A stretch of DNA of 64,000 nucleotides from Verrucomicrobiales bacterium (GTDB taxonomy: Bacteria > Verrucomicrobiota > Verrucomicrobiia > Verrucomicrobiales > DEV007), in contig JARGPH010000013.1 in the NCBI GenBank assembly GCA_029213065.1, positions 1-64,000 of the forward strand, read 5' to 3'. Below the pieces are notes generated by a model that saw nothing but the letters and a program-made list of their open reading frames with translations, ran no database searches and was not told the origin of the DNA. Shown here in pieces: positions 1-64,000 of the stretch; positions within the stretch are counted from its first letter, which is position 1; the number at the start of each line of letters is the position of its first letter. The translations under genes were made by a program, and so were the position numbers.

Positions 1-102
1 GACCTCGGTGATGTCTGGTGGGACCTGATCAATCTTAAAACGAAAGTGGTGAAACTTGGTCGCCGCTCTCCTGAGAGCCTTGCCCTGAAAGAAGGCGAGT
101 AG
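1..102 (+). CDS. C-terminal fragment of an unknown protein
   Basis: An open frame enters from the left edge and stops at TAG 100-102, giving 33 visible residues that begin DLGDVWWDLINL and end with LALKEGE. The stretch is too short to assign a family. A strong intrinsic terminator follows 50 bp downstream, as expected at the end of a real transcript. The start and most of the protein lie outside the window. Confidence 0.55.
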   Translation, partial: DLGDVWWDLINLKTKVVKLGRRSPESLALKEGE

Positions 103-151
103 GCTCTCTCGAAAAAAACAATTTTCCTTGGGGAAAAACAAGAAGTGGACT

Positions 152-187
152 GCTGTCCTGTGGCGAAAGCCGCAGGGCAGCTTTTTC
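152..187 (+). terminator. Rho-independent terminator
   Basis: A 13-bp stem (GCTGTCCTGTGGC pairing with GCCGCAGGGCAGC, two G-U pairs) closes a GAAA tetraloop and is followed by TTTTT. It lies just after the partial gene ending at 102 and probably terminates that transcript. Confidence 0.85.
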
Positions 188-361
188 GTTTCCGGCGCGA
201 AGCACCAGGTTACAAATTTGAACGCGTTTTGTATCCGCAGGTCATAGAAAATTGCGTATCATTTCACCATGTCGATTCCTCCAGACCTGCCCCGGCGCTC
301 AGCTTCCCGCCAGCCGCCTGCATTGCCGACCGATCATCGTCGCGAGCAGTGGGGCCTCGCC

Positions 362-911
362 ATGAAAGACAATCTTGCTCTCCTCGTCGGAGCGGTCGTG
401 ATTGCCTGGGGATTGCAAATCGCCGATCTCGTTACCTTCAGTTTTCTCGACAATTTCGGGATCAAGCCGCGCACCCTTTCAGGGCTGTTCGGCATTCTCG
501 CCGCCCCGTTTCTGCACGGGGGATTCGGGCACCTCCTCTCGAACACACTTCCGTTTCTCATGTTGGGAGGCATCGTCCTCATCGGGGGCAGAAAGCTCTT
601 CGTCGCCATATCGCTTTTTATCATCGCGATCGGGGGAGGCGCCCTCTGGACGGTCGGGCCCGCAGGCACCAATCACATCGGAGCGAGCCTGCTTATTTTC
701 GGTTACCTCGGTTTTCTCCTCGCGCGTGGCGTCGTCGAGAAATCCACTTTCTGGATCGTCGTTTCCGTCGTAGTCCTTGTCCTCTACGGCGGAATGCTCG
801 CCGGCGTTCTTCCCGGTCAGGAGGGAATCTCGTGGCAGGGGCACCTTTTCGGATTCATCTCAGGTGTTCTCGGAGCGCGGGTTCTCCTCACCGGCGAAAG
901 TCGTAAGAAGC

Positions 912-934
<23 letters not shown>
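362..934 (+). CDS. Rhomboid-family intramembrane serine protease
   Basis: A 190-residue polytopic membrane protein with rhomboid signatures: HGGFGHLLSN around residues 52-61, a GASLLIFG motif with the likely catalytic Ser at 109, and HLFGFISG with the catalytic His at 161. Rhomboids cleave transmembrane helices within the bilayer; the substrate here is unknown. Six hydrophobic segments fit the basic bacterial rhomboid core. The frame extends to an ATG at 269, adding 31 Arg/Pro-rich residues; I prefer 362 because the membrane core begins right after it, but neither start has a clear Shine-Dalgarno site. The 3' end overlaps convergent recQ by 23 bp. Confidence 0.85.
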
Positions 935-3071
<2,137 letters not shown>

Positions 3072-3170
3072 TTACAGGTGTTACTATGAACAATATTTCG
3101 TGAAACGCACTTCGAAAAGGAATCTATTTTTTCCTTTCCCCTGAAGGGCTGTCGGGTTACCCCATTGGCT

Positions 3171-4292
3171 ATGGAAGATCTACGCATTGGCATTCTCGGT
3201 CATCGTTTCATGGGGCGGGCGCATTCAAACGGATGGAGCCAGACAACGAAGTTTTTCGATCCTCCCTACAAGCCTGTTTTGCAAGTCGCTTGTGGTCGTG
3301 ACGGGGAAGATCTTCAAAAGTTCGCGGATCGATGGGGCTGGGCCGAGATCGAGACGGACTGGAAGCGCGTCATGGAGCGCGACGACATCGACGTGATCGA
3401 TATTTCCCTGCCCACTTTCATGCACGCCGAGACCGCGATCGCCGCGGCCGAAGCGGGGAAGCACATCTTTTGTGAAAAGCCGATCTGCAACACCTCGGAA
3501 CAGGCGAGAGCGATGCAGGCTGCTGCCGAAAAGGCCGGTGTGGTCCACTATGTGAACCACAATTACCGCCGTTGTCCCGCCGTCGCTCTAGCGAAAAGGA
3601 TGATCGATGACGGTGAGCTCGGGGAGATCTACCACTGGCGCGGCGCCTACCAGCAAAGCTGGCTCGTGAACCCCGATCATCCGCTCGACTGGAAGTTGAA
3701 AAAGGACACTGCCGGAGCCGGTCCACTCTGGGATCTCGGTTCGCATGCGGTCGATCTCGCGCACTACCTGGTGGGGGATTTTGCCAACATCACCTCCCAG
3801 GGAAAGCAGTTCACCGAAGAGCGTCCCCTCGCTTCGGATCCATCGAAGACCGGAAAAGTCGAAGTCGAATGTGCCGCGCTCATGATGGGGGAGTTCAAGA
3901 ACGGCGCCCTCGCCACAATTGAGACGACGCGTTATGCAACCGGACGTCGCAATCGTCATACCTTTGAAATCTACGGGAGCAAAGGGGCTCTCACCTGGGA
4001 CATGGAGGACATGAACCGGCTCAAGTTTTTCGACAATGGCTCGCCCGAGCACCTCGTCGGATTTCGCGACATCCTCGTGACCGAGCGCTCTCACGAATAC
4101 GCCAACGCCTGGTGGCCTCCCGGTCACATCATCGGCTACGAGCATGCTTTCGTGCACGCCTGCAACGACTTCATGCACGCAATCAAAGAGGGCCGAACCC
4201 TTGACCCCGATTTCGCTGAAGGTATCAGGATCATCGAAGTTCTCGAGGCCGCTCTCAAGTCGATGGAGACAGGCGCGCGAGTCAAGTTGTAG
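3171..4292 (+). CDS. Gfo/Idh/MocA-family NAD(P)-dependent oxidoreductase
   Basis: The 373-residue protein has an N-terminal Rossmann fold (IGILGHRFMGRAHSNGW), the EKPICNT motif of the family near residue 100, and a C-terminal dimerisation/substrate domain with WDLGSHAVDLAHYL. Members usually oxidise or epimerise sugars, inositols or glycosides; nothing here fixes the substrate. The frame can be extended two codons to a TTG at 3165, but the ATG at 3171 is the simpler start. Its position beside other carbohydrate-related genes suggests sugar catabolism, which is inference. Confidence 0.92.
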   Translation: MEDLRIGILGHRFMGRAHSNGWSQTTKFFDPPYKPVLQVACGRDGEDLQKFADRWGWAEIETDWKRVMERDDIDVIDISLPTFMHAETAIAAAEAGKHIFCEKPICNTSEQARAMQAAAEKAGVVHYVNHNYRRCPAVALAKRMIDDGELGEIYHWRGAYQQSWLVNPDHPLDWKLKKDTAGAGPLWDLGSHAVDLAHYLVGDFANITSQGKQFTEERPLASDPSKTGKVEVECAALMMGEFKNGALATIETTRYATGRRNRHTFEIYGSKGALTWDMEDMNRLKFFDNGSPEHLVGFRDILVTERSHEYANAWWPPGHIIGYEHAFVHACNDFMHAIKEGRTLDPDFAEGIRIIEVLEAALKSMETGARVKL

Positions 4293-4315
4293 GCAAGGTG
4301 CGCGGCGCCCCGGAA

Positions 4316-4405
4316 GTAGAATGGGTTTTTAGCCCGTTTTCAAAGCTTGCCGGAGCAGAGGCTTCGGCGGATGGGCAGCGCGCACGGGTTGGAAACCCAT
4401 GCTAC
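4316..4405. repeat. Imperfect inverted repeat, REP-like
   Basis: Two 21-bp arms, 4316-4336 (GTAGAATGGGTTTTTAGCCCG) read inward and 4385-4405 as its near reverse complement, differ at about four positions and are separated by 48 bp. The unit lies in the gap between the oxidoreductase stop and the ridA stop. It has the size and form of a dispersed REP-type palindrome; no second copy was seen in this window. Confidence 0.6.
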
Positions 4406-4437
4406 CTTCTCCGCCACGTGAATTGCATTTACGCTCG

Positions 4438-4476
4438 ACCCAACAGGGTCAGGTCGAGCATCCAACCCTGTTGGGT
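4438..4476. repeat. Perfect 12-bp inverted repeat ACCCAACAGGGT
   Basis: ACCCAACAGGGT (4438-4449) and its exact complement ACCCTGTTGGGT (4465-4476) flank a 15-nt spacer, six bases downstream of the ridA stop. There is no T-tract on either strand, so it is not a canonical intrinsic terminator. Related sequence recurs at 21329-21363 and 58688-58702. Confidence 0.75.
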
Positions 4477-4481
4477 TTGGA

Positions 4482-4862
4482 CTATTCAGCCTCAACTGCG
4501 ATGCATTCGATCTCGATCAAGGCGCCGAGGGGAAGGCCTGCCACCTGCACCGTTGAACGCGCCGGCTTGTGGTCGCCGAAGGCTTCGGCGTAGAGTCCGT
4601 TCACGACGGGGAAATCAGCCATGTCGGCGAGGAAAATGGTCGTCTTCATGATGTGTCCCAGCGACGAGTTGGTTCCCGCGAGGACCGCTTTCATGTTTTC
4701 AAAAACCTGACGGGTCTGGGCTTCGATGCCACCGTCGACGAGCTTCATCGTTGCCGGATTGAGTGGGATCTGGCCGGAACAAAAGATGACTCCGTTCACC
4801 GTTGCTGCGTGAGAATAGGGGCCAATCGCATCTGGCGCTCCGGGGGTATTGATTGTCTTCAT
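4482..4862 (-). CDS. ridA: RidA family enamine/imine deaminase
   Basis: A 126-residue protein covering the whole RidA (YjgF/YER057c/UK114) fold. Characteristic segments are DAIGPYSHA near the N terminus, FCSGQIPLNP, and the C-terminal ARSTVQVAGLPLGALIEIE with the active-site Arg at 102 and Glu at 119. RidA hydrolyses reactive 2-aminoacrylate and related enamines released by PLP enzymes, protecting the cytosol. It stands alone between a palindromic repeat and a 250-bp gap, so it is probably monocistronic. Confidence 0.95.
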   Translation of the reverse strand: MKTINTPGAPDAIGPYSHAATVNGVIFCSGQIPLNPATMKLVDGGIEAQTRQVFENMKAVLAGTNSSLGHIMKTTIFLADMADFPVVNGLYAEAFGDHKPARSTVQVAGLPLGALIEIECIAVEAE

Positions 4863-5114
4863 TGGGGGAATATGTCGTCGTGAGGCAATTTTCCTAACAG
4901 AAATTTGAGGCCGGCTTCACCGCTCGATTGACTATCCCGATGCAGGACAAACTCTCAGTATCCTCGTGCAGAGTGCATAGGGGGAGTGATCATTTTGCAA
5001 TTAACTCACCACTTTTAGTCTCCTCTCCGCCCTGTTGGTTGGGGTGTAACTCATTCACTATAAAGGATTAAAGTTTTTGTCTAATGGCCGTGGAACGCTT
5101 TTTGCACCTTAGGG

Positions 5115-5609
5115 ATGGTGAAAGTAAAAACCATGAACACCACCACGAACAACCCTCCCTTTTCAGAAACGGACGCGAAAGCGATCGACCACTGCAACTC
5201 TCTTCTCCGGGGAGAGATCTCCGCGGTTGAGACATACGGACAGGCTATAGACAAGTTCTCCGAAGAACCGGAAGTCGTGATTCTCAAAGCGATTCGCGAT
5301 GATCACCGCAGGGCGGTAACTTACCTGACCGACCGCATCCACGGCCTTCATGGTCTCGCTGACACTTCATCCGGTGCCTGGGGAGCGACCACCAAAGCGA
5401 TTCAGGCAACGGCCAACTTTTTCGGAGAAGACTCCGCGATTCGCTCTCTTGAGCAGGGCGAAGAACTTGGTCAGCAGGCCTACGAGTCGGCTATCAACGA
5501 TCCTGATCTTGACGAGGAGACGCGACTCATCGTGCGGGACCGCCTTCTCCCCATGGTCAATCAGCACATCACCAGACTTCAGACACTCACAGAATCACTT
5601 TCTCAGTAG
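5115..5609 (+). CDS. DUF2383 (PA2169-type) four-helix-bundle protein
   Basis: The 164-residue protein has the DUF2383 pattern: a Glu-containing helix LLRGEISAVETYGQAID, then DDHRRAVTYLTDRI, a Gly-rich linker, and a second pair of helices including LEQGEELGQQAYESA and PMVNQHITRLQTL. The fold resembles ferritin-like bundles with possible metal-binding Glu/His; function is unestablished. A second ATG at 5133, preceded by GGTGA at a good distance, may be the true start. The Cu/Zn SOD gene follows after 32 bp on the same strand, so the pair may be co-transcribed in an oxidative-stress context (inference). Confidence 0.85.
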   Translation: MVKVKTMNTTTNNPPFSETDAKAIDHCNSLLRGEISAVETYGQAIDKFSEEPEVVILKAIRDDHRRAVTYLTDRIHGLHGLADTSSGAWGATTKAIQATANFFGEDSAIRSLEQGEELGQQAYESAINDPDLDEETRLIVRDRLLPMVNQHITRLQTLTESLSQ

Positions 5610-5641
5610 TCAGAAGTCCAACCCGTTAAATCCAATAGCAT

Positions 5642-6373
5642 ATGAAAAATATTATCCTGACAACCATACTCTCCACCGGCCTCGCTCTCTCCGCGACCGC
5701 GGAAGACAGCCTCGTGTCGGTGATCAATCCCACCGGCGGAAACATCACCAAAGGGGTCGTCACCTTTGAACAGGTCGGCACAGCCGTAAGCGTAAAAGCA
5801 GTCATCACAGGACTGAAGCCCGGCCAGAAGCACGCGATCCATGTCCACGAGTTCGGAGATGTGACATCTCTCGACGCCAAGAGTGCCGGAGGGCATTACA
5901 ATCCCATCGGTCATCCTCACGGCCTGACTGATACTACGGTGCGTCACGCCGGTGACCTCGGGAACATTCACGCCGATGCTGATGGAGTGGGTGTTCTTTC
6001 GCTCACGATTTTACCTGAAGTGTTGCCGGAAGGCGGAGTCAGTAATTTCGCCGGTCGTGCTGTGATTATTCACGCCGAAGCAGATGATGGTGGCCAGCCC
6101 ACCGGCAACGCCGGACCGCGTATTGCCGCTGGTGTGATCGGCTATGGAAATCCGGATGCCGATGCATTCTCTGTTCTCGAGGAATTTCCCAACCGGGCTC
6201 AGTACATCGTGATGGTTTCCGAAGACTCGAATGACGGTGCCGCTGAAAAAGCGGGAGAAAACCTCGACAAAGTCGGTGAAAAAGTAGCGGATGGCGTCGA
6301 GGAAGCCGCCCGCGAAACCGGAAAGGCTCTCAAGAAAATCGGCAAGGCAATTGAGAAGGAACTCAACGAGTAA
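5642..6373 (+). CDS. sodC: Exported Cu/Zn superoxide dismutase with C-terminal helical extension
   Basis: A signal peptide (cleavage near ATA|EDS, residue 20) precedes a Cu/Zn SOD domain. Metal ligands are all present: His67, His69, His85, His93, His102, Asp105 and His144, and the active-site Arg160 in GNAGPR. The two cysteines that normally form the fold-stabilising disulfide are replaced: GDVTS has Val74 and RIAAGVIG has Ala163. After about residue 200 the protein continues with a Lys/Glu/Ala-rich amphipathic helix (KVGEKVADGVEEAARE), absent from ordinary SodC. It probably dismutates superoxide in the periplasm. A terminator follows 31 bp after the stop. Confidence 0.9.
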   Translation: MKNIILTTILSTGLALSATAEDSLVSVINPTGGNITKGVVTFEQVGTAVSVKAVITGLKPGQKHAIHVHEFGDVTSLDAKSAGGHYNPIGHPHGLTDTTVRHAGDLGNIHADADGVGVLSLTILPEVLPEGGVSNFAGRAVIIHAEADDGGQPTGNAGPRIAAGVIGYGNPDADAFSVLEEFPNRAQYIVMVSEDSNDGAAEKAGENLDKVGEKVADGVEEAARETGKALKKIGKAIEKELNE

Positions 6374-6403
6374 TTTTTACCTCCCCCTCAACAACAACCA
6401 GAG

Positions 6404-6432
6404 AAGCATCGCCGAAAGGCGGTGCTTTTTTG
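6404..6432 (+). terminator. Rho-independent terminator after sodC
   Basis: The stem AAGCATCGCC pairs with GGCGGTGCTT (one G-U pair) around a GAAA loop and runs into TTTTTT. It ends the DUF2383-sodC transcript. Confidence 0.88.
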
Positions 6433-6605
6433 TTGGTGCGTGGCATGCTCCATCCATGGAGTGGCGCGCTTCCAGCCGCCGGATAAGACTCCCGCCTGAT
6501 GGTTGAGATGACGATGCCCGACTGGGCGTGACTTGCGGCGGAGTGCTCTGCTGGCAGCAGGATGCAGCCACTCCCTGGAGCGAGGGGCGCGGGGGCGCTG
6601 GTGAA

Positions 6606-7991
6606 TTAACTCAGGATCTCGTCGACGATGTTCCCATACACATCGGTGAGCCTGAAGTCGCGGCCTCCGTGAAAGTAGGTGAGGGCTTCATGATCGATTC
6701 CCATGAGGTGGAGGAGCGTGGCGTGGAAGTCGTGGATGTCGACTTTGTCCTTCACTGCGTAGTAGCCGAAGTCGTCGGTCGCGCCGTGGTGGTATCCGGG
6801 CTTGACGCCGGCACCGGCGAACCAGTTCGTGAATCCGTAGGGATTGTGATCGCGTCCGTTCTGGTGTTTGCCGGTGATGCCGTCAAAAAATTCGAAGGTG
6901 GGAGTGCGGCCGAACTCGCTTCCGCAAATCACGAGGGTGTCGTCTAACATGCCTCGAACTTTGAGATCGTGAAGGAGTCCCGCGATGGGTTTGTCGACCG
7001 CATTGGCATTGCCGCGATGGCCTTTCTCCAGTTCAGAGTGCTGATCCCACAAATTGCCGTAGCGCGGCGTCGCGTGATTCACCGTTATGTAGCGAACCCC
7101 CGCTTCGGAAAAGCGACGGGCGAGGAGAAGGGCTCGTCCAAACTCATCGGTGTGGTCTTCGTCGATCCCATAGAGGTCGCGCGTTGCCTTCGATTCGTTG
7201 TCGATGTCGAGCAGGCCCGGGGCCTCGGTTTGCATGCGGAAAGCGAGCTCCATTTCCTCGAGTTCACGGTCCGGTTCGTGAAGGCGGTTCAGCTCTTGAA
7301 TAAAGTCGACGTGTGCTTTCTGTTCAGGGAACTGCGGCTTCAGATTTTCCCAATCGAGATCGGGCCGTTTTCGATCCGGCTTGTCGATCGCGGTGCCGCC
7401 GAAGTTGGCGGGAAGAAACCCGGTGGGACGGTTCGGATCGGTCGGGGTGATGTCGATGTAGGCGGGGAGATTGTCATTCATCGAGCCGAGCCCGTAGACG
7501 AGCCAGCTGCCCAGGGTCGGGCGAACCTCGATGGGGACGCCGGTGTGGAGAACGCGCTTCGCGGTGATATGATCATTGCTCGTGTGGTTGAGCGAATGGA
7601 TGAATGTCAGGTCGTCGATGAAGCGGCTGTTGACCTCGGGAAAGAGATCGCTCGCGTAGGTCCCGCTTTCGCCCCAGTGCTGCCAGCCGAAGGGGGAGGG
7701 AATCACGGTTCCCTGCTTTGCAAAGGTGAACTCAGGCTGGTTGATCGATTCGGGAAGCGGCTTCCCCGCATACTTGTCGAGGGCCGGTTTGTGATCGTAG
7801 GAATCGATTTGGGAGAGTCCGCCTTCGAGGAAAATGTAGATGATGCGTTTCGCAGCGGGACGATGCTGCGTGATCCCGCTCAAGCCGCTGCCGGCGTAGA
7901 GAGTGCTGTTTTGCGAGAGCAGATCGGCCGCCGCAATAGATCCGAGACCGAGAAAGCTTTTGCTGAGCCAGTCGCGTCTCGACAGGGGCAT
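6606..7991 (-). CDS. DUF1501 (sulfatase-like fold) Tat-exported protein, module A
   Basis: The protein of 461 residues begins with SRRDWLSKSFLGLGS, a twin-arginine signal, and continues with the DUF1501 pattern: IYIFLEGGLSQIDSYDHKP, HTSNDHITAKRVLHTG, VICGSEFGRTP and HDFHATLLHLMGIDHE near the end. DUF1501 proteins have an alkaline-phosphatase/sulfatase-like fold and are almost always encoded next to DUF1549/DUF1553 proteins; their substrate is not known. The frame stays open far upstream into the neighbouring gene; I chose the ATG at 7991 because the Tat motif follows immediately and the preceding gene ends at 8002. Confidence 0.9.
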   Translation of the reverse strand: MPLSRRDWLSKSFLGLGSIAAADLLSQNSTLYAGSGLSGITQHRPAAKRIIYIFLEGGLSQIDSYDHKPALDKYAGKPLPESINQPEFTFAKQGTVIPSPFGWQHWGESGTYASDLFPEVNSRFIDDLTFIHSLNHTSNDHITAKRVLHTGVPIEVRPTLGSWLVYGLGSMNDNLPAYIDITPTDPNRPTGFLPANFGGTAIDKPDRKRPDLDWENLKPQFPEQKAHVDFIQELNRLHEPDRELEEMELAFRMQTEAPGLLDIDNESKATRDLYGIDEDHTDEFGRALLLARRFSEAGVRYITVNHATPRYGNLWDQHSELEKGHRGNANAVDKPIAGLLHDLKVRGMLDDTLVICGSEFGRTPTFEFFDGITGKHQNGRDHNPYGFTNWFAGAGVKPGYHHGATDDFGYYAVKDKVDIHDFHATLLHLMGIDHEALTYFHGGRDFRLTDVYGNIVDEILS

Positions 7992-8001
7992 GTCAGGATG
8001 A

Positions 8002-10527
8002 TTATTCAAGGTGACTGAAGGCGCTGGATGAAAAGAGGGCGAGGCAGACGCGGGAGAGTGATTCGGTCTCGCTGAGACCGTTCTGAACGCCCGTTGAAAA
8101 GTAGGCCAGAAGCGCTTCTTTTTCGCGCTCGCGAAGAGGGCGTCCCAGAGTGAGTTCGTTGGCCGCTTCGAGACGGGCTGCGTTGTCAGGATGTTCGGCG
8201 ACGAGTTTTTCGGCGAGCTGGTCGGCGTAGTATTTGGGGACGGGATTGTTGAGCCAGAAAAGCGCCTGCTTCGCGGTGATGCTCTCATCCCTGTCGTGCA
8301 TGGGGCGACCGGATTCGTCGTAGCCGAAGAGCTTGAGCATTTTCCGGATCTCCAGCCCGAGGCCCTTCGGCGATCGGGAGGAGGTGAGAATGTAGAGGGC
8401 GCGATCCTTCGAGAGGTTGGTGTCGAGTGGTTCGCCGGAAGGTTGGCGCTCGACCTTGCCAATGCTTGTGAGCATTCCGTCGTAGATGGCCTCGGCTTCG
8501 AGGCGGTGTCGCGGGTAGCGGGACAAAAAGACGCCGTCGGGATCTTTTTCGCGATTGGTAGGGGTTTCCGCCGACGAAGCCCGATAGGTATCCGACTTCA
8601 TGATGAGACGGTGAATGTGTTTGATCGACCAGTCGTTTCGCATCAGTTCCGCCGCGAGCCAGTCGAGCAGTTCGGGGTGCGTCGGCGGGCTGCCCTGGAT
8701 TCCGAAGTCGTCGGCGGTGCGGACGATGCCGGTGCCGAAATGCCAATGCCAGAGACGGTTCACGAGGACTCGAGCGGTGAGCGGATGGTTCGGATCGGTG
8801 AGCCATTGGGCGAGTTGGAGGCGTCCGCTCTCGCCGTCGGGAACAGGGTAGGATGTCGAGATGAGATCGTCGGCGAGAGAGGGGGCGGCACGGGGAACGG
8901 GGTCGCCTTTTTGCTGGTAGGTTTCGCCGTTGACGTGGACGGGGAGGCTAATAGGAGCCTTTTCTTCAGAAACGGCGAGGGTGACGGGGAAAGCGCTCGC
9001 CTGAATTCGCAGTTCTTCTGTTCGTTTGTCGATGGATTCGAGGAGTCGGCTTTCACTTTCGTTCAGACCGGTTTCAGCTTCCGCTATCGAAGGTGGCCAA
9101 AACGCCGCGAGAATCTCGCTATTCGAAAAGGTCTTTTCGCGTTGGAAAACGATTCCCCGGTCGAGAGTCGGGAAGGGTTCGTTTTGCGCCACTTTGAAGC
9201 GAATATAATTGCTGCCCCTCTTCAGTTCCGGAAGTGCGATCGCAGCCCAGCGGAATCCATTGTCTCCTTCTCCACTGGTTTGACCGACCAAAACCTGTTC
9301 GTCAAGGGTTGTCCCGTTGATCTCGAGATCGACGGGGGAGGGGACTTCGGCGCGGAAGCGCACCAGCAGTTGATAGTCGCCGGGCTCTTTTACGGGGATG
9401 CGATACTTGGCCCATTGATCTTTTTGTCGCCGCGAAGCGAGAGCCTCCTGCTTGCCGCCAAAAGAGACCACCTTGAGATTCTTGTGACCGTCAAAATTCT
9501 CGGCTTCAAAGGAGAAGATATGGTCTCCGAAAATTTCGGAGGCGGGAATCTCAGGTCGTCCTTCCGAGAGGAGACGTTGTTGCACTTTGGAGAGCAATTC
9601 GGCTCTTTCAGAGGCCAGTTGGCGCAGTTCCGTTTCTTTGTTGAGATAACCTCGCTCCTCCTGAGTGGTTACAAGGCGCTGAACCGCTCTGGGCCGTCCG
9701 TCTTTCCATTCCTCCGAAAAATCACTCGTGATTCTCGTGCTGCGAAACATTCCCGCCATCGCGTAGTAATCCGCCGTCGGGATGGGATCGAATTTGTGAT
9801 CGTGACAGCGGGAGCAGGCAAAATCCATTGCGAGAAAGGCCCGCGTCGTGGTCGAAATCTGTTCGTCGATGATGTCGAGACGCAACTTGTTCGGATCGGT
9901 GCATTCTTCGAACCACTGGCCGATCGAGAGAAAGGCCGGAGCAGTGATCGCATCAAGGTAGGCGGAGGCTGTCTCAGCGTTCTCCGCGAGGATATCTCCC
10001 GCGAGCTGTTCCGTCACAAAGCGATCGAAGGGCTTGTCCTCGTTGAAACTCTTCACGACATAATCCCGGTAGGGAATCGCGAGGTCGATTTCGTCAATCC
10101 CGGGAACTTTAATGGCACCCTGCACATAGCGCGCAATATCGAGCCAGTGCCGGCCCCAGCGCTCTCCGTAGTGCGGTGAGCCGAGAAGACGGTCGACGAG
10201 CTTTTCGTAGGCGTCAGGGCTTTCGTCGGCGGTAAAGGCGGCGATTTCTTCGCGAGTCGGAGGCAGCCCGGTTAGATCAATCGTCGCACGGCGCAGAAGG
10301 GTGTATAGATCCGCTTCCGGGTTCTGTTCAACTCCGAGATCACTCAGTTTTTGACTGATAAAGTAGTCAATGGGGTTCTCATCGCCCGGCACCTCCCCGG
10401 CTGAAACAGGCTGAAGTGACCAGTGAGAGGCCCACTTTTCTGCATTTTGAGCCGATAGCGGCGCGATTGCTGTTCCAAATAGAACCGCAATAATCACTGG
10501 AATCGGAATATGGCATAAAGGAGTCAC
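8002..10527 (-). CDS. DUF1549/DUF1553 exported protein with internal carbohydrate-binding-like domain, module A
   Basis: After a likely signal peptide (GTG start, hydrophobic VIIAVLFGTAIAPLSA), DUF1549 spans about residues 50-270 with LTGLPPTREEI, GERWGRHWLDIARY and a CSRCHDHKFDPI site that matches CxxCH haem attachment. A beta-rich block around 335-470 (FSFEAENFDGH, EPGDYQLLVRFRA) looks like a carbohydrate-binding module. DUF1553 follows with LTARVLVNRLWHWHFG and THPELLDWLAAELM. Unlike modules C and D it lacks an N-terminal PSCyt1 cytochrome domain. It sits 10 bp upstream of its DUF1501 partner, so the two form an operon. An oxidative role in polymer use is often proposed but untested. Confidence 0.9.
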   Translation of the reverse strand: MTPLCHIPIPVIIAVLFGTAIAPLSAQNAEKWASHWSLQPVSAGEVPGDENPIDYFISQKLSDLGVEQNPEADLYTLLRRATIDLTGLPPTREEIAAFTADESPDAYEKLVDRLLGSPHYGERWGRHWLDIARYVQGAIKVPGIDEIDLAIPYRDYVVKSFNEDKPFDRFVTEQLAGDILAENAETASAYLDAITAPAFLSIGQWFEECTDPNKLRLDIIDEQISTTTRAFLAMDFACSRCHDHKFDPIPTADYYAMAGMFRSTRITSDFSEEWKDGRPRAVQRLVTTQEERGYLNKETELRQLASERAELLSKVQQRLLSEGRPEIPASEIFGDHIFSFEAENFDGHKNLKVVSFGGKQEALASRRQKDQWAKYRIPVKEPGDYQLLVRFRAEVPSPVDLEINGTTLDEQVLVGQTSGEGDNGFRWAAIALPELKRGSNYIRFKVAQNEPFPTLDRGIVFQREKTFSNSEILAAFWPPSIAEAETGLNESESRLLESIDKRTEELRIQASAFPVTLAVSEEKAPISLPVHVNGETYQQKGDPVPRAAPSLADDLISTSYPVPDGESGRLQLAQWLTDPNHPLTARVLVNRLWHWHFGTGIVRTADDFGIQGSPPTHPELLDWLAAELMRNDWSIKHIHRLIMKSDTYRASSAETPTNREKDPDGVFLSRYPRHRLEAEAIYDGMLTSIGKVERQPSGEPLDTNLSKDRALYILTSSRSPKGLGLEIRKMLKLFGYDESGRPMHDRDESITAKQALFWLNNPVPKYYADQLAEKLVAEHPDNAARLEAANELTLGRPLREREKEALLAYFSTGVQNGLSETESLSRVCLALFSSSAFSHLE

Positions 10528-10669
10528 TTGAAAAAAGGGCAGGGGATTCGATCTTAACTTAGTTTATGGAACGTCTCTCTTTGGACGCGTTTCCCGCTTT
10601 CCGGTTCATTTTTCTACGGAATAAAGGGCTTGAGGCGTTAATAAACCGACATTTTCCAACGAATACAAC

Positions 10670-12655
10670 ATGGCATCCTCTAATCAACTTCCGCGGGTCA
10701 ATCCTTGCTTTGTCACCCATAACCTCGCTCTCGGCGGCGCTCAAACGGCGGTTCTGCGCTACATCAGTGCGCTTCCCGAGTGGGTTCGCGAGCGGACCAC
10801 CTTGTATTCGCAGTCCGATGACATGCCTTTGATGGATGCGGCTGAGAAAAGTGGCTTTTCCTGCGGCAGCGTGACACGTGAGGCGCCTTCCGATCCGTCT
10901 TCCTGGTTTTTGAGCTACGGAGATCTTTCCGGTCTTCCAAAGCGCCCGACTTCGCTGGTGCTGCATTCCTGGGATGATGCCGGATGGCGTTTCATCAACC
11001 GTGCCTACGACAACCTCGAGGGCATGAAAGTGGCCGGTGTTTCCCAAAAGGTGCTCGATCGTTATGCCGGTTGGGCGAAGGAGAAAAATCACGACATCGT
11101 TGGCGTGATGACTCCTCCGGTTTCAGAATTTACCTCTGCGAAGGGAAATTACGATCCTAAAGGCCGTCTCGTTGTCGCCTGGATGGGGCGCCCGCTTGAG
11201 TCCAAGGGGATCATGACTTTGCCCTATCTTCTCAAAGAGGAGCCACGCATGGTGATTCGTGCCTGGACCGGCGCTGACACGGCCGGACTCGAATACACGC
11301 AGCGCACTCAGGCCGAAGCGCTTGCGAAAGTGATCGACCTCGCCAGCAAGCTCGGCGTTGCGGATCGACTCGACATTCGCCCGCTCGACTTCAACCCCTT
11401 CAATTACAAGCACCGTCTCGAAGGCTGTCACGCCCTCCTCGGAAACAGCGAGAAGGAAGGCTATCTTCTCACCGCGGCAGAAGCACTCAGCTGCGGCATC
11501 CCCGTTGTCGTCACGAAATCCTGCGGGATCGCCGACATCATCAAAAACGGTAAGAACGGTTACCTTATCGACTGGAATTCGAACGCGAAGAAGCTTGCGA
11601 AGACCGCGCACAAGGCGCTTTTGAAAGCGGCGAACCTTTCCAGCGTCGACTGTCTTGCCTCGGCTGCAGATCTTTCGCTCGGAGCCAATTACGCGACCGC
11701 CACGAGCCGGATCCTCGGCGAGATGACGGGAACGTCTCTCCATCACCCCGACGCGGATGTCACGGTGGGACTTCGTATCCACAAGGGCACCGACGTTTCC
11801 AAGCTCGACGACGCCGTGAGCAGCCTTGCGAATCAGACGTATAAGAAATTTAAGGTGAAGTTGCTCGTCGACGGCCCCTGGTCATTCGCTGAGCCACTCG
11901 CGAAGCGTTACGGGCTTCCGCTCATCTGTACCGGTCTCGAGCCGGACATCGAGCATTGCAGCTGGTTGCACCGTCAGGCCGTTGAGGTTTGCGATACCGA
12001 GTTTTACAAGCCGCTCGATTATGACGACCAGATTATGCCGACGTATCTCGAGCGTGCTGTTCATGTCATGGAGCAGAAGAAAGTGGACGTATACGGCTGT
12101 CTTCTTCTCACCCTTGAAAACGGAACGATCGAGCCACGTCTCCACTGGCCGAACAAGGGCCTCGACACGATGTTCACCGGCAATTCCGACAACAACATGC
12201 TTCCTCACTCATCGGTTCTGATGCGTGCTGCGGCTGCTCGTAAGGCGGGCAACTATCAGGAGCGAGCCGTTGGTCTCGGTGCTGACGACTACCACCTCTG
12301 GTATCGCATTCACCAGACCGGAGGCACCTTCTTCCGCGACGATGAGGTGCGTAACGTCGTCTACCGGATTCACGAGGCGAACTCGCTCAAAATCCGTCGT
12401 GCCCGTTTCGGTGACACCGAGCAGAAGAAAAAGCAGAACTTGCTTCAGAAAGCCGCTGCTGCCGCCGGTATCACAGTGCTGGCCGGTTCAGCCTTCGGTT
12501 CGACCGGTTGTGCGGAAGACGGTGCGACGAAGGATCCTGAGCCTAAAGGACCTGAGACATCATCTGAGAAAGCGCAAAATGCCGCTCCGGAGCCAGCCCC
12601 TCAGGCCGTGTCTGCAAGTCCCGTTGAGAAGCGGACTGATCCTCCTCATTCCTAG
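10670..12655 (+). CDS. GT4-GT2 fusion glycosyltransferase with lipobox-like tail
   Basis: A 661-residue two-domain protein. Residues 1-350 are a GT-B glycosyltransferase: NLALGGAQTAVLRY at the N terminus and the EGYLLTAAE motif (Glu263-x7-Glu271) of family GT4. Residues 365-600 resemble a GT-A family GT2 domain, with SSLANQTYKKFKVKLLVDG and a DYDD acidic motif near 425. The tail is odd: a hydrophobic stretch AGITVLAGSAFGSTGC looks like a lipoprotein signal but is at the C terminus, followed by a Pro/Glu-rich segment. It probably builds a surface glycan; donor and acceptor are unknown. The next gene starts 6 bp downstream. Confidence 0.8.
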   Translation: MASSNQLPRVNPCFVTHNLALGGAQTAVLRYISALPEWVRERTTLYSQSDDMPLMDAAEKSGFSCGSVTREAPSDPSSWFLSYGDLSGLPKRPTSLVLHSWDDAGWRFINRAYDNLEGMKVAGVSQKVLDRYAGWAKEKNHDIVGVMTPPVSEFTSAKGNYDPKGRLVVAWMGRPLESKGIMTLPYLLKEEPRMVIRAWTGADTAGLEYTQRTQAEALAKVIDLASKLGVADRLDIRPLDFNPFNYKHRLEGCHALLGNSEKEGYLLTAAEALSCGIPVVVTKSCGIADIIKNGKNGYLIDWNSNAKKLAKTAHKALLKAANLSSVDCLASAADLSLGANYATATSRILGEMTGTSLHHPDADVTVGLRIHKGTDVSKLDDAVSSLANQTYKKFKVKLLVDGPWSFAEPLAKRYGLPLICTGLEPDIEHCSWLHRQAVEVCDTEFYKPLDYDDQIMPTYLERAVHVMEQKKVDVYGCLLLTLENGTIEPRLHWPNKGLDTMFTGNSDNNMLPHSSVLMRAAAARKAGNYQERAVGLGADDYHLWYRIHQTGGTFFRDDEVRNVVYRIHEANSLKIRRARFGDTEQKKKQNLLQKAAAAAGITVLAGSAFGSTGCAEDGATKDPEPKGPETSSEKAQNAAPEPAPQAVSASPVEKRTDPPHS

Positions 12656-12661
12656 TGGCGG

Positions 12662-13114
12662 ATGCCATTGATTGAGCTTTCGACCGGGATCCGGGCACCC
12701 ATAGAAAAGGTGTTCGATCTCGCGCGAAGCATCGATGCCCACATCGCGAGTGCCGGGCAGACGCAGGAGCGGGCCATTGCCGGTCGCACCTCCGGACTGA
12801 TCGAGTCAGGGGAGAGTGTCACCTGGGAAGCCCGCCATTTCGGTGTGAAACAACAGCTCACCGTAAAGATTACGGAGATGGATTTTCCCCATTCGTTTGA
12901 GGATGTCATGGTCAAAGGCGCCTTCGCCTCGATGAGCCATCGGCACGAATTCGAGGAGGCGGACGGAGTTACGGTGATGCGTGACCGGTTCGAGTTTTCA
13001 GCCCCGTTGGGAATTCTCGGGCGACTCGCTGAGAAGCTTTTCCTAACCGCCTACATGACGCGGTTCCTCGAAATTCGGAACGCGCATTTGAAGGCGGCGG
13101 CAGAAGCAGCGTAA
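12662..13114 (+). CDS. SRPBCC superfamily (polyketide cyclase/dehydrase-like) protein
   Basis: The 150-residue protein starts with the typical SRPBCC opening (IELSTGIRAPIEKVFDLARSIDAH), continues with the beta strands of the helix-grip cavity (WEARHFGVKQQLTVKI, RHEFEEADGVTVMRDRFEF) and ends with the long C-terminal helix. Such proteins bind small hydrophobic ligands; the ligand cannot be predicted. Its start lies 6 bp after the glycosyltransferase stop, so the two are probably co-transcribed. No terminator is seen, but two hairpins begin about 50 bp after its stop. Confidence 0.8.
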   Translation: MPLIELSTGIRAPIEKVFDLARSIDAHIASAGQTQERAIAGRTSGLIESGESVTWEARHFGVKQQLTVKITEMDFPHSFEDVMVKGAFASMSHRHEFEEADGVTVMRDRFEFSAPLGILGRLAEKLFLTAYMTRFLEIRNAHLKAAAEAA

Positions 13115-13166
13115 ATTATCTTTCCTCTACTTCTCAGTTTTCAAGCAGATAGCACTTTATTGCTAA

Positions 13167-13258
13167 TTTGCTGCTATTTGAGCCGAAGTTAGCAGCAAAC
13201 GGTAGGGTGTGAGATGTTTCTGCTAATTTGTTCTGAGTTGGCAGGAAATTAGCAGAAA
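13167..13258. repeat. Two tandem hairpins sharing TGCTAATTTG
   Basis: Hairpin 1 has 10-bp arms TTTGCTGCTA/TAGCAGCAAA (13167-13199). Hairpin 2 has 13-bp perfect arms TTTCTGCTAATTT/AAATTAGCAGAAA (13217-13258). The decamer TGCTAATTTG occurs just before and within the two hairpins (13161, 13221). The block is AT-rich compared with its surroundings and lies between convergent genes. It could be a termination or processing site or a REP-like element; no T-tract follows. Confidence 0.7.
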
Positions 13259-13391
13259 GAGAAGCGGGCGTTTTGTCGTCCTATAGTCAGGTGCGGGCAG
13301 CTTTCGCATGATTCATGGAACGGGACGCGCGCTTGCTGATACCGGATTAAGAGGAGGATTAAGAAAAAAGAAAAAGAGGCGAGCTTCGCTC

Positions 13392-13991
13392 TTAAATCCC
13401 ACCGCGGATTTTTTCGCCGATGAAGCGGAGGACGTCGAGGCGTCCGTCGTTGTTCGCGGCGGAGGTAATGAAAGTGGGCGGGTCGCCTTCGGAAAACTCT
13501 TTCATTGCGTCGAGGAAGGCCTGCCGGTTCTTCTCGATTTTTCCTTTTTTCAGTTTGTCCGATTTTGTGAAAACGAGAGAGAAGGGGACTCCCACTTCAA
13601 CGAGCCAGGACACGAAGTCGAGGTCGTTTTTCATGGGGGAATGTCTCGAATCGATGAGAACAAACACGTGCGAGAGCTCTTCCCGGCTTTCGAGGTAGTC
13701 GGCGACGAAGTCGTTGAAACGGTAGCGTTCGGCCTTGGCGGCTTTGGCGTAGCCGTAGCCGGGAAGATCGACGAGGGCCCACTCTTTGTTCACAACGAAG
13801 AAATTGATCAGCCGCGTATGGCCGGGTTTCTGGGATACTTTCGCGAGGCCCTTCTGGTTGCAGAGCATGTTCAGAAGCGATGACTTCCCCACATTGGAGC
13901 GACCAATGAAAGCGAACTCCGGGAGCTCCGAAGGCGGACAGTCCTGGAGCCCTGCTGCGCTGGTATGGAAAGTGGCGGTGGTGATTTTCAT
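13392..13991 (-). CDS. engB: Ribosome biogenesis GTPase EngB (YihA)
   Basis: A 199-residue TRAFAC GTPase: G1 GRSNVGKSSLL (residues 30-40), G2 region PGHTRLINFF, G3 DLPGYGYAKA, G4 TKSDKLKKG and G5 TSAANNDG. Order and length match EngB, an essential GTPase in large-subunit ribosome assembly. The frame extends eight codons further to 14015; I chose the start giving MKITTATFHTSA because EngB proteins begin with this strand. The second assembly GTPase, rsgA, follows on the same strand upstream across a 250-bp gap. Confidence 0.95.
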   Translation of the reverse strand: MKITTATFHTSAAGLQDCPPSELPEFAFIGRSNVGKSSLLNMLCNQKGLAKVSQKPGHTRLINFFVVNKEWALVDLPGYGYAKAAKAERYRFNDFVADYLESREELSHVFVLIDSRHSPMKNDLDFVSWLVEVGVPFSLVFTKSDKLKKGKIEKNRQAFLDAMKEFSEGDPPTFITSAANNDGRLDVLRFIGEKIRGGI

Positions 13992-14114
13992 GGGGAAATA
14001 CGCTGCGCGAATCAATGTTCAGAAGTTAAAACGCGAATGAGCGCAAATGATAGTAGAGACTCGCGATTGATTTGGAAAGGACACGTGATATCAGAGCCCG
14101 GCGGATCTGTGTGA

Positions 14115-14194
14115 ATCGGATTCCATCTGTGGGAGCGAAGCGCATCGGTGTAAAAGAAGAGCTATCAGCGATTTCAGCACAGATGAAATCGGAT
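14115..14194. repeat. Inverted repeat between engB and rsgA
   Basis: ATCGGATTCCATCTGTG (14115-14131) pairs with CACAGATGAAATCGGAT (14178-14194) at 15 of 17 positions. CACAGATG occurs again near 14208. This fills most of the 250-bp intergenic space, which holds no convincing gene. Confidence 0.5.
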
Positions 14195-14242
14195 TTTCGT
14201 AGATGAACACAGATGATTGCAGGGTTCTGAAAATTCTACGCT

Positions 14243-15346
14243 CTAGAGGCGGGGGTTCTCCTCCCATTCGAGGTCGATGCGGTCGGCGAGATTGCGGGCT
14301 TTGATTTTGTGATCCCGCTTTGAGCGGCGCTCCAGCGTCATCTTCCGCTTCTTGAGTCGGCGCTTCAGCTCGGCGATTTCCTCTTCGAGTTTGAGGTAGC
14401 CCTCGTAGCGATCTGTGGAAAGTCTACCGGATTCAACCGCTTCGCGAATCGCGCAACCGGCATCGGTGCCGTGTTTGCAGTCGTGGAATTTACAGCTCGC
14501 TGCGATTTCTTCGATGTCGGTGAATTTCTCGCGCAGGGTGTATTCGTCAGTCCACATCTGGACTTCCCGAATTCCCGGGTTGTCGATGAGAATTCCCCCC
14601 TGCTCGAGGACGATGAGCTCGCGCGCCGTCGTGGTGTGGCGTCCTTTTCCGGTGACGTTGTTCACTTCGCCCTCCTCTTGCCAGACGTCGCCTAACATCG
14701 CATTAATGAGTGAGGATTTACCGACTCCGCTCGATCCCACGAAGGTGATGGACCGGCCCGGTTCGAGATAATTCTCGATCACTTTGACGTTCTCGCCATT
14801 CACCGCGCTGGTGATAATGACGTCGGCTTCGGCGTTCAGCTCACGAATCGATCTCGCGGCCTCCTCGTTCTGTTCTCTGGGAAAAAGATCGGATTTGTTT
14901 ACGAGAACGATGGCCCGCGCCTCACTTCGGTTCACGAGAGCGAAGAAGCGCTCCATACGCCGCAAGTTCAGATCGGAACCCGCATCGGTGACGATACAGA
15001 CCATGGAGACATTCGCGGCCATGACCTGTTCCTCGCTGCTCTTGCCGGGCTCCTTGCGGGAAAAGCAGGTCTGTCTCGAAAGCCGGGCGCGGATGACGTG
15101 GTCGAGCTCGCCGGTTCCGGTCTCGAGAGCGACCCAGTCTCCGACAGCGGGAAGAGCGGCGTCACTCTCGGCGTCGTGGTAGACCTTCCCGCTCATGACG
15201 ACTTCGTATTCAATACCGCCTTCGGTGAGCGCTCCGTAAGTGATCTTGTTGTCGCGAATGAGACGCGCGGGTATCCATCCCTTTTTTGCAAAAGGGGCGA
15301 ATTCCTTTTCGAAGTCGTCATTCCATCCAAGCTCGGCGAGCGTCAT
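14243..15346 (-). CDS. rsgA: Small-subunit biogenesis GTPase RsgA
   Basis: A 367-residue circularly permuted GTPase with the RsgA order G4-G5-G1-G3: NKSDLFPRE, TSAVNGENV, GSSGVGKSSLINAML, DNPGIREVQMW. An N-terminal OB-fold precedes it (GDWVALETG) and a C-terminal zinc site follows (C-x5-H-x-C pattern in SCKFHDCKHGTDAGC). RsgA tests and releases maturation factors from the 30S subunit. The frame extends 12 codons to 15382; I prefer the ATG giving MTLAELGWNDDF, the usual RsgA opening. The C terminus carries a basic helix (ELKRRLKKRKMTLERR). Confidence 0.95.
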   Translation of the reverse strand: MTLAELGWNDDFEKEFAPFAKKGWIPARLIRDNKITYGALTEGGIEYEVVMSGKVYHDAESDAALPAVGDWVALETGTGELDHVIRARLSRQTCFSRKEPGKSSEEQVMAANVSMVCIVTDAGSDLNLRRMERFFALVNRSEARAIVLVNKSDLFPREQNEEAARSIRELNAEADVIITSAVNGENVKVIENYLEPGRSITFVGSSGVGKSSLINAMLGDVWQEEGEVNNVTGKGRHTTTARELIVLEQGGILIDNPGIREVQMWTDEYTLREKFTDIEEIAASCKFHDCKHGTDAGCAIREAVESGRLSTDRYEGYLKLEEEIAELKRRLKKRKMTLERRSKRDHKIKARNLADRIDLEWEENPRL

Positions 15347-15433
15347 ATTTTGGAGTGTAACGGGGCAGAGAGCCTCTTTCATCCGAAAAAAGCATGGAAA
15401 TCGACAAGGTGGGCAGTTTATGCGTAACCTGTC

Positions 15434-15910
15434 ATGATGAAGCTCTGGTTGAAGATCTTAATTTGTGTTCTCGTGATCAACCTTCTCGGTGGAGCGGGAG
15501 CCTTCTTTACGATGGGTGCCATCGACGGTTGGTATGCGGAGCTGAACAAACCTCCCGGAGTGCCGGCGTCGTGGGTGTTCGGGCCGGTCTGGACGGTTCT
15601 CTACGCGATGATAGGCCTTTCCCTTGCGCTCTTCTGGCATCGGGTCGCTTCAGGGAAAGAGAAGAGGACCGCGCTGACCTGGTTTTTTGTTCAGATGGTG
15701 CTGAACCTCAGCTGGACTCCCTTGTTCTTCGGCGCGCATTGGCTCGGCGTTTCCCTGCTCGTGATTCTGGGAATGTGGGCAAGCATTCTCGTCACGCTGA
15801 TTTTGTTCAGCAAACAAGACCAAATCGCGGGAAGGTTACTGAACCCCTATTTGGTCTGGGTTTCCTACGCCACCTATCTGAACGCCGGCTACTGGTGGCT
15901 GAACAGGTAA
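15434..15910 (+). CDS. tspO: TspO/MBR family membrane protein
   Basis: A 158-residue five-helix membrane protein with TspO signatures: WYAELNKPPGVPASWVFGP in the first loop and helix, VWTVLYAMIG, the NLSWTPLFFG helix, and the terminal PYLVWVSYATYLNAGYWWLN. TspO binds and may degrade porphyrins and affects stress responses. A second ATG is the next codon. It is divergent from rsgA with about 90 bp between starts and stands alone. Confidence 0.92.
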   Translation: MMKLWLKILICVLVINLLGGAGAFFTMGAIDGWYAELNKPPGVPASWVFGPVWTVLYAMIGLSLALFWHRVASGKEKRTALTWFFVQMVLNLSWTPLFFGAHWLGVSLLVILGMWASILVTLILFSKQDQIAGRLLNPYLVWVSYATYLNAGYWWLNR

Positions 15911-15993
15911 AGCAGGAACTTTTTCTGGTCCAAGTCACTATCGTCGCTTCCATATGCCGCCTTAGGTAAACGTGAGTGCAGAAAAGTGATTGC

Positions 15994-16130
15994 GGGTGGG
16001 GCGAATCGTCCCGATGAGCCGCGTTGTCCGATGCAATATAGACCAACCCAGTCCCTTTGCTGCGAAGCGGTGAGGTGATTCGAGCCTCATAGAGGATCAC
16101 GCGGATCGGCTGGGACGCCTCTCCCTACCC
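15994..16130. mobile_element. MITE-like element, copy 1
   Basis: A 137-bp unit bounded by 19-bp imperfect inverted ends: GGGTGGGGCGAATCGTCCC (15994-16012) and GGGACGCCTCTCCCTACCC (16112-16130). It matches, in the opposite orientation, the element at 58756-58895 over its whole length, including GATGAGCCGC, TGCGAAGCGG, CATAGAGGATCACGCGGATCGG and both ends. It has no coding capacity, so it must be mobilised in trans if mobile. Confidence 0.75.
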
Positions 16131-16181
16131 AAAATTTGCGCAGGGCTGGCTGCGTTTGCCGTAAGAGTGTCCCCCGGCACC

Positions 16182-17519
16182 TCAGGATAATTTCAGAGGC
16201 CCGTCGCTGCAGAACAGTTCGGTGCCGAAGGTGTCGATGCGGTGTCCCATGGCGTGGGCGACTGAGAGCCAGAGACGGTTGTGAGGGGTGTTTTTCTCGA
16301 CGTTGAGGCGGCGACCCATTTGGAATCCGGTCGCTTTTTCCCCGCCGAAAAGCACAAACGGAATATTATCCAAAGTGTGGGTGTTTCCTTTTCCCAGCTC
16401 ATTCAGCCAGACCACAAGGGTGTTGTCCAGCATGCTCCCGTCAGCGCCCGGCTCGGGTGTGTCGGAGAGCTTTTTGAGAAGGTAGGCCAGCTCACCGGCG
16501 AACCATTCGTTGATCTTTGTGAGCTTTTCCATCGCTTCTCCATTGTTGTCCGGTTCGTGGGAGAGACCGTGATGGCCTTCTTCGATTCCGAGCCATTGCA
16601 TCCTGGCCTGACCGACCGAGCGCATGAACTGCAGGGTCGCGACACGGGTCATGTCGTTGGCCATCGCATTGACGAGCAAGTCCATCTGCATGCGACTGAT
16701 CCGTGGCGTGTTGTCGTTTACCAACTCGATTTTCGGGTCAATCTCAGGCATGGGGTGAGCGAGAGTATCGTTCTCGCCCTGATGGGAAATCTCCTGTTCC
16801 AGTTCGCGGATCAGGTTGAGGTGTTCAGTCAAAAGCTGCTGGTCCTCGCTACCGAGCTTCGAGGACATCTTTTTCAAATCGGCGCTGACGCTGTCGACGA
16901 TGCCGGTGAGCGAAGCTTTATCCCGCTGCTTTCCGTAAAGTTTTTCGATCATCAAACCGGGATCGTCGATCGGGGCAACGGGCTTGTTCGGGCCGGCGTA
17001 GCTCATGCGGGTCCAGGGATCGGCGCGATGGGGAACCGCAACGCCGAATTCGAGTGAGCCGAAGCGGGTCCGGGTTGCTTCGTTTTTCTGGAAGAAATTC
17101 TTCAGTTCCTGGTCAATCGAAATGCCGCTGGCCCAACCTGCGGGGGTGTCGGAACCGCCCTGAATGTTGCCCGGGAAAAGCTCGGTGCCGGTGAGGAGGC
17201 AGCTCATTCCCCGCATGTGTCGGTCGCCGTCGCCGCCGACTTTGTTCGAGAGGCCGTGGATCACGGTCATGCGATTGCGGAACGGTTCGAGCGGCTTGAG
17301 AATGCGTTTGAGCTTGAAATCTTTCCCGTCACCTTCCGGCCAGAACTCTTCGGGAACGGTTCCGTTGGGGGAAAACATCACGATGACCCGCTGCTTTTTG
17401 CCATTCCCGTCGGCGGCGTGGAGCGAGTTGAAACCGGGGAGGCCGGTGAGAAAAGGAGCGGCTCCGGCGGAGATACCGAGGCTTTTGAGAAACTGGCGAC
17501 GATCGTGGGATGAGTTCAT
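16182..17519 (-). CDS. DUF1552 Tat-exported protein, module B
   Basis: A 445-residue protein opening with DRRQFLKSLGISAGAA, a twin-arginine signal. The DUF1552 pattern follows: VIVMFSPNGTVPEEFWP, MTVIHGLSNKVGGDGDRHMRG, SIDQELKNFF and, near the end, LVVWLNELGKGNTHTLDNIPFVLFGG. DUF1552 proteins resemble DUF1501 in fold and context; no activity is established. Its start codon overlaps the stop of the upstream DUF1592-type gene (ATGA), showing translational coupling. Confidence 0.92.
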   Translation of the reverse strand: MNSSHDRRQFLKSLGISAGAAPFLTGLPGFNSLHAADGNGKKQRVIVMFSPNGTVPEEFWPEGDGKDFKLKRILKPLEPFRNRMTVIHGLSNKVGGDGDRHMRGMSCLLTGTELFPGNIQGGSDTPAGWASGISIDQELKNFFQKNEATRTRFGSLEFGVAVPHRADPWTRMSYAGPNKPVAPIDDPGLMIEKLYGKQRDKASLTGIVDSVSADLKKMSSKLGSEDQQLLTEHLNLIRELEQEISHQGENDTLAHPMPEIDPKIELVNDNTPRISRMQMDLLVNAMANDMTRVATLQFMRSVGQARMQWLGIEEGHHGLSHEPDNNGEAMEKLTKINEWFAGELAYLLKKLSDTPEPGADGSMLDNTLVVWLNELGKGNTHTLDNIPFVLFGGEKATGFQMGRRLNVEKNTPHNRLWLSVAHAMGHRIDTFGTELFCSDGPLKLS

Positions 17520-19849
17520 GATTTGGGCGTTTCAGGTCGGGTGGCGAGAGTGGCTATTTTAACGAGAAGGTAGCGAATATTAAAGTTGGTGTTTTGAAAG
17601 TGCTGCTGGAGTTGATTCATCGTTTCCGGGCCGTAGGCGAGAGCGGGTTGCTTGACGCTGTGGTGGAACATTTGTCTGACAAAGGCACGGTGGGAGCTTT
17701 CTGAATTGGCGGCGAACTCAGCGACCTCGCGTGGTCCTTTGATTTCGATTCTCTCGCCGGAATCGGTTTCGAGAATGCCGTCATCGTTAATCGGCTTGTC
17801 TTCTTCTTTGGCGCGCCAGCGACCGATCGCATCATAGTGCTCGAGGCTGAATCCAAGCGGGTTGATCATCGAGTGACAGGCCATGCACGCTTTTGCCCGC
17901 GTCAGTTCAGTGACTTTCTCCCGCATCGAAAGATGGGGCGGAAAGTCGTTGTCTTTGAATTCGATCGCTTCCGGCGGCGGCTTCAGAGTCATCCCCGCGA
18001 TGTTGCGCGTCAGAAAGACGCCCCGGTGGATCGGCGAGGTGTTGTTGTGATAGGCAAAAGCGGTCATCAGATAGGGATGGGTGATGACACCGGTGCGGGC
18101 CTGCCCGGGAAGGTCGGCCTTTTGAAAACTGCCTTTGATTTCCGGTTTGCCGTAGATTTTACCAAGGCGTTCGTTGAGAAACATTTTGTCGGAAAGGAGC
18201 AACTCGCGGTAGTCGGACTTTTCGCTCCAGGTGATCTCATCGAGAAAAAGTTCGAGCGAGGTGCGGAGGTCCGCCATTACCTCCGGACTGAAATCGGGAA
18301 ACAACTCGCTGTCTTTTGAAACCTGCTGAGCCTTGTCGAGTTCGAGCCAGTGGTGGAAAAATTCCCGGGTTTTGTTTCGGGCGCGTCCGTCGTGGAGCAT
18401 TTGCCAGGCCTTCTCTTCAACCTGCTTGGCGTTGCTCAGTTTTCCCTGCTCAGCCGCCTTGCGCAAATTGCGGTTCGGGATCGAATCCCAGAGCGCGAGC
18501 GCCATTGTCGAGGCACGCGCCCACGGTCCGGTCGGCGAATCGAACGCGGTATCGGGATAGAGAAAGCGTGGCGATGTCAGGGAAAGCAGCACAATCCGGC
18601 GAATCGCTTCGTCGGTTTCCCCGTGCTTTTCGAAGGCTTTGTCGACAAAGAGGGACTTCTCCTCCGGCTTGAGAGGACGACGGAAGGCGACCGACGGGAA
18701 CTGTGCTCCGAATTCACGAAGCTTTTTACCACGCTCGGGATCGTCCTTTTTGACCTTCGCGAGGTCTTTCAAATTCTCGACGACATACTCCGCCGCTTCG
18801 TAGGCTCCGTCGGTGACGGCGTCGAGCCACTGACGGGAGACGCTGGAGCCGCGCTCGTAGCCGTAGCTGCGATCGTCGGCGGGGAACTGGGCGGTGGACG
18901 TGAAGACAGGGTGGCTCCAGTTCGTCGTGAGCACTTTTTCAGGAATCGTTTCGAGAATCCCGCCCGGCTTTTTCCAGAGCAGCTCGACGTAGCCCTTGTC
19001 GGCTTTGAATTTGAAATACCGCATCGCGAGCGGGTAGCGTCTCCCGCCGAGGAGGAACATCTTCGCCGACTCGTCTCTGATTTCGTTGTTCGGGGCAACC
19101 CAGCCGTCAATCACCTTCGGATTGTCATTGTTCGTGTCGTAGCTGTTGAGGTTGAGAAAAACCCCGTTCCTGGTGCGGATCACGAACTCGTAAACGCCGG
19201 TCTCCTCGATCATGATAGAGCCATCCCATTGCATCGCGAACTCTTCGGGGATGAATGTCTTGTCTTCCGGAACTTTGGGAATTCCGCTTTTGAAGTCAAA
19301 GTGCACCTTTTTATCGACTCGTTTGAAGGTGTCTTTTCCCGCCAGTTCCTTGTCGACGCGAAATCTCCCGCTCGCGTAGTAGGTGGCATTGAGGCCCGGT
19401 TTGTCGATTTCGGGCGGGTTGTGGGAATCCCGGAAATAGCCCATGATGTCGGCGAGGGAATTGAGATACTGAGGGCGTGTTAACCGCGTAATATCGGTGG
19501 TCACCGCGTTCAGCTTTGCCTGCGCGGCAGGGGAGTAAAAGGCGTGGAAGATGTATTCCGCGACCGCTTTGGCATCGGGGCCGACGCAATCATCCTCATT
19601 ATCCTCGGGCATGGTGCGCTCGATACGGCCGGCGAGAGATTCGAGGGTTCGGTCTCCCACGAGCGGATCGGCGTCGACGTCTTCAGCTCCCTCACCGGTC
19701 TCGCCGTGGCATTCGAGGCACTGCTTTTGGTAAATCGCCTTTCCGGGATGATTCTCCAGATCCAGCGCCGCAACGAATCCCGCGCTGACAAAACATTGTG
19801 TCAGAAGCAGAATGAGAAAAAGGGAGCGTGGATAAGGGGAGCGCATCAC
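17516..19849 (-). CDS. DUF1587/1592/1588/1585 cytochrome-like exported protein with PA14-like domain, module B
   Basis: A 777-residue exported protein. After the signal peptide a c-type haem site CLECHGETGEG appears near residue 42, followed by DUF1587/DUF1595 segments (RLTRPQYLNSLADIMGYF), a PA14-like beta domain around 155-310 (MQWDGSIMIEETGVYEFVI), DUF1592 (TMALALWDSIPNRNL), DUF1588 (GVITHPYLMTAFAYHNNTS) and DUF1585 at the C terminus. A second CxxCH (CMACHSMINPLGFSLEHYD) lies in the DUF1588 part. PA14 domains often bind carbohydrate. It overlaps its DUF1552 partner by 4 bp. Electron transfer during glycan use is plausible but unproven. Confidence 0.92.
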   Translation of the reverse strand: MMRSPYPRSLFLILLLTQCFVSAGFVAALDLENHPGKAIYQKQCLECHGETGEGAEDVDADPLVGDRTLESLAGRIERTMPEDNEDDCVGPDAKAVAEYIFHAFYSPAAQAKLNAVTTDITRLTRPQYLNSLADIMGYFRDSHNPPEIDKPGLNATYYASGRFRVDKELAGKDTFKRVDKKVHFDFKSGIPKVPEDKTFIPEEFAMQWDGSIMIEETGVYEFVIRTRNGVFLNLNSYDTNNDNPKVIDGWVAPNNEIRDESAKMFLLGGRRYPLAMRYFKFKADKGYVELLWKKPGGILETIPEKVLTTNWSHPVFTSTAQFPADDRSYGYERGSSVSRQWLDAVTDGAYEAAEYVVENLKDLAKVKKDDPERGKKLREFGAQFPSVAFRRPLKPEEKSLFVDKAFEKHGETDEAIRRIVLLSLTSPRFLYPDTAFDSPTGPWARASTMALALWDSIPNRNLRKAAEQGKLSNAKQVEEKAWQMLHDGRARNKTREFFHHWLELDKAQQVSKDSELFPDFSPEVMADLRTSLELFLDEITWSEKSDYRELLLSDKMFLNERLGKIYGKPEIKGSFQKADLPGQARTGVITHPYLMTAFAYHNNTSPIHRGVFLTRNIAGMTLKPPPEAIEFKDNDFPPHLSMREKVTELTRAKACMACHSMINPLGFSLEHYDAIGRWRAKEEDKPINDDGILETDSGERIEIKGPREVAEFAANSESSHRAFVRQMFHHSVKQPALAYGPETMNQLQQHFQNTNFNIRYLLVKIATLATRPETPKS

Positions 19850-19965
19850 TCTAAAGATCGATTTTTAGCGGCTAAAGTCAGGGTACGTAAACTGGGCGAA
19901 AATCTTAGACAGAAGGGCTATGACCTCTCTTTGACTTGGATCGAATCGTGGGCGAATCTCGGCTT

Positions 19966-21135
19966 ATGCCAGGAATCGTTGTAAAGCCGCGTTCGAGAAT
20001 ATTTCATGGTCACGACTGGGTATACGCCAGCGAGATCCAAAAATTGTTCGGAGAACCCAAACCCGGAGATGTGATCTCCATTAAGGACTTCAAAGACCGT
20101 CCTCTCGGAACCGCGATTTACAATCCGGATTCGCAGATCGTGGCGAGACGTATTTCCCGACGCAAACAGGAACTCGACGCGTCGTTTTTCGAGCGTCGCA
20201 TTGAGCGGGCCGCGCAGCTGCGGGAAAGCATGGATTTTGCCGAACCTCTTTACCGGCTCGTCTGGAGCGAGGCCGATGGCCTTCCCGGCGTCATTATCGA
20301 CCGCTACGGCGATTGTTTCGTGCTTCAAACCCTGACCCTCGCGATGGACATGAGAAAACACCTCATCGTCGAAGCGTTGAAGAATCAATTCGCGGTTCGT
20401 GCGGTGATCGAAAGGAATGATGCCGCGATCCGTAAGGCAGAAGGACTTGAGCCGAGTGTCGGCGTTCTCGACGGTGAGTGGAGCGGCCCCATCGAAATCG
20501 ACGCGGGCGGGATCAAGCAGTCGGTGGATCTTCTCGAAGGTCAGAAGACAGGGATTTTCCTCGATCAGCTCGACAACTACGCCAACGTCGGCCGTCTCGC
20601 GGAGGGAAAACGAGTCCTCGATTGTTTCTGCAATCAGGGAGGATTTGCTCTTCATGCCGCCAAAGGTGGAGCGTCCGAAGTCGTCGCCGTGGATATCAGT
20701 GCCGGTGCGGTAGCGGCGACGCAGTCGAATGCGGCGCTCAACGGCCTGACGATTGATGCCAGAGAGGCCAATGTTTTTGATTTCCTCAAAGATGCTGAAA
20801 CCGCCGACGAGAAATACGACATGGTCATTCTCGATCCGCCTTCTTTCACGAAGAGTCGCAAGGCCATGACCGGAGCGATGCGCGGGTATAAAGAGATTCA
20901 CCTGAGAGCGCTGAAACTGCTCAAGCGGAACGGTATTCTCTCGACCTACTGCTGCAGTCACCACGTCAATGACCGTGAGTTTTTCGACGTCATTTGCGAC
21001 GCCTCAGTCGACGCGAAGCGGACCTTGCGAGTCATCGGCCAACACAGCCAGCGCCGCGATCACCAGCACATCGCGACCCTCCCCGAGACCAAATATCTGA
21101 AGGGCTACACCTTCCAGGTCATGGGTGGGTTTTAG
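19966..21135 (+). CDS. rlmI: 23S rRNA (cytosine-C5) methyltransferase RlmI-type
   Basis: A 389-residue protein with an N-terminal PUA domain (IVVKPRSRIFHGHDWVYASEI) and a C-terminal Rossmann methyltransferase: RVLDCFCNQGGFALHAA (SAM motif I), EVVAVDISAGAV (motif II) and VILDPPSFTKS (catalytic DPPSF motif). This matches RlmI, which makes m5C1962 in 23S rRNA. A TTG ten codons upstream (19936) keeps the frame open, but the ATG at 19966 fits the PUA start. It diverges from module B. Confidence 0.9.
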   Translation: MPGIVVKPRSRIFHGHDWVYASEIQKLFGEPKPGDVISIKDFKDRPLGTAIYNPDSQIVARRISRRKQELDASFFERRIERAAQLRESMDFAEPLYRLVWSEADGLPGVIIDRYGDCFVLQTLTLAMDMRKHLIVEALKNQFAVRAVIERNDAAIRKAEGLEPSVGVLDGEWSGPIEIDAGGIKQSVDLLEGQKTGIFLDQLDNYANVGRLAEGKRVLDCFCNQGGFALHAAKGGASEVVAVDISAGAVAATQSNAALNGLTIDAREANVFDFLKDAETADEKYDMVILDPPSFTKSRKAMTGAMRGYKEIHLRALKLLKRNGILSTYCCSHHVNDREFFDVICDASVDAKRTLRVIGQHSQRRDHQHIATLPETKYLKGYTFQVMGGF

Positions 21136-21168
21136 GCTTTCTCGGGGCAGGGGAGAAGAGACGTGAAA

Positions 21169-21290
21169 CCTCTTTTTCTTTAACTTTATCCTTATCTTTT
21201 TCTGCGGTCCGGAGATCGATCTGCGGTCTTAACCTTCTCCGCGAGGTTCTGAGGGAGATTAAGAAAAAGATAATGAAAAAGAAAAAGGGG
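21169..21290. repeat. Long purine/pyrimidine inverted repeat downstream of rlmI
   Basis: A C/T-rich arm (21169-21203, with CTTTTTCTTTAACTTTATCC) is mirrored by a G/A-rich arm (21260-21290, GATAATGAAAAAGAAAAAG), pairing over about 28 bp with small internal loops. It could act as a bidirectional terminator for rlmI. A related GATTAAGAAAAAAGAAAAAG tract is at 13358-13377 before engB. Confidence 0.6.
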
Positions 21291-21328
21291 CTCTGAATCG
21301 GAGACCCGGCTTCGGCGGTGAGTTCCAC

Positions 21329-21363
21329 TCAACCCTGTTAAGTCCCCGACCTGACAGGGTTGA
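21329..21363. repeat. 10-bp inverted repeat TCAACCCTGT
   Basis: TCAACCCTGT (21329-21338) and ACAGGGTTGA (21354-21363) form a perfect inverted repeat around a 15-nt spacer, the same spacer length as the ACCCAACAGGGT repeat at 4438-4476. The remaining intergenic DNA to 21700 shows no convincing gene. Confidence 0.65.
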
Positions 21364-21700
21364 ATCGACCGCTTTTGCTGCAAGAGCTCGCGGGCAAATC
21401 CTTCCAGGTGAAGGCCGCGACTTCGCTCTCTGAACTTTCGCGAATCCCGGAGCGTTCGACCGGGCAAAGAGGGTAGGGATCTCAACATTTCTTGGCTGAC
21501 CTTATATAGTTAAGATCACGTCCAGTTCCCCTGACCAGTGAGCCCTGACTATCGGGAAGCTGGCTTTCGTTTTGTGAATTGGTGTGTGATGTCCTCAAAC
21601 CTTGTTTGGCTGCGTTTTGTCTTATCCTTCGGTAAAATCATTTTCAGCCAAGGTTGCACGATGGGTTGAAATTCGGTTCGATTTATGCTTTTATGTTTTT

Positions 21701-21946
21701 ATGCGAACGACCATTGATATTCCTGATTCCCTGTTTCGGGAGATCAAGGCGACTGCGGCAATTCGCGGCGAAACACTGAAAGCATTTCTGTTACGAGCTG
21801 CAAAAGCAGAGCTTTCCAATTCTGAAGCGGGGATGAAGCATCGAGTCCAGCTTCCCCTCGTGAATTCGAAAGAAGTCAGTTACGACGTGTCATCTGAGCG
21901 TCTCAGGGAAATCGAGGAAGAGGAGGATATTGAGCAATTTAGTTGA
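21701..21946 (+). CDS. Antitoxin of a VapBC-type pair
   Basis: An 81-residue protein with an N-terminal ribbon-helix-helix-like pattern (MRTTIDIPDSLFREIKATAA, then GETLKAFLLRAAKAEL) and an acidic C-terminal tail (REIEEEEDIEQF) suited to wrapping a toxin. The frame is open back to 21602, but the ATG at 21701 starts exactly at the DNA-binding strand. Its 3' end overlaps the PIN-domain gene by 17 bp, the usual toxin-antitoxin layout. Such antitoxins bind their own promoter, so the AT-rich 100 bp upstream is the likely operator. Confidence 0.82.
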   Translation: MRTTIDIPDSLFREIKATAAIRGETLKAFLLRAAKAELSNSEAGMKHRVQLPLVNSKEVSYDVSSERLREIEEEEDIEQFS

Positions 21947-22355
21947 TATCAATGTATGGCTCGCGCTGACTTTCTCGTCGCACCCTCATCATCGCAAGGC
22001 GTTGGCTTGGTTCGACAGTGTGCCTTCCTCGAGTTGTTCGTTTTGCCGGATGACACAGCAAGGCTATTTGCGACTTTCAACTAATTCGAAAATATTCAGG
22101 TCGGATACGTTGAGCCTTTCGCAAGCGTGGTCGGCGTATGACGCCCTGCTTTCGGACAGTCGGGTTCGGTTCGATCACGAACCTTCAGGGGTGGAGGCGC
22201 AGTGGAGGTTGTTTACGGGGCGTAACTCAATGTCCACCAAGATATGGAATGATGCTTACCTTGCTGCATTCGCGAAATCTTCCGGTGCGACAATGGTAAC
22301 TTTTGATAAAGGTTTTCGACAGTATCCCGAGCTAAGTTGTTTAATTATTTCGTAG
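21930..22355 (+). CDS. PIN-domain ribonuclease toxin, VapC-type
   Basis: A 141-residue PIN domain: VDINVWLALTF with Asp6, the TQQGYLRL segment typical of this VapC subgroup, and the acidic pair Asp108 (KIWNDAYLAAFA) and Asp126 (VTFDKGF). PIN toxins cut specific RNAs when not held by the antitoxin. The start is a TTG at 21930, supported by AGGAGG at 21921-21926 inside the antitoxin gene, so translation is coupled. The gene converges with the LacI regulator and overlaps it by 11 bp. Confidence 0.85.
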   Translation: MSNLVDINVWLALTFSSHPHHRKALAWFDSVPSSSCSFCRMTQQGYLRLSTNSKIFRSDTLSLSQAWSAYDALLSDSRVRFDHEPSGVEAQWRLFTGRNSMSTKIWNDAYLAAFAKSSGATMVTFDKGFRQYPELSCLIIS

Positions 22356-23379
22356 CTGAAATCACAGGCTTACCAACTGAGAGCCTCTCACAAATCGATG
22401 CCTGAAGGACTTTTTCTGCGGCTTTGAGAGGCGCGTCGGATTTTTCCGCCAGCGCCGCCTTCAGGAATTTCACGGCTTCGCCTGCCATTTCGGCGACGGG
22501 TTGGGAAATCGTCGTGAGCGGGGGATTCATGAAAGGGGACCAGGGCTGCTCATCGAAGGCGATCACGGAGAGTTGCTCAGGGATTGCGAGGCCAAGTGCG
22601 GTGGCCCGCTCGAGAACGGCGAGAATGCCCTGACCACTTAATGTGACAATGGCCGTGGGGCGGTCTTTCCGGTCGAGCAGTTCCCGCGCTCCGTCGAGGC
22701 TCGCGGTGCGACTGGATCCTTTCCCGGCGACGGAGAGGTCGTCTCCTTTCAATCCTGCCTCTGCCATCGCTTCCTGGACGCCCCTGAGACGCTCCTGATC
22801 GGACTGGCTTTCGTAGCTCCCGCGGAGACACCCGATTTTCCGGTGGCCGGCTTTGATGAGGTGCTCAGCGGCGAGTTTTCCTGCATGGGCGTTGTCGAGC
22901 GAGACGGAGGGGATCTGTAGTCCGGGAATGACCCGGTCGATCACGACGATGGGCATTTTGGAATTTTCAATGAGATCGGAAAGCCCCCGGGTATCACTTC
23001 CAACCGGTGCGATGATGAGACCGTCGAGTCGGCGGGCGAGCAGCTTTTGAAAGAGCCGGGCTTCGGTTTCGACTTCCTCGCTGGAATCGCACAGTTGCAC
23101 CGCGATATTCGCGTCCCGTAGCTCGAGCTCGATGGAGCGGGCGAGGTGGGAAAAGAAGGGGTTGGTGATGTCGGGGACGAGCAGTCCTATCATTCCGAGG
23201 CTTCCTTTTCGTAGGCTCGCCCCGAGCGGATCGGGGATGACGTTGTGCTCTTCGGCGGCAGCGAGAATGCGTTGCGCGGTCGTTTCGCTGATCCGGTATT
23301 TTTTCGCGTTCCCGCTCAGGACTCGCGAAACGGTGCTGATCGCGAGATCGAGATGTTGAGCCAGTTCGGAGAGATTCAT
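22345..23379 (-). CDS. LacI-family transcriptional regulator
   Basis: A 344-residue regulator with the LacI helix-turn-helix at residues 1-25 (LSELAQHLDLAISTVSRVLSG), the hinge helix (DPLGASLRKGSLGMIGLLVPD) and a periplasmic-binding-protein-like effector domain (NPFFSHLARSIE; ISQPVAEMAGEAVKFL). LacI proteins usually sense a sugar and repress its catabolic genes. No sugar operon adjoins it, so its target is not evident; it may be distal or among the glycan genes here. Confidence 0.93.
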   Translation of the reverse strand: MNLSELAQHLDLAISTVSRVLSGNAKKYRISETTAQRILAAAEEHNVIPDPLGASLRKGSLGMIGLLVPDITNPFFSHLARSIELELRDANIAVQLCDSSEEVETEARLFQKLLARRLDGLIIAPVGSDTRGLSDLIENSKMPIVVIDRVIPGLQIPSVSLDNAHAGKLAAEHLIKAGHRKIGCLRGSYESQSDQERLRGVQEAMAEAGLKGDDLSVAGKGSSRTASLDGARELLDRKDRPTAIVTLSGQGILAVLERATALGLAIPEQLSVIAFDEQPWSPFMNPPLTTISQPVAEMAGEAVKFLKAALAEKSDAPLKAAEKVLQASICERLSVGKPVISATK

Positions 23380-23506
23380 GAAAGGATGCTTTTGAGAGTA
23401 GAACAGAACAATCGTTTGCGCCAGTGGAATGGGCTTGGTTCCCGTGCTTGAATTGGATTGACTGGTTTTCTTTGGCGATAGATGATTTTTAGACTATTTG
23501 AGAATC

Positions 23507-23932
23507 ATGAAAAAGTTAAATCATTGTCTGTTGTTTTGTCTTCTTGGGCTGTTTGCGGGATGCGAGAAGCATTCATCCGATGAGGTGGCGGCCCTTGATG
23601 ATACTGTTGCTGTGGTTGAGTTGATTTCGCCGGAGGAGACAGCGGCGCTGCTCAAGGCGGACGACGGGGTGCGAATTCTCGATATCCGGACTCCGGAGGA
23701 GTTCAGTGAGGGGCACATCGAGGGGGCCGTAAACATTGATTACAAGGCGGACGGGTTCGAGACCGAGATTGGTCTCCTCGACAAGTCGGTGCCCTACGTG
23801 GTGCACTGCGCGAGCGGAGGCAGGAGCGGTCAGTCGCTTCCGAAATTTGAAAAATCAGGCTTCGAGAAAATTTATCATCTCAAAGCGGGATTTTCGGGAT
23901 GGGCGGACGAGGGGCTTCCTGTCAGTCAGTAG
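23507..23932 (+). CDS. Rhodanese-domain lipoprotein
   Basis: A 141-residue protein with a lipoprotein signal (LLGLFAGC, Cys19) and one rhodanese domain: RILDIRTPEEFSEGHIEGAVNI, then VVHCASGGRSGQS with the active-site Cys101. Single-domain rhodaneses move sulfane sulfur or bind phosphate-like ligands; an outer-surface or periplasmic location is predicted. The frame can start three codons earlier at a TTG, but the ATG gives the cleaner signal peptide. The 3' end overlaps the convergent DUF2288 gene by 11 bp. Confidence 0.9.
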   Translation: MKKLNHCLLFCLLGLFAGCEKHSSDEVAALDDTVAVVELISPEETAALLKADDGVRILDIRTPEEFSEGHIEGAVNIDYKADGFETEIGLLDKSVPYVVHCASGGRSGQSLPKFEKSGFEKIYHLKAGFSGWADEGLPVSQ

Positions 23933-24281
23933 TCTCCGCATCACCATCCGGGGCCACCGGCTGCGCGAGGACGAAGGGGGAAACGACGAGTGCCTTGAAG
24001 TGCTGGTTACTCTCCTCCCAGTAGTCGGCGTGCGGTTGGGAAGGGGTCAGGATGTCTCCGGCCTTTTTCCAGGCTTCGACTTTCCCGACCTGGTCTTCGG
24101 TCAGGGCGGTTCCCACTTCCGTGAGTTCGAGCGAGGCGTCGACGAAGAGGAGTGCTCCACTTTCAAAGTGGGCTTTTAAATATGACCAGGCGATCTCGCC
24201 GGTGTATTTTTCGAGCTTCTCCGGAGTCGTTGCGGCGTCCTCGCCGAGCACGCCGTATTTCATTGTCTCTTTCTCTTCCAT
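23922..24281 (-). CDS. DUF2288 family protein
   Basis: A small protein of 119 residues (or 113 from the ATG at 24263, which has the better purine-rich AGAGAAAGAGA leader). The pattern EIAWSYLKAHFESGALLFVD, LTEVGTALTEDQ, KVEAWKKAGDI and FKALVVSPFVLAQP matches DUF2288, a short conserved family without known function. The first open codon is at 24311. It lies head to head with the SHD1 peptidase gene. Confidence 0.75.
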   Translation of the reverse strand: MEEKETMKYGVLGEDAATTPEKLEKYTGEIAWSYLKAHFESGALLFVDASLELTEVGTALTEDQVGKVEAWKKAGDILTPSQPHADYWEESNQHFKALVVSPFVLAQPVAPDGDAETTD

Positions 24282-24396
24282 GGGTTTCTGAAGAAAGGGG
24301 ATAGCGAGCAAAGTGCAATCCCGATTTCGTGGTATAATGGTTCGCAGGCGCGGAAAACGCTCGACATGGCACGTTCGCGGTTTGCATACTTTTGCG

Positions 24397-25956
24397 ATGA
24401 CAGTCTGCCGATGTTCTTACTTCTTCAGCTGCTCCCTGTTGATCTTCTTTTCAGTCGCGCCCCTTGCTATTCGCGCTGAAGTCGCCCGGGAGTGGGTGAG
24501 CAATGATGGAAAGAAGCTGCAGGCGGCCTTCGTAAGAACGAGTGAGAAAGGGGTTGTTCTGAGGCTTGAAAACAATCGCGAAGTGAATGTTCCGCTGGAT
24601 CGGCTGAGCAACAACGATCAAAAGTTTATCAGAGACTACAAAGCCGGCCTCGTTTCCCGTGTCGGTGTCATCGCGCCACTGCCTGAGGAGACCTTCCCGC
24701 CGGAGGACTTTGAAGTGACGGGCGGGCCGAATACTTTCTACACGCCGCATTTCGAATTCACTTCCGACCGCGAGGTTTCGAAAGCTTTCATCGCTGAAGC
24801 GGCGAAGATTTACGAGGGGACCTACGAAGCAGTGAAGTCGATTCCCCACGGGCTTCCTTTGTCCCCTCCCGGGGGAAGTAAGCATTTTCGCGGGGAGTTC
24901 ATGGATGACGCGGATTTTCAGGAGGTCGTGAAACGGTCCGATGTGTCCGCCCCCACGGTTCCCACTCCCGGTTCCCGGACAAGAGTTGCCGGACTGTATC
25001 GCCCGAGGGAGCAATCGCTCCTCGTTCCCTACGTGTCGCTCGGAGCGAAGCGAAATGGCAGCCGCGTAACGCTCCGTAAAAGCAGTGACACCTCCACCCT
25101 CGTTCATGAAATTACCCATCAGGTCATGCACGACTGGCTGCCGATGGTCCCGACCTGGTTTGCCGAGGGGATGGCCGAATACATCTCTGCGGTTCCCTCT
25201 CAAACGGGACGCTTCGAATTCAAAAATGCCGAGCGCGGTCTGCGGGAGCGACTCAAGGAAAAATACGGGCTGAAGAGCTACGAGATCTACGTTGCGAACC
25301 GTCCTTCGAAAAGACTACGGATTGATGAAAAGGTTGCGGATTCAGAGAAAGGGCCAAGTGGACTGAACGTTTTCACTCCGGGAGGAGTGGGTCGACCGGC
25401 GGAACCGGGAGGAGGGTGGACCGGATCGATGGAGGATTATCGCGATGCCATGCTTTTCGTCTATTTTTTGATGCATCTCGATGAGCAATCAAGTCCCGGA
25501 ACCCGCGTGGGAACCTACCTTCAGGCGGTTGAGAGAGGGCGGGCCAGTTCCGGAAGAGTGCAGGCGGATATCGTGCTCTTCGAAGAAAATCGGAAAAAAT
25601 ACAACGAAGAAGTGGACCGCTACAATAACTCGCTGGTCGCTTTTAAAGCGGAGGTGGAGGCCTACAACGGACGCGTCAACGAGCATAACAGGCAGTTGGC
25701 TGCGGGCGTTCCCGAGAGCGAGCGAGTGGCCGTCGGCGAGATTCCTAAGGAGCCGACGCCGCCTGCTGAACTCATCATGCCGGACAGTATCAAAGCCGCC
25801 TCCGGCGGGGCGGGAGGGCTCATCAATTTGACCGAACTGGTCTGGCAGCAGTCAGTCGGCGAACTCACCGGCGGTCGAAGCGGAGCTGAAATCGATGCCG
25901 CGATGGTGAAGGCGTTTGCCGCAATCGGGATAACGATTTCCTACCCGAATCAGTGA
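24397..25956 (+). CDS. SHD1-domain exported metallopeptidase-like protein
   Basis: From the ATG at 24397 the protein has 519 residues. A signal peptide (LLIFFSVAPLAIRA|EVA) is followed by an SHD1 domain (REWVSNDGKKLQAAFV, VNVPLDRLSNNDQKFI), common in Verrucomicrobiota and Planctomycetota secreted proteins. A gluzincin-like zinc site follows: HEITHQVMHDW with the third ligand candidate Glu in FAEGMAEY. A Lys/Glu/Asn-rich coiled segment (ENRKKYNEEVDRYNNSLVAF) lies near residue 420. It is probably a periplasmic protease of unknown substrate. The frame is open back to 24313. Confidence 0.8.
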   Translation: MTVCRCSYFFSCSLLIFFSVAPLAIRAEVAREWVSNDGKKLQAAFVRTSEKGVVLRLENNREVNVPLDRLSNNDQKFIRDYKAGLVSRVGVIAPLPEETFPPEDFEVTGGPNTFYTPHFEFTSDREVSKAFIAEAAKIYEGTYEAVKSIPHGLPLSPPGGSKHFRGEFMDDADFQEVVKRSDVSAPTVPTPGSRTRVAGLYRPREQSLLVPYVSLGAKRNGSRVTLRKSSDTSTLVHEITHQVMHDWLPMVPTWFAEGMAEYISAVPSQTGRFEFKNAERGLRERLKEKYGLKSYEIYVANRPSKRLRIDEKVADSEKGPSGLNVFTPGGVGRPAEPGGGWTGSMEDYRDAMLFVYFLMHLDEQSSPGTRVGTYLQAVERGRASSGRVQADIVLFEENRKKYNEEVDRYNNSLVAFKAEVEAYNGRVNEHNRQLAAGVPESERVAVGEIPKEPTPPAELIMPDSIKAASGGAGGLINLTELVWQQSVGELTGGRSGAEIDAAMVKAFAAIGITISYPNQ

Positions 25957-26044
25957 AGTCCCGCTTCCCCTTACGGTCGAATTTCTTGCAGGATCGCGTC
26001 CTGACGGAATTTTCAGGAATGAGGTAGTCTTCAAGGGTATCGGT

Positions 26045-29000
26045 ATGATTTACAGACAAATAGCTTCCGGAACCGGGATCACGTTGATTTCACTTTTCTG
26101 CGCCGCAGGTGATGAAAAAGTGGATTTCAATCGCGACGTCCGGCCTATCCTTTCGGGTAAGTGCTTTGCCTGTCACGGACCGGATGAAGCGGAGCGCGGT
26201 GGCGATGTCAGGCTCGATACTGAGGCTGGCTCACGGCGTGACATGGGCGGCTATTCGGCCGTGGTCCCGGGAGATCCGGAAGCGAGTGAGTTGATCTACC
26301 GGATCACGACTGACGAGGACGTCGATATCATGCCTCCGGAGGATAAGGGTAAACCGCTGAGCGAGGCCGAGGTTGCGATTCTCACGAAGTGGATCGAGCA
26401 GGGTGGTGAATACGCCAAACACTGGGCTTACGAAAAACCGGAGCGTCCTGCGATTCCTGAGACAGTTCGCGAGAGCTGGGTCCGCCACAACGAGATCGAC
26501 TTTTTCATTCAGCGGCGACTCGAGAGCGAGGGCCTTGAGCCGTCAGTTCAGGCGGATCGGCTTACCCTCGCGAGACGCGCCGCCCTCGATTTGACCGGTC
26601 TGCCTCCGACCTGGAAGGAGGCGAAAGCCTTTACCGATGATCCCGATCCCGCTGCCTTTGAAAAATATGTCGATGCTCAGCTCGCGAAGCCTGCCTACGG
26701 CGAGCGATGGGCGGCGATGTGGCTCGATCTCGCCCGCTATGCGGATTCGGCAGGCTACGCAGATGATCCTCCCCGGTCGATCTGGAAGTATCGTGACTGG
26801 GTTATCGAGGCCTTTAATAAAAATGTTCCCTATGATCAGTTCACGATCGATCAGATTGCAGGGGATCTTCTCGAGAACCCGAAATCCGATCAACTCGTCG
26901 CAACAGCGTTTCACCGGAATACCCTGACAAACAGCGAAGGCGGAACGAATGATGAAGAGTTTCGTAACGCCGCTGTGGTTGATCGCGTCAACACAACGAT
27001 GGAGGTCTGGATGGGCACAACGATGGCCTGCGCACAGTGCCACACCCACAAATACGATCCGCTCACGCACGCGGAATACTTTCAGCTCTTCGACTTTTTT
27101 AATCAAACAGCCGATACCGATAAGAAAGACGAGAACCCGCTCTATTCGGTATGGAGCGAGGACTTGCTGACCCGGAAGGAAGGCTTCGAGAAAAAGATCA
27201 ACGAGCTCAAGGCGACGCTTTCCGCGTACACACCTGAGCTGGAAAAGGTGAAGCAATCCTGGCTGGGGAATCTGAAAACCCCGCCTCAATGGAAACCGCT
27301 TTCTGTCGTTGCGACTGAGGCACCGGGAGTGGATTTGGCTCAGTCAGCCGGCTGGCTCGTCGCGGAGAAAGAAGACGTTGCCAATGCGACTTACGCGATC
27401 GATCTAAGATCTCCTCAGGAAAAAGTCACTGCGCTCGGGCTCGAGATTTCGCCGGAGCAGAAAAGCAATTTTGTCCTCTCTCAGGTCCGCGCCACCTGGA
27501 CGCCGGAAAAGGTCATTCCGGTGAAAGGACGCTATCTTCGGATTGAAAACCCCGGGAAAAAGAAGTTCGTTCACCTCGCGGAAATAGAGGTTTTCAGTGA
27601 GGGGAGGAACCTTGCCGCCGGTGCGAAAGCATTGCAGAGTTCGACCTATTCCGGAAAATCTGCGGACCTCGTAATCGATGGGAGTACCGACGGCGATTAC
27701 GCGAAGGGATCGGTCAGTCACACCAATGCCGAGGAGAATCCGTGGATCGAAATCGATCTGGGTAGGGCGGTTGCGGTCGAGGAAGTGCGGCTCTGGAATC
27801 GGACGGATGGAAAGGGGATTGTCGAGCGCCTCAACGGTTATAAGATCAGTCTGCTCGACAGCGGTCGGAAGGTGGTGTGGTCAGAGAGCCCGGAAAAAGC
27901 ACCGTCGCCTTCTGCCCGTTTTGCGATCAGTGGCATTCGTCAACTCGAGTTCGCTGCCGCTGTCGCCGATCATGAACAGTCCGGTTTCACTGCGGGCAGT
28001 ATTCTCGCAAAGAAACTCGACCCGAAGCGCGGGTGGGGGATCGCTCCTGAGGTGGGGAAACCGCATCAGCTCACCTTGATTTTGAAGGAGCCTCTCGAAC
28101 CGGGGCATGGAACCCTCTCTGTTTTTCTCGATCAGAAATCGGAGCACAAAAATCACCTCCTGACGCACTTTCGATTGCTCTCCACTGCCGATGGGAATGT
28201 CAGTGCCTGGGCGAGGATGCCTGAGCCGGTCCGCAAGGCGATTCAGAATGACCCGGAGGGGAAAGTGGTCAGTGATTATTTCCTGACAATCGCACCTTCA
28301 CTGAAGCCGGTTCGCAGCCAGATCGCGGCAGCCGAAGAATCGCTCGCCGCTCTGAAGCCGGTCACGGTTCCGGTGATGAAAGAGCTTCCATCGGATAAGG
28401 AGAGGGAGTCGTTCATCCAGATTCGAGGGAACTATAAAAGCCTCGGGGAAAAGGTGACGCGCGGCGTTCCCGCGGTTTTTCATCCGCTCCGGGAAGACCT
28501 GCCCCGCAATCGTCTCGCACTGGCGCATTGGCTTGTCGATGACGCGAATCCACTCACGGCCCGGGTCCATGCGAATCGACTTTGGCAGCAGATTTTCGGT
28601 TCGGGAATCGTCCCTACGAGTGAGGAATTCGGTTCGCAGGGGGAGTTGCCTTCCCATCCTGATTTGCTCGACTGGCTTGCTCTCGAGTTGCAGGAGAGCG
28701 GATGGGATCAGAAAGCGTTCCTGAAAAAGCTGGTCTTGTCGGCGACGTATCAGCAGCGCTCGGAGACAACACCGGAACTGTTGGCGAAAGATCCGTTTAA
28801 CCGCTACTACGCGAGGGCTCCCCGATTCCGGATTTCGGCGGAGATGGTGCGGGATCAGGCGCTCTTCGTGAGCGGATTGCTCAGCGATAAAATGTATGGG
28901 GCTCCAGTCAATCCGCCGCAACCGAATCTCGGGCTGAAGGCGGCCTTCGGATCAGCGACGGACTGGAAGACCAGTGCGGGTGAAGACAAGTATCGTCGCG

Positions 29001-29449
29001 GCCTCTACACGACCTGGCGACGCTCCAGTCCCTATCCGAGTATGGCGACTTTTGATGCGCCGAACCGTGAGATCTGTTCTTCGCGCCGGGTGCGAACGAA
29101 CACGCCGCTGCAGGCACTCGTGACGTTGAACGATCCCGTCTACGTGGAAGCGGCTCAGGCACTCGCCCGGAAAATGGTTTTGTCAGGTGGTGAATCGCCG
29201 GAGTCGAAGGTGCGGTATGGATGGCGGGAGACCCTGCTCCGCGAACCCGGTGAGGATGAATTGAAACGGATCACGGCACTCTTTGAGACGCTCAAAGCCG
29301 ATTTCGAATCGGACGCTGAGAAGGCGAAGGAAATGGCGACCGTTCCGATCGGGGCGGCACCGGAAGGAGCCTCCGTTTCCGACTTGGCGGCGTGGAGCGT
29401 CGTGGGAAATGTCCTTCTCAATCTCGATGAACTTTTCCTGAAACGCTGA
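26045..29449 (+). CDS. PSCyt1-DUF1549-discoidin-DUF1553 exported protein, module C
   Basis: A 1134-residue protein with, in order, a signal peptide, a PSCyt1 cytochrome domain with haem site CFACHGPDEAERGG (about 40), DUF1549 (LTGLPPTWKEAKAF; ARYADSAGYADDPP) with a second CxxCH (CAQCHTHKYDPL near 330), a discoidin-like F5/8 type C domain around 490-640 (YLRIENPGKKKFVHLAEIEVF; PWIEIDLGRAVAVEEVRLW) and DUF1553 (LTARVHANRLWQQIFG; RVRTNTPLQALVTLNDP). The discoidin domain suggests glycan binding. Its DUF1501 partner starts one base after its stop, so they are one operon. Confidence 0.93.
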   Translation: MIYRQIASGTGITLISLFCAAGDEKVDFNRDVRPILSGKCFACHGPDEAERGGDVRLDTEAGSRRDMGGYSAVVPGDPEASELIYRITTDEDVDIMPPEDKGKPLSEAEVAILTKWIEQGGEYAKHWAYEKPERPAIPETVRESWVRHNEIDFFIQRRLESEGLEPSVQADRLTLARRAALDLTGLPPTWKEAKAFTDDPDPAAFEKYVDAQLAKPAYGERWAAMWLDLARYADSAGYADDPPRSIWKYRDWVIEAFNKNVPYDQFTIDQIAGDLLENPKSDQLVATAFHRNTLTNSEGGTNDEEFRNAAVVDRVNTTMEVWMGTTMACAQCHTHKYDPLTHAEYFQLFDFFNQTADTDKKDENPLYSVWSEDLLTRKEGFEKKINELKATLSAYTPELEKVKQSWLGNLKTPPQWKPLSVVATEAPGVDLAQSAGWLVAEKEDVANATYAIDLRSPQEKVTALGLEISPEQKSNFVLSQVRATWTPEKVIPVKGRYLRIENPGKKKFVHLAEIEVFSEGRNLAAGAKALQSSTYSGKSADLVIDGSTDGDYAKGSVSHTNAEENPWIEIDLGRAVAVEEVRLWNRTDGKGIVERLNGYKISLLDSGRKVVWSESPEKAPSPSARFAISGIRQLEFAAAVADHEQSGFTAGSILAKKLDPKRGWGIAPEVGKPHQLTLILKEPLEPGHGTLSVFLDQKSEHKNHLLTHFRLLSTADGNVSAWARMPEPVRKAIQNDPEGKVVSDYFLTIAPSLKPVRSQIAAAEESLAALKPVTVPVMKELPSDKERESFIQIRGNYKSLGEKVTRGVPAVFHPLREDLPRNRLALAHWLVDDANPLTARVHANRLWQQIFGSGIVPTSEEFGSQGELPSHPDLLDWLALELQESGWDQKAFLKKLVLSATYQQRSETTPELLAKDPFNRYYARAPRFRISAEMVRDQALFVSGLLSDKMYGAPVNPPQPNLGLKAAFGSATDWKTSAGEDKYRRGLYTTWRRSSPYPSMATFDAPNREICSSRRVRTNTPLQALVTLNDPVYVEAAQALARKMVLSGGESPESKVRYGWRETLLREPGEDELKRITALFETLKADFESDAEKAKEMATVPIGAAPEGASVSDLAAWSVVGNVLLNLDELFLKR

Positions 29450-29450
29450 C

Positions 29451-30890
29451 ATGAATCCCTTCCTCGAAAAACTTCAACTCGGCACAAGACGTCATTTTCT
29501 TCAGCAATCCGCTGCCGGAATCGGTGGCATTGCACTTAACTCGCTCCTCACCGGTGACGGGATCGCCGGAACGGATCCGCTGAAGGCAAAAGCTCCCCAT
29601 TTTCCGGGGAAAGCGAAGCGGGTCATCTACCTGCATATGACCGGTTCGCCTCCGAACCTCGACATGTTCGACTACAAGCCGGAGCTCATCAAGCACGATG
29701 ACGAGGATTGCCCCGATGAGTTTGTAAAGGGGAAGGAGTTCGCCTTCACCACAGGGGTTCCCAAGTTGATGGGATCTCCGCGCAAGTGGAAGCAGGTCGG
29801 GCAAAATGGAATGTGGATGTCCGATGCGGTTCCACATTTTCACGGGATTGCTGATGACCTCTGCATGGTGCATTCGATGCACTCGGATCAATTTAATCAT
29901 GCTCCGGCGGAACTGCTCACCTACACCGGGTCGCCGCGCTCGGGGCGGCCCTCGATGGGGGCGTGGGTCACCTATGGTTTGGGATCAGAGAACGAGAATC
30001 TACCGGGGTTCGTGGTTTTGATTTCCAGTGGAGTGCAGCCTAACGGAGGCAAAAACTCTTTCGGTTCGGGTTTTCTCCCGAGCGTTTATCAGGGCGTTCA
30101 ATGCCGTTCAAAAGGGGATCCTGTTTTGTATTCTTCGGACCCCGCGGGGATGACGCGGGACGTTCGCCGGAAAAGTCTCGATGCGCTGCGCGATCTCAAT
30201 GAGCTGCAGGGTGCGCAGATGGGCGATCCCGAAACGCTGACGCGGATTTCTCAATACGAGCTCGCCTTCCGGATGCAAACGGCCGTGCCCGAGGTCATGG
30301 ATATTACGAAGGAGAGTGCGAAGACGCTGGAGGCTTATGGCGCGACGCCCGGGGAATCGAGCCTTGCGAACAACTGTCTGCTCGCTCGTCGCCTCGCCGA
30401 GTCCGGGGTGCGTTTTATCCAGCTGTTTGACTGGGGGTGGGATTTTCACGGGACCCGCGCTGATACGGGGATCACCGATGGACTCACGAAAAAGTGTGCT
30501 TCGATGGACAAACCGGTTGCGGCTCTGATTAAGGATTTGAAGGAGCGAGGATTGTTCGAGGATACCCTCGTGGTCTGGGGCGGTGAATTCGGGCGCACCC
30601 CTTTCCGTGAAGGGCGCACTGCGAAGAGTGACGTGCTCGGGCGGGATCATTATCCGGATTGTTTCACGATGTGGATGGCCGGCGGCGGCATGAAGGGGGG
30701 CTTCGAATACGGGGAGTCCGACGAACTTGGTTTTAACGTCGCGAGCAACGGGGTTCACGTGCATGACCTCCAGGCAACGATTTTGAATCAGCTCGGATTC
30801 GATCACGAGAAGCTCATTTATCGTTTTCAGGGTCGCGATTTTCGACTAACTGACGTCCACGGCCACGTCGTGAAGGATCTATTGGCTTAA
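29451..30890 (+). CDS. DUF1501 exported protein, module C
   Basis: A 479-residue DUF1501 protein: an RRHFLQQSAAGIGGIALN Tat signal, VIYLHMTGSPPNLDMFDYKP, MHSDQFNHAPAELLTYTGS, LVVWGGEFGRTPF and a terminal HVHDLQATILNQLGFDHEKL. It shares the pattern of the module A and D copies. The start codon lies one base after the stop of the DUF1549/1553 gene, so translation is coupled. The substrate is unknown; co-export with its partner is expected. Confidence 0.93.
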   Translation: MNPFLEKLQLGTRRHFLQQSAAGIGGIALNSLLTGDGIAGTDPLKAKAPHFPGKAKRVIYLHMTGSPPNLDMFDYKPELIKHDDEDCPDEFVKGKEFAFTTGVPKLMGSPRKWKQVGQNGMWMSDAVPHFHGIADDLCMVHSMHSDQFNHAPAELLTYTGSPRSGRPSMGAWVTYGLGSENENLPGFVVLISSGVQPNGGKNSFGSGFLPSVYQGVQCRSKGDPVLYSSDPAGMTRDVRRKSLDALRDLNELQGAQMGDPETLTRISQYELAFRMQTAVPEVMDITKESAKTLEAYGATPGESSLANNCLLARRLAESGVRFIQLFDWGWDFHGTRADTGITDGLTKKCASMDKPVAALIKDLKERGLFEDTLVVWGGEFGRTPFREGRTAKSDVLGRDHYPDCFTMWMAGGGMKGGFEYGESDELGFNVASNGVHVHDLQATILNQLGFDHEKLIYRFQGRDFRLTDVHGHVVKDLLA

Positions 30891-30969
30891 ATGGCGGCCA
30901 CCTCGCTCCGGGGAGGGCATACAGGTGTTGATCGCCCGAATGGAGGGAATTCTCCTTCCTCTACGGTAG

Positions 30970-30988
30970 CGGAACGAAACTCGTTCCG
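30970..30988. repeat. Short palindrome CGGAACGA-AAC-TCGTTCCG
   Basis: A perfect 8-bp inverted repeat with a 3-nt AAC spacer in the 190-bp gap between module C and the ECF sigma gene. It could be an operator for a dimeric regulator of the downstream operon or a small REP element. Its core (GAAC, AAC spacer, GTTC) resembles the palindrome at 44801-44815. Confidence 0.45.
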
Positions 30989-31080
30989 AAGTCATAGCCT
31001 CCCCGAAAGCTATCTTGATAAAAAAACACGAAATTTGTTAACCTTTTCTTAAAAGCGGGCATTTGCCTGCAGCAGAAGAA

Positions 31081-31626
31081 ATGGTTTCCGAGACTACAGA
31101 TCCCGATGGGGAGTTCGTTGCGCTACTGACTGAACATCAGTCCGCGCTGAAACTTTATGTCGCCTCGCTCTTGCCTGGTGATCCTTCGGTGGCGGATGTC
31201 ACTCAGCAGGCGAATACGACGATTTGGAAGAAGCGTGAGGACTTCGAGCTCGGCACAAATTTCAAAGCCTGGATCTTCGCGATAGCCCGTTTTGAGGTGC
31301 TCACTTTCCGTAAGGCGCAGGCGCGCGAATCCCGTTTTGTTTTCAGCGATGAACTCGAACAGCTCATCGCGGACGAGCTGCCCGAAATGAGCGACGATCT
31401 CGATGCCCGTCAGGTCGCGCTTCGCTCCTGTCTGAAAAAGTTACGTCCCATGGATCGCGATTTGATTTCACACCGGTATTTCAGTGGGGATACCCTCCAG
31501 GGATACTCGGATCAGGTGGGGCGCAGCGTCGGATCTCTCAAGGTCACCCTGCATCGCATTCGGACCCGGCTCGCCAAGTGCGTCGAGTTAAATGTCGCAG
31601 CGGCAGAGAAAGGGGGACGCGCATGA
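31081..31626 (+). CDS. ECF RNA polymerase sigma factor
   Basis: A 181-residue sigma-70 family protein of ECF type: region 2 (LLTEHQSALKLYVASLLPG; VADVTQQANTTIWKKREDFE; NFKAWIFAIARFEVLTFRK) and region 4 (LKKLRPMDRDLISHRYFSGDTLQGYSDQ; VGRSVGSLKVTLHRIRTRL). It belongs to the Planctomycete/Verrucomicrobial group that heads FecR/LamG-containing operons. A TTG at 31063 would add six residues. It overlaps the next gene by ATGA, so it is coupled to its likely partner and probably controls this operon or other glycan modules. Confidence 0.93.
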   Translation: MVSETTDPDGEFVALLTEHQSALKLYVASLLPGDPSVADVTQQANTTIWKKREDFELGTNFKAWIFAIARFEVLTFRKAQARESRFVFSDELEQLIADELPEMSDDLDARQVALRSCLKKLRPMDRDLISHRYFSGDTLQGYSDQVGRSVGSLKVTLHRIRTRLAKCVELNVAAAEKGGRA

Positions 31627-33191
31627 GTGGTTCCGGTTATGATAGCCTCTTTGATGATCTGCTTGAAGGGATCATCAGTGAAGCCGATTTTCTGAAGCTG
31701 GAAGCGGAGATGATCGTCGATGAGGAGGTGCGTAAGGCCTATTACGAGCGACTCAAGCTTCACACCGGTCTCGAGACGGAGATGGCGTCATCGGATTCCG
31801 TTGTTGGAAATGCCTCTGTTCCGGTTTCTGCGCGCCGACGCCTTGATGGCCTGCTCATCAGTTGCCTCGCTGCCCTTTGTATTTTGATTGGCCTGCTCGT
31901 TTGGAAGATGGTGGGAGAGAGGGCGGATTACCTTGCGGCAAGACAGGAGCCGGTCGCAAAAGGCTTCGGTGTTCTCGCCAATGAATCCGGTGATGCCGTC
32001 TGGAGCTCCGTGAGTTTGCTGGAAGGGGACCTCCTGCCCGGAGGGACAATGGAACTGGTTTCCGGGATGGTGAAACTCGAATTGTTCAACGGCGTCGATC
32101 TCGTCGCGCACGGGCCCGCCCGGTTTGAGGTTGTTTCCGATTTTCACCTGCGTCTAGTTTCGGGCAGAATTATGTGCCGGGTTCCGGAGTCGCTCGAAGG
32201 TTTTCGTGTCGAGATTCCGTCCGGCGAAGTATTCGATTACGGAACCGAGTTTGAGGTCGAGATTGGAGACTCCTTCGAGTCGATCGATGTTCTCAGCGGT
32301 CTTGTCGAGTGGCAGGGGCGCTCAGGAGAGAAAGAGCGGATTGAAGCCGGTCATGGTGTGAAAGTGACGGAAGCGAATGGTGTCGAAAAACGCGCTCGTG
32401 AGATTGCTTCGATGGATGAACTTGAGCGGGGATTCGAAGAAGTATCAGCGAAACGTCATCAGGAATGGGAGCGCCGGCTCAAGAAGCTGAACGCTGATCC
32501 CCGCGTTCTCGCCCTCTATTCGATGGGGAATGTTTCCAGCGACGGTGCCCATATTAGTGATTTGTCAGGAGCTCAACCGGATGGGCGAATCATTCGGACG
32601 GAACGCGCCATGAACCGTTGGGGAGACCCTTATGGCGGGATTGATTTCACTCCGACCGGAAGTCGCATTCACGTCGATATCGAAGACGAACTTGAATCGC
32701 TCACTTTGATGAGCTGGGTGAAGATTGACAGTCTTGACCGGCTTTACAATTCGCTCTTTCTCACTGACGGACACGAACAGTTCGAGCCTCACTGGCAGAT
32801 CATGAATGACGGTCGGATGTTCTTTTCGGTGAAGGCTCTTGATGAGAAGGGGAAAAAGGACAAGCACATTGCCTATTCGCCACCGATCTGGACGCCGGAG
32901 AAGAGTGGTCGGTGGATGCATCTCGCTACTGTCTATGACGGGACGGCCCACACCGTGACGCATTATGTGAACGGCAAGGCGGTCAGCATCGATCAGATCA
33001 AGGAGGGGCTGCGGGCGGAGTTCGTGAAAATCGGCGCCGCTTCTATCGGGAACTGGAGTCAGCCCCGCTACAAAAATACTCCAGAGTTCGCGGTCCGGAA
33101 TTTAAACGGAACGATGGACGAACTGATTCTTTTCTCAGCCCCTCTCAGTGCGGGCGAAATCAATGAACTTTACGAGTCTGGAAAACCCTAG
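31623..33191 (+). CDS. FecR/LamG-domain inner-membrane protein
   Basis: The 522-residue protein has a cytoplasmic acidic N terminus (LFDDLLEGIISEADFLKLE), one transmembrane segment near residues 80-100 (SCLAALCILIGLLVW), a FecR domain (GDLLPGGTMELVSGMVKLEL; RVEIPSGEVFDYGTEFEVE) and a C-terminal laminin-G/concanavalin-like fold (LTLMSWVKIDSLDRLYNSLF; GTMDELILFSAPLSAGEI). This is the transmembrane partner of the ECF sigma factor just upstream, with which it overlaps by 4 bp. The periplasmic LamG part may sense a polysaccharide and relay to the sigma factor (inference). Confidence 0.9.
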   Translation: MSGSGYDSLFDDLLEGIISEADFLKLEAEMIVDEEVRKAYYERLKLHTGLETEMASSDSVVGNASVPVSARRRLDGLLISCLAALCILIGLLVWKMVGERADYLAARQEPVAKGFGVLANESGDAVWSSVSLLEGDLLPGGTMELVSGMVKLELFNGVDLVAHGPARFEVVSDFHLRLVSGRIMCRVPESLEGFRVEIPSGEVFDYGTEFEVEIGDSFESIDVLSGLVEWQGRSGEKERIEAGHGVKVTEANGVEKRAREIASMDELERGFEEVSAKRHQEWERRLKKLNADPRVLALYSMGNVSSDGAHISDLSGAQPDGRIIRTERAMNRWGDPYGGIDFTPTGSRIHVDIEDELESLTLMSWVKIDSLDRLYNSLFLTDGHEQFEPHWQIMNDGRMFFSVKALDEKGKKDKHIAYSPPIWTPEKSGRWMHLATVYDGTAHTVTHYVNGKAVSIDQIKEGLRAEFVKIGAASIGNWSQPRYKNTPEFAVRNLNGTMDELILFSAPLSAGEINELYESGKP

Positions 33192-33197
33192 GATACG

Positions 33198-36059
33198 ATG
33201 AAAAATTGGATAGTGATTTTAACTCTGGCGTTTGGAGCCAATGCATTTGCGGAAGAATTTTCGGAAGGCGATGAGCTCTTCACCTTGAAAGTGAAGCCGC
33301 TTCTTTCGGAGAAATGTAACGGATGTCACGGCGACGATGCGGAGAAGATTAAGGGCGACTACAACATGCTCACCCGTGAAGGAATTCTTGCCGGTGGCGA
33401 AGAGTTTGGAAAAGAGGTTCTCATTCCCGGAAACTCAGCGAAGAGTTTTATTATCGAAACGGTGAAGTGGTCGGACCCTGACTGGGAGATGCCACCGAAG
33501 GAAAATGACCGACTCACCCCTGAGCAGATCACCGAGCTGGAAAGGTGGATCGATCTCGGTGCTCCCTGGCCGACAGACGAGAAGCAGGCCGAGATTCGAC
33601 TGGCCGCTTCCAAGGAGAAGGTGACGGATGAGGGAATTATCATGGAAACGAGCGGTGGACTCGGTGACGAGTGGACTTTCCGCCGCTACAAGCCCGATGA
33701 TGTCTGGGCTTTCATGCCGGTGAAGAAAGCGGAGGTGCCCGGTCGCGACCAGACAGGGTTGGGTGAGGGAGCTAACCCTGTTGACTCGTTCATCAATGCG
33801 AAGCTTAAGAAGGCAGGGTTTGAGCCCGCTCCTTCGGCCGATGCCGCGACCTTGATTCGACGCGCTACCTACGACTTGATCGGCCTGCCTCCGACCCCGA
33901 AGGAGATTGAAGCCTTCGTAGCGGACTATGAGACCGATTCGGAAAAGGCCTGGAGCGCATTGATCGACAGACTTCTTGCGAGTCCTCATTACGGGGAGCG
34001 TTGGGCGCAGCATTGGATGGATGTCGCCCGCTACGCGGATACCGGTGGGATGTCGAATGATTACGAGCGATCCAACGCGTGGCGCTACCGCGACTATGTG
34101 ATTCGTGCTTTCAATGAAGACAAGCCGTATAACGAGTTTGTCCTGGAACAGCTCGCCGGTGATGAGCTCGCGGATGCTTCGGCGAGAAAGCGTCTCCAGG
34201 TGGATGGCGAAAAACTGCACGAAGTGCGGGTCAACGGTAACTACAACGAGAAGGAAGCCGAGATGATTATTGCCGCCGGATTTCTCCGCATGGGTCCGTG
34301 GGACAATGCCATGGTGATGGCGGACGAGGCAAGGCAGCTCTATCTCGATGACGTCGTGAACGCGGTGGGTCAGACCTTTCTCGCGACGACGATGCGTTGC
34401 TTCAAGTGTCATGACCACAAGTTCGATCCGCTTCCGACAAAGGATTACTACCGGATGTATTCTGCCTTTTCGACGACGCAAATGGCGGAGCGTCCCGTCC
34501 CTTTTCTTTCGGAGGAAAATCAACACGGATTCGAGGACGGGAAAGCCTTTGTCGAGCGGATGCATGACTACGCGGTCAAAGACATGAAGCACTTGCAGAA
34601 CAAGCGCGAGACCGCGGCACGGAAATGGTTCGAAGAGCGCGGGCTCAAGTATCTCACCCTCGAAGAGCGAAAATCACTGCCCGATGAGGAGAAACCCGAG
34701 CGTCATGTGGGCTTGAGCATTACGGAACAGGGAGTTCTTAAAGTGCGCGAGCAGGATGACTGGGTTTGGGATCGCCGCAAGGATCGCTACGAGGCGAAAG
34801 CGCAGAGTGTATACAGCAGTCCGAAAGGGAAGGGCAATGCCCGTAAGCTCACGGTGATAGAAAAATTGCCCGCAGCGAAGCCTGCTCAGGATCACATTCT
34901 CACGGGCGGCGCGCTGGAAGCAAAAGGCGATCCGGTTACGCCCGGTGTTATCAGCTCAATTGGTGTTCCTGTGAGGACGTATGACGGCGCGGATCCCTAC
35001 GCACTTCCGGAAGGCGTTGAAGGACGACGCACCGCCCTCGCTCACTGGGTTTCTGATCCTGAAAATTCACTCGCGACCCGTTCGATCGTGAACCGGATTT
35101 GGCAGGGGCATTTTGGTCACGGTATCGCAAGAAACCCGAACAATTTCGGCGTTAAAGGCTCGAAGCCAAGTCATCCTGAATTGCTCGACTGGCTCACCAG
35201 TGACTTCGTGGAGAACGGTTGGACGTTCAAACGTCTTCACCGGACCATCATGATGTCCGAGACCTATCGACGCTCCGCTCACTACGAGAAGCTCGAATAC
35301 ATCGAGGCGGAAGATCCCAACAACGAACTTCTCGCCTACTATCCGCCCCGACGTCTCACCGCTGAGGAATTGAGAGATTCGCTTCTTACCATCACCGGTG
35401 AATTGAATCCGGCCATGGGCGGTTTGCCCGCGCTTCCCGAAATCAACATGGAGGTCGCTCTTCAGCCCCGCATGATCCAGTTTTCACTCGCCCCGGCTTA
35501 CCAGCCTCATCCCGATCCGGAGGAGCGAAATCGCAGAACGATCTATGCCTACCGGGTCCGCGGAATGGCTGATCCGTTTCTGGAGCTGTTCAACCAGCCA
35601 AACCCGAATGATTCCTGCGAGTTCCGCGACAGCGCCGCAGTGACGCCTCAGGCCTTTTCAATGCTCAACAGCGACATGATGACCGACCGGGCAATTGCTC
35701 TGGCAGTTCGTTTGAAAGAAAGCGCCAGTGACTCGGAAACACAGATTCAAAGAGCCTTCCGTCTTGCTCTCGGAAGAGACGCGGACGGGGTCGAAGTTGC
35801 CCGGCTCAGTAATTACCTCGGTGAAATGGCGGAGTATCACCAAGGTGTCACAGCGAAGGCACCTGAGTATCCTGCCACGATCACACGATCTCTCGTCGAG
35901 GAGTTTTCCGGCGAGCCTTTCGAGTATGAGGAGATTCTTCCCTATTTTGAAAATTACCAGCCTGACACCAAGGCTTCCGATGTCGATGCCGAAACGAGAG
36001 CGCTCGCCGACCTGTGCCTGCTGCTCTTTAACTCCAACGAATTTGTCTATCTGTATTGA
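33198..36059 (+). CDS. PSCyt1-DUF1549-DUF1553 exported protein, module D
   Basis: A 953-residue protein beginning with a signal peptide (IVILTLAFGANAFA|EE). PSCyt1 carries CNGCHGDDAEKIKG; DUF1549 carries LIGLPPTPKEIEAF, GERWAQHWMDVARYAD and a CxxCH site CFKCHDHKFDPL; DUF1553 carries LATRSIVNRIWQGHFG, SHPELLDWLTSDFVE and RRLTAEELRDSLL. It follows the FecR gene by 6 bp and belongs to the sigma-FecR operon. In modules A and C such genes directly precede DUF1501; here a GxxExxY element separates them. Confidence 0.93.
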   Translation: MKNWIVILTLAFGANAFAEEFSEGDELFTLKVKPLLSEKCNGCHGDDAEKIKGDYNMLTREGILAGGEEFGKEVLIPGNSAKSFIIETVKWSDPDWEMPPKENDRLTPEQITELERWIDLGAPWPTDEKQAEIRLAASKEKVTDEGIIMETSGGLGDEWTFRRYKPDDVWAFMPVKKAEVPGRDQTGLGEGANPVDSFINAKLKKAGFEPAPSADAATLIRRATYDLIGLPPTPKEIEAFVADYETDSEKAWSALIDRLLASPHYGERWAQHWMDVARYADTGGMSNDYERSNAWRYRDYVIRAFNEDKPYNEFVLEQLAGDELADASARKRLQVDGEKLHEVRVNGNYNEKEAEMIIAAGFLRMGPWDNAMVMADEARQLYLDDVVNAVGQTFLATTMRCFKCHDHKFDPLPTKDYYRMYSAFSTTQMAERPVPFLSEENQHGFEDGKAFVERMHDYAVKDMKHLQNKRETAARKWFEERGLKYLTLEERKSLPDEEKPERHVGLSITEQGVLKVREQDDWVWDRRKDRYEAKAQSVYSSPKGKGNARKLTVIEKLPAAKPAQDHILTGGALEAKGDPVTPGVISSIGVPVRTYDGADPYALPEGVEGRRTALAHWVSDPENSLATRSIVNRIWQGHFGHGIARNPNNFGVKGSKPSHPELLDWLTSDFVENGWTFKRLHRTIMMSETYRRSAHYEKLEYIEAEDPNNELLAYYPPRRLTAEELRDSLLTITGELNPAMGGLPALPEINMEVALQPRMIQFSLAPAYQPHPDPEERNRRTIYAYRVRGMADPFLELFNQPNPNDSCEFRDSAAVTPQAFSMLNSDMMTDRAIALAVRLKESASDSETQIQRAFRLALGRDADGVEVARLSNYLGEMAEYHQGVTAKAPEYPATITRSLVEEFSGEPFEYEEILPYFENYQPDTKASDVDAETRALADLCLLLFNSNEFVYLY

Positions 36060-36065
36060 AGGTGG

Positions 36066-36548
36066 GCTAACCGCTGATGGACGCTAATAGAACGCTGATC
36101 TAAATGAACTCAAAACAACCGATGGCAGATGAAGGCTTTGCGCTGATGAGCGCGGCTTTTGCTGTGCACAATGAGGTTGGTGGTGGGTTGAGTGAAGAAA
36201 TATATCAGGAGTGTCTTGAGCTGGAGTTGGCGGACAGATCCATTGTCTACGAGTCCCAAGTCGTTCTTCCTGTGTTCTACAAAGGGCAGAAATTGAAACG
36301 GACTTACATCCCTGATCTTCTCACTCACGGTTCGATTGTTGTTGAGCTGAAGAGTGTTTCAAATCTCGCTCAAGGCCACGAAGCTCAACTTCTCAACTAC
36401 ATGCGCCTCACACGAAAGCCGGTCGGTTATCTCATTAATTTTGCTCCAATCAAAGAAGTCGAATGGAAGCGATACATCCTCAGTGAATTCACAAGCAACC
36501 TTAATTCAAATCTTCATTAGCGTCTATTAGCGCTCATCAGCGGTTAAC
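36066..36548. mobile_element. GxxExxY cassette with terminal inverted repeats
   Basis: About 30-bp imperfect inverted ends bound a single small gene. The left end (36066-36096) reads GCTAACCGCTGATGGACGCT and continues AATAGAACGCT; the reverse complement of the right end (36519-36548) reads GTTAACCGCTGATGAGCGCT and continues AATAGACGCT. The unit sits exactly between the DUF1549/1553 gene and its DUF1501 partner, which are adjacent in the other modules, so it looks inserted. The stop codon of the internal gene lies in the right repeat. Confidence 0.75.
36104..36520 (+). CDS. GxxExxY protein (PD-(D/E)XK nuclease-like)
   Basis: A 138-residue protein with the name-giving motif in NEVGGGLSEEIYQECLELEL and a PD-(D/E)XK-like core, YIPDLLTHGSIVVELKSV (Asp, then Glu-x-Lys). 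The family is common and scattered in Verrucomicrobiota, Planctomycetota, Bacteroidota and Cyanobacteria; its function is unproven. Because it is flanked by terminal inverted repeats and interrupts a conserved gene pair, it is likely part of a mobile or formerly mobile unit rather than of the module D operon. An internal ATG at residue 7 is an alternative start. Confidence 0.88.
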   Translation: MNSKQPMADEGFALMSAAFAVHNEVGGGLSEEIYQECLELELADRSIVYESQVVLPVFYKGQKLKRTYIPDLLTHGSIVVELKSVSNLAQGHEAQLLNYMRLTRKPVGYLINFAPIKEVEWKRYILSEFTSNLNSNLH

Positions 36549-36589
36549 ACCTCTGCTCAGTTCATTCCCTCTTAACCCCCGAATAATCT

Positions 36590-37978
36590 ATGAATTACTC
36601 ATCTATTCCCAACACACGACGTGATTTCCTTTATGGCCTTGGTGCCTCGTTAGGCAGCGTTGCGATGTCTGATCTTCTCGCTTCTGAATCGCCTTTGTCC
36701 CCGAAGAAGCCGATGCATAATGGTAAAGCCAAGGCAGTGATCATGCTGTTCATGGAAGGTGGTCCCGGTCACATGGACACTTTCGACCCAAAGCAGAAAC
36801 TGACGGATCTGCACAAGACGACTTCGGTGAGAACCGCCGGATTGGAAACCGGTGAGAAGTTCTACGTGGGGAGTCCCTTCGGGTTTCGGAAGGTTGGAAA
36901 ATCCGGAATTGAGATGAGTGATCAGTGGCAGCACCTCGCTGATCCGGAAGTAGCGGATGAGCTTTGCAACTACCGTGGGTGCACCGCTGAATCGCTCAAT
37001 CACCCTGAGGCTCTTTTCCACATGAATACCGGAAGTCGCCTCGGTGCGGATCCGGCGCTCGGGTCATGGGCCACCTACGGACTCGGATCGGTGAATCAGA
37101 ATCTGCCCGGTTTTGTGGTTATGACAGAAGCGGCCTATCCGCAGGGTGGTGCGACGAATTGGAGTAACGGATTTCTTCCGGCGCACTATCAGGGAACCCG
37201 TCTCCGCCCCGAGGGATCTCCGATTCTGGACCTGGAGTCTCAGCACTACAAGTCGCGGGAGCATCAGCGCAAGGCTCTCGATGAGCTGGCGTTTCTCAAT
37301 CAGAAACACGCAGACCTGAACCCCCAGCATGATGCTCTCGCAGCGCGGATGGAGAACTATGAGTTGGCCTACCGGATGCAGACGGAAGTTCCCGGTGTCG
37401 TCGACATCGAGAGTGAGTCGGAGGCGACGAAGGAGATGTATGGCCTCGACAACAAGGAAACCGAGAAGTTTGGCAAGCAGTGTCTCATGGCGCGCCGTCT
37501 CGTTGAAAAAGGGGTGCGATTTGTTCAGATTTTCTCAGGTGGCTGGGACAGTCACGACTACCTCGAGAAGGGGCATTCTTCGCGGATTCGAAGCGTTGAT
37601 AAGCCGATGGCCGCGTTGATCAAAGATCTCAAGCGTCGCGGAATGCTTGATGAAACCCTTGTCGTGTGGACGGGGGAGTTCGGTAGGACCCCGGACAACA
37701 ATCGTCGCGGAGGTGTCTACTCCATCGGACGTGGACACAACGCCGACGCGATGACGATGCTCTTTGCCGGTGGTGGAACCAAAAAGGGAGCCATCGTCGG
37801 TGCCACTGACGAAGTCGGAGGTGAGGCAGTTGAATGTGTTCACCCGATTCGCGATGTTCACGTTACGATGATGCACTTGTTAGGGCTCGACGATAACAAG
37901 CTGACCTATTTTCATGCCGGCCGATACAAACAGCTCTCCCAGTTCGGAGGGCAGATCATACCGGAGTTAATAGCCTAG
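36590..37978 (+). CDS. DUF1501 Tat-exported protein, module D
   Basis: A 462-residue DUF1501 protein with a twin-arginine signal (NTRRDFLYGLGASLGSVA), VIMLFMEGGPGHMDTFDPKQ, LVVWTGEFGRTPDNNRRGG and a terminal RDVHVTMMHLLGLDDNKL. It is the expected partner of the DUF1549/1553 protein ending at 36059, now 530 bp away because of the GxxExxY unit. Whether it still shares the upstream promoter depends on read-through of that unit. Confidence 0.92.
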   Translation: MNYSSIPNTRRDFLYGLGASLGSVAMSDLLASESPLSPKKPMHNGKAKAVIMLFMEGGPGHMDTFDPKQKLTDLHKTTSVRTAGLETGEKFYVGSPFGFRKVGKSGIEMSDQWQHLADPEVADELCNYRGCTAESLNHPEALFHMNTGSRLGADPALGSWATYGLGSVNQNLPGFVVMTEAAYPQGGATNWSNGFLPAHYQGTRLRPEGSPILDLESQHYKSREHQRKALDELAFLNQKHADLNPQHDALAARMENYELAYRMQTEVPGVVDIESESEATKEMYGLDNKETEKFGKQCLMARRLVEKGVRFVQIFSGGWDSHDYLEKGHSSRIRSVDKPMAALIKDLKRRGMLDETLVVWTGEFGRTPDNNRRGGVYSIGRGHNADAMTMLFAGGGTKKGAIVGATDEVGGEAVECVHPIRDVHVTMMHLLGLDDNKLTYFHAGRYKQLSQFGGQIIPELIA

Positions 37979-38000
37979 CGGGGGAGATTGATTCCGCGAA

Positions 38001-38903
38001 TCAGCCGGTGAGTCCACGCTCAACGAATTCGCGGTAGATCTCCTGAACCCGTTTGGAAAGGATTTCGTCGGACGCATAGAGCGCTCCGTTGGCGTTCATG
38101 AAAGTGCAGCCCCGGGGATTCAGTTGGAGGGCGTCTCCCCGGATGTCGGAAACCGGGCGGCCCCATTCGCTGAAGAAGCAGGTGGTTGCCGCGAAATCCC
38201 AGATCGATCCGCCGCCTTTCTCCGGTTTCGGGAATTTAAAATAAACGGAACGCTCCCGGTTCGTAACCTCGCAGGCGTTGAGGACGGAGCCGAATTGATC
38301 GTAGATTTTCAATCCGGCCAGTCCGATCTCCGCTGCCACAGTTTCCATCGCTTCGTGAAGTTCGGGATAGCAGGGGATGCTGTTCATGCTCCTGTCCATC
38401 GCCCAGGTGAGGTGGCTCGCCGGGCCTGTCGGGATCTTCGGAACAGGTTCACCGCTGATGAAGGCACCGCCTCCTTTAAGGGCATGATAGAGTTTGCCGG
38501 TGACGGGGTCCTGAACGGCCCCGATCACCGGGGTTCCGTTTTTCGCGACAAGGGCGATGGAGACGGAGTAGCCGGGGACGCCTTCGGTGAATGGCAGGGT
38601 CCCGTCGATCGGGTCGATGCACCAGAAATAATCCGATTCAAGTCGGCTCGAATCGTCCTCGGTTTCCTCGGTGAGAAGTCCAAGGTCGTATTCCGTGATC
38701 GAATCCTTAAGGGCCGATAAAATCAGTTCCTCGCTCTCGTGATCGACTTCCGTAACAACCTGAGAGGCGAGGGTATGACCTCCGTCTTTCGTCAGGGTCT
38801 CCCCGTGGTTGCCGACGCGACTCTGGATATGTCTACCGGTCGACGATGCCGTTTCGATTGCGAGGGTGTGCAGTTTTTCAAGATCAGCGGGGGACAGTTC
38901 CAT
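38001..38903 (-). CDS. Inositol monophosphatase/FIG-family phosphatase
   Basis: A 300-residue metal-dependent phosphatase with the IMPase metal sites EETEDDSS (Glu), DPIDGTLPFTEGVPGYSVS (Asp-Pro-Ile-Asp-Gly-Thr) and GGSIWDFAATTCFFSEWG (Trp-Asp). Substrates in the family include inositol phosphate, histidinol phosphate, PAP and fructose bisphosphate; it is not possible to choose. The start is one base from the end of the upstream phosphotransferase gene, so the two form an operon. Confidence 0.9.
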   Translation of the reverse strand: MELSPADLEKLHTLAIETASSTGRHIQSRVGNHGETLTKDGGHTLASQVVTEVDHESEELILSALKDSITEYDLGLLTEETEDDSSRLESDYFWCIDPIDGTLPFTEGVPGYSVSIALVAKNGTPVIGAVQDPVTGKLYHALKGGGAFISGEPVPKIPTGPASHLTWAMDRSMNSIPCYPELHEAMETVAAEIGLAGLKIYDQFGSVLNACEVTNRERSVYFKFPKPEKGGGSIWDFAATTCFFSEWGRPVSDIRGDALQLNPRGCTFMNANGALYASDEILSKRVQEIYREFVERGLTG

Positions 38904-38904
38904 A

Positions 38905-39888
38905 TCAGAGTGTTTTGATGACTTCCCTTGCGAGGCGTTCGCTGTAGGAGTTTATTTTCCAGTGGCCGGGACACCACCCTTTTAAGAAGCGGTGAAAGTC
39001 GGTCCAGGCAAGGGGGAAGAGGTCCCGCCATTCAGTGATCACTTCCCGCGGATCGACGGAGGGTTTGTGGCGGCGGAGGGCTGCCTCGAGGAAAGCAAAA
39101 TAGGTGTCGAGAAGCCTGGCTTCATTCTTCTCGCATTCTGACTCACTGAGGCAGCTGCCGAGGAAGTAGGCGACGTCTTTCATCCCGCAGCCACCGCCGA
39201 CGTACTGGAAATCGAGAGCGGCGACGGCATCTCCCTTTTCGGAAAAGCAGAAATTGGCGAGTTTGGCGTCGCCGTGCACGAGGGTTTGAAATCGGGCTTC
39301 GCTGAGATGCCTGTCGATTCTCACGGCTGCGCTCTTGAGTGGCTCGTCGTCGAGCGCCTCGAGTTCTTCGGGGCGCGTCGCGAGGTGCCAGTAGGTCCCC
39401 GTTTCCCACAATCCGTTCGTTGAATCTCCGAGGAAGGTTGCGTGAAATTCAGCGAGCCATCTCAGACAAAGATCGGCCTGATCGAGCGTGACGGAAGAGA
39501 GTCGTTTCGGAAAGCCTGAGCTGTCGAGGTCTTCAAGGATGAGGAGGACACTTTCGCCATCCCGTCCGAAGCCGAGGTATTGAGGGATGCGGCAATGATC
39601 ATCGCATCGGGCACTCCGCGATTGATACCATTCCGTCTCGACCTGATAGGAAAATACCTTTCGCTGGTGTGACAGATTCGAGTTCCACCCCCGGGGATGC
39701 TGATTAGCGAAGGGCATCATGACATGCTTCACCACGACGGTATCGCGGTCGCTGCCGATCAATTTGAGTCGGATGATCTGCCCGTAGCCGCTCCAGAGTT
39801 CCTGAATGACTTTGTCAGGCTCAAACGACGACGCGCCCGTGGTTTCGAGAATGAGAGATTCAAAGGTGTCTCCGAAGGGGCGATTCAT
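38905..39888 (-). CDS. Aminoglycoside phosphotransferase/choline-kinase-like (APH fold) protein
   Basis: A 327-residue kinase-like protein: [10 protein letters not shown] near the N terminus supplies the ATP-binding Lys, [13 protein letters not shown] is the catalytic loop (His-Gly-Asp), and [20 protein letters not shown] is the metal-binding Asp motif. The length and the [14 protein letters not shown] pattern resemble the CHK/EcKinase-type group that phosphorylates alcohols. It is co-transcribed with an IMPase-like phosphatase; a shared small phosphorylated metabolite is a guess. The frame extends to 39927, but I chose the start at 39888. Confidence 0.85.
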
Positions 39889-39970
39889 AGAACGTTCGCA
39901 AGATGGGGCAGATTTCGTGTTTTGCACGAGCGGTTCTGGATTCCGGAGAAAGATTCGCTAAGATGTCGCA

Positions 39971-40765
39971 ATGAGTATCGACTGGACGAATAAGAATGTA
40001 ATTGTCACCGGTGGTGGCGGTGGAATGGGGCAGGCTGCTGCAAAACGTTTCGCTGATGCCGGAGCGCGGACCTTTGTACTCGGTCGCACTCTGGAGTCTC
40101 TGCAGGAGGCTGCTGATTACTCCGCAAATATCATCCCGATTCCGTGTGATGTCGCAAGCACCGCGAGTATTGATGTGGCGATGTCAGAGATCTTGAAACA
40201 CGGTGCGCCGGATGTGCTGATTCATACCGCCGGAATCAATACCGCAGACCGGTTTATGGGGCACGAGGATCCTGCGAGGCTCGCCGGCGAGGAAACCTGG
40301 CAGAAGGTCATGGATATCAATGTCCTTGGTGTCGTCAATATGATTCGGGCGGTGACCAAACCGATGACAGAGAATGGCGGCGGCAAAATTATCGTGGTGT
40401 CATCGACGGCGGGGCACGGCTTTGATTCCTATGCCGGGGTGCCCTACACCGCGAGTAAATGGGCTGTTCACGGACTGCTCTTCACCGCGCGGGCACAGCT
40501 CAGCGCTCAGGGGATCGTCCTCTCGGAATACGCGCCCGGTGAAGCGAACACGCCCATCGTCGACAAGCGTCCTGTCCTTCCCACGGACGTGCATCGCGCC
40601 GCTATGATTCAGACCGAAGACTGCGGGGAAACGCTTTTCTTTATGGCTTCGCAGGCCCATTGCATGAGTGTGATTCAGCTACCGACCTATCAGCCTTTTG
40701 GCGGAATGCCTCCACAGATACCGGCGCCGTGGTTGGATGGTCTCGATATTTCGCCGAAGAGCTAG
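39971..40765 (+). CDS. Short-chain dehydrogenase/reductase
   Basis: A 264-residue classical SDR: the cofactor motif TGGGGGMGQAAAKRF, an HTAGINTA equivalent of NNAG, the catalytic Ser in IIVVSSTAGHG and the YTASKWAVHG motif (Tyr-x3-Lys). Substrate unknown. It diverges from the phosphotransferase gene across an 82-bp gap that should hold promoters for both directions. Confidence 0.92.
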   Translation: MSIDWTNKNVIVTGGGGGMGQAAAKRFADAGARTFVLGRTLESLQEAADYSANIIPIPCDVASTASIDVAMSEILKHGAPDVLIHTAGINTADRFMGHEDPARLAGEETWQKVMDINVLGVVNMIRAVTKPMTENGGGKIIVVSSTAGHGFDSYAGVPYTASKWAVHGLLFTARAQLSAQGIVLSEYAPGEANTPIVDKRPVLPTDVHRAAMIQTEDCGETLFFMASQAHCMSVIQLPTYQPFGGMPPQIPAPWLDGLDISPKS

Positions 40766-40837
40766 AAGTTTATAAGCTACGCATTCAGGAGAAATTTTTG
40801 GCTGATGCCAGCCGAATGAGTGTGATATCTGATTGGC

Positions 40838-41644
40838 ATGAAAATACTTAAACGACTCGTTCTTGCCGGAGTGCTGGTGGCTTCGGCTTCCTTCAGTTTT
40901 GCGGAGGACTCTGCAGGGCTGCCGGCAAAGGAGAAATTCCATCTCTACCTGCTCGTTGGACAGTCAAACATGGCGGGACGAGGCAAGGTGACACCGGAAG
41001 ACAAGAAGCCGCACGACAGGGTCATGATGCTGACAAAGGATCTGAAGTGGGTTCCGGCCACTGATCCGATGCACTTTGACAAGAGCATCGCCGGTGTCGG
41101 TCTCGGACGAACCTTCGGAATGGAAATGGCGGAGGCGGATCCTTCGGTGACGATTGGTTTGATTCCCTGCGCGGTCGGCGGGTCGCCGATTCTCGCCTGG
41201 GAGCCGGGCGGGTATCACGAATCGACAAAGACACATCCCTGGGACGATATGATCCCGCGGGCGAAGGCTGCTCTCGAGAAAGGAACGCTCAAAGGAATTC
41301 TCTGGCATCAGGGCGAATCCGATTCCGGGGCAGAGCTGGCACCGCTCTACGGGAAGCGACTCCACGCTCTCGTGAAACGGCTCCGTGCAGAGCTGGATGC
41401 TCCTGAGGTTCCCTTCATTGCCGGCGCAATGGGCAACTGGCCCGAAAAGCCCTGGAATGAGTGGAAAAGAATGGTCGATGAGGCGCACCGCGATCTTCCC
41501 AAGTCCGTTCCGAATTCGGCATATGTCAGTGCGGAGGGATTAGCGCATCGGGACGAAGTGCATTTCAACCGGGAGTCCTACATCGAGTTTGGTAAGCGAT
41601 TTGCTGAGGCTATGAAAGCTCTGCAATCCGCCTCAAATCCCTAG
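40838..41644 (+). CDS. SASA-type carbohydrate acetylesterase
   Basis: A 268-residue exported SGNH-like esterase. A signal peptide (VLVASASFSFA|ED) precedes LLVGQSNMAGRGK with the catalytic Ser43, then GILWHQGESDS (block with Gly/His/Gln-Gly-Glu-Ser) and HRDEVHFN carrying the catalytic Asp/His. The family (sialate O-acetylesterase / carbohydrate esterase 6) removes acetyl groups from xylan or sialic acids. Given the sialidase and mutarotase at 56.7-60 kb, a role on acetylated sialic acid is possible but unproven. It converges with the metallophosphoesterase, 6 bp apart. Confidence 0.9.
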   Translation: MKILKRLVLAGVLVASASFSFAEDSAGLPAKEKFHLYLLVGQSNMAGRGKVTPEDKKPHDRVMMLTKDLKWVPATDPMHFDKSIAGVGLGRTFGMEMAEADPSVTIGLIPCAVGGSPILAWEPGGYHESTKTHPWDDMIPRAKAALEKGTLKGILWHQGESDSGAELAPLYGKRLHALVKRLRAELDAPEVPFIAGAMGNWPEKPWNEWKRMVDEAHRDLPKSVPNSAYVSAEGLAHRDEVHFNRESYIEFGKRFAEAMKALQSASNP

Positions 41645-41650
41645 GAAAGA

Positions 41651-42553
41651 TCAGGCGAGTGGCAGGCTCGTTTTCTCGCCGTGAAGCTCGTGATCTTTTT
41701 TGATGCAGTTGAGAGTCAGTGAGAGGTTTTCAGCGCTTACTGATGCTTTGATCCAGCCGTTGGGGCGGGATTCGTTGAAGAGGTAGGCGACGGGCGGCTG
41801 ATTGATGAGATGAAAACCGCTTCGGGATTTGCTGAAGGCGTAACTGTGGGTGTGTCCGTAAAAGTAGGCTTTGACCTGAGGTTTAGAGGAAAGCACTTCC
41901 ATAAACTCAACCGTGTCGGCGAGTCCTGTGACGGTCGCAGTGGAGCCTTCTTTGGGATACTGGAGGTTGTGATGTCCCATCATCAAAATGGGTTTATCAC
42001 CGACTTGGTCGAGTGTCCGTGAGAGCCACTCGAGTTGCCCATTGCCGAGTCGACCCGTGACCTTGTTGACGATGTCGAGAGTATCGAGGAAGACCCAATT
42101 CGCGTGTGGTGTCTCGACCACTGCGAGGTGTTTGCCTTCAAGTTCCTTTGCGCCTGCGACGGCGTCCGGAAACAAGGTGTAGAACGGTCCACGGTCATCG
42201 TGGTTGCCCATCGTGAGGTGAATCGGAATGCCCGCATCGAGGAGTGGCTGAATGAGGCTTCGGAGAGTCGTGTAGTCCTCTTTGAGTCCGGTGTTGTAGG
42301 CACAGTCCCCATTCACGACCACAAAATCGGGGGCCGTTTTCTCAGCAAGGATCTCTGCAACGACCTGTTTCAAATTAGCCGCCATATTGGTGCCTCTCGC
42401 GTCCTTTTCCGGATTGGCATCAATGTGAGTGTCCGCCAACAGCGCATACCAACTGTCGTTCGATCCGGCCGACACAGTGAGCGCCCCGAGGCTGGCAAGT
42501 GCTCCGGTTTGAAGAAAGTGGCGGCGGCTTTTGGGAATGAGTGAAACTGGCAT
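41651..42553 (-). CDS. Tat-exported calcineurin-like metallophosphoesterase
   Basis: A 300-residue protein with a twin-arginine signal (SRRHFLQTGALASLGALTVSAG) and all metallophosphoesterase motifs: LLADTHID (Asp-x-His), VVNGDCAYN (Gly-Asp), MGNHDDRG (Gly-Asn-His-Asp), MGHHNLQ and YGHTHSY (Gly-His-x-His). It likely hydrolyses a phosphoester or cyclic nucleotide in the periplasm. The frame is open to 42589; the start at 42553 places the Tat motif at residue 10. Confidence 0.9.
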   Translation of the reverse strand: MPVSLIPKSRRHFLQTGALASLGALTVSAGSNDSWYALLADTHIDANPEKDARGTNMAANLKQVVAEILAEKTAPDFVVVNGDCAYNTGLKEDYTTLRSLIQPLLDAGIPIHLTMGNHDDRGPFYTLFPDAVAGAKELEGKHLAVVETPHANWVFLDTLDIVNKVTGRLGNGQLEWLSRTLDQVGDKPILMMGHHNLQYPKEGSTATVTGLADTVEFMEVLSSKPQVKAYFYGHTHSYAFSKSRSGFHLINQPPVAYLFNESRPNGWIKASVSAENLSLTLNCIKKDHELHGEKTSLPLA

Positions 42554-42630
42554 GGGGCCAGTAAATCGGAATTTCCGCTCAAACGTCAATGACGTGATTC
42601 TGAGAGAACGGGGGGATTCGGGAGGGGAGC

Positions 42631-43926
42631 CTACTGCCTGAACTGTTTCAGTGGAATGCGGCTGTCGCCGAGATCCGTGAGGAGTTGCCTGAAATCCTCG
42701 CGCCCGGCAATCGCCTCAGCAGTGTCGACGAGGAACTGACGTTGCTTCGCGTTGACGGAAAAGGGAGTGGCCTTCTTCGTATCGTTCTCCCAATCGAAGC
42801 GATAGACTTTGAGTCGCTCATCCAGTTTCTCGATGTGTTGCGCGGCGAGCCACTGCATGAGAATCGATTCGCTGCGGGCCTGATTCCTGAAGAGAAAATC
42901 AGAGACCTGGTCAAAGCCGTTGTATCCGAGCACCTCAACAAATTCACGCGCTTCATATTCGTTTCCGCATCCCAGTGAAATCAAAGCGACTTGAGAATCG
43001 GGATCATTCTTCAAAAACTCGAGCGCCTGGATCGCTGATAATTCTATTGTTGTATTCTGGGTTCCCTGACCACCGTCGACAAAGACGGCCCCTTTTCGGA
43101 GGTAACCGGTTCCGTCTGCGTTGACATGTCGCATCACGACATCGGGTGCGACGAGCTTGCCGAAAAAGACCGCGGCGGAAAGGGCCGAAGCGCTGATGGC
43201 ATCGATGAGCTGAATCTCTTTGGTGTTAACCGGAGCATCGAGTCGAATCTGGTTTCGCAGGAACACGGTGCGCTTCCCGACGAGGTCGTAGGCGGCAAGC
43301 GAGAGAATGGGAACCCGGTTCATTTCACCCAGCCTCACCGTTGGCGGGTAATGGGCATGGGAATCCAATGTCTCGACGAACGCTTCCTGAAAGGCCTCTC
43401 TGCTGAGGACGTGCTGGAAAACCGGGGCCAATGGCAACCGCCCTTTCCCCTGAAACAGATCGTAGCCTTTCGTATAGTAAAAATCGGCGATCGCCTCTCC
43501 GGGGACCCCGGCGGCAACACCTCCGGTGATGATCGCACCGGTGCTGGTCCCGCTGCACATTGAAAGGACATCACAGAGTCTTTCATCATTCTTCCCGGGG
43601 CGTTTCCGGAGGGCTGCTTCGAGTTTTGCCACGAGCCGCGAGGGGGTGATCCCCATGATCCCGCCGCCGTCGATTTGCAAAATGACATAGGTGGTTTTGC
43701 CGCGGGTGAGGGGTTTCGCGGTATGGAGCTTGAAGTCGGAATCCTTCAGTTTTCCCCATTGCTTTCGATCTGTGGTTTTGCTCACCGCAGCGTAGCCAAA
43801 TTCAGAAATGTCGTGATCCTTCTGAACGACGGGAGCGATCAGTTCGTAGGGCGAACGGAGGCTTTGGCAGCCGGGCAGACTGAGGGCAAAGAAGAGCCCC
43901 AATGTGAGTCGAACAAAAAGATGCAT
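42631..43926 (-). CDS. Patatin-like phospholipase lipoprotein
   Basis: A 431-residue protein with a lipoprotein signal (LFFALSLPGC, Cys20) and a patatin domain: oxyanion motif QIDGGGIMGITP (86-93), nucleophile elbow GTSTG with Ser128 and catalytic Asp284 in VFVDGG. It should be a lipid acyl hydrolase anchored in a membrane. It lies downstream of the UGA-interrupted thioredoxin-like gene on the same strand with 59 bp between, so it may be co-transcribed. Confidence 0.92.
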   Translation of the reverse strand: MHLFVRLTLGLFFALSLPGCQSLRSPYELIAPVVQKDHDISEFGYAAVSKTTDRKQWGKLKDSDFKLHTAKPLTRGKTTYVILQIDGGGIMGITPSRLVAKLEAALRKRPGKNDERLCDVLSMCSGTSTGAIITGGVAAGVPGEAIADFYYTKGYDLFQGKGRLPLAPVFQHVLSREAFQEAFVETLDSHAHYPPTVRLGEMNRVPILSLAAYDLVGKRTVFLRNQIRLDAPVNTKEIQLIDAISASALSAAVFFGKLVAPDVVMRHVNADGTGYLRKGAVFVDGGQGTQNTTIELSAIQALEFLKNDPDSQVALISLGCGNEYEAREFVEVLGYNGFDQVSDFLFRNQARSESILMQWLAAQHIEKLDERLKVYRFDWENDTKKATPFSVNAKQRQFLVDTAEAIAGREDFRQLLTDLGDSRIPLKQFRQ

Positions 43927-43985
43927 CGTGATCTGAAGCGGGTGATTCAGATCATGATGGCACCGGAGTGCCGTATCGCCAAAAG

Positions 43986-45065
43986 CTATCTTTTCCCTTT
44001 TCCTTTGCCCTTGCCCTTGCCCCTGCGTGCGTCGATCTCACCGTCGCCGTCGTGGTCTTCTCCGAAGGGCATCACCGTCTCAAAAAAGATGTTCTCTCTG
44101 CGCCCCTCAGCGACGTGTTCGGAGTAGACTTTTCGCTCTTCGGTGGCGGCAAACGACTTGTTGGCGAGAAGGAGGGTCGCTTTGATATCGGCCTCTCTCG
44201 CCGTGATCGGAAGTTGCGCGAGGACTTCGCCTTTCTCGCCGAAGGTATCAGCCTGAATCACGATGATGCCCGATCTGCTTTTCAATTTCGTGAGCGCGGC
44301 GGCCCACTGGCTGTCTTCCTCCGGATCGCCAAAATCGAGGTGAAAACGTCCTGTCACTTCGTCATCGGCGAAGACCGGCCGGAGATTTCTTCGTGCGGAA
44401 GACTGCTCTCTTTCGCCTGCCGCGATAAAGACGAGGAGGCGCTGGTCGCCTGAAGCCACATTCAGCGCCTGTCGGAAGCTGTGAAAATCCTGAAGAAGCA
44501 TCTCATCGTCATTGCCGCGGGGGCGGTAGCTCGAGGCGAGGCCCTTCATTTCAGCGATGACTTCTTCGTTGGTTCCTTTCGTCGCTCCGGGGCCGCGACC
44601 TTCTGCCCCGAGAACCGAAGCGGGGGATCGACTCGCCCGGGTCAGTTGCTCTTCTCCTTTGGGATCGAGAATACAGAACGCGGTGTTCTCCATTCTTCCG
44701 TTGAGGAACTGACGGATTAAATCCTGATGCTCTTTGCTTTCGTAGGTTTCAAGTCTAACACAAACAAAATCACGGGAGGCGGCAACAAATTCTTTGGTCG
44801 AGAACAAACTGTTCTGCGTTTGGGTGTAACCGGGTCAGAACACTCCGGGGATATTCGAGCAGGTCGCGGCCGCAGCCATGAAGAAAATGGGTCTGTTAGA
44901 GCGGATCGCCTCCGCTCTCGCCGTATCCCAGGTCGTGTACCACATCACCCCCGGATCGCCGACCGGTTGTGTCGAAGCTCCGATGTCGGTGGGGCTTGCG
45001 CCCTGAGATGAACCGGTAACAGGAAAGAGGGCAAGAAGAGCAAGGAGGAGAATCGTAAGCTTCAT
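43986..45065 (-). CDS. Thioredoxin-like exported protein with an in-frame UGA (candidate selenoprotein)
   Basis: One frame of 360 codons runs from the ATG at 45065 to the stop at 43986, broken only by TGA at 44835-44837 (codon 77). The N terminus is a signal peptide (LTILLLALLALFPVTGSSQG). A thioredoxin-like strand RPIFFMAAAATC (Cys69) is followed by SNIPGVF, UGA, PGYTQTQNSLFSTKEFV and FVCVRLETYES. The C terminus has an EF-hand-like DHDGDGEID and a (KG)n tail. The 282 codons after UGA look intact. A hairpin, AGAACA-GTT-TGTTCT, starts 19 nt after the UGA, with a G at the loop start, consistent with bacterial SECIS geometry. Alternatives are a recent TGG/CGA-to-TGA nonsense mutation or sequencing error. 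A GGGAGG site precedes the start by 11 nt. Confidence 0.6.
44796..44816 (-). promoter_or_regulatory. SECIS-like hairpin downstream of UGA codon 77
   Basis: On the minus strand CAGAACAGTTTGTTCTCGA begins exactly 18 nt after the in-frame TGA (44835-44837). AGAACA/TGTTCT forms a 6-bp stem with loop GTT. The same sequence, one base different in the stem/loop, lies at the same distance from the TGA in the next gene (45574-45594). Confidence 0.45.
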
Positions 45066-45234
45066 GAGCCATTAAACCTCCCTTGTTCGAAAAGGTTTTA
45101 AAAAGAGGGAATATATTTCCCGGTGGTGGTTCCGGAGCCTCGAATCTCACGGGATGATTCAAACCGGGGGAAAGATTCATCGTGATCCGGAGCAGTTGCC
45201 CCGGACCACGATGGCACTTTAGGAGGAGGAAGTC

Positions 45235-45795
45235 CTAAAACAATCTTTTACGACTTTGTTTGTCGGTTCGTTGATTGGAATCAACTCTACCTTTGTGCTC
45301 TCCGCCTGGCGGGGGTTTATGCTTCGAACACAAATTTTCTCCACGCCATCTTGCGACGTGCTCAGCATCGATCTCGCGCCGCGCCGATTCAGGGGCGGGC
45401 GATTGCTTTAAAAGGGGGGAATCGGAAAGGATGCTTTTGCTGTCCCTTTCCACAGGCTGTGATGCGACGGTCCACTTCAGTGCTGGCGTTTGAGTCCGCT
45501 GTGAACGCGCGGCTTCTTTGCCGTTAGTTAAGTTCGAAGAACCGGGAGAAAGTGAGGTGAAACCAAACTCTGGGATCGAGAACGAACTGTTCTGCTTACT
45601 CGCTTCACGAGTTCAGAATTGGCCGAATATCTCCGGTCCCGGTTGGGAGGCGGCTACAGGAAATTGCGGCTCGCCCGAGGATCTGTCGCCTTTGATGGGA
45701 GCCGTCGATACCGCTTGCACGCAATCGAGCAGCTCAGCGGAAACGACCGAAGAGAGGCTGAATGTAATAAGTGCGAGTGGTAAAAGTTTTTTCAT
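45235..45795 (-). CDS. Small secreted protein with an in-frame UGA, function unknown
   Basis: The frame from ATG 45795 to TAG 45235 has one internal TGA (45613-45615, codon 61). The first 60 codons encode a signal peptide (LLPLALITFSLSSVVSA) and a short segment ending PGPEIFGQF; a GGAAGAG site precedes the start. The 125 codons after the UGA are open but low in recognisable features, ending in a basic tail (TDKQSRKRLF). The UGA is followed after 18 nt by the same hairpin as in the neighbouring thioredoxin-like gene. It may be a selenoprotein, a 60-residue peptide, or a decayed gene; the second half is not convincingly coding. Confidence 0.35.
45574..45594 (-). promoter_or_regulatory. Second SECIS-like hairpin, same spacing from UGA
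   Basis: On the minus strand CAGAACAGTTCGTTCTCGA begins 18 nt after the TGA at 45613-45615. AGAAC/GTTCT forms a 5-bp stem with a 5-nt loop AGTTC. Between the UGA and this hairpin lies a smaller one, ACTCG-TGAAG-CGAGT. Confidence 0.4.
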
Positions 45796-45849
45796 AAGAC
45801 TGACTCTTCCCGGTCGGGTTCTCCGGAGAGAACTTTCAGAGTCGGCAGC

Positions 45850-47730
45850 TTATTTTGAGATCATCAAACTGATGCCCGAAATGCTACCATTGAATTCACC
45901 GGATGGTGCACTTTCGTCGACAGGGTTTTTGTCATCGTGGCCGACACAAAAATTCTCCTGTGGATGTTTATGCAATAGTCCGGGGGATTCCGCACTGCTC
46001 ACCCGTCTGTTATTGACTGATAACGCAGCGCTACCCGTTTTTAACAGAGATGCTGAGATTTGTGAAGCACCAATTTCGATTTTTGTTCTTATTCGAGTCA
46101 ATTGGCCTCCTCTATTCTTCACCGCAAAGACGACCTCATCGCCGGTCGCGTAGAGTGAATAGCCGACAGCGCTGCCGCCGTGTGCGAGGATAACTCCCTC
46201 CGGCGGGGCGTCCCCGGGTGTGATAGCGCATTGAATTGTGAATGCTTTGCCGGCGATATCCGGAACTGAAGTCGGTTCGATGGCGGAGCCATTTTTCAAC
46301 CGTTTCCAGTTCACGGGTTTCGATGGTCCCTTTTTCTTTTTTGCTCTCGGCAAGGAGGGATAGAGGGGGACGGGGTTCTCAACTAAGCCTGCTGGCCGTT
46401 TCGCCGTTTTCATTTCCAGTGCCATTGCCTCAGCGAGTCTCTGTAGTTGTGCAACGACATCAGGGTGTTCGGCTGCGAGATCGGTGACTTCTCCAATCTC
46501 CTCGTCGAGGTTGTAGAGGCGGCCGCCGCGCTGCAGGTCTTCGGGTTTTTCCTGCAGGCCCATTCCAATGCTCTGTTTGGTCAGTGCCAGTTTCCACGGA
46601 CCGGACCTTACCGCTTTGAGAGTGTAGCCGCCGAAATAATACCACGCTTCACGCTCTGTCTTATCGGCTTCTCCGAGGAGGACAGCTGAGAGATCGTAGC
46701 CATCGATTGTGATATCTTCGCGAAGCGATCCGCCTGCCAAAGAGACAAAGGTGGGTAGCAAATCGGGAGTGCCGGAGATCGCGTCTGACTCCGATCCTGC
46801 AGCGACTTTTCCCGGCCATCGCACGATGGTGGGCTCGCGAACTCCTCCTTCGAGGGTGCTGCCCTTTGCTCCCCGGAGCGGAGTCGAGACGCCGCCGTCA
46901 GTTCCTTTCGATGCCCACGGGCCATTGTCGGAGGTGAAAACGACGACGGTGTTTTCCGCGATATCATTGTCGTCGAGAGATTTTAGAACTTCCCCGACGC
47001 TCCAGTCCACTTCGGACACCCAGTCTCCGAATTGCCCGTTCGAGGATTTGCCTGCAAAATCGGGGTGGGGGAAAATCGGAGTGTGCACCGCCGAGTGCGG
47101 CATGTAGAGGAAGAAAGGCTTGTCGGATTTTGCACTGGTTCCGATGAACTTTACTGCCTCTTCGGTGTATTGCCGCGTGATGAGCCTTTGCTCTTCCTCT
47201 TCAATCAGCATAGCGACTTCTTCGTCACGGAGAACGGGAACGACGCGTTTATTTGTTTCCGTGGAAACAAGCGGCATGTCGTTGGAGTAGGGGATTCCGA
47301 AGTAGCTCTCGAACCCGTGTCGTGTTGGCAGGAACTCTTTTTGATCTCCGAGGTGCCACTTCCCGACACAGGCTGTGGCGTAGCCGAGTTCTTTCAAATA
47401 GTCGGCGATGGTGTGCTCGTTAGGATTGAGTCCGTTCTTTGCAACGGGTGGGTAGACTCCGGGGACCGAGACGCGCGGGGCGTAGCTTCCGGTGAGTAGT
47501 TGAGCGCGTGAGGCGGAGCAAACCGGCGCGGCATAGAAACTGGTGAGCTTCATTCCCCCCGCGGCGAGCCGGTTCAGGCTGGGTGTTTTGTTCACGGTTG
47601 AACCGAAGGGCTCGATATCGCCGTAACCCATGTCATCGATGAAAATGATCACGAAGTTGGGCTTCTCTTCGGCCAAGACCGGAGAGAGGAGGGTAATGAA
47701 GGCGAGCAAGCTGGCTGTGAATTTGGTCAT
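45850..47730 (-). CDS. Secreted arylsulfatase with LamG-like C-terminal domain
   Basis: A 626-residue protein with a signal peptide (FITLLSPVLA|EE) and a sulfatase domain: metal site FIDDMGYGD, active-site motif C71-SASRAQLLTG (C-x-A/S-x-R, Cys71 to be matured to formylglycine), VGKWHLGD and FTSDNGPW. Residues from about 470 form a beta-rich LamG/concanavalin-like tail (KAFTIQCAITPGDAPPEGVI; FNGSISGISLM), unusual for a plain sulfatase and probably a glycan-binding or placement domain. The UGA-containing small gene starts 55 bp downstream on the same strand. Confidence 0.93.
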   Translation of the reverse strand: MTKFTASLLAFITLLSPVLAEEKPNFVIIFIDDMGYGDIEPFGSTVNKTPSLNRLAAGGMKLTSFYAAPVCSASRAQLLTGSYAPRVSVPGVYPPVAKNGLNPNEHTIADYLKELGYATACVGKWHLGDQKEFLPTRHGFESYFGIPYSNDMPLVSTETNKRVVPVLRDEEVAMLIEEEEQRLITRQYTEEAVKFIGTSAKSDKPFFLYMPHSAVHTPIFPHPDFAGKSSNGQFGDWVSEVDWSVGEVLKSLDDNDIAENTVVVFTSDNGPWASKGTDGGVSTPLRGAKGSTLEGGVREPTIVRWPGKVAAGSESDAISGTPDLLPTFVSLAGGSLREDITIDGYDLSAVLLGEADKTEREAWYYFGGYTLKAVRSGPWKLALTKQSIGMGLQEKPEDLQRGGRLYNLDEEIGEVTDLAAEHPDVVAQLQRLAEAMALEMKTAKRPAGLVENPVPLYPSLPRAKKKKGPSKPVNWKRLKNGSAIEPTSVPDIAGKAFTIQCAITPGDAPPEGVILAHGGSAVGYSLYATGDEVVFAVKNRGGQLTRIRTKIEIGASQISASLLKTGSAALSVNNRRVSSAESPGLLHKHPQENFCVGHDDKNPVDESAPSGEFNGSISGISLMISK

Positions 47731-47974
47731 GATTGGGAAAATGGGCTTCGAAGAAGTTCGAACTGTAAGGGGGCCGGAAGAGCAATACCTTTACCGCTAC
47801 TTCGGGCATCGGGGTCGATTGATCAAAATGAAATTTAGCCGGAGAAACGGAAGGGGCGAGTCAGGCGCCAGTGAGGGAGTTTTCCTGAAAACCGGACTGG
47901 AGCCTTGAGGTTCCGCTACAAACGATCTCGCCGATTGTAGCGGAGGGTTTCAGAGAGCGGGCCTAAAATTCGGC

Positions 47975-48127
47975 ATGACCTGGTTCACTGTTCTTGCTGT
48001 TCTGCTTTCGATCGGATTTGTTATCTTTGGTCGGTATTCCGGCATCGAGTTGACGGGACCAGACCACACTGACGACGATTATTTCGATCTGTCTGACCTA
48101 TCTGACATCTCCGATTTCTTTGATTAG
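47975..48127 (+). CDS. Small single-pass membrane protein with acidic tail
   Basis: A 50-residue frame begins MTWFTVLAVLLSIGFVIFG, one clear transmembrane helix, and ends with a strongly acidic run (DDDYFDLSDLSDISDFFD). It lies in the 490-bp gap between the sulfatase and the next gene. Composition is too structured for a random frame, but there is no strong ribosome-binding site and no family is known to me. The rest of the gap (47731-47974, 48128-48219) shows nothing convincing. Confidence 0.5.
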   Translation: MTWFTVLAVLLSIGFVIFGRYSGIELTGPDHTDDDYFDLSDLSDISDFFD

Positions 48128-48219
48128 CGGGGGGATTGGGTCGCGTTTCGGAATCGGCACGAAGTCACTCCTGAAAATCAGGGGCATCATGCGTACGGAT
48201 CTTGCTATTCAAGTTAGCA

Positions 48220-49626
48220 ATGACCACTACTGAAACTCCCACGACGGTTGAAAAAGCCCTTCAGGTAAATCTCGACGCGCGCCGATACGGAACTTTTGCG
48301 GAGATCGGGGCGGGGCAGGAGGTCGTGCGGTGGTTCTTCCTCGCCGGGGGCGCTGCCGGGACCATTTCCAAAAGTATTTCGGCGTACGACATGAAAGTCA
48401 GCGACGCGATCTACGGGCAGTGCAGCCGATACGTATGCCGGGAGCGGCTCGAAAGCATGCTCGAGTATGAGCAGGATCTGAACATGGAGCGCCTTCACGC
48501 GAGCAGGGGCGACACGACCGCGTTTTTCAGTTTTGCGGACACCGTTTCGGCCCGCAATTACCATGGCACCAACGAATGTCACGGGTGGTTGGGGATCCGG
48601 TTTCAGGCCCATCCGAGAGATGAAAGCAGTCAGATTGTGATCCACGTGAGGATGCTCGACAAGACCAACGCCCGCCAACAGGACGCTCTCGGGATCGTCG
48701 GCGTGAATCTCATCTACGGGGCCTGCATGCTGCATCACAGTCCTGAACTGCTCATCGAATCGCTCCTCGATAATCTGACCACTTCGAGAATCGAGATCGA
48801 CATGATTGAGTTCAGCGGGATCGAGTTTCGCCACGTCGACAACCGGTTCATGAGTTTAAAACTCGTACAGTTGGGGCTTACCAATGCGGCGATGTTCGGA
48901 GCCGAGGGCAAGGTCCTGCAGCCGTCCGAAGCGCTTCGCAAAAAGGCAATTCTCGTGGAGCGGGGAAGCTTCCGCCCCGTCTGCAACGCCAATATCGATA
49001 TCATGCGCAGCGCCGCCGAGCGATTTCAGGATGAGCCCGATGTCGATCCCGCGTCGACACTGCAGATCATGGAGATCACGATGAAAAATCTCATGACCGA
49101 CGGAAAAATTGACTACCGTGACTTCCTTGCGAGGGCAGACATGCTCGTCGCGAGCGGGATGACCGTCCTGATTTCCAATTACTTCGAATACTATCGCCTC
49201 GCTGCCTATCTGCGACGCTACACCCCTTCAAAAGTGGGCATCACCATGGGGATCGGGAGCTTGAAAGAACTGTTCGATGAGAAATACTACACCGAGTTGG
49301 ATGGTGGTATTCTCGAGTCATTCGGGCGACTCTTTAAGCACAATATCAAGCTCTACATATACCCTCTCAAAGATCCCAAGACGGGCGAACTGACTACGCT
49401 CGAGAATCTCAAAATCGCGGATGGTCTCCAGCATCTCTATCACTACCTGATCGACCGTGGGTGTATCGAGCAGCTGCACAATTACGACGAGTCCTGCCAG
49501 AATGTCTTCTCGCGCGACGTTCTCGCGAAGATCGCCGAGAACGACCCCGCCTGGGAAACAATGGTGCCGGAAGCAGTCGCGCGGGTGATTCGAACCCGCG
49601 GCTATTTTGGCTGCCAGGCCGGCTGA
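48220..49626 (+). CDS. Conserved hypothetical protein (AEIGAGQEVVRWFF family)
   Basis: A 468-residue soluble protein starting with a typical conserved opening, ALQVNLDARRYGTFAEIGAG, then QEVVRWFFLAGGAAGTISKS and SAYDMKVSDAIYG. Later segments include GIEFRHVDNRFMSLKLVQLG and LISNYFEYYRLAAYLRRYT. I recognise the pattern as a widely conserved bacterial family but know of no proven activity; no signal peptide or transmembrane segment is seen. The frame extends six codons to a TTG at 48202. It converges with the epimerase gene, whose stop is immediately adjacent. Confidence 0.85.
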   Translation: MTTTETPTTVEKALQVNLDARRYGTFAEIGAGQEVVRWFFLAGGAAGTISKSISAYDMKVSDAIYGQCSRYVCRERLESMLEYEQDLNMERLHASRGDTTAFFSFADTVSARNYHGTNECHGWLGIRFQAHPRDESSQIVIHVRMLDKTNARQQDALGIVGVNLIYGACMLHHSPELLIESLLDNLTTSRIEIDMIEFSGIEFRHVDNRFMSLKLVQLGLTNAAMFGAEGKVLQPSEALRKKAILVERGSFRPVCNANIDIMRSAAERFQDEPDVDPASTLQIMEITMKNLMTDGKIDYRDFLARADMLVASGMTVLISNYFEYYRLAAYLRRYTPSKVGITMGIGSLKELFDEKYYTELDGGILESFGRLFKHNIKLYIYPLKDPKTGELTTLENLKIADGLQHLYHYLIDRGCIEQLHNYDESCQNVFSRDVLAKIAENDPAWETMVPEAVARVIRTRGYFGCQAG

Positions 49627-50442
49627 TTACGTGATTGCTTTCAAGCTCTGTGAGGCCTGCCACGATTCGCCGGGTGCGAGTGTTTCGTAGTTCTCCATTT
49701 TCGCACCCTCGATGCAGACGAATGATTTCCAACCGTCCGCGGGGAGGTCGCCGATTCCGTGGTCGGGACCGGGGTTCCAGACGATGATGTCGGGAAAATT
49801 TTCTGCGCTCGCTTCGATGACGTGTTCCCGATCCGTGAGCGCCGCAGTGGTTGCTCCCGCTCCGAAGTAGGCCCGATCAATCTCGGTGGAGAATGTGACC
49901 GCCGGCTTCCCGTCGGTCTCCATCGATTTGGTGACCTCGTTTTGGAAAGGGAGCCCCTCGAGGCCATCAACCGCAGCGGTGGTGGCATCGGCTGTTTTCA
50001 GATAAGTGTGGAGCGCGGCATGAAACTGAAATTCGGTCCCGCCCGTGTTGGTGACCTCCAGCCTGATATGCAATTCGGTCGCCGAAAGAACAACTTCGAG
50101 TTCGAGTTGAAATTCATGCGGCCATTCCGCGAGGGTTTCCGGAGTCGACTCGAGACGGAGTCTGTTCGTCTCGCCGATTCGGCTCCACCTCGATTTTCTC
50201 GCAAAGCCGTGACGTCCAAAAGGACCGTGATCGCTGAACTGGGGAAAGATCACGGGAACGCCCCCGCGAATCGCTTTTCCCTCTCCGAACTCGGCCAGCT
50301 CGCTCAGGAAGAGCCGCTCGATCCCGTCGGCTGTTTTCCAGGAAATGAGGTGTCCGCCATGCAGCGAAATCGTGGCCTCAGCACCGCTCGAGTGGTGAAT
50401 GAGAAAGGTTTCCGTGTCGCTGTCTGGGGATGGATTCGCCAT
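49627..50442 (-). CDS. D-hexose-6-phosphate mutarotase (YeaD-type aldose epimerase)
   Basis: A 271-residue aldose 1-epimerase-like protein with the YeaD pattern: ISLHGGHLISWKTADGIERLFLS, IRGGVPVIFPQFSDHGPFGRHGFAR (conserved His), FHAALHTYLKT (catalytic His), VWNPGPDHG and EGAKMENYETLAPGESW (catalytic Glu nearby). It interconverts alpha and beta hexose-6-phosphates. The frame extends to 50526 into the upstream truA gene; the start at 50442 leaves a 49-bp gap and fits the family length. It probably forms an operon with truA. Confidence 0.9.
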   Translation of the reverse strand: MANPSPDSDTETFLIHHSSGAEATISLHGGHLISWKTADGIERLFLSELAEFGEGKAIRGGVPVIFPQFSDHGPFGRHGFARKSRWSRIGETNRLRLESTPETLAEWPHEFQLELEVVLSATELHIRLEVTNTGGTEFQFHAALHTYLKTADATTAAVDGLEGLPFQNEVTKSMETDGKPAVTFSTEIDRAYFGAGATTAALTDREHVIEASAENFPDIIVWNPGPDHGIGDLPADGWKSFVCIEGAKMENYETLAPGESWQASQSLKAIT

Positions 50443-50491
50443 GGTCAACGCATACAGGCATCGGGGGCGTTTTTCAAAAAAATCATCCCCG

Positions 50492-51316
50492 CTATTTGAG
50501 AAAATCAGGGGTCTCCCCGTCGTCATACCACACCCGGTCGAGCCAGAGCCCGCTCGCGGGTGCTGTCGGGCCGACCCTGGATTTATCCTGTGTTTTCAGG
50601 ATCGTGGCGATTTCCTCCGGGGGGCGCATTTCCTCGCCGATCTGTTTGAGGGTGCCGGCGATGCTGCGGATCATGTGTTTGAGAAATCCCGACCCCACAA
50701 AGCGAACGCAAATGAGCGACTGGCCCGGCAGATTCGACAAACCGGGCAGGGGAATCGGCGCTTCGGTAGCGCTCGCCTCGAAAATCTCCCGGACCGTCGA
50801 TTTGACCTTGGCGCCCGCTCCGCAGAATGGAAGGAAATCATGTTTTCCCACGAGGTGCTGCACTGCCTCGTCCATGAGGCGGACATCGAGGCTTCTCCGG
50901 TTCCACATCGTGGTGTCGCGGAGATGCGGGAGATTCGCAGGGCCCTGCTGAAAGTAGTAGCTGTATTGCTTCTTCACCGCTCGCTGCGCTTTGAACGAAT
51001 CGGCGACCCGCCCGGCGCGGAGAACGCGGATGCTCCCGGGGAGGCGCGCGTTGAGAGCGTCCACAAAGTGCTCATCCGATTCCCGTGGCGATGAGAGCTC
51101 GAAATGCGCGACCTGACCGTTTGAGTGAACCCCCGCGTCGGTTCTGCCGCTCGCCACCACCGTGACGACTTCGCCGCAGACGCCGGCGATGGCGTCGACC
51201 ACCTTCTCTTCGATGCTGGGTTTCGGATTGGCGTGTTTACCGACGCCGTTCTGTTTCTGCCAGCCGCAGTAATCCGTTCCCTCGAACGCGAATTGGATGG
51301 CATATTTAGAAGGCAT
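50492..51316 (-). CDS. truA: tRNA pseudouridine synthase TruA
   Basis: A 274-residue protein with TruA hallmarks: IQFAFEGTDYCGWQKQNG at the N terminus, the catalytic Asp in VASGRTDAGVHSNGQVAHF, and SFLPF-type region HDFLPFCGAGAKVKSTVRE, then FVGSGFLKHMIRSIAGTL. It converts U38-40 of tRNA anticodon stems to pseudouridine. The open frame begins 62 codons earlier, but only the ATG at 51316 gives a normal TruA N terminus. Confidence 0.95.
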   Translation of the reverse strand: MPSKYAIQFAFEGTDYCGWQKQNGVGKHANPKPSIEEKVVDAIAGVCGEVVTVVASGRTDAGVHSNGQVAHFELSSPRESDEHFVDALNARLPGSIRVLRAGRVADSFKAQRAVKKQYSYYFQQGPANLPHLRDTTMWNRRSLDVRLMDEAVQHLVGKHDFLPFCGAGAKVKSTVREIFEASATEAPIPLPGLSNLPGQSLICVRFVGSGFLKHMIRSIAGTLKQIGEEMRPPEEIATILKTQDKSRVGPTAPASGLWLDRVWYDDGETPDFLK

Positions 51317-51431
51317 GGAAACGGGATGAGAAGATCGGAGCCAATCTAGGCGCGGAATCGATGCTGGAAAGTTGAAAAGGAAATCGCGAATTCCCTTTGA
51401 TACTGAATCGTCCTTCGTCAAAGGTCTCCCT

Positions 51432-51884
51432 ATGAGTGATGAGAGCCGTGACCCGAGAGAGGTTGATAATGATTGGGTCCCCAAAGAAAGGGAGATCTCC
51501 AATTGCCCCTGTAAAAGTTGGCTTCCCTACGGCCAGTGCTGCATGCCGTATCATCACGGGAAAAAGAAGCCTGAAACCGCGGAGCAGCTGATGCGCTCCC
51601 GCTACAGCGCTTACTTTTTCCGCCTCATTGATTACCTCATCGAGACAACCCACCCCGATACAAGAACGCCCAAACTTGAGCGCGAGCTCGAAGACACCGT
51701 TTACGAAGCGAACTGGAGCAATCTCACAATTGTCAGCACCGCGAAAGGCGGCCCCGATGACAAGATGGGAAAAGTCGAGTTCATCGCCGAGTACTACTAC
51801 GAAAACGAGCGATACGAGCTTCATGAGCTCTCGCGGTTCCGGCGTTTCAAAGGCAACTGGAAATACCTCGACGGGAAGTCCTGA
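51432..51884 (+). CDS. YchJ/UPF0225 family SEC-C motif protein
   Basis: A 150-residue protein with the zinc-binding SEC-C-like motif NCPCKSWLPYGQCCMPYH, followed by the YchJ-type body: LMRSRYSAYFFRLIDYLIETT, VEFIAEYYYENERYELHELSRF and a terminal KGNWKYLDG. The function is unknown; the fold resembles NTF2-like domains. The frame opens at 51372, but the ATG at 51432 follows the usual family start. It is divergent from truA. A hairpin (GAAGCC...GGCTTC with an inner CAGCA/TGCTG stem) follows the stop at about 51900-51955. Confidence 0.88.
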   Translation: MSDESRDPREVDNDWVPKEREISNCPCKSWLPYGQCCMPYHHGKKKPETAEQLMRSRYSAYFFRLIDYLIETTHPDTRTPKLERELEDTVYEANWSNLTIVSTAKGGPDDKMGKVEFIAEYYYENERYELHELSRFRRFKGNWKYLDGKS

Positions 51885-52308
51885 GCTGAGCTGAAAATAA
51901 AGAAGCCCCGCCGTCGGCAGCAGGAGAATGCTGTTGTTCCAATGACGAGGCTTCAGCACATGGAATGTACCCCGTAGGGCCATTCTCTGCGGTTTGGCAT
52001 TCGCTTGATCGTCGAAAAGAGGGCGATTGTCAATGGGTGGGGGGATGAGCGTTCGCGCTTTCGGTGCGGTTTTTTGTGCGAGTGCCTGCTGCCGCCTCGG
52101 GAGGAATTGTCTGGATTCAGGGTCTCCGGGGAGGTGATATCAGCTTGAGCGGGAATCTTGAATTCGTTATCGGGAGCAAGGAGGGATAGACACCGGTATA
52201 GCGGGAAAAACCTTGTGAAATCAGGCTCGGCAGGACATTCTGTCTGATGACTGCCTCCAGTGATATCGTTTCGTGAGGTGATACTAATAAATACTGTTCG
52301 GCAAAGAA
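51885..52308. other. 424-bp intergenic region without convincing gene
   Basis: The region begins with a nested hairpin at about 51900-51955. The remaining sequence has one open minus-strand frame with poor composition and no recognisable family or ribosome-binding site. I see no RNA gene. Confidence 0.5.
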
Positions 52309-52986
52309 ATGGCATCGTTCTCCATAGTCGCTGACACCCATCGACAGCATCGAGCGCTCACCATTCCGGAGTGCGACATACTGATTCATTGCGGCGATTT
52401 CTGCAGCTTCGAGCGAGAGGACGCAGCTACACTCGAAGATGCAGATATTTGGTTCGCGGAAGTCCCTGCAAAGCATGTGGTTTGCGTGGGCGGCAATCAT
52501 GATTTCATGCTTCAGAGCCGAGAATTCCGTTTTGCCCATGCGACTTTCCTTGAGGATAGCGGGATCGAGATTGAAGGACTTTCTATTTACGGGTCGCCTT
52601 GGTGCCCGGACCTTTCTGGATTTGCATACTATGCCGACGAAGATCAACTGATTGAGAGGTGGCGACAGATTCCAACCGGAGTCGATATCTTAATCACGCA
52701 CACGCCTCCGTATGGATTCTTGGACGTTCCCTCGTCTGGGGATGTGCACTTGGGGTGCCCCCACCTTCAAGATGAGTTGCAGCGCATCCAGCCGCAGCTT
52801 CACGTATTTGGACACGTCCATGCCAGCCACGGGACCCACGTCGATGGAGGAACACAGTTTGTGAATGCCGCCGTTGTAGGAGGGCGCAATTTTGAGGTGC
52901 GTCATAACCCAACCGCGGTCACACTAAACCCAGCTGCCGAACAAGGCGGTGGTGGACAAGCGACTAAACGCTCCCAGTCGACATGA
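52309..52986 (+). CDS. Calcineurin-like metallophosphoesterase (YfcE/MPPED-like)
   Basis: A 225-residue cytoplasmic phosphoesterase: VADTHRQHRAL (Asp-x-His), LIHCGDFCSF (Gly-Asp), VGGNHDFML (Gly-Asn-His-Asp), ILITHTPPYGFLD and VFGHVHASHGTH (Gly-His-x-His). The HTPPYGFLD pattern and length resemble the MPPED/239AB-type phosphodiesterases. The C terminus after residue 205 (NPAAEQGGGGQATKR) is unusual and is encoded by what looks like the 5' arm of an attC-like site. It begins an island of small plus-strand genes. Confidence 0.88.
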   Translation: MASFSIVADTHRQHRALTIPECDILIHCGDFCSFEREDAATLEDADIWFAEVPAKHVVCVGGNHDFMLQSREFRFAHATFLEDSGIEIEGLSIYGSPWCPDLSGFAYYADEDQLIERWRQIPTGVDILITHTPPYGFLDVPSSGDVHLGCPHLQDELQRIQPQLHVFGHVHASHGTHVDGGTQFVNAAVVGGRNFEVRHNPTAVTLNPAAEQGGGGQATKRSQST

Positions 52987-53066
52987 CCCTCTTTACTACA
53001 ACACTTAACCCTGTTTCGGAGGTGCGCTCCCAGTAGCCGCTGCCACACCTCGAACGTTGTGCCAAA
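52935..53066. other. attC-like imperfect inverted repeat
   Basis: The 5' arm (GCCGAACAAGGCGGTGGTGG, then ACAAGCGACT) and the 3' arm (AGTAGCCGCTGCCACACCTC, then GAACGTTGTGCC) pair imperfectly over about 25 bp, with AAC/GTT cores at the outer ends, like integron cassette recombination sites. The 5' arm overlaps the end of the phosphoesterase gene and the next frame starts 4 bp after the 3' arm. The 3' arm also contains CCACACCTCGA, a word shared with the palindrome at 60028-60143, so a REP element is an alternative. Confidence 0.3.
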
Positions 53067-53069
53067 AAA

Positions 53070-53273
53070 ATGAAGATTACCAGATCTCGCCTGATTGAGA
53101 TCATCGTAGTTCTCTTGGTTATCTCTTATCCGATCGCTTCGGAGATCATCTATTACCGCGACATTTCTCCAAGCGGAGGCGGAGAATTTCATGAGTTCAC
53201 GGGAATGCTTCATGAGTCGGCGTCAGTACGAGTATTCGAAGCCGATGATATGGGGTCAGTCAAAAAAAATTGA
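53070..53273 (+). CDS. Short membrane-anchored hypothetical protein
   Basis: A 67-residue frame starting immediately after the attC-like 3' arm. The N terminus is a membrane anchor or signal (RLIEIIVVLLVISYPIASEIIYY); the rest is polar. No family is recognised. Its position and size fit a cassette gene, but it could be spurious. Confidence 0.4.
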   Translation: MKITRSRLIEIIVVLLVISYPIASEIIYYRDISPSGGGEFHEFTGMLHESASVRVFEADDMGSVKKN

Positions 53274-53404
53274 ATAACGCAATGTTAGCCAAAGGGCGAG
53301 GTGAACAATAGAAGATATGCCAGCAAACTCGGAGGTTTCGGAGGTCTGGTGGTGATGAATTGAGCAATCGAATTAGAAGGCGTATGAAAATAATAATTTT
53401 TTGA

Positions 53405-53482
53405 CTGACCCCCGATAAATTACCCCCGATAAATTACCCCCGATAATGCTGACCCCCGATAATGCTGACCCCCGATAATGCG
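53405..53482. repeat. Short tandem repeat, five ACCCCCGAT units
   Basis: ACCCCCGATAA recurs at 53408, 53422, 53436, 53452 and 53468, with periods 14, 14, 16, 16. The first units are spaced by ATT and the later ones by TGCTG. The array lies in the 400-bp gap 53274-53673, which otherwise shows no gene. Confidence 0.85.
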
Positions 53483-53673
53483 GATCACGGTCGTCCGTCA
53501 CAATCATCGACACCCGGGTTTCGGGTCACGGCGCCAATAAGCAGCAAACAGAGCTGCGCTGGACATCCCGAAAAACGTGGTGTGTCGATTGACTCTCCTC
53601 ACTGGAGTCCTTACTCTCTACCTGCAGTCTCGCTCTTTTTTTCGGGTGCCAGGCTTTGAATGTTCGAGAAGAA

Positions 53674-54105
53674 ATGAAACTAAACCCATTCACCAGATTC
53701 TGGACGAGCTTTCGCCGGGAACCGTACTCGTATCTCATCTGCTATACGATTATGGCTCTGTTACTTGTTATTCTCAGTAAGTCAGGGTCGAACTCACAGG
53801 TGTCCTTGAATGTTCTGGCCGTATTCGGAGCGGTATTTTCGTCGATTTATGTGTCATTTGCGATCCAGCGACACGATCTCGACGGAGCGTCACTTTCACT
53901 CAGAGGCCGTCTCTCTTACCTGGTATCGGCTATTGGTTATTTTGCACTGTTTTGCAGGTTCGGTTTCCCGGAAGTTTTTCTCGGCTCCAGCTGGATCTAT
54001 GTTGGCGTTTCGCTTTTTTTCCTCTTGATCGCGAGTCCGTTCATCAACACGAAATCCCGCAGTGAACAAGTCGAGGATGGCAAGGCTTCGCCTGCAATCT
54101 CCTGA
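53674..54105 (+). CDS. Hypothetical four-helix membrane protein
   Basis: A 143-residue protein with four predicted membrane segments (YLICYTIMALLLVIL; LAVFGAVFSSIYVSFAI; YLVSAIGYFALFCRFGF; WIYVGVSLFFLLIASPF) and a polar C terminus that ends SRSEQVEDGKASPAIS. No family is recognised. A TTG/ATG six codons upstream (53656) is possible; GAGAAGAA before 53674 supports the chosen start. Confidence 0.6.
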   Translation: MKLNPFTRFWTSFRREPYSYLICYTIMALLLVILSKSGSNSQVSLNVLAVFGAVFSSIYVSFAIQRHDLDGASLSLRGRLSYLVSAIGYFALFCRFGFPEVFLGSSWIYVGVSLFFLLIASPFINTKSRSEQVEDGKASPAIS

Positions 54106-54174
54106 ACCTTCTACTCAAAAAGCCCTTGATTCTTGTGTAGATCTCCGCCTGCCTGAATTCTTCCGCAAAATATT

Positions 54175-54480
54175 ATGACTACAAAGCGACTGGGTAGGAC
54201 ATTTGTAACCATCGCGATACTGACAGTGATCTGGTATCTCATTTGCCCATCTTTGGGTGGGGGATTCGGGGGGGAACCAAAACAATGGGAGAGGACGAGC
54301 AAGGGATTTCAGCTGAACCAAAAGAAGCCGGGGCACTACTACTACCGGAATCCACATTATTTTTGGCCTGGCGTTTCAGTGATTTGGCCTCTGACCTTGG
54401 GCCTTTCGATGCTGGTTGCGTCAAAACAAACCCGGAGCGAACAACCCGTGGATTCCAGGTCCGATAGCGTTGCAAATTGA
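54175..54480 (+). CDS. Hypothetical membrane protein
   Basis: A 101-residue protein with two membrane segments (TFVTIAILTVIWYLICPSL and FWPGVSVIWPLTLGLSMLV) and a Tyr/Trp-rich loop between them. The C terminus TRSEQPVDSRSDSVAN echoes the RSEQ end of the preceding gene, encoded by related GCGAACAA/GTGAACAA sequences. No family is recognised. Confidence 0.55.
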   Translation: MTTKRLGRTFVTIAILTVIWYLICPSLGGGFGGEPKQWERTSKGFQLNQKKPGHYYYRNPHYFWPGVSVIWPLTLGLSMLVASKQTRSEQPVDSRSDSVAN

Positions 54481-54564
54481 TGCATTTTCTTAACTTAAAT
54501 ACCCTTTCCGCAATCGACTGCCGCCCTGATCAGGTTGGCATCTCTTGAACCTGTCGACGAAACC

Positions 54565-55122
54565 ATGGATCAGCCTATCGATGATGTAGAGTGGTGGCGA
54601 CGCCGGTATTCCGATACGCAACCTGTCGGGTGGGCGCTTCGACACTCATTCCCCGATCGGTGGTTCCGCATCCATAGCCTCCCGGAAGCGCGGCGTTATC
54701 CGAACGATGATTCCGATTGGGAGACACTTTTGGATCGGCACCGGGCGGTATCCAACGAAGTTATTCCAACGGGATCGCCTTGCTATCTGATCACTCCCTG
54801 GAGCTGCGCGAAGGACGGCTGCTTCGCGGAGTATCCTCTGCGATTGATCGAGGCACTCCCCGTATTCCGCCCGCAGGAGGATGAGCCTCCGACCGGCGGG
54901 TATTTCGGTGCGCGTATCGAATGGGACTTCGACCGTTTTGAGCCGGTTCTGCGAGCGGCGGCACGGTGGGAATCACTTTCATGTATCGTCTCGGAAGACA
55001 GGTTGTGTGCCTACGCTCCCTACGATGGCGGCGCAGACTTGTTCCTTCCCGATACGTCGACCCGTGATGCGTTGAAGGAGCGATTTGCTGAGTATTTATC
55101 AGAGCGTGAAGACGGCTTATGA
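54565..55122 (+). CDS. Hypothetical protein
   Basis: A 185-residue soluble protein rich in Trp, Arg and Asp: VEWWRRRYSDTQPVGWALRHS, DRWFRIHSLPEARRYPND, GGYFGARIEWDFDRFEPVLRAAARW, and a C-terminal helix. The middle part alternates strands and loops like a small alpha/beta protein. I know no function for it. An ATG ten codons upstream (54535) is an alternative start. It is followed 19 bp later by a VOC protein gene. Confidence 0.65.
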   Translation: MDQPIDDVEWWRRRYSDTQPVGWALRHSFPDRWFRIHSLPEARRYPNDDSDWETLLDRHRAVSNEVIPTGSPCYLITPWSCAKDGCFAEYPLRLIEALPVFRPQEDEPPTGGYFGARIEWDFDRFEPVLRAAARWESLSCIVSEDRLCAYAPYDGGADLFLPDTSTRDALKERFAEYLSEREDGL

Positions 55123-55141
55123 ACGCGAAGAACCAAAAAAA

Positions 55142-55510
55142 ATGAAGCAGGGAAAGTGCACCGCGATTTCGCCGATCGTTTATGCTGGAGACCTCGAACG
55201 TGCGATCGATTTCTACGTGCGCGTCCTCGGTTTCAAGGTCGGCGCGAGCATGGAGGGATACGCCTACATGGTTCGTGACGGCGTGGCGATTCGGCTGCTT
55301 GGGTCCGGTGAAGGTTCCAGCGGAGGTGAGCAGTCGTGTTACATTTGCGTGGAGAATATCGACGATCTCTACGCGGAGCTGAAGACGCAGTTGGATCTCC
55401 TCGAAGATGGCAGAGTGGTTCCGCCCTTCAATCAGCCCTACGGACAGCGCGAGTTCCATGTCATCGACGAAGACGGACTTCTCATTTTCTTCGGGGAAGC
55501 TGCAGAGTAG
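55142..55510 (+). CDS. Glyoxalase/bleomycin-resistance (VOC) family protein
   Basis: A 122-residue VOC-fold protein: ISPIVYAGDLERAIDFYVRVLG opens the first beta-alpha-beta-beta-beta unit, and YGQREFHVIDEDGLLIFFGE closes the second, with a metal-ligand-like Glu near the end. Substrates range from methylglyoxal to antibiotics; none can be named. The frame is open back to 55085 inside the preceding gene; the ATG at 55142 fits the family start. Confidence 0.85.
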   Translation: MKQGKCTAISPIVYAGDLERAIDFYVRVLGFKVGASMEGYAYMVRDGVAIRLLGSGEGSSGGEQSCYICVENIDDLYAELKTQLDLLEDGRVVPPFNQPYGQREFHVIDEDGLLIFFGEAAE

Positions 55511-55582
55511 GAGCGGGGAATGCCCCCGGGAAAAGCATTCAATCCAATACGATGCGGAGATCGTTTCGTCCGGTAAAAAAAA

Positions 55583-55808
55583 TCGCACCAAGGCACCAGG
55601 CCACAAGGATCTTTGAAACCGGAGTCTCCCTGCGCCAGTTGATTTCAAGCGGCTTTCAAATGAGGGCACTGCCGAATGGTAGGGGTTTCAGCGACCTGTA
55701 GAAGAAGATGCAAAATCTTCTTTTGGATGTCCTTGCTGCGAAGGGTCCTCTCAACCCTCTGGCATTCAGCTCATTTCTTCTTCTTCGTGTCCTGGTGCCT
55801 TGGTGCGA
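55583..55808. repeat. 226-bp block bounded by perfect 18-bp inverted repeats
   Basis: TCGCACCAAGGCACCAGG (55583-55600) and its exact complement (55791-55808) bound 190 bp of DNA without a convincing gene. Inside is a hairpin AAGAAGAT-GCAAA-ATCTTCTT (55702-55722). The arrangement resembles a small non-autonomous element or remnant of a TIR-flanked cassette like the GxxExxY unit. Confidence 0.6.
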
Positions 55809-55858
55809 GACGACTCTCCGGCTGTCCCATGAAGGAAGAAATCTCCATCCCCGGTGTC

Positions 55859-56635
55859 CTAACCGAGCCTCGCGATCGTCGGTATCAAAACGAGGAGAAT
55901 GGAGGCGGTCAGCTTGAGCCAGTCCGCCTGCGTTTTCGTTTGTGCGATTTCTTCGAGCCAATAGGGAATGCGGAGGGGCAGGTAGAAAATGAGGAAGAGG
56001 AGCGAGCTCACGAAGAGGTTCACGACAAACATGGCCGGGTTCTCTCTTTCCAGTGACAGGTTCATCGTGATTGCTCCCCAGGTCGCCGAGTAGGCGATGC
56101 AGGCGTAGCTCAGGAGGATGAGGTCGATGATCCACTCGCGTTTCTTGGGGCGTTCGTAGCGGGCGTCCCGTTCCGGTTCAGCCGACTCCCCGGAATCGTT
56201 TTTGTCCCACATCAGAAATCCCAGAAAGACGAGTTCTTTAATGACAATGAGAGGGATCAGCAGTGAGAGCCACGAGGGCATTTCTGAGCCGGAGCTTTCT
56301 GAAATCTCGACGCCGAAGGCACCGGCCGCGAGGAAAAGAAGGATGATGGAGATCACGGCGTGAAACATCCAGAGGATGAAACCGGCTCCGATCGAATCCC
56401 CGTATTCCCGCGCCGCCGCCCGCACAAAACGGAGTTTAGCGGGGAAGGCGTAAACTTCCGCGAGGGAGATCCCGATGATGAGGAATCCTAACCAATACAC
56501 TTTTGAATCGGCGACTCGCATCGTCTCATCGGCGGCTTCGACCACGAGCGGGCCGAGGGTAACGAAATAGATCGCGCAAAGCGCGTTGAAGAGGCCGCCT
56601 TCCCAGCGATAGATCTGAATACCGGCACGGTTCAT
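55859..56635 (-). CDS. Hypothetical multi-pass membrane protein
   Basis: A 258-residue protein with about seven membrane segments (for example FNALCAIYFVTLGPLVVEA, VYWLGFLIIGISLAEVYAF, VISIILLFLAAGAFGVEI, FVVNLFVSSLLFLIFYLPL) and a charged central loop (DKNDSGESAEPERDARYERPKK). No family is recognised. It is encoded 54 bp downstream of the sialidase on the same strand. The frame starts at 56686, but the second ATG at 56635, preceded by AGGAG, fits better. Confidence 0.7.
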   Translation of the reverse strand: MNRAGIQIYRWEGGLFNALCAIYFVTLGPLVVEAADETMRVADSKVYWLGFLIIGISLAEVYAFPAKLRFVRAAAREYGDSIGAGFILWMFHAVISIILLFLAAGAFGVEISESSGSEMPSWLSLLIPLIVIKELVFLGFLMWDKNDSGESAEPERDARYERPKKREWIIDLILLSYACIAYSATWGAITMNLSLERENPAMFVVNLFVSSLLFLIFYLPLRIPYWLEEIAQTKTQADWLKLTASILLVLIPTIARLG

Positions 56636-56688
56636 TCCATGGATTCGCTCCTGCCGATCAGATTCAGGCAGGAGCTCTTGATGCAATT

Positions 56689-57834
<1,146 letters not shown>

Positions 57835-57877
57835 GTGGGGTTTTGTCAGTTAAATCGACGGGTTTGTTTCAATTGAT

Positions 57878-58582
57878 CTATTTCGATGAGTTGGATCGTG
57901 CCTGGTCGAAAAACTGGAGGATCGCTAAGCGTCCCTGCTCGAGTTGTTCGCGGACAATCGCGGCCGCAACTTCGCTCTTCCGGTTTTCGAGCGCCTCGTA
58001 GAGTGAGCGGTGGGAGTCGATCGTCCGGCGAATCAGCTCGGGTGATAAAAGTTTTGGCGATCCTCGATGAGCGGCAAAGCACTGCGACAGGACCTGCATG
58101 CCCGAAGTGAACCGGGAGAGGATCCGGTTCCGCGAGGCGGTGATGACGATCTCGTGAAAGCGTTCGTTGAAGGCGAGCCATTGATCGAGGTCTCCTTCGT
58201 TCGCTCCGCGTTTCTTCTTTGCAATCCGCGTTTCGAGACTTTCCCAGTCCGAGAGAATGGATTTGAGCTCGCTCAGTTCGTGGGTGGTGATGAGACGGGC
58301 GGCCTCTCCGGCGGCAAAGGGCTCGAAGAGCTCACGAACGTCGTATATTTCCGAAATTTCCTGACGATCGAATTGCTTCACGAAAGCGCCGGCCCCGGCA
58401 ACCTGTTCGACGATGCCCTCACTCGCGAGCCGGCTGATTGCTTCACGGACGGGAATGAAGCTGGTCCCCACTTCTGCGGCAAGAGTCCGGTTTACGAGTT
58501 GCGAACCGGGGGCGAATTCCCCGCTGAAAACCCGCTCCCTGATATGGAGATAGGCTTTTTCGCTGAGTGAATGAGTCGCCAT
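57878..58582 (-). CDS. GntR-family (FadR subgroup) transcriptional regulator
   Basis: A 234-residue regulator with an N-terminal winged helix (LSEKAYLHIRERVFSGEFAPG; AAEVGTSFIPVREAISRLASEG) and an all-helical FCD ligand domain with metal-site His/Asp residues (FNERFHEIVITAS; SHRSLYEALE). It lies 43 bp upstream of the sialidase on the same strand and probably controls it. A perfect palindrome 30 bp before its start is a likely autoregulatory site. Confidence 0.92.
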   Translation of the reverse strand: MATHSLSEKAYLHIRERVFSGEFAPGSQLVNRTLAAEVGTSFIPVREAISRLASEGIVEQVAGAGAFVKQFDRQEISEIYDVRELFEPFAAGEAARLITTHELSELKSILSDWESLETRIAKKKRGANEGDLDQWLAFNERFHEIVITASRNRILSRFTSGMQVLSQCFAAHRGSPKLLSPELIRRTIDSHRSLYEALENRKSEVAAAIVREQLEQGRLAILQFFDQARSNSSK

Positions 58583-58612
58583 GAATGAAGAATAAGATTG
58601 CCTGTGCGATTA

Positions 58613-58622
58613 TGTTATAACA
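58613..58622. promoter_or_regulatory. Palindrome TGTTATAACA, candidate GntR operator
   Basis: A perfect 10-bp palindrome 30 bp upstream of the GntR start. FadR-type GntR proteins bind short palindromes with GT...AC half-sites, and this fits. It is the only such palindrome I saw in the gap. Confidence 0.4.
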
Positions 58623-58687
58623 AACTCTAACCACCGGTATTTGATTGTCACGAACTTTGTTTTACGTAAATCTAAGAGGGTTAGGTG

Positions 58688-58702
58688 ACCGACCCAACCC
58701 TG
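58688..58702. repeat. CCCAACCCTGTTGG, single repeat arm
   Basis: A single copy of the AACCCTGTTGG word found as inverted pairs at 4438-4476 and 21329-21363, located between the GntR gene and MITE-like copy 2. Confidence 0.45.
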
Positions 58703-58755
58703 TTGGAATGTGAGCGCAAAGAGCAAAAGTGATTAAGAGCGCACGAGATTTCTCC

Positions 58756-58895
58756 GGGTAGGGAGAGGCGTCCCTGCCGATCCGCGTGGTCCTCTATAAC
58801 GTCCAAAATCACCGCTCGGCTCCGCAGCGAAGCGGCAGGGTTTGATTCTATCAAATCGGGCCACGGCGGCTCATCAGGGACGATTCGCCCTACCC
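58756..58895. mobile_element. MITE-like element, copy 2 (inverted relative to copy 1)
   Basis: A 140-bp unit with ends GGGTAGGGAGAGGCGTCCC (58756-58774) and GGGACGATTCGCCCTACCC (58877-58895), which are imperfect inverted repeats of each other. Its reverse complement aligns with the element at 15994-16130 over its full length with roughly three quarters identity. It fills the space between the regulator and the mutarotase gene. Confidence 0.75.
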
Positions 58896-58955
58896 AAAAT
58901 CTCATTTTGCGCTTATCTCTGTTGAGTTTTCTCCTTCGTTAACCGAGTTCAAAAT

Positions 58956-60014
58956 ATGAAAGCTCTTCTACTCAGTTCCTTCCTCGGAATTTTTTCCTTT
59001 TGCCATGGAGGGGAGTTTTCCAGTTGGAAGGCGATCCCGGAACTTCCTGCCGCGCTTGGGGTTGCGGGGCCGTTCACAGGGGTTCACGATGATGTCCTGC
59101 TCGTTGCGGGTGGGGCCAACTTTCCCGAACCGGTTTGGGAGAATGATAAGGTGTGGCATCGCCGGGTCTACGCGTTGCCGTTGGCAGGTGACCGGAAATG
59201 GCGTGTCGTTGGTGCCTTGCCGCGTGCGATTGGTTATGGTGCTTCTGTGAGTGTTGATGAAGGGATCATCTGCATGGGCGGGAATGATGCCGGGACTGTT
59301 TTCGACGAGGTCTTTCTTTTGAAATCGGACGGCTCAATTGACGCGCTGCCGTCCCTGCCTGATCCGGCGTGCAACGGGGCTGCTGCGACAATTGGCAGAG
59401 AGCTGTATTTCTCCCCGGGGATGCGCACCGGCGAGCTGGCGTCCGCTTCTCAGGATTTCCTGCGTTTGAATCTCGATGATCTCGATGCGGGGTGGAAAAC
59501 ACTGCCTTCCCTCCCGGCGCCGGGGCGGGCCTTGAGTGTTCTTATCGCTCAAAATAATGGTGACGGTGATCGGCTTTACCTTATTGGCGGGCGTCTCGAA
59601 GAGGCCTCCGGGGAGATCGCTTTTCTCGCGGATGTGTTCGAGTTTGATCCCTCGCAGGGAGATGCGCCGTGGACGAAAAAGGCTTCGATGCCGGGACCGC
59701 TCGCAGCAGGGACTGGCGTGGCGGTTGGGGAGAATCACATTTTCATGCTTGCCGGGGCCGACGGGAGTCTTATGGCGGTGGCAGATGATCTGAAGCTGGA
59801 TCACCCCGGATTTCCGAAGTCGATCTATGCCTACGACACGCAGAGCAACAAGTGGACCGACGCCGGAGAGAGCCCCGTGAACCAAGTCACGACGACGGCG
59901 GTGGGCTGGAAAGATCTGACGTTTCTCGTGAGCGGTGAGATCAAGCCGAGAGTGCGGACAAAGCAGGGATGGGAAATTCGCATGAGCCCGTCAGCCTCTT
60001 TGAAAGCGGAGTGA
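58956..60014 (+). CDS. NanM-like N-acetylneuraminate epimerase / cyclically permuted mutarotase
   Basis: A 352-residue exported kelch-type six-bladed propeller. After a signal peptide (LLLSSFLGIFSFCHG) come WKAIPELPAALGVAGPFTGVHD, VLLVAGGANFPEPVWE, RAIGYGASVSVDEGIICMGGND, ALPSLPDPACNGAAATI and VNQVTTTAVGWKDLTFLVSGE. This matches the cyclically permuted mutarotase family including NanM, which converts alpha- to beta-N-acetylneuraminate. Together with the divergent GntR-sialidase genes it forms a small sialic acid locus. Confidence 0.88.
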   Translation: MKALLLSSFLGIFSFCHGGEFSSWKAIPELPAALGVAGPFTGVHDDVLLVAGGANFPEPVWENDKVWHRRVYALPLAGDRKWRVVGALPRAIGYGASVSVDEGIICMGGNDAGTVFDEVFLLKSDGSIDALPSLPDPACNGAAATIGRELYFSPGMRTGELASASQDFLRLNLDDLDAGWKTLPSLPAPGRALSVLIAQNNGDGDRLYLIGGRLEEASGEIAFLADVFEFDPSQGDAPWTKKASMPGPLAAGTGVAVGENHIFMLAGADGSLMAVADDLKLDHPGFPKSIYAYDTQSNKWTDAGESPVNQVTTTAVGWKDLTFLVSGEIKPRVRTKQGWEIRMSPSASLKAE

Positions 60015-60027
60015 TTGGACGGAGCCA

Positions 60028-60143
60028 TGTGGCGGCGAGCGCCCGGCGAGTGGACTGCATTGCCTATCGGTTCGACGGGCCTTTTTCGTCCTGACTCAAT
60101 CGCCTCGGGCTACGTCGGCCACTCGTAGGCACTCGCCGCCACA
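60028..60143. repeat. Interrupted palindrome, REP-like
   Basis: Outer arms TGTGGCGGCGAG (60028-60039) and CTCGCCGCCACA (60132-60143) are perfect complements, and so are inner arms CGAGTGG (60047-60053) and CCACTCG (60119-60125). The word CCACACCTCGA at its right edge recurs at 53043-53053. The rest of the gap to 60278 shows only a 6-bp hairpin AACTCC/GGAGTT. Confidence 0.65.
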
Positions 60144-60278
60144 CCTCGAGATGGTTGTCCTCGCCCCGGGGTAACTCCAATCCGGAGTTGATTGTCCTCT
60201 CGCCCTGCGTGATTCTCCTCGAATGTTCGCGTCCGTTAATTTGGCTGTCCGGTTAGGGGAGGTCTCAGGTCTTAAGTG

Positions 60279-60926
60279 ATGGCATTGGAGGAAATTACAC
60301 TCGATCTCGATACGGCTGAGCCTCCGCAGGAAGTGCTTCACCTCATCTCCGAGGCAACGAAACGGACCGACGTCTTCTACAACGCCGGGTTGGGGCTTCG
60401 CTATCCGAAATACATTCCGAGCGATCCGCGGATCGTGTGCTCTGCGATTGGATACCTGCAGGAAAATTCATTGCTCCCGGGAAATGTGTTTTGTGAATGG
60501 GGATGTGGCTTTGCTATCGCTTCCGGTATCGCCACGATCCTGGGAATGGAGTCATTTGGAATCGAGGTGGAGGACGACCTCGTGACACGGGCGACTGCGT
60601 TGATGAGTGACCTCGATCTCCCTGTCGAGATCTTGCAGTCGGACTATCTGCCTGAGGGATTTGATGAAAGTGAGGGTGTCGGAGGGAAGGATCTCATCAT
60701 TCCTGAATCCCGCACCACGAGAGGGGGAATCGTCGCACCACCGGAGTATGACGGGCTCGATCCCGGAGAGGTCGATTTGTTTTTCGTCTACCCGTGGCCC
60801 GATCAGGAGGAGATGATGATGGATCTTTTTGAAGCGGTCGCTTCCCCGGGTGCTGTCCTGCTCATGTATCTGGGAGACGGTGAGATTGCCGCTTTCACGC
60901 ACGAGGAGGGTGGCGATTTTATTTAG
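60279..60926 (+). CDS. SAM-dependent methyltransferase-like protein
   Basis: A 215-residue protein with a Rossmann-type core: VFCEWGCGFAIASGIATIL (motif I, acidic-x-Gly-x-Gly), SFGIEVEDDLVTRATAL (motif II with acidic residue after beta 2), ILQSDYLPEGFD and VDLFFVYPWPDQEEMMMDLF (motif IV area), then AVLLMYLGDGEIAAF. The target is unknown. A GTG codon directly upstream (60276) is an alternative start. Confidence 0.75.
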   Translation: MALEEITLDLDTAEPPQEVLHLISEATKRTDVFYNAGLGLRYPKYIPSDPRIVCSAIGYLQENSLLPGNVFCEWGCGFAIASGIATILGMESFGIEVEDDLVTRATALMSDLDLPVEILQSDYLPEGFDESEGVGGKDLIIPESRTTRGGIVAPPEYDGLDPGEVDLFFVYPWPDQEEMMMDLFEAVASPGAVLLMYLGDGEIAAFTHEEGGDFI

Positions 60927-60995
60927 GAATTTCGAAGTGTTTAGATTCCCCTTTTTCTCGACATTGTCGCGCGTCTCGTAGAATCTTTTGTGTTC

Positions 60996-62651
60996 ATGCA
61001 GCCTCGACTCCTTCTTTTGGTTTTAGTGACATTGGCCTGCTTTTCCTCTCATTCTTTTGCGGGTAAAAAGCCGAACATTGTCTTCATTTTCTCTGACGAT
61101 CACGCCACGCAGGCAATCAGTGCCTACGGCGGGCCGCTCGCTGAGATAGCCCCGACTCCAAATCTGGATCGCATTGCCAAAGAGGGGATGCTATTCACCC
61201 GCTGCATGGTCACGAACTCAATCTGCGGGCCGAGCCGGGCTACGATTCTGACCGGGAAATACAGTCATAAGAACGGATTTTTCACCAATGAGGAAACCGT
61301 ATTCGAAGGTTCACAGATCACGTTTCCCAAGCTCCTCAGACGCGAAGGATACGAGACCGCCCTGATCGGGAAATGGCACCTCGGCGGAAAGCCGACGGGC
61401 TTCGATCACTGGGAGATTCTTCCCGGACAGGGGAGTTATTACAATCCCGATTTTATCAATGAGAGGGAAAAGTATCGCGTCACCGGATACGTCAGCGAGA
61501 TCTTAACGGAGAAGGCGAAAAAATGGCTGAGTCACCAGCGGAACAAGGACAAGCCGTTCATGCTCATGCTGCAACACAAGGCACCACACCGGGCCTGGGA
61601 TCCCGCTCCGAAGTATTTGAATGCCTTCGACGATGTTACGATCCCTGAACCCGACACTCTGTTCGATGATTATTCCGGTCGCGGAACCGCGGCTCGCGAT
61701 CAGGACATGACGATTGAGAAAACGATGACGATGGGTCGCGACCTCAAAGTAAAGGAGCTGGATGACACCGGTGACTTTGTCAGTCGGGGATACGGTCGAC
61801 TCAATACCGAACAGAAGGCAGTGTGGGATGCGGCCTACCAGCCGAAAAATGACGCGCTCATCGCTGCGAAGCTCAGCGGAAAAGAACTCGTGAGCTGGAA
61901 GTATCAGCGTTATTTAAAGGACTATCTTCGCTGTGTGAAATCGGTCGATGACAGCGTCGGGGAGATGATGGCGTTCCTCGAGGAGAAAGGATTGGCGGAG
62001 AACACGATCTTCATCTATTCGAGCGATCAGGGATTCTACCTCGGCGAACACGGATGGTTTGATAAACGTTTCATGTTTGATGAATCCTACCGGACTCCGC
62101 TGATGGTGAAATGGCCGGGGAAGGTCGCGCCGGGCAGCACCTCGGACGAGCTGGTCTCGAATCTGGATTTTGCGGAGACCTTTCTTGAGATGGCGGGCGC
62201 GCCGGTGCCGAAGGATATGCAGGGAAAAAGTCTCGTTCCCATTCTCACGGGGAAGACGCCGGAAGACTGGCGCACGAGTCACTACTATCACTACTACGAA
62301 TACCCGGGCTGGCACATGGTGCATAGGCACGAAGGCGTTTACGACGGTCGTTACAAGCTCATGAATTTCTACGAGCTGAAAGAGAAAGAGCTCTACGATC
62401 TCGAAACGGATCCGCAGGAAATGGTGAATCAGTTTGCGAATCCCGAATACGCCGATGTCGTGACGCGACTCGAGGGGGAGCTCAAAAAACTGCGGGAACA
62501 GTATGATGTTCCCGCGAATAAAATTCAGGACCTGACGAATGTAGACCGTCGCTACCACTCCGAATCCATCCGCGAGCGCGGGCTCGCGAAGATGAAGAAA
62601 GCGGCGGAGGCAAAAGCGAGAAAGGCGGCGACGAAACCGAAGGCGAAGTGA
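60996..62651 (+). CDS. Secreted sulfatase
   Basis: A 551-residue protein: signal peptide ([19 protein letters not shown]), metal site [12 protein letters not shown], active-site C77[12 protein letters not shown] (C-x-P-S-R, formylglycine site), [20 protein letters not shown] and [18 protein letters not shown]. The pattern resembles sulfatases of the N-sulfoglucosamine/choline-type S1 group acting on polysaccharides. The C-terminal 40 residues are Lys/Ala-rich. Alternative start: GTG at 60990. An anaerobic or formylglycine-generating maturase must be encoded elsewhere. Confidence 0.93.
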
Positions 62652-62655
62652 ATGA

Positions 62656-64000
62656 TCACTCGGCGGCAGCGCCGAGGAAGATTTCCGAGACAGCTCCGTT
62701 CTCGAAGTAGAAGATCATTCCTCCGTAGATCGATCCGACGAGGTGCGCATCGGCATCACCGAAGAATCCGTCGAGGCCTTCGTCGCTGGTCGAGTATTCG
62801 CGGTAGGCTTCGAGAACTTTTTCTTTGGGATCACCGATACCGATTCCAAGGCTGGTCTTCAAATTTGACGGTGCTTTCACCGTGATTGAAAAAACCGATT
62901 TGGGTCCACCAATTTCATCGGAGAGCATATCGAAGCTGGCGCCGGCATCGGGGAACATCCAGGTCTGGACGGCCTGTCCGAAGGCTTCCCATATCTCGTC
63001 TTTGCCCTTGAAGGTTTCACCCCAGTTCATCGCGGCAGCGGTATTGAGCAGGTCCGCTTGAGGTGTGTTGAGTTTGATGCCACCGAGGCTGCCATCGTCC
63101 ATGATCTGACGTCCTGTCACCTCGATTGAGCCGATGCGTGCGCCCGGAGTGGCTGTCGCGGTGAGGTTGTTTCCCGGAGGATAATTCCCGGCGTTGTCGC
63201 CTTCGCCATAGACCTGCAATTGAATGCCCGAAGGCTGGTTCGTGAACCGTGCATACTCGCGGGACTCGATTTCGCTCATCACGATTTCCTGCAAACCGCC
63301 CCATGAAGCGGGGATGTTTGATAGCCTCATCCCCGTGTGAATGCCTTCACTGGTGATGAAGCGGGAATGATAAACGTCGATGAATTCGATCTTTCGGGCA
63401 GGATCAATCGGGGCATCCGGATCCCATTCCCCCGCGAACAATGAGACGAGGTCTTCACCCGATTCCTGCACGAGGACGAGAGCAATGCCCTCGCCATCGG
63501 AGGTTCTCGAAAAAGTGGCCGAAGGCATTGCCTCCATCGCCTCCTGAATCGTCATTCCCAATTTGAACGGGCCCACGCTGTTGGGAGTGATCGTTGCCTC
63601 AGCTCCGCCGGTGTGAATGGCGGGGGCGGAGGGAGCAGCGGTTGCCACTTGCACCGTCTGCGGCGAAGGGACCGTCACTTTGAGAGAGGTTTCAAACGAA
63701 TCGTCTTCAAAGCTTTTGGGGATTTCCGCAAAGACGTTGAGGAGGAGGGACTGGTCGTCGATCCATTGCTCCGGTGTGATCGTGATGGCGTAGTTTTCAG
63801 CTGTGTCAGGGTAGCGCTTCGCGATCTCGCCTTTGATGAGACGTCTCGCCGCTTTGATGCAGGGAATGACGTCGGAAAAGGGATCCCACTCATCGTTTTG
63901 ATCCACGAGAAAGACCACCGAAGCGCTCCCGGTTTCCCACTTTCCATTCTCTGAGATCATGAGCGCCTTGCTGTCATCGCGCCAGGTCGCCTTGAGATAG
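62656..64000 (-). CDS. Hypothetical protein, N terminus beyond the window
   Basis: The frame runs from the stop at 62656 through an internal ATG at 63960 to the right edge without a stop, so the start is probably outside. Visible are about 448 residues: a mixed N-terminal part (ASVVFLVDQNDEWDPFSDVI), a Pro/Ala-rich linker (VATAAPSAPAIHTGGAE) and three repeated-looking modules with an SVGPFKLGMTIQEAMEAMP type opening, also seen as SLGGIKLNTPQADLL and GIGIGDPKEKVLEAY. This motif occurs in secreted repeat domains. No function is assigned. It converges with the sulfatase, 4 bp apart. Confidence 0.75.
   Translation of the reverse strand, partial: YLKATWRDDSKALMISENGKWETGSASVVFLVDQNDEWDPFSDVIPCIKAARRLIKGEIAKRYPDTAENYAITITPEQWIDDQSLLLNVFAEIPKSFEDDSFETSLKVTVPSPQTVQVATAAPSAPAIHTGGAEATITPNSVGPFKLGMTIQEAMEAMPSATFSRTSDGEGIALVLVQESGEDLVSLFAGEWDPDAPIDPARKIEFIDVYHSRFITSEGIHTGMRLSNIPASWGGLQEIVMSEIESREYARFTNQPSGIQLQVYGEGDNAGNYPPGNNLTATATPGARIGSIEVTGRQIMDDGSLGGIKLNTPQADLLNTAAAMNWGETFKGKDEIWEAFGQAVQTWMFPDAGASFDMLSDEIGGPKSVFSITVKAPSNLKTSLGIGIGDPKEKVLEAYREYSTSDEGLDGFFGDADAHLVGSIYGGMIFYFENGAVSEIFLGAAAE

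Follow-up and report, generated by a model that had tools for sequence, protein, structure and literature searches.

The window analysed here, a stretch of 64,000 nucleotides from a Verrucomicrobiales bacterium, carries on its minus strand a reading frame of 359 codons with only one in-frame UGA, at codon 77 (Table 1). An earlier note on this DNA had described such a single frame with a lone TGA; the frame and its limits were confirmed, and the strand, which the note left unstated, is the minus strand, with the gene running from 45065 to 43986. In 10 pairs of relatives, dN/dS was well below 1 both before and after the UGA, as exemplified by the comparison of the window with relative L010 (0.147/1.287 before and 0.123/1.273 after). 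The gene with this apparent stop-codon break is very probably intact. UGA also serves as an ordinary stop codon in its surroundings, where TGA ends 4 of 10 neighbouring genes checked.

Table 1. Position and basis of the features assigned to the UGA-containing gene (positions within the window).
Feature	Position	Strand	Basis
Putative selenoprotein gene	43986..45065	minus	ATG at 45065, 359 codons and TAG; dN/dS
Probable signal peptide, residues 1 to about 20	45006..45065	minus	hydrophobic N-terminus after MK, by eye
Thioredoxin-like domain 1, residues about 36–183, holds Sec77	44517..44960	minus	3f9u_B match
Codon of Cys69, candidate resolving cysteine, C-x7-U	44859..44861	minus	invariance; putative role
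In-frame UGA, codon 77, probably read as selenocysteine	44835..44837	minus	UGA in 78/78 gene-bearing genomes
Bacterial SECIS-like hairpin	44799..44818	minus	conservation and covariation; weak fold alone
Hairpin core stem	44815–44810 with 44806–44801	minus	6 bp
Hairpin apical loop GUU	44809–44807	minus	3 nt
Thioredoxin-like domain 2, residues about 189–305, no CxxC	44151..44501	minus	9nce match
C-terminal DHDGDGEID acidic motif and basic Gly/Lys-rich tail	43989..44060	minus	alignment
Stop TAG	43988–43986	minus	ends the 359-codon frame

The predicted product would be a protein with two tandem thioredoxin-like domains. An AlphaFold2 model, built from a 33-sequence alignment with Sec given as Cys, contains two thioredoxin folds (pLDDT 85.2, pTM 0.84), with pLDDT values of about 78–83 around Cys69 and Sec77 and below 50 at residues 1–4 and 6–21. 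In VIA-align comparisons, domain 1 of the model matched 3f9u_B (Z 10.0, rmsd 2.9, 122 aligned), and domain 2 (model residues 191–302) matched 9nce (Z 10.2, rmsd 2.4, 101 aligned). The description of the protein as thioredoxin-like in the earlier note is thus borne out by the predicted structure and falls short at the level of sequence models, as Thioredoxin_7 (PF13899) scored 16.6–20.5 bits in four members (16.6 in the window protein), under its gathering cut-off of 27. The putative active site has the motif GVFUPGY or GVWUPGK, with close variants. P78, G79, and Y80 are invariant in 33/33 aligned sequences, with Lys at position 80 in a divergent clade, and Cys69, eight residues before Sec77, is likewise found in 33/33 and occupies the same place in each of 78 genomes. 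The C-terminal DHDGDGEID motif might, at a guess from its sequence, bind Ca2+. In some relatives, the thioredoxin domain is preceded by an EF-hand-like extension; the model match was run on one of them, L033, whose N-terminal extension matched EF-hand_5 with an E-value of 2.1e-5 and 24.2 bits against 25.9. The window protein has the DGDGEID motif and Gly/Lys tail at its C-terminus instead.

Sequence searches identified the gene in 33 of 74 genomes of the same GTDB family (E ≤ 1e-3) and in 72 of 386 sampled genomes of the order (E ≤ 1e-15); reading the codon in all of the latter gave TGA in 72/72. A search of the class gave matches in 15 of 384 genomes (E ≤ 1e-3), which added six genomes from two other family-level groups, all six with TGA. 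The phylum search matched 3 of 387 genomes (E ≤ 1e-8), all three inside this order. In total, codon 77 is UGA in 78 of 78 gene-bearing genomes (72 from the order and 6 from the class). No form with Cys, Trp, or Arg at this codon was found among the 74 family, 386 order, 387 phylum, and 384 class genomes at the same thresholds, where the order, class, and phylum sets are overlapping samples of larger groups and few candidates were scored per genome. The earlier note had named Trp or Arg at position 77 of the homologues as the result that would speak against selenocysteine, and neither occurs in any of the 78. As Cys homologues were not found either, the family looks Sec-only among the genomes searched. 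The pattern used to read the codon required a Cys eight residues before it and missed L104, L113, and L115; read separately, all three have the Cys and the UGA. A recheck of the 78 genomes without this requirement found TGA together with Cys at −8 in 77; the remaining genome, G355, has unknown bases beside the site and gave no match, and an earlier pass had read TGA and Cys there. One genome, G052, gave an additional, unrelated chance match of the pattern. In a class genome (G922), the locus L132 holds a tandem pair of family copies, and neither lacks the UGA or the hairpin.

All components searched for in selenocysteine insertion, proposed in the earlier note as a check, are present on one contig (C52) of the same assembly. 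These are SelA (501 bits, cut-off 267.9), SelB (291.8 bits, cut-off 242.25), SelD (379.9 bits), and a tRNA-Sec (60.6 bits, gathering score 47) that was also called by ARAGORN as tRNA-SeC with anticodon TCA. Judged from this gene content, the genome can make selenoproteins. The selD gene itself contains one UGA, in a U-A-S-K context, and lies with selA and selB within about 10 kb (L055 and L048), with the tRNA-Sec about 27 kb off.

The gene and the machinery also occur together across the order, where SelA was counted in the 386 sampled genomes. A SelA match (E ≤ 1e-40) is present in 69 of 72 gene-bearing genomes (in 68, it exceeds the curated cut-off) and in 48 of 314 genomes lacking the gene; 3 genomes have the gene only and 266 have neither (Fisher p 2.5e-40, uncorrected for relatedness, so that independence is overstated). 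In G035, the SelA match is a fragment. The three gene-bearing genomes without a SelA match are incomplete assemblies, namely G046 (59% complete, with SelB), G047 (54%), and G354 (83%). Within the family, 31 of the 33 gene-bearing genomes have SelA, 25 have SelB over the cut-off (missing in 8), and 22 have a tRNA-Sec of at least 55 bits (missing in 11), with at least one Sec marker present in 32/33. For SelB, rows over the cut-off alone were counted, as the model (TIGR00475) also matches other elongation factors. In G073, G068, G059, and other genomes without SelA, the tRNA-Sec model gave matches of 82–85 nt scoring about 47–50 bits. These are probably other tRNAs, which makes the gathering score of 47 alone unsafe here, and tRNA-Sec was counted from 55 bits up.

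Downstream of the UGA lies the hairpin AGAACA-GUU-UGUUCU (44815–44801), whose presence in the earlier note was confirmed, with a distance of 25 nt from the UGA to the loop G. The bacterial SECIS model, as set out in PMC13188914, has a loop of 3–9 nt, an upper stem of 4–16 bp, a G in the first two loop positions 16–37 nt from the UGA, and an MFE of −7.5 kcal/mol or lower. The GUU loop, 6-bp stem, loop G, and 25-nt spacing agree with this geometry. In energy, the hairpin is weak: the window copy reaches −5.9 kcal/mol when folded alone, and among 77 distinct sequences 12 attain −7.5 kcal/mol or lower. A fold of the 60 nt from the UGA in the window, which the earlier note had suggested, gave −9.3 kcal/mol with other pairs included, and single-sequence MFE folds contain the hairpin in some stretches and sequences and lack it in others. 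An Rfam search at four loci (E up to 0.5) returned tRNA-Sec and two snoRNA-family matches under their gathering scores, and no match at the hairpin.

The case for the hairpin is carried by comparison and not by the single fold. The apical loop G lies 25 nt after the UGA in every sequence read; it is present in 70/70 distinct sequences, followed by U in 69. With positions counted from the U of the UGA, pairs 24–36, 25–35, and 27–33 are formed in 70/70, pair 26–34 in 63, pair 28–32 in 55, and pair 23–37 in 39, and the lower stem varies between clades. One clade has UAC/UAC in place of AAC/UUC, with two amino acids changed and the pair kept. In the divergent clade, most members of which encode UPGKxxMDxSFL, the stem differs and its position is exactly the same, as in L115 with GGACAGGA-GUU-UCCUGUCC.

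For the assessment of covariation, 29 sequences were picked for diversity from the 77 distinct hairpins. Paired cells amounted to 81.0% versus 63.0% in shuffles, cells with two-sided changes to 32 versus 11.3, and the covariation score to 0.426 versus 0.157; none of 500 shuffles equalled any of the three values, in counts that ignore the kinship of the relatives and so overstate independence. All slid registers were lower on these three measures. The number of pairs with two-sided change and the number of pair types showed no excess over shuffles in the same 29 sequences (118 and 246 of 500 as high). A larger set of 67 sequences, from which the divergent clade was absent, gave a covariation score of 0.077 versus 0.044 in shuffles; the register slid by −1 scored higher (0.098), but with 46.5% paired cells versus 76.9%.

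The coding sequence points in the same direction. The 29 peptides have on average 5.07 of 6 pairs, against a mean of 3.60 and a maximum of 4.17 in 2,000 synonymous recodings, and the loop G occurs in 29/29, against a mean of 15.9. For the window copy alone, 6.8% of 20,000 recodings of the peptide with family codon usage contained all six pairs together with the loop G, and given the peptide this copy could be a product of chance. In the 33-sequence alignment, synonymous diversity at codons 82–88 falls to 0.12 of the expected value; none of the 205 windows of the alignment lies lower, and the mean elsewhere is 0.91. Judged by comparison across relatives, the hairpin appears to be far more than chance; it is conserved with compensatory changes, and as evidence it is insufficient when seen alone.

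On these grounds we estimate a probability of roughly 0.93 that UGA 77 is read as selenocysteine. The proposal of the earlier note to this effect is supported by the sel genes, the 78/78 UGA codons, and the compensatory changes in the hairpin. Our verdict, from sequence comparison and the predicted model, is that the gene appears to encode a secreted selenoprotein with two thioredoxin domains that forms a new family.

The closest candidates for a known family are the VPGUxxT proteins, types 1 and 2 (NF041382 and NF041383; OS_HP5 in Table 1 of PMC13188914), with which the new proteins have a thioredoxin-like domain in common. The selenoprotein could then be a divergent branch of this family instead of a family of its own, which we consider unlikely, if the most serious of the alternatives. 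VPGUxxT is the best-represented NCBIfam match, with 7/33 members at E up to 0.01, and a profile alignment to ten VPGUxxT-like sequences, which live in the same GTDB family, gave an E-value of 8.8e-5 (probability 59.7) and placed Sec77 on their Sec/Cys, the first Cys of a CxxC; U was written as C in both profiles, a substitution that favours this match. Independent support for the placement comes from the following [VL][LF]S motif, which is equally spaced in both groups. The placement also mostly answers a doubt of the earlier note, that the UGA lies off the CxxC position. Scores are far from the cut-offs of the family models, however, with 13.3–19.8 bits versus 350 for NF041382 in three of 4 proteins scanned and 14.6 versus 275 for NF041383 in one. 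The site also differs: the VPGU motif is absent and replaced by C-x7-U-P-G-[YK]. The local VPGUxxT-like relatives have U or C followed by xGC, whereas the new family has PGY or PGK, with Tyr, or Lys in the divergent clade, in place of the second CxxC cysteine, and a Cys eight residues upstream. Finally, VPGUxxT-like proteins of the same GTDB family occur with U or C, and the new family was seen with U only, in all 78 genomes.

These VPGUxxT-like proteins are found in 13 of 74 genomes of the GTDB family (L058–L067; TGA is present in 8 rows and absent from 5). None of their loci reaches the NF041382 cut-off, those read carry VPG[UC]xGC, and a VPG-x-xx-T pattern had no match in 12 loci. They may represent a further subfamily with Sec/Cys exchange.

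Other known proteins share individual features. Trx7/PDZ (seleno)protein (NF041199, cut-off 300) gave a weak match in 2/33 members at E up to 0.01, and two of the four proteins scanned scored 11.5 and 10.7 bits. It is listed with a thioredoxin_7 domain in PMC9312934 and with a CxxU motif in Table 1 of PMC13188914, unlike the C-x7-U found here, and the new family proteins scanned had no PDZ domain match. Sec-containing thioredoxin (UxxC; PF00085) likewise carries Sec where the first cysteine of a thioredoxin fold would be, whereas the new family has no second Cys after Sec, two copies of the fold, and a probable signal peptide. Tandem thioredoxin domains are also present in PDI, ERp44, and calsequestrin-type proteins, the top Foldseek matches of the model, with low whole-chain TM-scores (query-normalised 0.19–0.27 among the matches listed). 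When the family profile was run against PDB sequences, no meaningful match emerged (best E 0.38). The best NCBIfam E-value among all 33 members, 0.00025, belongs to CT795_fam, which was matched by 1/33 (14.4 bits versus 72 in one member) and rejected as chance or shared fold, as was seleno_TsoB (1/33, E 0.0063). Wherever members were scanned against Pfam or NCBIfam with cut-offs, all scores stayed below them. The motif and architecture are absent from the available parts of the selenoprotein tables of PMC13188914 and PMC9312934, a comparison that leaves uncatalogued proteins such as GOS_A outside, and likewise from the available parts of PMC12013277, PMC2398784, and PMC4807772. Since no model exceeds its cut-off and no matching motif appears in these parts of the published tables, we regard the group as a putative new family of selenoproteins, as a variant within the thioredoxin-like type.

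Genes with conserved signals for read-through are known, and the UGA might be read through in a regulatory, selenium-free manner as another amino acid, such as Trp or one from a near-cognate tRNA. This fits the isolated hairpin being weaker than the published SECIS energy limit and is nonetheless highly improbable, given that UGA is a normal stop here, that the gene accompanies SelA in nearly all genomes (69/72), that loop size, loop G, and spacing fit the SECIS model of PMC13188914, and that codon 77 aligns with the Sec/Cys of the VPGUxxT-like relatives. Least probable of all is that the UGA genuinely ends translation or stems from a sequencing error, leaving a pseudogene or a 76-residue secreted peptide and a second gene from the internal TTG at 44807: TGG or CGA is one step from TGA and a TTG-started frame does exist, but the identical UGA in 78 genomes and the dN/dS far below 1 on both sides reject pseudogene and sequencing error, and the codons between UGA and TTG encode the conserved P78, G79, and Y80 (33/33; Lys80 in the divergent clade). 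An alternative genetic code was rejected because TGA is a normal stop in 4/10 neighbouring genes.

If UGA 77 is read as selenocysteine, SelB carrying Sec-tRNA would bind the hairpin through its GUU loop 25 nt downstream, and the ribosome would insert selenocysteine at this codon. Sec77 would then take the position of the nucleophilic cysteine, the first one in a thioredoxin CxxC, with the second cysteine replaced in UPGY or UPGK. Most likely, it would attack a disulfide, a peroxide, or another oxidised substrate outside the cytoplasm, and the invariant Cys69 would resolve the product through a Cys69–Sec77 selenenylsulfide. Fold and motif suggest that the protein is likely an extracytoplasmic thiol, disulfide, or peroxide oxidoreductase with a Cys69–Sec77 couple; for the chemistry of this couple itself, we see about even chances. 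Similarly balanced, in our view, is the reading that this is an obligate selenoenzyme family, in which a C-x7-U site has lost the second CxxC cysteine and Sec may not be replaceable by Cys. The same reading would explain why the gene occurs almost only alongside the Sec machinery, being lost when Sec use is lost.

The family would add a strongly supported member to the catalogue of prokaryotic selenoproteins, which comprises 119 families and subfamilies according to PMC13188914, and its C-x7-U arrangement is unlike the UxxC and CxxU motifs common in that catalogue. Annotation can easily mistake such UGA-bearing genes for truncated ones. With no Cys form found, the family lends itself to asking why certain enzymes depend on selenium, through what fails once Sec77 becomes Cys. 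Furthermore, the variants of the hairpin, which has stayed in place despite changed bases and residues, form a natural collection from which SECIS rules in these bacteria could be learned, and some of them are weaker than the energy limit in the published model.

The flanks of relatives, mostly about 1.5 kb on each side, were examined in a shallow search for six proteins encoded near the gene in the window, and no operon or redox partner was found within them. The sole clear recurrence among the six is a sulfatase, in the closest relative (L010/L039), with weak sulfatase-family matches in L017, L018, and L028 and in copies of the first two. Finally, the genome G188, which has SelA, gave a weak partial match (E 1.5e-4) to a different thioredoxin-like stretch with a TGA (L138:968-1156). 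This short thioredoxin_7-like stretch carries NPCGETU (C-x3-U) and is possibly another undescribed selenoprotein.
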